Assembly (NCBI GenBank): GCA_016176745.1
Contig: JACOWO010000126.1
Location: forward strand, 1-14,383
DNA: 14,383 bases
DNA from: Nitrosopumilales archaeon
GTDB lineage: Archaea; Thermoproteota; Nitrososphaeria; Nitrososphaerales; Nitrosopumilaceae
Direction: 5' to 3'
Shown here: positions 1-14,383 of the stretch, piece after piece
How positions within the stretch are numbered: the stretch's first letter is position 1
How the letters are laid out: each line of letters begins with the position of its first letter
Position numbers and translations under genes: made by a program
Notes under the pieces: model-generated
What the model was told of the DNA's origin: nothing
Database searches by the model: none
Seen by the model: only the letters and a program-made list of their open reading frames with translations

Positions 1-483
1 TACTCTTCGCAAGGCTTCTGCTAGTGAGCGTGCCCCATTTACAAAGGGTGTTGTAAAGTCCCATTTCCAGATGTGATGATTTTCATCAGCAGGAGTTAGA
101 ACTTCGGATTCATCAATCATATCAACGTCGGCTTCTGCTAAGACTTTGGCCTCATAGACATGCCCTATCCTGCATTTTGCCATGACAGGGATTGTTACAG
201 CATCCATGATGTCTTGAATTACTCTAATGCTTGCTGTTCTTGCAACTCCACCTGCCTTTCTAACATCAGATGGTAGTTTATCTAAAACCATGACAGATAC
301 TGCACCAGCTTCTTCTGCAATTTGTGCTTGCTCTACTGTTGTAACATCCATTACCACACCATTTTTGAGCATGTGTGCAAAACCACGTTTTAGGGTGGAT
401 GTACCTCGTGAGATTGGTTTTGATTCTAAATTCTCACGTACTATTCCCTTTGCATTTGATATATCACCAGAAAGTGGAATCAT
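1..483 (-). CDS. pdxS: Pyridoxal 5'-phosphate synthase, lyase subunit PdxS (partial, N-terminal half)
   Basis: PdxS makes pyridoxal 5'-phosphate from ribose 5-phosphate, glyceraldehyde 3-phosphate and ammonia supplied by the glutaminase PdxT. The 161 visible codons match the first half of this roughly 300-330-residue (beta/alpha)8 barrel. Visible landmarks are the strand ending VVMDV with the conserved Asp at residue 46, the [11 protein letters not shown] strand (57-67), the RKAGGVAR loop (75-82), PVMAK with the Schiff-base Lys at 103 followed by CRIGH (usually ARIGH), and [12 protein letters not shown]. The second active-site Lys and the phosphate-binding glycine loop lie beyond the window edge. 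The ATG at 483 is chosen because an AT-rich TATA-like element is centred about 26 bases upstream, as expected for a leaderless archaeal message. PdxT is not in the window. The identification is firm; only the 3' end is missing. Confidence 0.95.
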
Positions 484-502
484 ACTGTAAAAGCATTGAA
501 TC

Positions 503-518
503 GATATTTATTCTATAG
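503..518. promoter_or_regulatory. TATA element between divergent pdxS and the 4-TM gene
   Basis: The 63-base gap between the two divergent starts holds TATTTATTC at 505-513, which reads GAATAAATA on the minus strand. It is centred about 26 bases from the pdxS ATG, the spacing of a leaderless archaeal promoter. The overlapping CTATAG at 513-518 could serve the plus-strand gene starting at 547. Both roles are inferred from sequence and spacing only. Confidence 0.4.
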
Positions 519-546
519 TAAGGAAGTATCATAATCAAGATAAAAT

Positions 547-966
547 ATGAAACCAAAACACGTTGAGATTCTCAAGTTAAACAAAACTATCATAATTGGA
601 GCTATTGTTGGAATTACAATTTCAGCAATTTCTGCACAATTATTTGCTCAAGAAGAGGACTATCTGCTTACCACATATACTGTAATTATAGAATATGCAG
701 GATTTCTTTCCACACTTTTTTTATTATTTTATCTTGATAATCGAAAAAACAAGACTACCTTCAGGGCTGATCTTATCAAGTTTTTTTCCTCGATTGGAAT
801 AAGCGAAGTCATCTATGTTGTGATTAGATGGCTTGTATCGTACTATCTTTTGACATTAAACTATGATCCAAGTGTAGCAACACTTGTCTCACAGCTAGTT
901 GGGTGGGCAATCTTTATGGTTGCCGTAAATGTTGTTGCAAAGAAGCTAAGACTGTACAAAAACTAG
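547..966 (+). CDS. Small integral membrane protein, four predicted TM helices, unknown function
   Basis: A 139-residue protein with four hydrophobic stretches long enough to span the membrane: about residues 14-34, 41-63, 80-102 and 110-131. Short charged loops separate them (DNRKNKTTFRAD between TM2 and TM3), and the tail KKLRLYKN is basic. Size and topology resemble GtrA-like flippase-associated proteins, but I see no sequence signature that would justify that name. It starts 63 bases from divergent pdxS. Its stop overlaps the stop of the convergent gene at 963-1502: both stops lie in the four bases CTAG at 963-966. The length, start and membrane nature are well supported; the function is unknown. 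Confidence 0.8.
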   Translation: MKPKHVEILKLNKTIIIGAIVGITISAISAQLFAQEEDYLLTTYTVIIEYAGFLSTLFLLFYLDNRKNKTTFRADLIKFFSSIGISEVIYVVIRWLVSYYLLTLNYDPSVATLVSQLVGWAIFMVAVNVVAKKLRLYKN

Positions 967-1502
967 TTGTTGTTTTGTATATCGCTAATTATTTGATCTA
1001 GTTCTAATTCGACCATAGTTATAATCGGCGGAATAAACTGGCTAGTAGCATTTTGTTCTGGCCAGTGAATCTGTTTTGTTTGTCCATTCAAGGTTACTTT
1101 GAGTGAGGATTTTTTGTACGCGTCAATATCCTCGCCAATCTCAAATGATTCAGATGGTATTGCCATAAAGCCAGTCTCCTTGATTAGCGCAGTTAGCTTC
1201 CGTACCTTTTCTTCTTCAATAGTTGAGCGCTGATCTGGTTTTGGATTTCCTTTGTCTATTACACTATAGCGAACTGTTCCGTCATCTTTTATGACAAGGA
1301 TTTCTGTTTTTTGGGATTGAGTCTCTTCAGTCACGCCAAATGAAATTTTTTGAAGCTGGTGTTTTGTATATTCCAGTTCGATTTGGTCAGTTGGAACAAC
1401 TGCGCTAAATGGTATGTCAGGTTTTGTGATCATTGGTATTGCAATCAAAATTGCAAGAATTACTGGTATTGCACCAACAATCAACAAAACAGGTTTTACC
1501 AT
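963..1502 (-). CDS. Membrane-anchored extracytoplasmic protein, unknown function
   Basis: A 179-residue protein with one N-terminal hydrophobic segment (about residues 4-26, LLIVGAIPVILAILIAIPMI) after a short basic start, so it is either an uncleaved anchor or a signal peptide without an obvious cleavage or lipobox site. The remainder is hydrophilic, with alternating beta-like stretches (TEILVIKDDGTVRYSVID, SSLKVTLNGQTKQIHW), an internal charged helix (EEEKVRKLTALIKETGF) and an acidic C-terminus. This suggests a small soluble domain held on the outer face of the membrane. The ATG at 1502 is the only start that keeps the anchor, and a TATA-like CTTTATTTG lies about 32 bases upstream. I do not recognise the family. 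It converges on, and overlaps by four bases, the 4-TM gene. Confidence 0.8.
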   Translation of the reverse strand: MVKPVLLIVGAIPVILAILIAIPMITKPDIPFSAVVPTDQIELEYTKHQLQKISFGVTEETQSQKTEILVIKDDGTVRYSVIDKGNPKPDQRSTIEEEKVRKLTALIKETGFMAIPSESFEIGEDIDAYKKSSLKVTLNGQTKQIHWPEQNATSQFIPPIITMVELELDQIISDIQNNN

Positions 1503-1549
1503 GCTCTATGATCGTCAAGTGTAATTGCAAATAAAGTGTTGGCAAAAAT

Positions 1550-1562
1550 AACTTAAAATTCA
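1550..1562 (+). promoter_or_regulatory. TATA box for tRNA-Trp
   Basis: ACTTAAAATTC is centred at about 1556, some 28 bases before the first base of the tRNA acceptor stem at 1585. That is the usual distance between an archaeal TATA box and the 5' end of a tRNA transcript. Inferred from sequence and spacing. Confidence 0.5.
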
Positions 1563-1613
1563 AGCAATTTTTCTCATTAGTTGTGGGGTCGTAGCCTAGC
1601 CTGGTAGGGCGAC

Positions 1614-1639
1614 AGTGTCTACGATTAGATCACCGCTAA
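1614..1639 (+). other. tRNA-Trp intron 1, non-canonical position 28/29
   Basis: 26 nt. The junctions form a relaxed bulge-helix-bulge: 3-nt bulge ACA (1612-1614, cut after C1613), a 4-bp helix GGCG (1608-1611) with CGCT (1634-1637, one G-U pair), and 3-nt bulge AAG (1638-1640, cut after A1639). The intron's own stem begins directly with GTG (1615-1617) and CAC (1631-1633) and continues TCTA/TAGA. The exon-side outer helix is absent, so this is the one-sided motif known for non-canonical archaeal introns. Confidence 0.85.
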
Positions 1640-1648
1640 GGGCTCCAG

Positions 1649-1700
1649 AGGTTAAACTAAGCTACTGATTACAAGATGATGTAAGTTTGGAGCTGTAGTG
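1649..1700 (+). other. tRNA-Trp intron 2, canonical position 37/38
   Basis: 52 nt. After intron 1 is removed, the exon helix ACGGG/CCCGT abuts the splice motif. The bulges are AGA (1647-1649, cut after G1648) and TGA (1699-1701, cut after G1700). The central helix is CTCC (1643-1646) with GTAG (1695-1698), with one C-U mismatch, and the intron helix is GGTT with AGCT. The intron also holds CTGA (1665-1668), a box-C-like ATGATGT (1676-1682) and GTTTGGAGCT (1685-1694), which is complementary to the spliced anticodon loop. Confidence 0.85.
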
Positions 1701-1747
1701 ACCCGTAGGTCGCCGGTTCAACTCCGGTCGGCCCCACGTATTTTAGG

Positions 1748-4012
1748 TTATTTTACTCGTGTGCGTAAAACGTTGAGTGCAGCTCCTGCACGGAACCACT
1801 CTATCTGAGATTTGTTGTATGAATGGTTTAGCAAGATCTCCTCTTTGTCATCTTCATGATTTATGATACATTTTACTGGTTTTTCTTGCTCAAGGTTTGC
1901 AAGACTGACAATACTAATTGTGTCAGATTCTTTTATCTTGTCATAGTCTGACTGGTTTGCAAATGTAAGGGCAAGTATTCCCTGTTTTTTTAGGTTGGTT
2001 TCATGTATTCTTGCAAAGCTTTTAGCAATTACAGCTGCGCACCCAAGATACCGTGGAGTCATTGCAGCATGTTCACGGCTACTTCCTTCACCATAGTTAT
2101 CGCCACCAATTATTACCCATCTTATTTCGTTTTGTTTGTACTGTCTTGCAATTTGCGGAAGGGGTTCTATCTTGTTGTTTAGTATGTTTTTTCCTTTTCC
2201 TACCTCATCGTTGAATGCGTTTACAGCGCCTAAAAGCAGGTTGTCACTTATCTTATCAAGATGTCCCCTGTAGGCCAGCCATGCACCTGCAGGAGAGATG
2301 TGATCGGTTGTACATTTTCCCTTTGTTTTTACCATGAGGACAAGTTTTTCAAAGTCTTTTCCATCCCATCGTGAAAATGGTTCTAGTTTTTGTAGTCTGT
2401 TGCTGTCCTTGTCAATAATTACCTGAACGCTTTCTGGATTTTGTGACGGTAGGACATAGCCATCCCTTGCATTGTTAAACCCCTTGCTTGGAACATCAGG
2501 AGCTATTTCTGGCGGTTCCAGTTTGAATTTACCACTTGGAGTCTCTAGCGAGTCTTTAAGTGGATTAAATGAAAGACTGCCACCAAGTGCAAGTGCAATC
2601 ACTAGCTCAGGACTTCCAATAAAGTTCATTGTCTCTCTTTTCCCATCGTTTCGTCCTGGAAAGTTTCGATTAAATGATGTGACTATGGTATTTGGTTCTC
2701 CTTTTTTTAGCTCAGGCCTGCTCCACTGCCCAATGCATGGACCACAAGCATTTGCAAGAACTGTAGCACCAATTGCCTTTAGTGAATCCATCTGTCCGTC
2801 TCGCTCTATTGTTGCACGGATTTGTTCTGAACCTGGTGTGACAAGTAGTGGTACTTTGGATTTTATTCCCTTTGCTTTTGCTTGTGCTGCTACACTTGCT
2901 GCACGAGACATGTCTTCGTATGAAGAGTTTGTGCAGCTTCCAATGAGTGCAACTGATATTTTATCAAGATACGAGTTTTTCCTTACATCATCAGCCAGAT
3001 GCGATATTGGCCTTGCAAGATCAGGCGTGTGTGGCCCTACTATGTGTGGCTCTAGCGTTGAAAGGTCAATTCTGATTATTTTATCAAAATATTTTTCCGG
3101 GTTTTGTTCTATCTCAGGATCTGGCACAAGAAGTTCCTTGTGTGTGTTTGCAAGTTCGGCAATTTTTTCACGGTTTGTAGTTTTAAGATATTTTTCCATT
3201 CTTTCATCATATGGAAAAATTGAACATGTTGCACCAATCTCAGCACCCATGTTTGTTATGGTTGCTTTTCCTGTACAGCTAATTGATTTTGCGCCAGGTC
3301 CAAAGTATTCGATTATGGCATTTGTCCCACCAGATACTGTGAGCTTGCCTGCAACGTATAGTATGATGTCTTTTGGTGCTGTCCATCCGTTTAGTTTGCC
3401 AGTAAGATAAACGCCAATTCTTTTTGTATAAAGCAGCTCCCATGGAAGGCCTGCCATTGTCTCTGCCGCATCTATTCCTCCAACACCAATTGCAACCATG
3501 CCAAGACCGCCAGCATTTGGAGTATGAGAGTCAGTTCCGATCATAAGGCCCCCAGGAAATGCATAGTTTTCAAGAACAACTTGATGGATTATTCCTGCGC
3601 CAGGCTTCCAAAAACCAATTCCATACTTGCTACAAGATGACTCTAAGAACCGAAATACCTCGCTGTTTTCACTCAAAGAAATTTTCATGTCAGTTTCTCC
3701 CTCAACTTGTGCCCGGATCAGATGATCACAGTGGACTGTAGCAGGCAGTGTAGCCTGTTTTAGGCCTGCCTGCATGAATTGCAGCAGTACCATTTGGCCA
3801 GTAACATCTTGTAATGCAACTCTGTCAGGTCTTAAAAAGACATAGTCTTTTCCTTCTTGTGGTACCTTGTTTGGCATCTGTTCTAGATGGCCTGCTAGAA
3901 TTTTTTCTGAAAGTGTAAGTGGTCTTCCAACTAGTTTTCTAAATTTGGAAATATTTTCCTCAAGCCTTTTGTATACATTCAAAGCAAGCTCAGGTGTGCT
4001 TTCTATTTCCAT
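1748..4012 (-). CDS. acnA: Aconitate hydratase (aconitase)
   Basis: This enzyme interconverts citrate and isocitrate through cis-aconitate, using a [4Fe-4S] cluster, in the cytoplasmic citric-acid cycle. The 754 residues are close to mitochondrial-type aconitase length. Cluster-ligand cysteines are visible at 360 (IGSCTNSS) and at 423 and 426 (NACGPCIGQW). Active-site features include the HCDH segment at 94-97 and DSHTPNAGG from 161. The C-terminal swivel domain carries GGDNYGEGSSREHAA (636-650), with the substrate-binding Ser-Arg at 645-646. The ATG at 4012 is preceded by an AT-rich TATA-like stretch about 29 bases upstream, so the message may be leaderless. In this lineage aconitase feeds 2-oxoglutarate synthesis from acetyl-CoA fixed by the 3-hydroxypropionate/4-hydroxybutyrate cycle; that role is background knowledge, not read from the sequence. 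The gene is intact, with no missing key residue. Confidence 0.96.
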   Translation of the reverse strand: MEIESTPELALNVYKRLEENISKFRKLVGRPLTLSEKILAGHLEQMPNKVPQEGKDYVFLRPDRVALQDVTGQMVLLQFMQAGLKQATLPATVHCDHLIRAQVEGETDMKISLSENSEVFRFLESSCSKYGIGFWKPGAGIIHQVVLENYAFPGGLMIGTDSHTPNAGGLGMVAIGVGGIDAAETMAGLPWELLYTKRIGVYLTGKLNGWTAPKDIILYVAGKLTVSGGTNAIIEYFGPGAKSISCTGKATITNMGAEIGATCSIFPYDERMEKYLKTTNREKIAELANTHKELLVPDPEIEQNPEKYFDKIIRIDLSTLEPHIVGPHTPDLARPISHLADDVRKNSYLDKISVALIGSCTNSSYEDMSRAASVAAQAKAKGIKSKVPLLVTPGSEQIRATIERDGQMDSLKAIGATVLANACGPCIGQWSRPELKKGEPNTIVTSFNRNFPGRNDGKRETMNFIGSPELVIALALGGSLSFNPLKDSLETPSGKFKLEPPEIAPDVPSKGFNNARDGYVLPSQNPESVQVIIDKDSNRLQKLEPFSRWDGKDFEKLVLMVKTKGKCTTDHISPAGAWLAYRGHLDKISDNLLLGAVNAFNDEVGKGKNILNNKIEPLPQIARQYKQNEIRWVIIGGDNYGEGSSREHAAMTPRYLGCAAVIAKSFARIHETNLKKQGILALTFANQSDYDKIKESDTISIVSLANLEQEKPVKCIINHEDDKEEILLNHSYNKSQIEWFRAGAALNVLRTRVK

Positions 4013-4033
4013 AACAACTAGTACCTCTTTACA

Positions 4034-4047
4034 AGAATTTAATGGTT
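4034..4047 (-). promoter_or_regulatory. Probable aconitase TATA element
   Basis: On the minus strand the sequence reads CCATTAAATTCTT, centred about 29 bases before the aconitase ATG. This fits a leaderless archaeal promoter. The motif is weak, and the call rests mainly on spacing. Confidence 0.35.
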
Positions 4048-4115
4048 GTATGCCTAGAAAATAATACGAGTTTGAATTTTTTCTTGTTAATATATTTTTG
4101 ATCCTTGAATTTGTA

Positions 4116-4128
4116 ACAATTATAAACC
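4116..4128 (+). promoter_or_regulatory. TATA box for the 211-residue gene
   Basis: AATTATAAACC is a good archaeal TATA box. It predicts transcription starting near 4148, leaving a leader of about 60 bases before the ATG at 4211. That sets this gene apart from the leaderless genes around it. Confidence 0.5.
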
Positions 4129-4154
4129 ATAAACGATATACTAGTATGGTGTTT

Positions 4155-4200
4155 GGGGGGACAGGTTCAGGGATTTAATTTATCCTGAAAAAAACGAGGT
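4155..4200 (+). promoter_or_regulatory. Structured 5' leader with G6 tract, hairpin and Shine-Dalgarno
   Basis: The leader contains six consecutive G (4155-4160). It also has an inverted repeat TTCAGGGAT (4166-4174) with ATCCTGAA (4182-4189), which forms an 8-bp hairpin with one bulged G. GAGGT at 4196-4200 sits ten bases before the start codon and is a credible Shine-Dalgarno. The hairpin ends only seven bases before this site, so folding could affect ribosome access. Regulation is inferred. Confidence 0.4.
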
Positions 4201-4210
4201 AACAATAAAA

Positions 4211-4846
4211 ATGGTTAAAAAAGGTTTTCCAAAATTTGGCATGTCACAGGCAGGTGCATTTGTTGCTGATCTTAAAAATTACAATCTACCAGACTTTATC
4301 CTGCATCTAATTGCAAAGGATTGCGAGTCTGAGCTGTTAGAGAGGGGACGACTCGATGACAGACTACAAAGCATGAACGATAAAGCACTAGAGCGACTCC
4401 ATCGAGTATTTGTTGACTGTGAAGAAGATGAAAAAGGCATGTTTGCCCAATACCGATTTTTTGCATATGTTTCAAGCATGTATCACAAGTGTGAAGTTTT
4501 GATAAATGAAGCAATTCCTGGAAAATCAGGAAAGAATCACAAGATACTTGTTGCAGTGAAAAACAACGGCATGTACATTGCAATTGCGTTTAACAAGGCA
4601 ACTGGAACTCCAGTTCAAAAGCGAGAAGCAATCAAGTTCTATGAAATTGCCGATGATGTAAAGCGTGGCGATCATGGAACAATGATGACTGATGCCATTT
4701 ATGGTTCGTCTGTTGGATTCAAAGGCGAATCACTTGTCCACCTTGAGAAGCTAAGCAAGTCAAGAAAACAGGATCCAGAAAACAAACTCGAGTTTAAAAC
4801 TGCAAACTTTGAAAACAGAATTTATTCTGTAACAAAACTAGTTTAA
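4211..4846 (+). CDS. Conserved-looking soluble protein, unknown function
   Basis: A 211-residue cytoplasmic-looking protein with no membrane segment or signal peptide. The first half is helical and charged (residues about 20-75, LPDFILHLIAKDCESELLERG and on), with Cys at 38, 69 and 94. The second half starts with a compact beta-rich stretch (HKILVAVKNNGMYIAIAFNK, about 110-129) and ends in basic helices (LEKLSKSRKQ). I see no catalytic motif and do not recognise the family. The start is chosen because GAGGT lies ten bases upstream and a TATA box about 90 bases upstream. It is the only gene in the window with such a clear untranslated leader, which suggests translational control. It is divergent from aconitase and convergent with the gene at 4873. 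Confidence 0.8.
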   Translation: MVKKGFPKFGMSQAGAFVADLKNYNLPDFILHLIAKDCESELLERGRLDDRLQSMNDKALERLHRVFVDCEEDEKGMFAQYRFFAYVSSMYHKCEVLINEAIPGKSGKNHKILVAVKNNGMYIAIAFNKATGTPVQKREAIKFYEIADDVKRGDHGTMMTDAIYGSSVGFKGESLVHLEKLSKSRKQDPENKLEFKTANFENRIYSVTKLV

Positions 4847-4872
4847 ATTTTCATAGATATATTCAGAAATTT

Positions 4873-5439
4873 TTATTGTTTAAAACTTGATGTGTCAAGT
4901 GTTAGAAAAAGTGGATTTGTGTTTGTTTTTTTAAAATCTTTGTCATATTTTTCAAATGGCAAATTAGCAAATGTGTGTTTTGTCCAGACATCATGTACTG
5001 CTTCAACATAATTTTTGTCTCTACCTTGTCGTAGCAGTTCATGTGCCAGTTCATGTGAGACTGTAGTGCAGTTTTTTTCTGCCAAAAACAACAGATCATC
5101 TTGAACTTTTGAAGGCTGCCACCAGATCATTCCAAAATTTTCTGCATGATATCCCTCACATGTACAGTCAGTCCATAGTGGCCTAAAGTGGCACATGTAA
5201 AAATGATAAATGTACTCACCACGGTCTCTGTGATCTTTTAGCAGTGTTGTAGTGTCAAGTTTGTGAAATAATCCACGAGGCTTTGTTATCATCTCGTCGC
5301 ACTGCACAACAAAGTCTTTAGAAAAATTATTTTTTATCCAAACTTTGTAAAACTGCGCCATTTGTTTGACATAGTCAAACTCTTTGTCCCTTTTGCCTAG
5401 ATCAGAATCTTTTATTACGAAAATAAAATGCAAAAGCAT
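4873..5439 (-). CDS. HExxH zinc-metallopeptidase-like protein
   Basis: A 188-residue protein with a clear zinc-peptidase motif, TTVSHELAHELLRQ, in which H129, E130 and H133 are the expected metal and catalytic residues. A candidate third ligand is H149 (AVHDVW), sixteen residues further on. The upstream region is aromatic- and Cys-rich: YHFYMCHFRPLWTDC followed by TCEGYHAENFGMIWW (about 78-107, with Cys at 83, 92 and 94). The start region (MLLHFIFVIK) is hydrophobic but only about ten residues long, too short for a convincing signal peptide or anchor. The substrate is unknown. I cannot assign a peptidase family, and HExxH can occur by chance, although here it sits in a suitably helical context. 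The gene follows the Lrp/AsnC-domain gene by 17 bases, so the two are probably co-transcribed. Confidence 0.75.
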   Translation of the reverse strand: MLLHFIFVIKDSDLGKRDKEFDYVKQMAQFYKVWIKNNFSKDFVVQCDEMITKPRGLFHKLDTTTLLKDHRDRGEYIYHFYMCHFRPLWTDCTCEGYHAENFGMIWWQPSKVQDDLLFLAEKNCTTVSHELAHELLRQGRDKNYVEAVHDVWTKHTFANLPFEKYDKDFKKTNTNPLFLTLDTSSFKQ

Positions 5440-5456
5440 AACAAGAAAAAGAGGAT

Positions 5457-5696
5457 TTAAGATTGGCCTTCTATGCCCATCAAAGTCAAAGTAGAGCGAA
5501 TCTTTTCAATTTTGCGAATCTTCCATGTTATTGTTTCACGTAGTGACTCAACTGTTGGAGATTCTATTTTTGCCAAGATATCGTATGCTCCAAAAGTTCC
5601 GTGAACTTCTTTGACACCTTCGAGGCTCTTTAGCTGTTGTATGATTGCCTCTTCTGAACCTAGTTCGCAGTTGATTAAAACATAGGCAGTTGCCAT
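5457..5696 (-). CDS. Stand-alone Lrp/AsnC ligand-binding (RAM) domain protein
   Basis: A 79-residue protein consisting only of the C-terminal dimerisation and effector-binding domain of Lrp/AsnC regulators. The beta-alpha-beta-beta-alpha-beta order is visible: AYVLINCELG (4-13), helix EEAIIQQLKSLEGV, KEVHGTFGAYDILAKIES with the characteristic GxYD turn (35-39), helix VESLRETITWKIRKIEKI, and a final strand STLTLMGIE. There is no DNA-binding helix-turn-helix. In this family such domains form oligomers that bind amino acids or modulate partner regulators; the partner here is unknown. The ATG at 5696 has an AT-rich TATA-like stretch upstream. The metallopeptidase-like gene follows after 17 bases, suggesting an operon. 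Confidence 0.9.
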   Translation of the reverse strand: MATAYVLINCELGSEEAIIQQLKSLEGVKEVHGTFGAYDILAKIESPTVESLRETITWKIRKIEKIRSTLTLMGIEGQS

Positions 5697-5738
5697 GGAT
5701 TTAGTAAAAATATCATATATATCAATAAACCGATTATC

Positions 5739-6156
5739 TCAGGAATCTTGATGTGATTTCTCTAGTATTTTATCCCAGATTTCTTTTGGCACTGGCATAA
5801 CAGACAGTCTTGAGATTCGCAGCAGCTCCCAGTCTTTGAATTTTTTTTCTTTTTTTATTTCAGCCAAAGTGACTGGTCTTTTTAGTCGCTTTTTGTGTTT
5901 AACGTCTACAACTACAAATCGCTTGTCTTTTTCTTTTGGATTTGGATATGGGTTTGAAATTACCTCAAGGATTCCTACTATTTGCTTTTCATCGCCAGAA
6001 TGGTAAAAAAACGCCGTCTCCTTTTTTCATGCTGTTGATGTGTTTTAGCGCTAAATTGTTGTGAACTCCATCCCAGACGGCAGTGCCTTCCTTTTCTAGC
6101 GTATCAAAGCTGTAACTTGTAGGCTCTTGCTTTACAAGCCAGTGATTTGTCATCAT
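5739..6156 (-). pseudogene. EVE-domain protein (PUA-like), interrupted by a one-base frameshift
   Basis: Two abutting frames together encode one EVE-domain protein of 138 residues, a PUA-related fold that binds modified bases or RNA. The first frame begins MMTNHWLVKQEPTSYSFDTL and continues VWDGVHNN to MKKGDGVF; it then shifts. The second continues FYHSGDEKQIVGILEVIS, NPYPNPKEKDKRF and KDWELLRISRLSVMPVP, ending ILEKSHQDS. The family landmarks (WLVKxEP, VWDGV, GD.VFFYHS, VGI.EV, DWELLRIS) all appear in order. The break lies at a run of seven A (6005-6011, plus strand); six would restore the frame. The total length of 418 bases equals 139 codons plus one base, and no other stop interrupts either half. 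The start is the ATG at 6156 or 6153. This may be a sequencing error rather than a dead gene. Confidence 0.85.
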
Positions 6157-6204
6157 TGGTTTTCAGTTAGAATAATTATTTTATTTTTTAGATTTTAAAT
6201 AAAA

Positions 6205-6377
6205 ATGTCCCCCGGTTCTGACTCACACAAAGTCATAGGTTTTAGCCACTGGCCTCGTTTGGCTCTGAGACCGGGGTTGCCCATGTTGCACACTTGGGTG
6301 AATTAGAAATCATTGCAATCGAAATACGATCATCGTCATTCTAATCCGTCTGCGTGCATGCTCTATTTGGGCACAGA
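6205..6377 (-). ncRNA. Putative structured RNA of unknown class
   Basis: This non-coding gap between pheT and the EVE gene is visibly more GC-rich than its surroundings and full of pairings. On plus-strand coordinates these are: CCCCGGT 6210-6216 with ACCGGGG 6270-6276, enclosing hairpins TGACT 6219-6223/AGTCA 6231-6235 and AGCCA 6244-6248/TGGCT 6260-6264 (a three-way junction); CCCA 6280-6283/TGGG 6295-6298; ATTAGAA 6302-6308/TTCTAAT 6339-6345; and GTGC 6354-6357/GCAC 6371-6374 extended by TCT/AGA. The minus strand is preferred because the neighbours run that way and the large stem would be followed directly by ACA and a T-rich tract, like an H/ACA box or a terminator. It matches no tRNA, 5S, SRP or RNase P landmark I know. 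Strand and ends are uncertain. Confidence 0.45.
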
Positions 6378-6387
6378 TATCTAGAAT

Positions 6388-8022
6388 CTAGTTGAATATT
6401 AACCCAGACAGTTTTATCTCAAATGCCACAACAGGCATACGCAGCTTAAAGTTCTCAACTATTGCAGGATCAATCTCACCAATTGCACCAACTTTAGAGT
6501 TTTTTGCAATTACATCTGCAGTTTTTCCTTTTGCAAAACAGAAATGAGTCGATGTCTTTGTTTCACACTCTATGTTAAATCCAGTTTTTAGTGTTGACTG
6601 GAGAATTGATTTTATTTCTGAATAATTTGCATCCTTGTGTGCACTGATACAACACAAAGAGAGTTCTTCTTTTATTGTATCATCTGCAGAAAAAACTGTT
6701 CCAATTTCAAATAATTTTTGCGGATATTGTTCATGTACATTTCTTGATAGAGTATCAAGCAAGCTTGGAAGCAGCATATCACGAAGAATTGTATGCTCCT
6801 GACTTTTTGACTCGACAACTTGGATAAAGCCAAACGAGTCCCGATTTGTCATGCCATATTGGATGTTTTTGCTAACAAGGCTAGAGTTTAGCGCTTCAGT
6901 AAATCCAAGGCCTACCATGATTTTGCTTAGCAAGTCAAGCTGCTTTGTTACAATATTTTTTTGCCCAACCGCAGATGATTGTGGAAGAGTAGGTTTTAGA
7001 TTTTCAATTCCATAACCTAGTGCAACTTCTTCTATCAGGTCCATTGGCCCAAGTATGTCAAATCGAAATCTTGGGATTGTGCATGAAATGCTATTTCTTT
7101 TTGGCAATGCATCCAGTCTACATTTTTTTAATGCAGCTAAGATAACAGATGATGACGTCTTTAGGCCAAGAATCTTGTTTGCAAGCTCCACACCAAGACT
7201 CATTTTTTTTGTTTTAAGTGATGGTGTTGTATTATTTGCCCCTGAAATTTGTACTGATGTTAATAAAAATCCCGCATTTTGCAGAGTTGCAGCTACAACT
7301 GATAGTGTATCTTCGGCAGTATTTTTGTCAGTGGCTGTAACTTCAACTAGAATATTTTTTGTTGATGTTGAGACTGTTGTCAGTGCAGAATTAATTATTG
7401 GTGGAAATGATATCGTATTTCCTTTTGCATCTAAAATAATTGGCACGGATTCTGCGTTTTCAAGCAGCTTGCCGTATTGTATGCCAACTTCGGTGTTTTC
7501 CAGTATTTCAGATATGGACTTTTCAGTTTCTGAGCCTAGTGGAATGAATCTGTGCTCCTTAGCGGCAGTTGTGTAACGTATTGGAAACTCGATTTTATCT
7601 AAATCATGAATGCCAATTGAGGATTTTTTCCTGTTCCTTCCAATTCCAAAGTGAAGATCCTCTTGAAGTGTGATTAGCTGTCTTATTGTCTCGTCATCCA
7701 GATTTCCGTTTTTTGCAACAATTGCTGTAACATATGGGCGTATTTTTTTTACAGATTGGTCTGCCTTTAGCTGGTAAGGTCCTCTTTTTACATCCAATTT
7801 AACTACCCCTTTTTTTATTCCCAAAAGGCCCTGAAGGCCTGCTGCGATTCCAAAGTCTGTTGCATAGTCTGGCCTGTTTGGGCTGTACTCTACGCGAATG
7901 TACTGGTTTGTTTGCTCTTCGATATCAAGGCCAAGAAATGGAATGGCAGAAATTATTTTTTCTTTGCTTGTCTTGCCAACCAGTCTTTGCAGTCTATCAA
8001 GGTATAGTGTTACTACTGGCAT
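6388..8022 (-). CDS. pheT: Phenylalanyl-tRNA synthetase beta subunit
   Basis: The beta subunit of the alpha2-beta2 PheRS, which attaches phenylalanine to tRNA-Phe. It carries the editing and tRNA-contacting domains of the archaeal/eukaryotic short form. From this start it has 544 residues. In order they are an N-terminal domain (VEYSPNRPDYATDFGIAAGLQGLLG), the B3/4 editing domain (about 95-265), the B5 domain (about 270-340, with IPRFRFDILGPMDLIEEVALGYGIE) and the catalytic-core-like domain (about 350-544, with LNSSLVS, LRDMLLPSLLDTLSRN, LFEIGTVF and GAIGEIDP). I chose the ATG at 8022 (MPVVTLYLDRLQRLVGK) over the longer 8043 start, which adds seven residues (MAEDCNT), because archaeal PheT usually begins this way. 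It then overlaps the pheS stop by ten bases (ATGCCAGTAG), indicating translational coupling. Confidence 0.94.
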   Translation of the reverse strand: MPVVTLYLDRLQRLVGKTSKEKIISAIPFLGLDIEEQTNQYIRVEYSPNRPDYATDFGIAAGLQGLLGIKKGVVKLDVKRGPYQLKADQSVKKIRPYVTAIVAKNGNLDDETIRQLITLQEDLHFGIGRNRKKSSIGIHDLDKIEFPIRYTTAAKEHRFIPLGSETEKSISEILENTEVGIQYGKLLENAESVPIILDAKGNTISFPPIINSALTTVSTSTKNILVEVTATDKNTAEDTLSVVAATLQNAGFLLTSVQISGANNTTPSLKTKKMSLGVELANKILGLKTSSSVILAALKKCRLDALPKRNSISCTIPRFRFDILGPMDLIEEVALGYGIENLKPTLPQSSAVGQKNIVTKQLDLLSKIMVGLGFTEALNSSLVSKNIQYGMTNRDSFGFIQVVESKSQEHTILRDMLLPSLLDTLSRNVHEQYPQKLFEIGTVFSADDTIKEELSLCCISAHKDANYSEIKSILQSTLKTGFNIECETKTSTHFCFAKGKTADVIAKNSKVGAIGEIDPAIVENFKLRMPVVAFEIKLSGLIFN

Positions 8023-9443
8023 TGTATTGCAGTCCTCAGCCAACCAAGATTATTGTTGTAAAATTCTCTTACATCATCTAATCCATACTTTAGCATCGCA
8101 ATGCGTTCTATTCCCCCGCCCCATGCAAGAACAGGTTTTGTGATACCTAGCGGCTTTGTAACTTCGGGTCTGAAAATTCCCATGCCAAACAGCTCAACCC
8201 ATTTTCCGAGTCTTTCGTTGTAAACCATGCTTTGCAGTGATGGTTCAGTGTATGGAAAAAATGTTGGCCAAAACTTTACCTTTGGAAGACCCATCTTGCG
8301 GTAAAACTCTTGCTGCAGTCCCATAAGATCGCGGAGTGTCACATCTTTTCCAACAACAATTCCTTCAACTTGGTTGAATTCAGCTAGATGTTTGTAGCTT
8401 ACCTTTTCATTTCGAAAAACTCGGCCTAGCGAAAATATCCTTGCCTCGTCAGGTTTTTGGTCTGCAAGATACTTTATTGTAACACATGTTGTGTGGGTTC
8501 GAAGTACCATCTTTTTTGCCTCTTCTATGCTCCAGTTGTATCGCCATCCAAGCTTGTGTGATTTTGATACTTGCTTTATCTGATTTGGGCTAGCAATTTT
8601 GTCTGCAACAGAGTCTTTGATGTAAAATGTGTCCTGCATTTCCCTTGCCGGATGGTCCTGTGGAGTGAATAGTGCATCAAAGTTCCAAAAGCTTGGCTGC
8701 GTAAAGTTTCCAAGCACTTCGGTAAATCCAAGGCTTGCAAAAATTTCACGAATCTCGTTTATCACTTCTTTTAGTGGATGTGCTCTTGCAACAAATGTGG
8801 CAGGAACGGATGCAACAACATCAATTTCTGCAAGATCAGTTTGGCTTGTATCAATGTCTTTTGCCTTTTCAGTTAGTGAGATTGTTTTTGATTTTTTAAC
8901 AATCTCTTCAATGAGGCCAAGTTTTTTGAGACGAAAATAGCCGACAAGTTTTTCGTGCTGACTTTTATCATGGTATAATGCATTTTGATCAAAGTTTCCC
9001 TGGTTTATTTCCTGGAGAACTTTTTCTTCAGCAGATTGTGGTGGGTCTTGAACTTTGAGTGAAATTTTTGTTGTAGAGTCGTCTTTGTCGATTGTAATCC
9101 AGTCGTTTCTTTTTGCATTAGATACAGCTGCATGAAAATCTGATTCTGATAGGGATTGTTTTGCCTCATCAAATGATTTTGGTCCTTCCTTTAACAGGTG
9201 AACTAGTTTTCTTTCAGGCAAACCACTTTTGAGCACTTCAGATCCTGAAGAGCTAAGATTGTGTTTAGTTTCTTGTGACTCGATAACATCAGCAAGTTCT
9301 TTTAGTTTTAGCCATTCAATTCCACGTCGAACCTGATCAGATGAAAGATCCGTTTTTTGTTCTAGTTCTTCGATGTTGAGTTTTTCTGTTTCCTTTAATG
9401 CGTTGATGATTTTTTTTTCAATAGGATGAAGAACTTGGGACAA
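8013..9443 (-). CDS. pheS: Phenylalanyl-tRNA synthetase alpha subunit
   Basis: The catalytic class II subunit of PheRS. N-terminal winged-helix-like regions (about 1-200, e.g. EELEQKTDLSSDQVRRGIEWLK) contact tRNA. The class II core follows: HPLKEVINEIREIFASLGF, the motif 2 region GRVFRNEKVSYKHLAEFNQVEG, FWPTFFPYTEPSLQS in the Phe pocket, and motif 3 AWGGGIERIAMLKYGL near the C-terminus. Length is normal for archaeal PheS. No ATG is available. The TTG at 9443 (leading to SQVLHPIEKKI) is preferred because it lies about 26 bases from the centre of the TATA box at 9466-9473. The TTG at 9452 gives three more residues (479 total) but is only about 18 bases from the box. The gene heads a pheS-pheT operon. 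Confidence 0.93.
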   Translation of the reverse strand: MSQVLHPIEKKIINALKETEKLNIEELEQKTDLSSDQVRRGIEWLKLKELADVIESQETKHNLSSSGSEVLKSGLPERKLVHLLKEGPKSFDEAKQSLSESDFHAAVSNAKRNDWITIDKDDSTTKISLKVQDPPQSAEEKVLQEINQGNFDQNALYHDKSQHEKLVGYFRLKKLGLIEEIVKKSKTISLTEKAKDIDTSQTDLAEIDVVASVPATFVARAHPLKEVINEIREIFASLGFTEVLGNFTQPSFWNFDALFTPQDHPAREMQDTFYIKDSVADKIASPNQIKQVSKSHKLGWRYNWSIEEAKKMVLRTHTTCVTIKYLADQKPDEARIFSLGRVFRNEKVSYKHLAEFNQVEGIVVGKDVTLRDLMGLQQEFYRKMGLPKVKFWPTFFPYTEPSLQSMVYNERLGKWVELFGMGIFRPEVTKPLGITKPVLAWGGGIERIAMLKYGLDDVREFYNNNLGWLRTAIQCQ

Positions 9444-9465
9444 TATTACCAAGTCCTAAAAAGAC

Positions 9466-9473
9466 TTTTTAAA
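9466..9473. promoter_or_regulatory. TATA element shared by divergent pheS and trpS
   Basis: TTTTTAAA (TTTAAAAA on the minus strand) is centred at about 9469.5. The trpS ATG at 9495 is about 26 bases to the right and the pheS TTG at 9443 about 27 bases to the left. One near-symmetric element could therefore place both leaderless start sites. An AAGTC/GACTT inverted repeat (9451-9455, 9461-9465), with a third AAGTC at 9483-9487, surrounds it. Confidence 0.5.
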
Positions 9474-9494
9474 CCTTAATGCAAGTCAAAATGA

Positions 9495-10603
9495 ATGCCG
9501 ACTGATGACTTTATTGTAACACCGTGGCATGTAGAAGGCGAGATAGATTATGACAAGCTGATAAAACAGTTTGGGACTGAAAAAATTTCAAAACAACTTT
9601 TGCAGCGAATTGAAGAGATAACCGGCGAATCACACTTTATGTTACGAAGAGGTATTTTTTTCTCGCATCGAGATCTTGGCAGAATCCTAGATGATTATGA
9701 GAAAGGAAAGAAGTTTTTCCTCTATACCGGACGAGGCCCTTCAGGACATACGCACATTGGCCATCTTGTGCCTTGGGTCTTTGCAAAATGGCTACAGGAA
9801 AAGTTTGACGTTAACATGTATTTTCAGCTAACAGATGATGAAAAGTTCTATGCAAAACAAAACATGACGCTTGAGGAAACAAGGCTTTTTGCAAACGAAA
9901 ATGCACTTGACTTTATTGCGCTTGGCTTCAAGCCAGAGAACACAAAAATAATAATCGATACAAAAAACATCAAGACGCTTTATCCAATTGCAGCACAGGT
10001 TGCAAAAAAGATCAACTTTTCAAATACAAAGGCAGTCTTTGGTTTTACAAACGAGACAAATGCTGGAATGATTTTTTATACAGCACTCCAGTCAGCGCCA
10101 TGCTTTCTTGAAGACAAGCCAGTACTGATACCGCTAGGTGTTGACCAAGACCCGCACTTTAGAATAACACGAGATGTTGCACCAAAAATTGGAAAGATAA
10201 AGCCTGCCTTGATTCACAACATCATGATACCATCACTTGAAGGGCCTGGAGGAAAAATGTCTGCCTCTGAGGAGACGACTACAATTTACACAACAGATTC
10301 TCCAGAGATTGTAAAAAAGAAGGTAAACAAGTATGCATTTTCGGGTGGCCAGCCAGACATTGAAGAACATCGAAAAAAAGGTGGAAATCCAGACATTGAT
10401 GTGTCATACCAGTATCTTAGAATTTTCTTTGAGCCAGATGATTCCAAGCTGAAAAAAATCTATGACGACTACAAGTCAGGCAAGATGCTATCAGGTGAGC
10501 TAAAGGCAATTCTTATTGAAAAGATAAACCAGTTTCTCAAAGTCATCAGGAAAAGCGTGAAAAAGCAAGAGACAAGTTAGACAAATACTTGCTTGAAGAT
10601 TAA
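9495..10603 (+). CDS. trpS: Tryptophanyl-tRNA synthetase (C-terminus frameshifted as read)
   Basis: Class I synthetase charging tRNA-Trp, of the archaeal/eukaryotic type. Visible are an N-terminal extension (VTPWHVEGEIDYDKLIKQFG), the HIGH signature at 87-90 (GPSGHTHIGHLVPW), the Trp-pocket region (FGFTNETNAGMIFYTALQSA), VDQDPHFRITRDVA, and the KMSKS-type loop KMSAS at 254-258. As read, the frame ends at 10580 (361 residues) with an atypical tail after K349. Restoring one base near 10539-10544 gives HQEKREKARDKLDKYLLED and a stop at 10601-10603. That tail is a typical charged helix, and the stop overlaps the next ATG as TAATG. Corrected length is 369 residues; 1109 bases plus one is exactly 370 codons. 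Catalytic residues are unaffected. The leaderless ATG is 26 bases from the TATA centre. Confidence 0.94.
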
Positions 10604-10887
10604 TGAAGAAAAAATTTCTCTGTACTGACAAATACGAAGCAAGAAAACTGGCAAGTTTGGTTTTCATAAAAGATGGAAACGAGACTTTTATCACCGAGGT
10701 TTTAGATGTGATTGAAAACGAAATAATTGTCGGGCTAAAAGACAAGTCTGCCCACAGCATACTGCTAAAGGATCAAAGGCAGGCCGAAGAGTTTACCGAC
10801 TTTATTCAATCTGTCATAGAAAAGCAGCACAAGATAACTCACGCAGAAGCAATCAATGACGAGATAGAAATTGAAAAAGGAATCTAA
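10603..10887 (+). CDS. Small unknown protein coupled to trpS
   Basis: A 94-residue, highly charged soluble protein (MKKKFLCTDKYEARKLASLV and on) with a beta-rich first half (FIKDGNETFITEVLDVIENEIIVGLK) and a helical, acidic second half (QRQAEEFTDFIQSVIEKQHK). I do not recognise a family and see no catalytic motif. Its ATG overlaps the corrected trpS stop by one base (TAATG), so it is probably translated by coupling to trpS. That arrangement suggests co-expression but does not show a role in tRNA charging. There is no promoter of its own. Confidence 0.75.
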   Translation: MKKKFLCTDKYEARKLASLVFIKDGNETFITEVLDVIENEIIVGLKDKSAHSILLKDQRQAEEFTDFIQSVIEKQHKITHAEAINDEIEIEKGI

Positions 10888-10923
10888 GTTCAGTGCTAGT
10901 GGGTTATTTTAGTTCTAGAATTC

Positions 10924-11043
10924 TCAAAAATTTAGACTAGCAATTTTTGATTGTTTGAAACACTTGCAATCGCAATCAAACATTCCGGTTTTTCCCATAC
11001 ACTCATCATGATGTTCATTATAGCATTTTGTACACGTAACCAT
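10924..11043 (-). CDS. 39-residue Cys-rich protein, probable zinc binding
   Basis: A complete tiny ORF beginning MVTCTKCYNEHHDECMGK and ending DCDCKCFKQSKIASLNF. Cysteines are at 4, 7, 15, 24, 26 and 28, with His at 11-12, a dense metal-ligand pattern. Such short Cys/His proteins are common in thaumarchaeal genomes, as I recall, but the function is unknown. The start is supported by a TATA-like CTATTTATC on the minus strand, centred about 30 bases upstream. It may equally be a small zinc-finger nucleic-acid binder or an iron-sulfur or metal chaperone; nothing in the sequence decides. Confidence 0.6.
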   Translation of the reverse strand: MVTCTKCYNEHHDECMGKTGMFDCDCKCFKQSKIASLNF

Positions 11044-11132
11044 AAGTGACTTCTTTTAGCTGTGTGCTAGATAAATAGCCATGTTATTGACAAAACAGAA
11101 TAAAATTCAGAATAGTTTAAGGATTAAATCTG

Positions 11133-11312
11133 TTATATGCCAAACTCAATTGCTTTAGAGTTGCCACATCTAATGCAGGTATTTTTTTCTAGTGGCTGAC
11201 CGCATTTTCTGCAAAACTTGCTAAATTTATCTACAGTTTGTCTTTTCATTATTTTTTTAATCAAAACTAGAGCGACTAAGACTCCGATGCCAATTGCGAT
11301 AAACTGAATCAT
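11133..11312 (-). CDS. 59-residue membrane-anchored zinc-ribbon protein
   Basis: MIQFIAIGIGVLVALVLIKK forms a single N-terminal membrane helix (residues about 3-18), followed by a basic linker (KKIMKRQTVDKFSK). A C-terminal zinc ribbon has two CxxC knuckles: FCRKCGQP (Cys 34 and 37) and TCIRCGN (Cys 46 and 49). This anchor-plus-ribbon design is typical of many small archaeal proteins of unknown role. The ATG at 11312 lies about 29 bases downstream of a TATA-like CTTTATCATC (minus strand). No partner or enzyme activity can be inferred. Confidence 0.7.
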   Translation of the reverse strand: MIQFIAIGIGVLVALVLIKKIMKRQTVDKFSKFCRKCGQPLEKNTCIRCGNSKAIEFGI

Positions 11313-11417
11313 GTGCTATCTCGTGATTTTGCTTGATGATAAAGGTTTGACATCATAAAATAGATGCTATCAGGAACAAAAATAGGTATATGCCAAACCT
11401 AATCTTCTCATTTTTTC

Positions 11418-11594
11418 TTAATTGCTAGTACACAATTTACAAGGAGAAAAATTTTTGGCTTGAGCATTTTCTAGTGTATCTGGATCAAAGTACTGTTTGT
11501 CTTTTAATCCGATATTGATGATTTTACATTCTTCTTTCATGTTGGCTAGATGATGTACAATGTTGTTTTGTTTGTCCCCAAGAAAACCAGGCAT
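11418..11594 (-). CDS. 58-residue protein with C-terminal CxxC, unknown function
   Basis: The protein begins MPGFLGDKQNNIVHHLANMK and ends NFSPCKLCTSN, with a CxxC at residues 52-55 and another Cys at 23. There is no membrane segment. A stop codon lies four codons upstream of the ATG, so the start at 11594 is the first available. It begins only seven bases after the stop of the zinc-finger gene at 11601-11817, so the two are probably co-transcribed. The CxxC could be half of a zinc site completed by dimerisation, or a redox pair; neither can be shown. Confidence 0.6.
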   Translation of the reverse strand: MPGFLGDKQNNIVHHLANMKEECKIINIGLKDKQYFDPDTLENAQAKNFSPCKLCTSN

Positions 11595-11600
11595 GCAAAA

Positions 11601-11817
11601 TCACTCAATATTCTTTGAGTGTGTTTTTTCATGGACAAGTACTTGCTCAAAGTTCTCCATATGTCCATCCCAATGAAAAGTGCAATTTGGGCAGTTCCAC
11701 TTCAATTCGTGTCTATTCCTTTTCAGGTTTCTTGCTATCAGATTCTTTGAATGCATTAACATCACTAGATGTATTTTCTTTTTTGCACTGTAATCTTCTA
11801 ATTATTTCTTTAAACAT
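11601..11817 (-). pseudogene. Small C2H2-type zinc-finger protein, probably one-base frameshifted
   Basis: Two overlapping frames appear to be one 71-residue gene. The first (start at 11817) reads MFKEIIRRLQCKKENTSSDV and ends PEKE at a TAG. The second carries RHELKWNCPNCTFHWDGHME followed by QVLVHEKTHSKNIE, a Cys2His2-like finger (CPNC followed by H-x4-H about thirty residues on). Deleting one base near 11713-11723 (run AAAAGG on the minus strand) joins them; 217 bases equals 72 codons plus one. A TATA-like TTCATATTACC centred about 24 bases before the ATG at 11817 supports the long form. An alternative is an intact 53-residue ORF, 11601-11762, encoding the finger with a basic leader (HSKNLIARNLKRNR). 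The finger frame is more certain than the join. Confidence 0.55.
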
Positions 11818-11953
11818 GGTCTTGTGTGGTCTTGTGGTAATATGAACCAGCGTAATCATGAAACAGATGAATTTCTGATGATCAACATTTGAAAAACTAG
11901 AACTACTTAATACCGATGAACGTGTTCTGTAATTAGAATGATTTTTTGGAATT

Positions 11954-12115
11954 TTGCCCAATTCAGAGATATACAAACTCGAGTCTATCTGGACTCAATT
12001 CTTGAATGATTATACGTGCACATGCGGTTGTGGTTGTCAAAATCCATCTGATGATTATGTTTGTCATGACTGTAAGATAGGATTGTGTAAAAATATTATA
12101 ATTGGAGTAACCTGA
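11954..12115 (+). CDS. 53-residue Cys-rich protein (TTG start), tentative
   Basis: The open frame encodes PNSEIYKLESIWTQFLNDYT followed by CTCGCGCQNPSDDYVCHDCK and IGLCKNIIIGVT. Cysteines fall in a CxCxCxC cluster, then CxxC and a last Cys, a dense metal-binding arrangement. A stop lies seven codons upstream and no ATG is available, so a TTG at 11954 is the likeliest start. A weak TATA-like CTTAATACC lies about 45 bases upstream. The regular Cys spacing argues for a real gene, but the unusual start keeps confidence moderate. It is divergent from the zinc-finger gene. Confidence 0.45.
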   Translation: MPNSEIYKLESIWTQFLNDYTCTCGCGCQNPSDDYVCHDCKIGLCKNIIIGVT

Positions 12116-12129
12116 CTGTATCTTCTGTT

Positions 12130-12270
12130 ATGACACAACCAAAAACCAAATCCAAACACCAAACTAACAAGAACAACAAAACAAAACCTGAAAATCTAAT
12201 GAAAAAAGAATATCAGGAATCCTATGAAGAGTTAAAGAAATCCATTACAGAAAATCAAAAACGAAAGTAA
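12130..12270 (+). CDS. 46-residue Lys/Asn-rich protein, unknown
   Basis: The protein begins MTQPKTKSKHQTNKNNKTKP and ends with a charged helix, EYQESYEELKKSITENQKRK. It is very basic and low-complexity in the first half, so an RNA- or DNA-associated or intrinsically disordered role is possible but unproven. TATTATAA at 12094-12101 lies about 32 bases before the ATG, giving a plausible promoter. Compositional bias means an accidental ORF cannot be excluded. It converges with the gene at 12277. Confidence 0.45.
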   Translation: MTQPKTKSKHQTNKNNKTKPENLMKKEYQESYEELKKSITENQKRK

Positions 12271-12276
12271 AAAGGA

Positions 12277-12528
12277 TCAGATAAGTGATTTGTCCATCTC
12301 AGTTGACATTATTTCCTGAACCTTGAGAAAATACAGCCTTGTAGAGTAGGGCATTGCATCCAAGTTGTTGTCAATTGCAATCATCAGATGCAGCCAGGGC
12401 GGTGCCATATCAATTGTTTCTGCAATAATTTTGTTGTACCAAAATGCCAGGTTTTCTGGGTCTAGTCCTTCCTTTAGATTGGTAATATCGCTGCCAAGTT
12501 TGCTTAGCATTTCGTTTGCTATGTTCAT
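12277..12528 (-). CDS. Small helical protein, unknown function
   Basis: An 83-residue protein, largely helical and acidic, beginning MNIANEMLSKLGSDITNLKE and with the aromatic, Pro-containing centre AFWYNKIIAETIDMAPPWLH (about 48-67) and a C-terminal stretch RLYFLKVQEIMSTEMD. No membrane segment is convincing. I do not recognise the family. It lies 53 bases downstream of coaD on the same strand, with an A/T-rich promoter-like gap (CGAATAAAAC) about 30 bases before the ATG, so it may be independently transcribed. Confidence 0.7.
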   Translation of the reverse strand: MNIANEMLSKLGSDITNLKEGLDPENLAFWYNKIIAETIDMAPPWLHLMIAIDNNLDAMPYSTRLYFLKVQEIMSTEMDKSLI

Positions 12529-12581
12529 TTTTCTATGATTGAAATTTTTTGTTTTATTCGGCTAGCTCAAAGATAGACAAG

Positions 12582-13058
12582 TTAGTTGTCAATTTGAGAC
12601 AAGTTGCCTTCTGCATCAATCTCAAAGCTTTTGATTCTAGTTGAGGAGATTCGCTTTCCATCTTGAGCCATAACCATTGGAATAGATACTACCTCTACTG
12701 GAGCAAGTTTTTTTTGTTTTCGCAAGTCATTTAGTATATCTCCTTGGTATCTTGTCTCTTCACTTGTAACAAGTGCTCCAACATTTCCCTCAATTGCTGC
12801 AGGGCCAAAATCATTTACAAGCTTGCTAATTTCATATGAAGTGTTTGGAAAGTGTCTTGAGATAGCTAATGTCAGCAGTGTGTGTCTTCTTGAATAGTTG
12901 TTAACTGGATTTTTTCCCTTTCTTATTGCAAGCTCATCGCTTGTCAGTCCGATTATCACTTTGGATGATATTGAAAACGCCTTTCTTAGAAGCTCGATGT
13001 GGCCCTTGTGGATTATATCAAATGTCCCGCCTAATGCGACTGTATTGAATTGAGGCAT
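12582..13058 (-). CDS. coaD: Phosphopantetheine adenylyltransferase, archaeal type
   Basis: This enzyme transfers AMP from ATP to 4'-phosphopantetheine to give dephospho-CoA, the penultimate step of CoA synthesis, in the cytoplasm. The 158-residue nucleotidyltransferase shows the N-terminal VALGGTFDIIHKGH with the HxGH signature at 17-20, the conserved KxG segment IRKGKNPVNNYSRR (45-58) and the ISSTRI motif at 137-142 that binds ATP phosphates. Length and motifs match archaeal/eukaryotic-type PPAT rather than the bacterial CoaD family. The ATG at 13058 is the first codon before the conserved strand. A TATA-like AATTTATTTTC is centred about 22 bases upstream, inside the end of the upstream secreted-protein gene. 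CoA demand is high in autotrophs using acyl-CoA cycles; that link is background inference. Confidence 0.93.
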   Translation of the reverse strand: MPQFNTVALGGTFDIIHKGHIELLRKAFSISSKVIIGLTSDELAIRKGKNPVNNYSRRHTLLTLAISRHFPNTSYEISKLVNDFGPAAIEGNVGALVTSEETRYQGDILNDLRKQKKLAPVEVVSIPMVMAQDGKRISSTRIKSFEIDAEGNLSQIDN

Positions 13059-13086
13059 GAGTTTTGTTGTTTGTTTGAAAATAAAT

Positions 13087-14174
13087 TTACTGTGATTTTA
13101 CATGTATCAGTGCTATTGGGCCTGGCGAGGCAATGGCTCGGTTTGTGTCATCCCAGATGTATGTTTCAATGTAGAATAATCCATCATGCTCTGGTGTCCA
13201 GCTTACTTTCCAACAAATGCACCTTCTGCCATTCCAATAAACTCGACAAGTGGACGCTCACCTGATTGTTTTATCTGAACATAGTAAACATATGGCTGGC
13301 TTGTAAGGGCTTGATTTGTTGCATATTGTATCCATGCACTGCTTTGTATTGAAACTTCTTTTCCAACATAAAGTTCTGATGCAAGAATTTTGTTTCCATC
13401 GACATCAGACAATGATACATCGTTTATTGTAACTAGTCTTGTAAGCATTTCAAGTGTAAGTTTGTCTACATTTGTCAGAGCTGAAAGATAGTTGTTTGAT
13501 TCTGCAACCAGTTTAAAAGAAGAAGCCCTTGTGTTGTGTTCTGTAGTAAATTCAAAATTAGAACTAGTTCCAGGTTTTATCGCTTGAGTGATTTGAATGG
13601 TTTCAACGCCAACAATTCTTGGCGGAAAGAATGCATCATATGAAATAAAATAAATTTTTGTGTTTGCGCTGTCCACTGAGCCAGTATTTGTAATCTTGCC
13701 AGAAAGTGAAACCTGATTTCCTATTCGTAGTGGGTCTGGCTCTATTTTCAGCAAGGCCTGTTTTATTGGAGATGAGTTGAATCCAAGAAGGTTAATTGAA
13801 ATATTTGAAATTGCAGAATTTGCATTTTTTGATGTTATAATAAATGGTGATGTTCCTTGTGGTGGAATTACACTAAGAACAGGTGTTCCTATTGATGACT
13901 CTAAAAGTTTGCCGCCGTTATCGTAAAATCCCGCCCAAACTTTTACTCCAGTGATTGGAAAGTTTTTTGTATTTTTTACCTCGCCAATAACTACAGTTTT
14001 TCCATCAGAGTCTTTGTAGCTAAATGGTTGTGTGTTTGTAAGCTTGATTCCTAGTTGTGACTCGTTGTCAAATGTTTGCGAAAATGAAGTGCTAACTGGC
14101 AGTAAGGCAAATACCAAAAATACTACCAGTGGGATTTTCCACATGAATTTTTTGTCTTCAAAGTCATTAATCAT
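13087..14174 (-). CDS. Secreted beta-sandwich protein (FxLYD-like domain), frameshifted near the 3' end as read
   Basis: An exported protein with a basic start, a hydrophobic core (MWKIPLVVFLVFALLP, residues 11-26) and STSFSQ as a likely signal-peptidase region. Residues about 57-115 resemble an FxLYD domain (VVIGEVKNTKNFPITGVKVW, then FYDNGGKLLESSIGTP). A second beta domain (about 145-210, VSLSGKITNTGSVDSANTKI) and a third (268 onward) follow. As read it stops at 13203 after GAFVGK (323 residues). Adding one base near 13204-13210 continues VSWTPEHDGLFYIETYIW, then ASPGPIALIHVKSQ, to a stop at 13087, giving 362 residues. 1088 bases plus one is exactly 363 codons. That ending completes the third beta domain. 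It probably acts at the cell surface; the ligand is unknown. The ATG could instead be at 14144 (M11). Confidence 0.83.
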
Positions 14175-14267
14175 ATGCAGTATATCATAATATCAACAAG
14201 GTAGACTAGAAGGTTTTACTATAGATTCAGCCTAAAGAAGAAAAAGATGTTTTTTGGGTTAATTCCT

Positions 14268-14369
14268 TTATCGTTTTCTCATTCCGGTAATGACAAACCA
14301 ATATACCAATCCGGGTGCGAGTCCTACAATTAGAGGAATCCAGACTGCTATAGATGCTTCATATCCCAT
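14268..14369 (-). CDS. 33-residue single-helix membrane protein (may extend past the window)
   Basis: The ORF reads MGYEASIAVWIPLIVGLAPG followed by LVYWFVITGMRKR, with a hydrophobic segment across residues about 5-29 and a basic C-terminus, so it should insert with the tail inside. The frame stays open to the window edge upstream of the ATG at 14369, so a longer protein cannot be excluded. The stop is 93 bases before the secreted-protein start. There is no recognised family; such micro-proteins are common but often unannotated. Confidence 0.55.
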   Translation of the reverse strand: MGYEASIAVWIPLIVGLAPGLVYWFVITGMRKR

Positions 14370-14383
14370 GTTATTTTCAACGA

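Follow-up and report, generated by a model that had tools for sequence, protein, structure and literature searches.

In the accessible parts of PMC8450103 and PMC3218864, archaeal tRNA genes with several introns, among them genes with HBh' introns from Thaumarchaeota, combine a short canonical and a short non-canonical intron with a relaxed splice motif, in lineages with an α2β2 endonuclease. The former source counts 107 non-canonical introns in Thaumarchaeota genomes and describes an ordered removal of introns lying close together, one of which must go before the motif of the second can form. The α2β2 type of endonuclease is reported for Thaumarchaeota in the text seen of PMC4090602 and PMC3218864. 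Another described system is the intron of tRNA-Trp in Haloferax volcanii and its Pyrococcus counterpart sR50, a box C/D guide; according to the portions available of PMC7994747 and PMC11408192, the Haloferax intron targets position 39 (Um39), with Cm34. PMC7668247, as far as its text was available, predicts box C/D targets at C32, C34 and C39 of tRNA-Trp and reports Cm34 as detected in the tRNA-Trp of Sulfolobus acidocaldarius, H. volcanii and Thermococcus kodakarensis, C39 not being detected experimentally there.

How does the tRNA-Trp gene studied here compare with these systems? It lies in a stretch of 14,383 nucleotides that was analysed as a whole and is called the window below. From the archaeal multi-intron tRNAs, as the accessible text describes them, it shows no essential difference: intron number and size, relaxed motif and endonuclease lineage are alike. 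The parts seen of PMC8450103 and PMC3218864 do not name this tRNA-Trp or the 28/29 site, and a database entry may well exist. With the Haloferax and Pyrococcus guide, in so far as the excerpts of PMC7994747 and PMC11408192 describe it, intron 2 of the window gene shares the tRNA, the intron site, D'/C'-like boxes and a stretch complementary to the anticodon (C34); pairing of a guide upstream of D' with position 39 is present in the window's relatives and lost in its own family. The window gene differs in having a shorter intron 2 (52 nt vs 103 nt in Haloferax, from the accessible text of PMC7714728), in which terminal C and D boxes were not seen, a second intron at 28/29 and C39 instead of U39. 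The targets C39 and C34 considered here are those of PMC7668247, and the part of that paper available to us holds no Nitrososphaeria case. Our search, largely of open literature, found no description of a tRNA-Trp with two introns or of a guide to C39 in Nitrososphaeria.

Our reading is that the window gene is, probably, a Nitrosopumilaceae tRNA-Trp with two introns of the EndA type, and that its intron 2 descended from a box C/D guide intron and lost the C39 guide. By itself the gene is one more interrupted archaeal tRNA. What makes it worth following is the likely guide ancestry of intron 2, its apparent decay in the window's family and the switching of alleles, all of which are read from sequence comparison.

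The tRNA-Trp gene and its two introns

The two-intron precursor of tRNA-Trp(CCA) occupies positions 1585–1736 of the forward strand (+), where the Rfam tRNA model (RF00005) scores 38.6 bits against a gathering threshold of 29; the assignment is also backed by a family-wide match. All parts lie on the same strand and follow from the parse, checked with ARAGORN. Exon 1 (1585–1613) spans tRNA positions 1–28 in 29 nt, owing to one additional D-loop base. It is followed by the 26-nt non-canonical intron 1 at position 28/29 (1614–1639), also visible in the alignment, by exon 2 (1640–1648; positions 29–37, GGGCTCCAG, including the CCA anticodon), by the 52-nt intron 2 at the canonical position 37/38 (1649–1700) and by exon 3 (1701–1736; positions 38–73). 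Since an A stands on either side of the junction, placing intron 2 at 38/39 gives the identical mature sequence. The joined exons are called by ARAGORN as a 74-nt tRNA-Trp(cca) with every stem paired, and taking out intron 1 alone gives a tRNA-Trp(cca) with a 52-nt intron; in this the earlier note, which had described two introns of these lengths, coordinates, strand and positions and the cloverleaf left by their removal, was right. With intron 2 alone taken out, ARAGORN reports a tRNA-Leu. The precursor folds slightly more stably than its shuffles (z −1.87; 9 of 200 shuffles equally stable).

The earlier note had also warned that tools expecting only 37/38 introns could miscall this gene. They can indeed lose or miscall tRNA-Trp in these archaea: ARAGORN called no tRNA over the window, and for the full precursor it gave no gene without intron search and a tRNA-Gln(ttg) with it. 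The Rfam model still detects the gene, and tRNAscan-SE 2.0 is described as designed for such cases, with a Thaumarchaeota intron model and a repeated intron search (PMC8450103, accessible part). As to the surroundings, an aconitate hydratase gene (1748–4012, −) is the immediate neighbour, and a tryptophan--tRNA ligase gene lies about 7.8 kb away beside the genes of phenylalanine--tRNA ligase alpha and beta (the region of these ligases comprises 9495–10580, +; 8013–9452, −; and 6388–8043, −).

The motif of intron 1 and the order of splicing

The splice motif of intron 1 has the form HBh'. Its central helix H would pair G23GCG26 (1608–1611, +) with CGCU inside the intron (1634–1637, +), including one G·U pair, and is joined by a one-sided 3-nt bulge (A27 C28^A) to the inner hairpin h' (1615–1633, +), in which GUG (1615–1617) faces CAC (1631–1633). 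A one-sided motif with a G·U pair had been proposed before, and it can form: in 24 aligned genes the pairs of H and h' are made in 92.9% of cells, against 25.6–78.9% when the partners are slid by 1–3 columns. Two-sided changes occur at three of the seven pairs, namely at all three of h', while three of the four pairs of H are invariant, which makes those three uninformative on covariation. The covariation score is no better than its control, a slide of −3 being equal (0.095 vs 0.096), and pair types are no more numerous than in shuffles (195/500). In a bare-RNA folding model the motif has a probability of 0.80 in the window precursor and a median of just 0.05 over 36 genes. In the mature tRNA, G23GCG26 takes on another role as the 3' strand of the D stem. 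Because H borrows them, the motif and the D arm would be mutually exclusive, and intron 1, if cut through this relaxed motif, would be cuttable only before the final fold of the D arm. We also considered a lock between the introns, in which the 3' end of intron 1 pairs with the 3' end of intron 2 (CGC/GUG); the pairing is near-invariant and so uninformative, with two of its three pairs each disrupted in a single row, and we set it aside.

Does intron 1 have to leave first? The earlier note observed that intron 1 splits the anticodon stem, which is so, and concluded that it must be removed before the exon helix needed by intron 2 exists, which does not follow: pairs 29–31/39–41 adjoin intron 2 with or without intron 1, such that three of the five stem pairs exist while intron 1 is in place and only 27–28/42–43 need its removal. 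A strict order, with intron 1 out before intron 2 can be cut, is rather doubtful. The split stem speaks for it, and the tRNAscan-SE 2.0 authors describe, in the text seen, tRNAs in which removal of one intron precedes formation of the second motif (PMC8450103). The probability of the intron-2 splice fold in the bare-RNA model rises once intron 1 is removed in 33 of 36 genes. Against strictness, besides the three pairs directly flanking intron 2, the fold falls in the other 3 genes, and in the window gene the rise, from 6e-10 with both introns present to 3e-8 (about 47-fold), is less than two orders of magnitude. An order is thus favoured by the model, not implied, with intron 1 probably tending to go first.

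A kink and an antisense strand in intron 2

The earlier note, correct on the two introns, had missed a conserved element inside the second. Intron 2 contains a D'/C'-like kink (1665–1682, +), found by conservation and motif search, which consists of CUGA (1665–1668), a 7-nt loop and AUGAUGU (1676–1682), and which is ordered and spaced like a D'/C' pair. Such pairs are kink elements to which L7Ae binds in known box C/D RNAs. Across 24 aligned genes, neither CTG nor ATGATGT varies and the A of CUGA is kept in at least 90%, whereas the intervening loop differs in both length and sequence. Downstream lies UUUGGAGCU (1686–1694, +), a strand antisense to tRNA positions 30–38, the anticodon loop; over the same 24 genes RNAalifold finds 8 consensus pairs between it and that loop (columns 61–68/121–128). 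The combined pattern CTGA..GATGATGT..GGAGC was matched in 143 of 250 genomes of the class, some of these matches being chance hits outside tRNA, and in 6 of 250 for the reversed control. The kink with its antisense strand appears to be new here. Terminal C and D boxes were not seen when the aligned introns were read by eye.

The antisense strand has a competitor. Right after it comes GUAG (1695–1698, +), the intron side of the central helix expected for splicing of intron 2, whose partners would be C32, U33, C34 and C35; three of these four pairs can form and C34 is mismatched. In the bare-RNA model this fold is very improbable in the window gene, at best 3e-8, which speaks against the reading of intron 2 as spliced through it. 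The antisense duplex and the splice fold draw on the same bases, and the guide fold and the splice fold would thus exclude each other.

A putative guide toward C39 in related families

Is there more of a guide in intron 2 than a kink and an anticodon strand? Box C/D guides place the modified base opposite the fifth position from the box. On this rule the six bases 2–7 upstream of the D' box were scored against the precursor with base 5 facing position 39; in families without CUGA (f10), AUGA was taken as D'. One of 77 rows could not be parsed (L163), and L159 and L169–L172 were not included. Outside Nitrosopumilaceae all six positions are paired in 22 of 43 genes and at least five in 28, leaving 15 with fewer than five. 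Over the 24 distinct guide/target pairs there, the mean is 4.40 of 6, as high as in none of 2000 permutations of partners (mean 3.59, maximum 4.17), and the registers one base off C39 reach 2.73 and 2.58. With f10 left out, 14 distinct pairs remain and their mean is 4.68, a level attained in 2 of 2000 permutations (which average 3.84). Guide and target change together, as in GGGUCA:UGACCC, GGGUAA:UUACCC, AGGUUC:GAACCU and AGGUUU:AAACCU. The target straddles the 3' splice junction of the precursor, and in most of the rows inspected the spliced tRNA gives no higher score than the unspliced form. Relatives with the intact guide are of the f2, f7 and f13 type. Pairing is poor in f22, in genus g47 of f14 and in several genes of f10 and f18.

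In the window's own family the picture is different. Its 33 genes (13 distinct pairs) have a mean of 1.77 of 6, which is chance (permuted 1.79). We also looked in tRNA-Trp for a target of the window's own bases preceding CUGA; the base at the fifth position is A, which does not fit at 39, and none was accepted. The C39 register is thus present in related families, where intron 2 would work like the known tRNA-Trp intron guides of the box C/D type, and lost in the window's family. There, with the register at chance, the guide reading draws on the kink and the antisense strand. We therefore file the window's intron 2 as derived from box C/D guides and not as a full member of the type, as the C39 guide is lost and terminal boxes were not seen. 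The course of events would be that intron 2 descends from a tRNA-Trp intron of the guide type, that it keeps the D'/C' kink and the strand facing the anticodon loop (C34), and that the window's family lost the second guide, which in related families crosses the 3' splice junction toward C39. Any methylation at C34 or C39 is putative.

A family trait in Nitrosopumilaceae

All 152 bases of the gene were matched in 33 of 37 genomes of the family. In the wider set, 194 of 250 match the two-intron gene at E ≤ 1e-6; 23 of these matches are weak (5.1e-8 to 9.6e-7) and all fall in genomes with an intronless allele, leaving 171 (E ≤ 9.5e-9), some of which end at contig ends. Thirty-six of 38 loci could be parsed into exons and introns, with 16–29 nt for intron 1 and 50–61 nt for intron 2. 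Averaged over 30 genes from other Nitrosopumilaceae genera, identity with the window gene is 0.955 for the exons, 0.807 for intron 1 and 0.854 for intron 2, with 0.70 and 0.64 for the flanks (shuffled 0.58–0.61). The start of a two-intron gene was found in 68 stretches, the named ones including Nitrosopumilus, Nitrosarchaeum, Nitrosopelagicus and Marine Group I; two of the 68 are titled as bacteria, probably binning errors. The two-intron tRNA-Trp is a family trait of Nitrosopumilaceae. Position 28/29, called rare in the earlier note, is the usual state of this family, and an intron there was also read in families f2, f3, f6, f14, f16 and f17 of the order. It is absent in the genes examined of f4, f7, f10, f12, f13, f18, f22 and f24, and f7, f13, f4 and f12 have a D-loop intron in its place. 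At the level of the order, model R1 matches something in all 300 genomes, and only strong full-length matches were used. The tRNA-Trp of f8 was not located: among the R1 matches inspected there all were other tRNAs, and motif matches in f8, considered as a tRNA-Trp intron, look like chance.

In the tRNA-Trp of other families, additional introns were seen near 8/9–9/10 (L173 in G054, L146 in G292), in the T loop (L174 in G051, L159 in G353) and in the D loop (G039, G047 and G042; loci L176, L177 and L043), and the gene gives the impression of a hotspot for introns. Several genomes have a contig that starts inside tRNA-Trp (L086, L090, L091, L093, L094, L098, L102), which may reflect an integration site or strain variation; thaumarchaeal elements often integrate into tRNA genes (PMC6563490, accessible text).

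The intronless allele and what the intron may be for

A 74-nt intronless tRNA-Trp occurs in 53 of the 250 family genomes, confined to two genera (38 in g12, 15 in g20), and 26 genomes show neither allele, among them four of over 90% completeness. The intronless gene of G013 and G021 sits at the same locus between the same two neighbours. Its base 39 is A. Compared by eye, none of the 53 genomes has a two-intron match better than 5e-8. How often did the state change? In a tree of the neighbouring aconitase, covering genera g12, g20, g19, g4, g15 and g14 plus the window (68 of 85 rows used, 15 loci having been dropped for a missing aconitase piece; bootstrap not settled, 0.981), 35 rows have introns and 33 do not, and at least six changes of state are needed. 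Five switches are forced by well-supported branches, bootstrap trees give 5–8, and grouping the 28 intronless rows of g12 in one clade is rejected (p 0.0002). Since intronless tRNAs from the two genera agree at up to 97%, allele exchange seems more probable than repeated independent loss. We also asked whether intronless genomes keep the guide as a stand-alone copy: 28 of 31 lack the motif, and the remaining 3 were taken as chance, their one long-gapped match elsewhere recurring in the two-intron genome G178 (compared by eye).

Taken across the class, these observations suggest a wider scenario, which we offer tentatively and rate at somewhat under even. The tRNA-Trp intron would be a one-kink box C/D guide directed, before splicing, at C39 (and C34) of the precursor that carries it, with guide and splice folds exclusive, so that modification is checked before splicing; Nitrosopumilaceae would have lost the C39 guide and kept the kink and anticodon strand; and open-ocean genera would repeatedly swap the gene, by allele exchange, for an intronless one without C39. 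If true, an ancient self-modifying tRNA is seen here coming apart. The two alleles at one locus in close relatives amount to a natural experiment, without genetics, on the use of a guide-type intron, bearing on C34/C39 modification and on UGG decoding.

Could these instead be two plain BHB introns with no guide role, the kink and complementary stretches merely holding a fold that EndA can cut? The missing terminal boxes and the lost C39 register would suit such introns, and so would the intronless allele: with 53 of 250 genomes carrying it, the intron is dispensable there, and Haloferax is viable without the intron of its tRNA-Trp (PMC11408192 and PMC7714728, in the parts seen). Yet CUGA and AUGAUG(U) are conserved at D'/C' spacing though the loop between them varies, and related families show a box-plus-5 register on C39, the counterpart of the Um39 that the Haloferax intron guides according to the accessible text. 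In the bare-RNA model, moreover, the antisense duplex is a rival to the splice fold, not an aid. We consider plain introns unlikely. A decayed gene or pseudogene at this locus, its working counterpart being encoded elsewhere, is very improbable. The earlier note had named a second intact tRNA-Trp gene, with this locus unexpressed, as a refutation; matching of the window's own genome (G000) showed one two-intron locus and no intronless copy. A second gene could be missed in this genome, which is 73.8% complete, and a tRNA family scan of it listed 28 places without the window gene itself, so that such a scan can miss interrupted genes. The exons are at least 92% identical in the 30 genes of other genera, and no genome was seen with both alleles.

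Splicing and modification machinery

The reading of the gene as a tRNA-Trp with a guide-derived intron 2 supposes cutting by EndA. Two EndA paralogues (PF01974), as expected for an α2β2 enzyme, were found in 18 of 21 genomes; one was seen in G012 and none in G044. The window's own genome, G000 (73.8% complete), also shows one EndA gene only, a point against the reading. Fibrillarin is present in all 21. It is in two pieces in G008 (G008:C1:935816-936470) and has an internal stop in G006 (G006:C2:2829-3482), which may be a frameshift, a sequencing error or decay. Some 1.8 kb downstream of its complete tRNA-Trp gene, G049 carries a partial, altered copy spanning intron 2 and exon 3 (L038, G049:C1:1007848-1008097).
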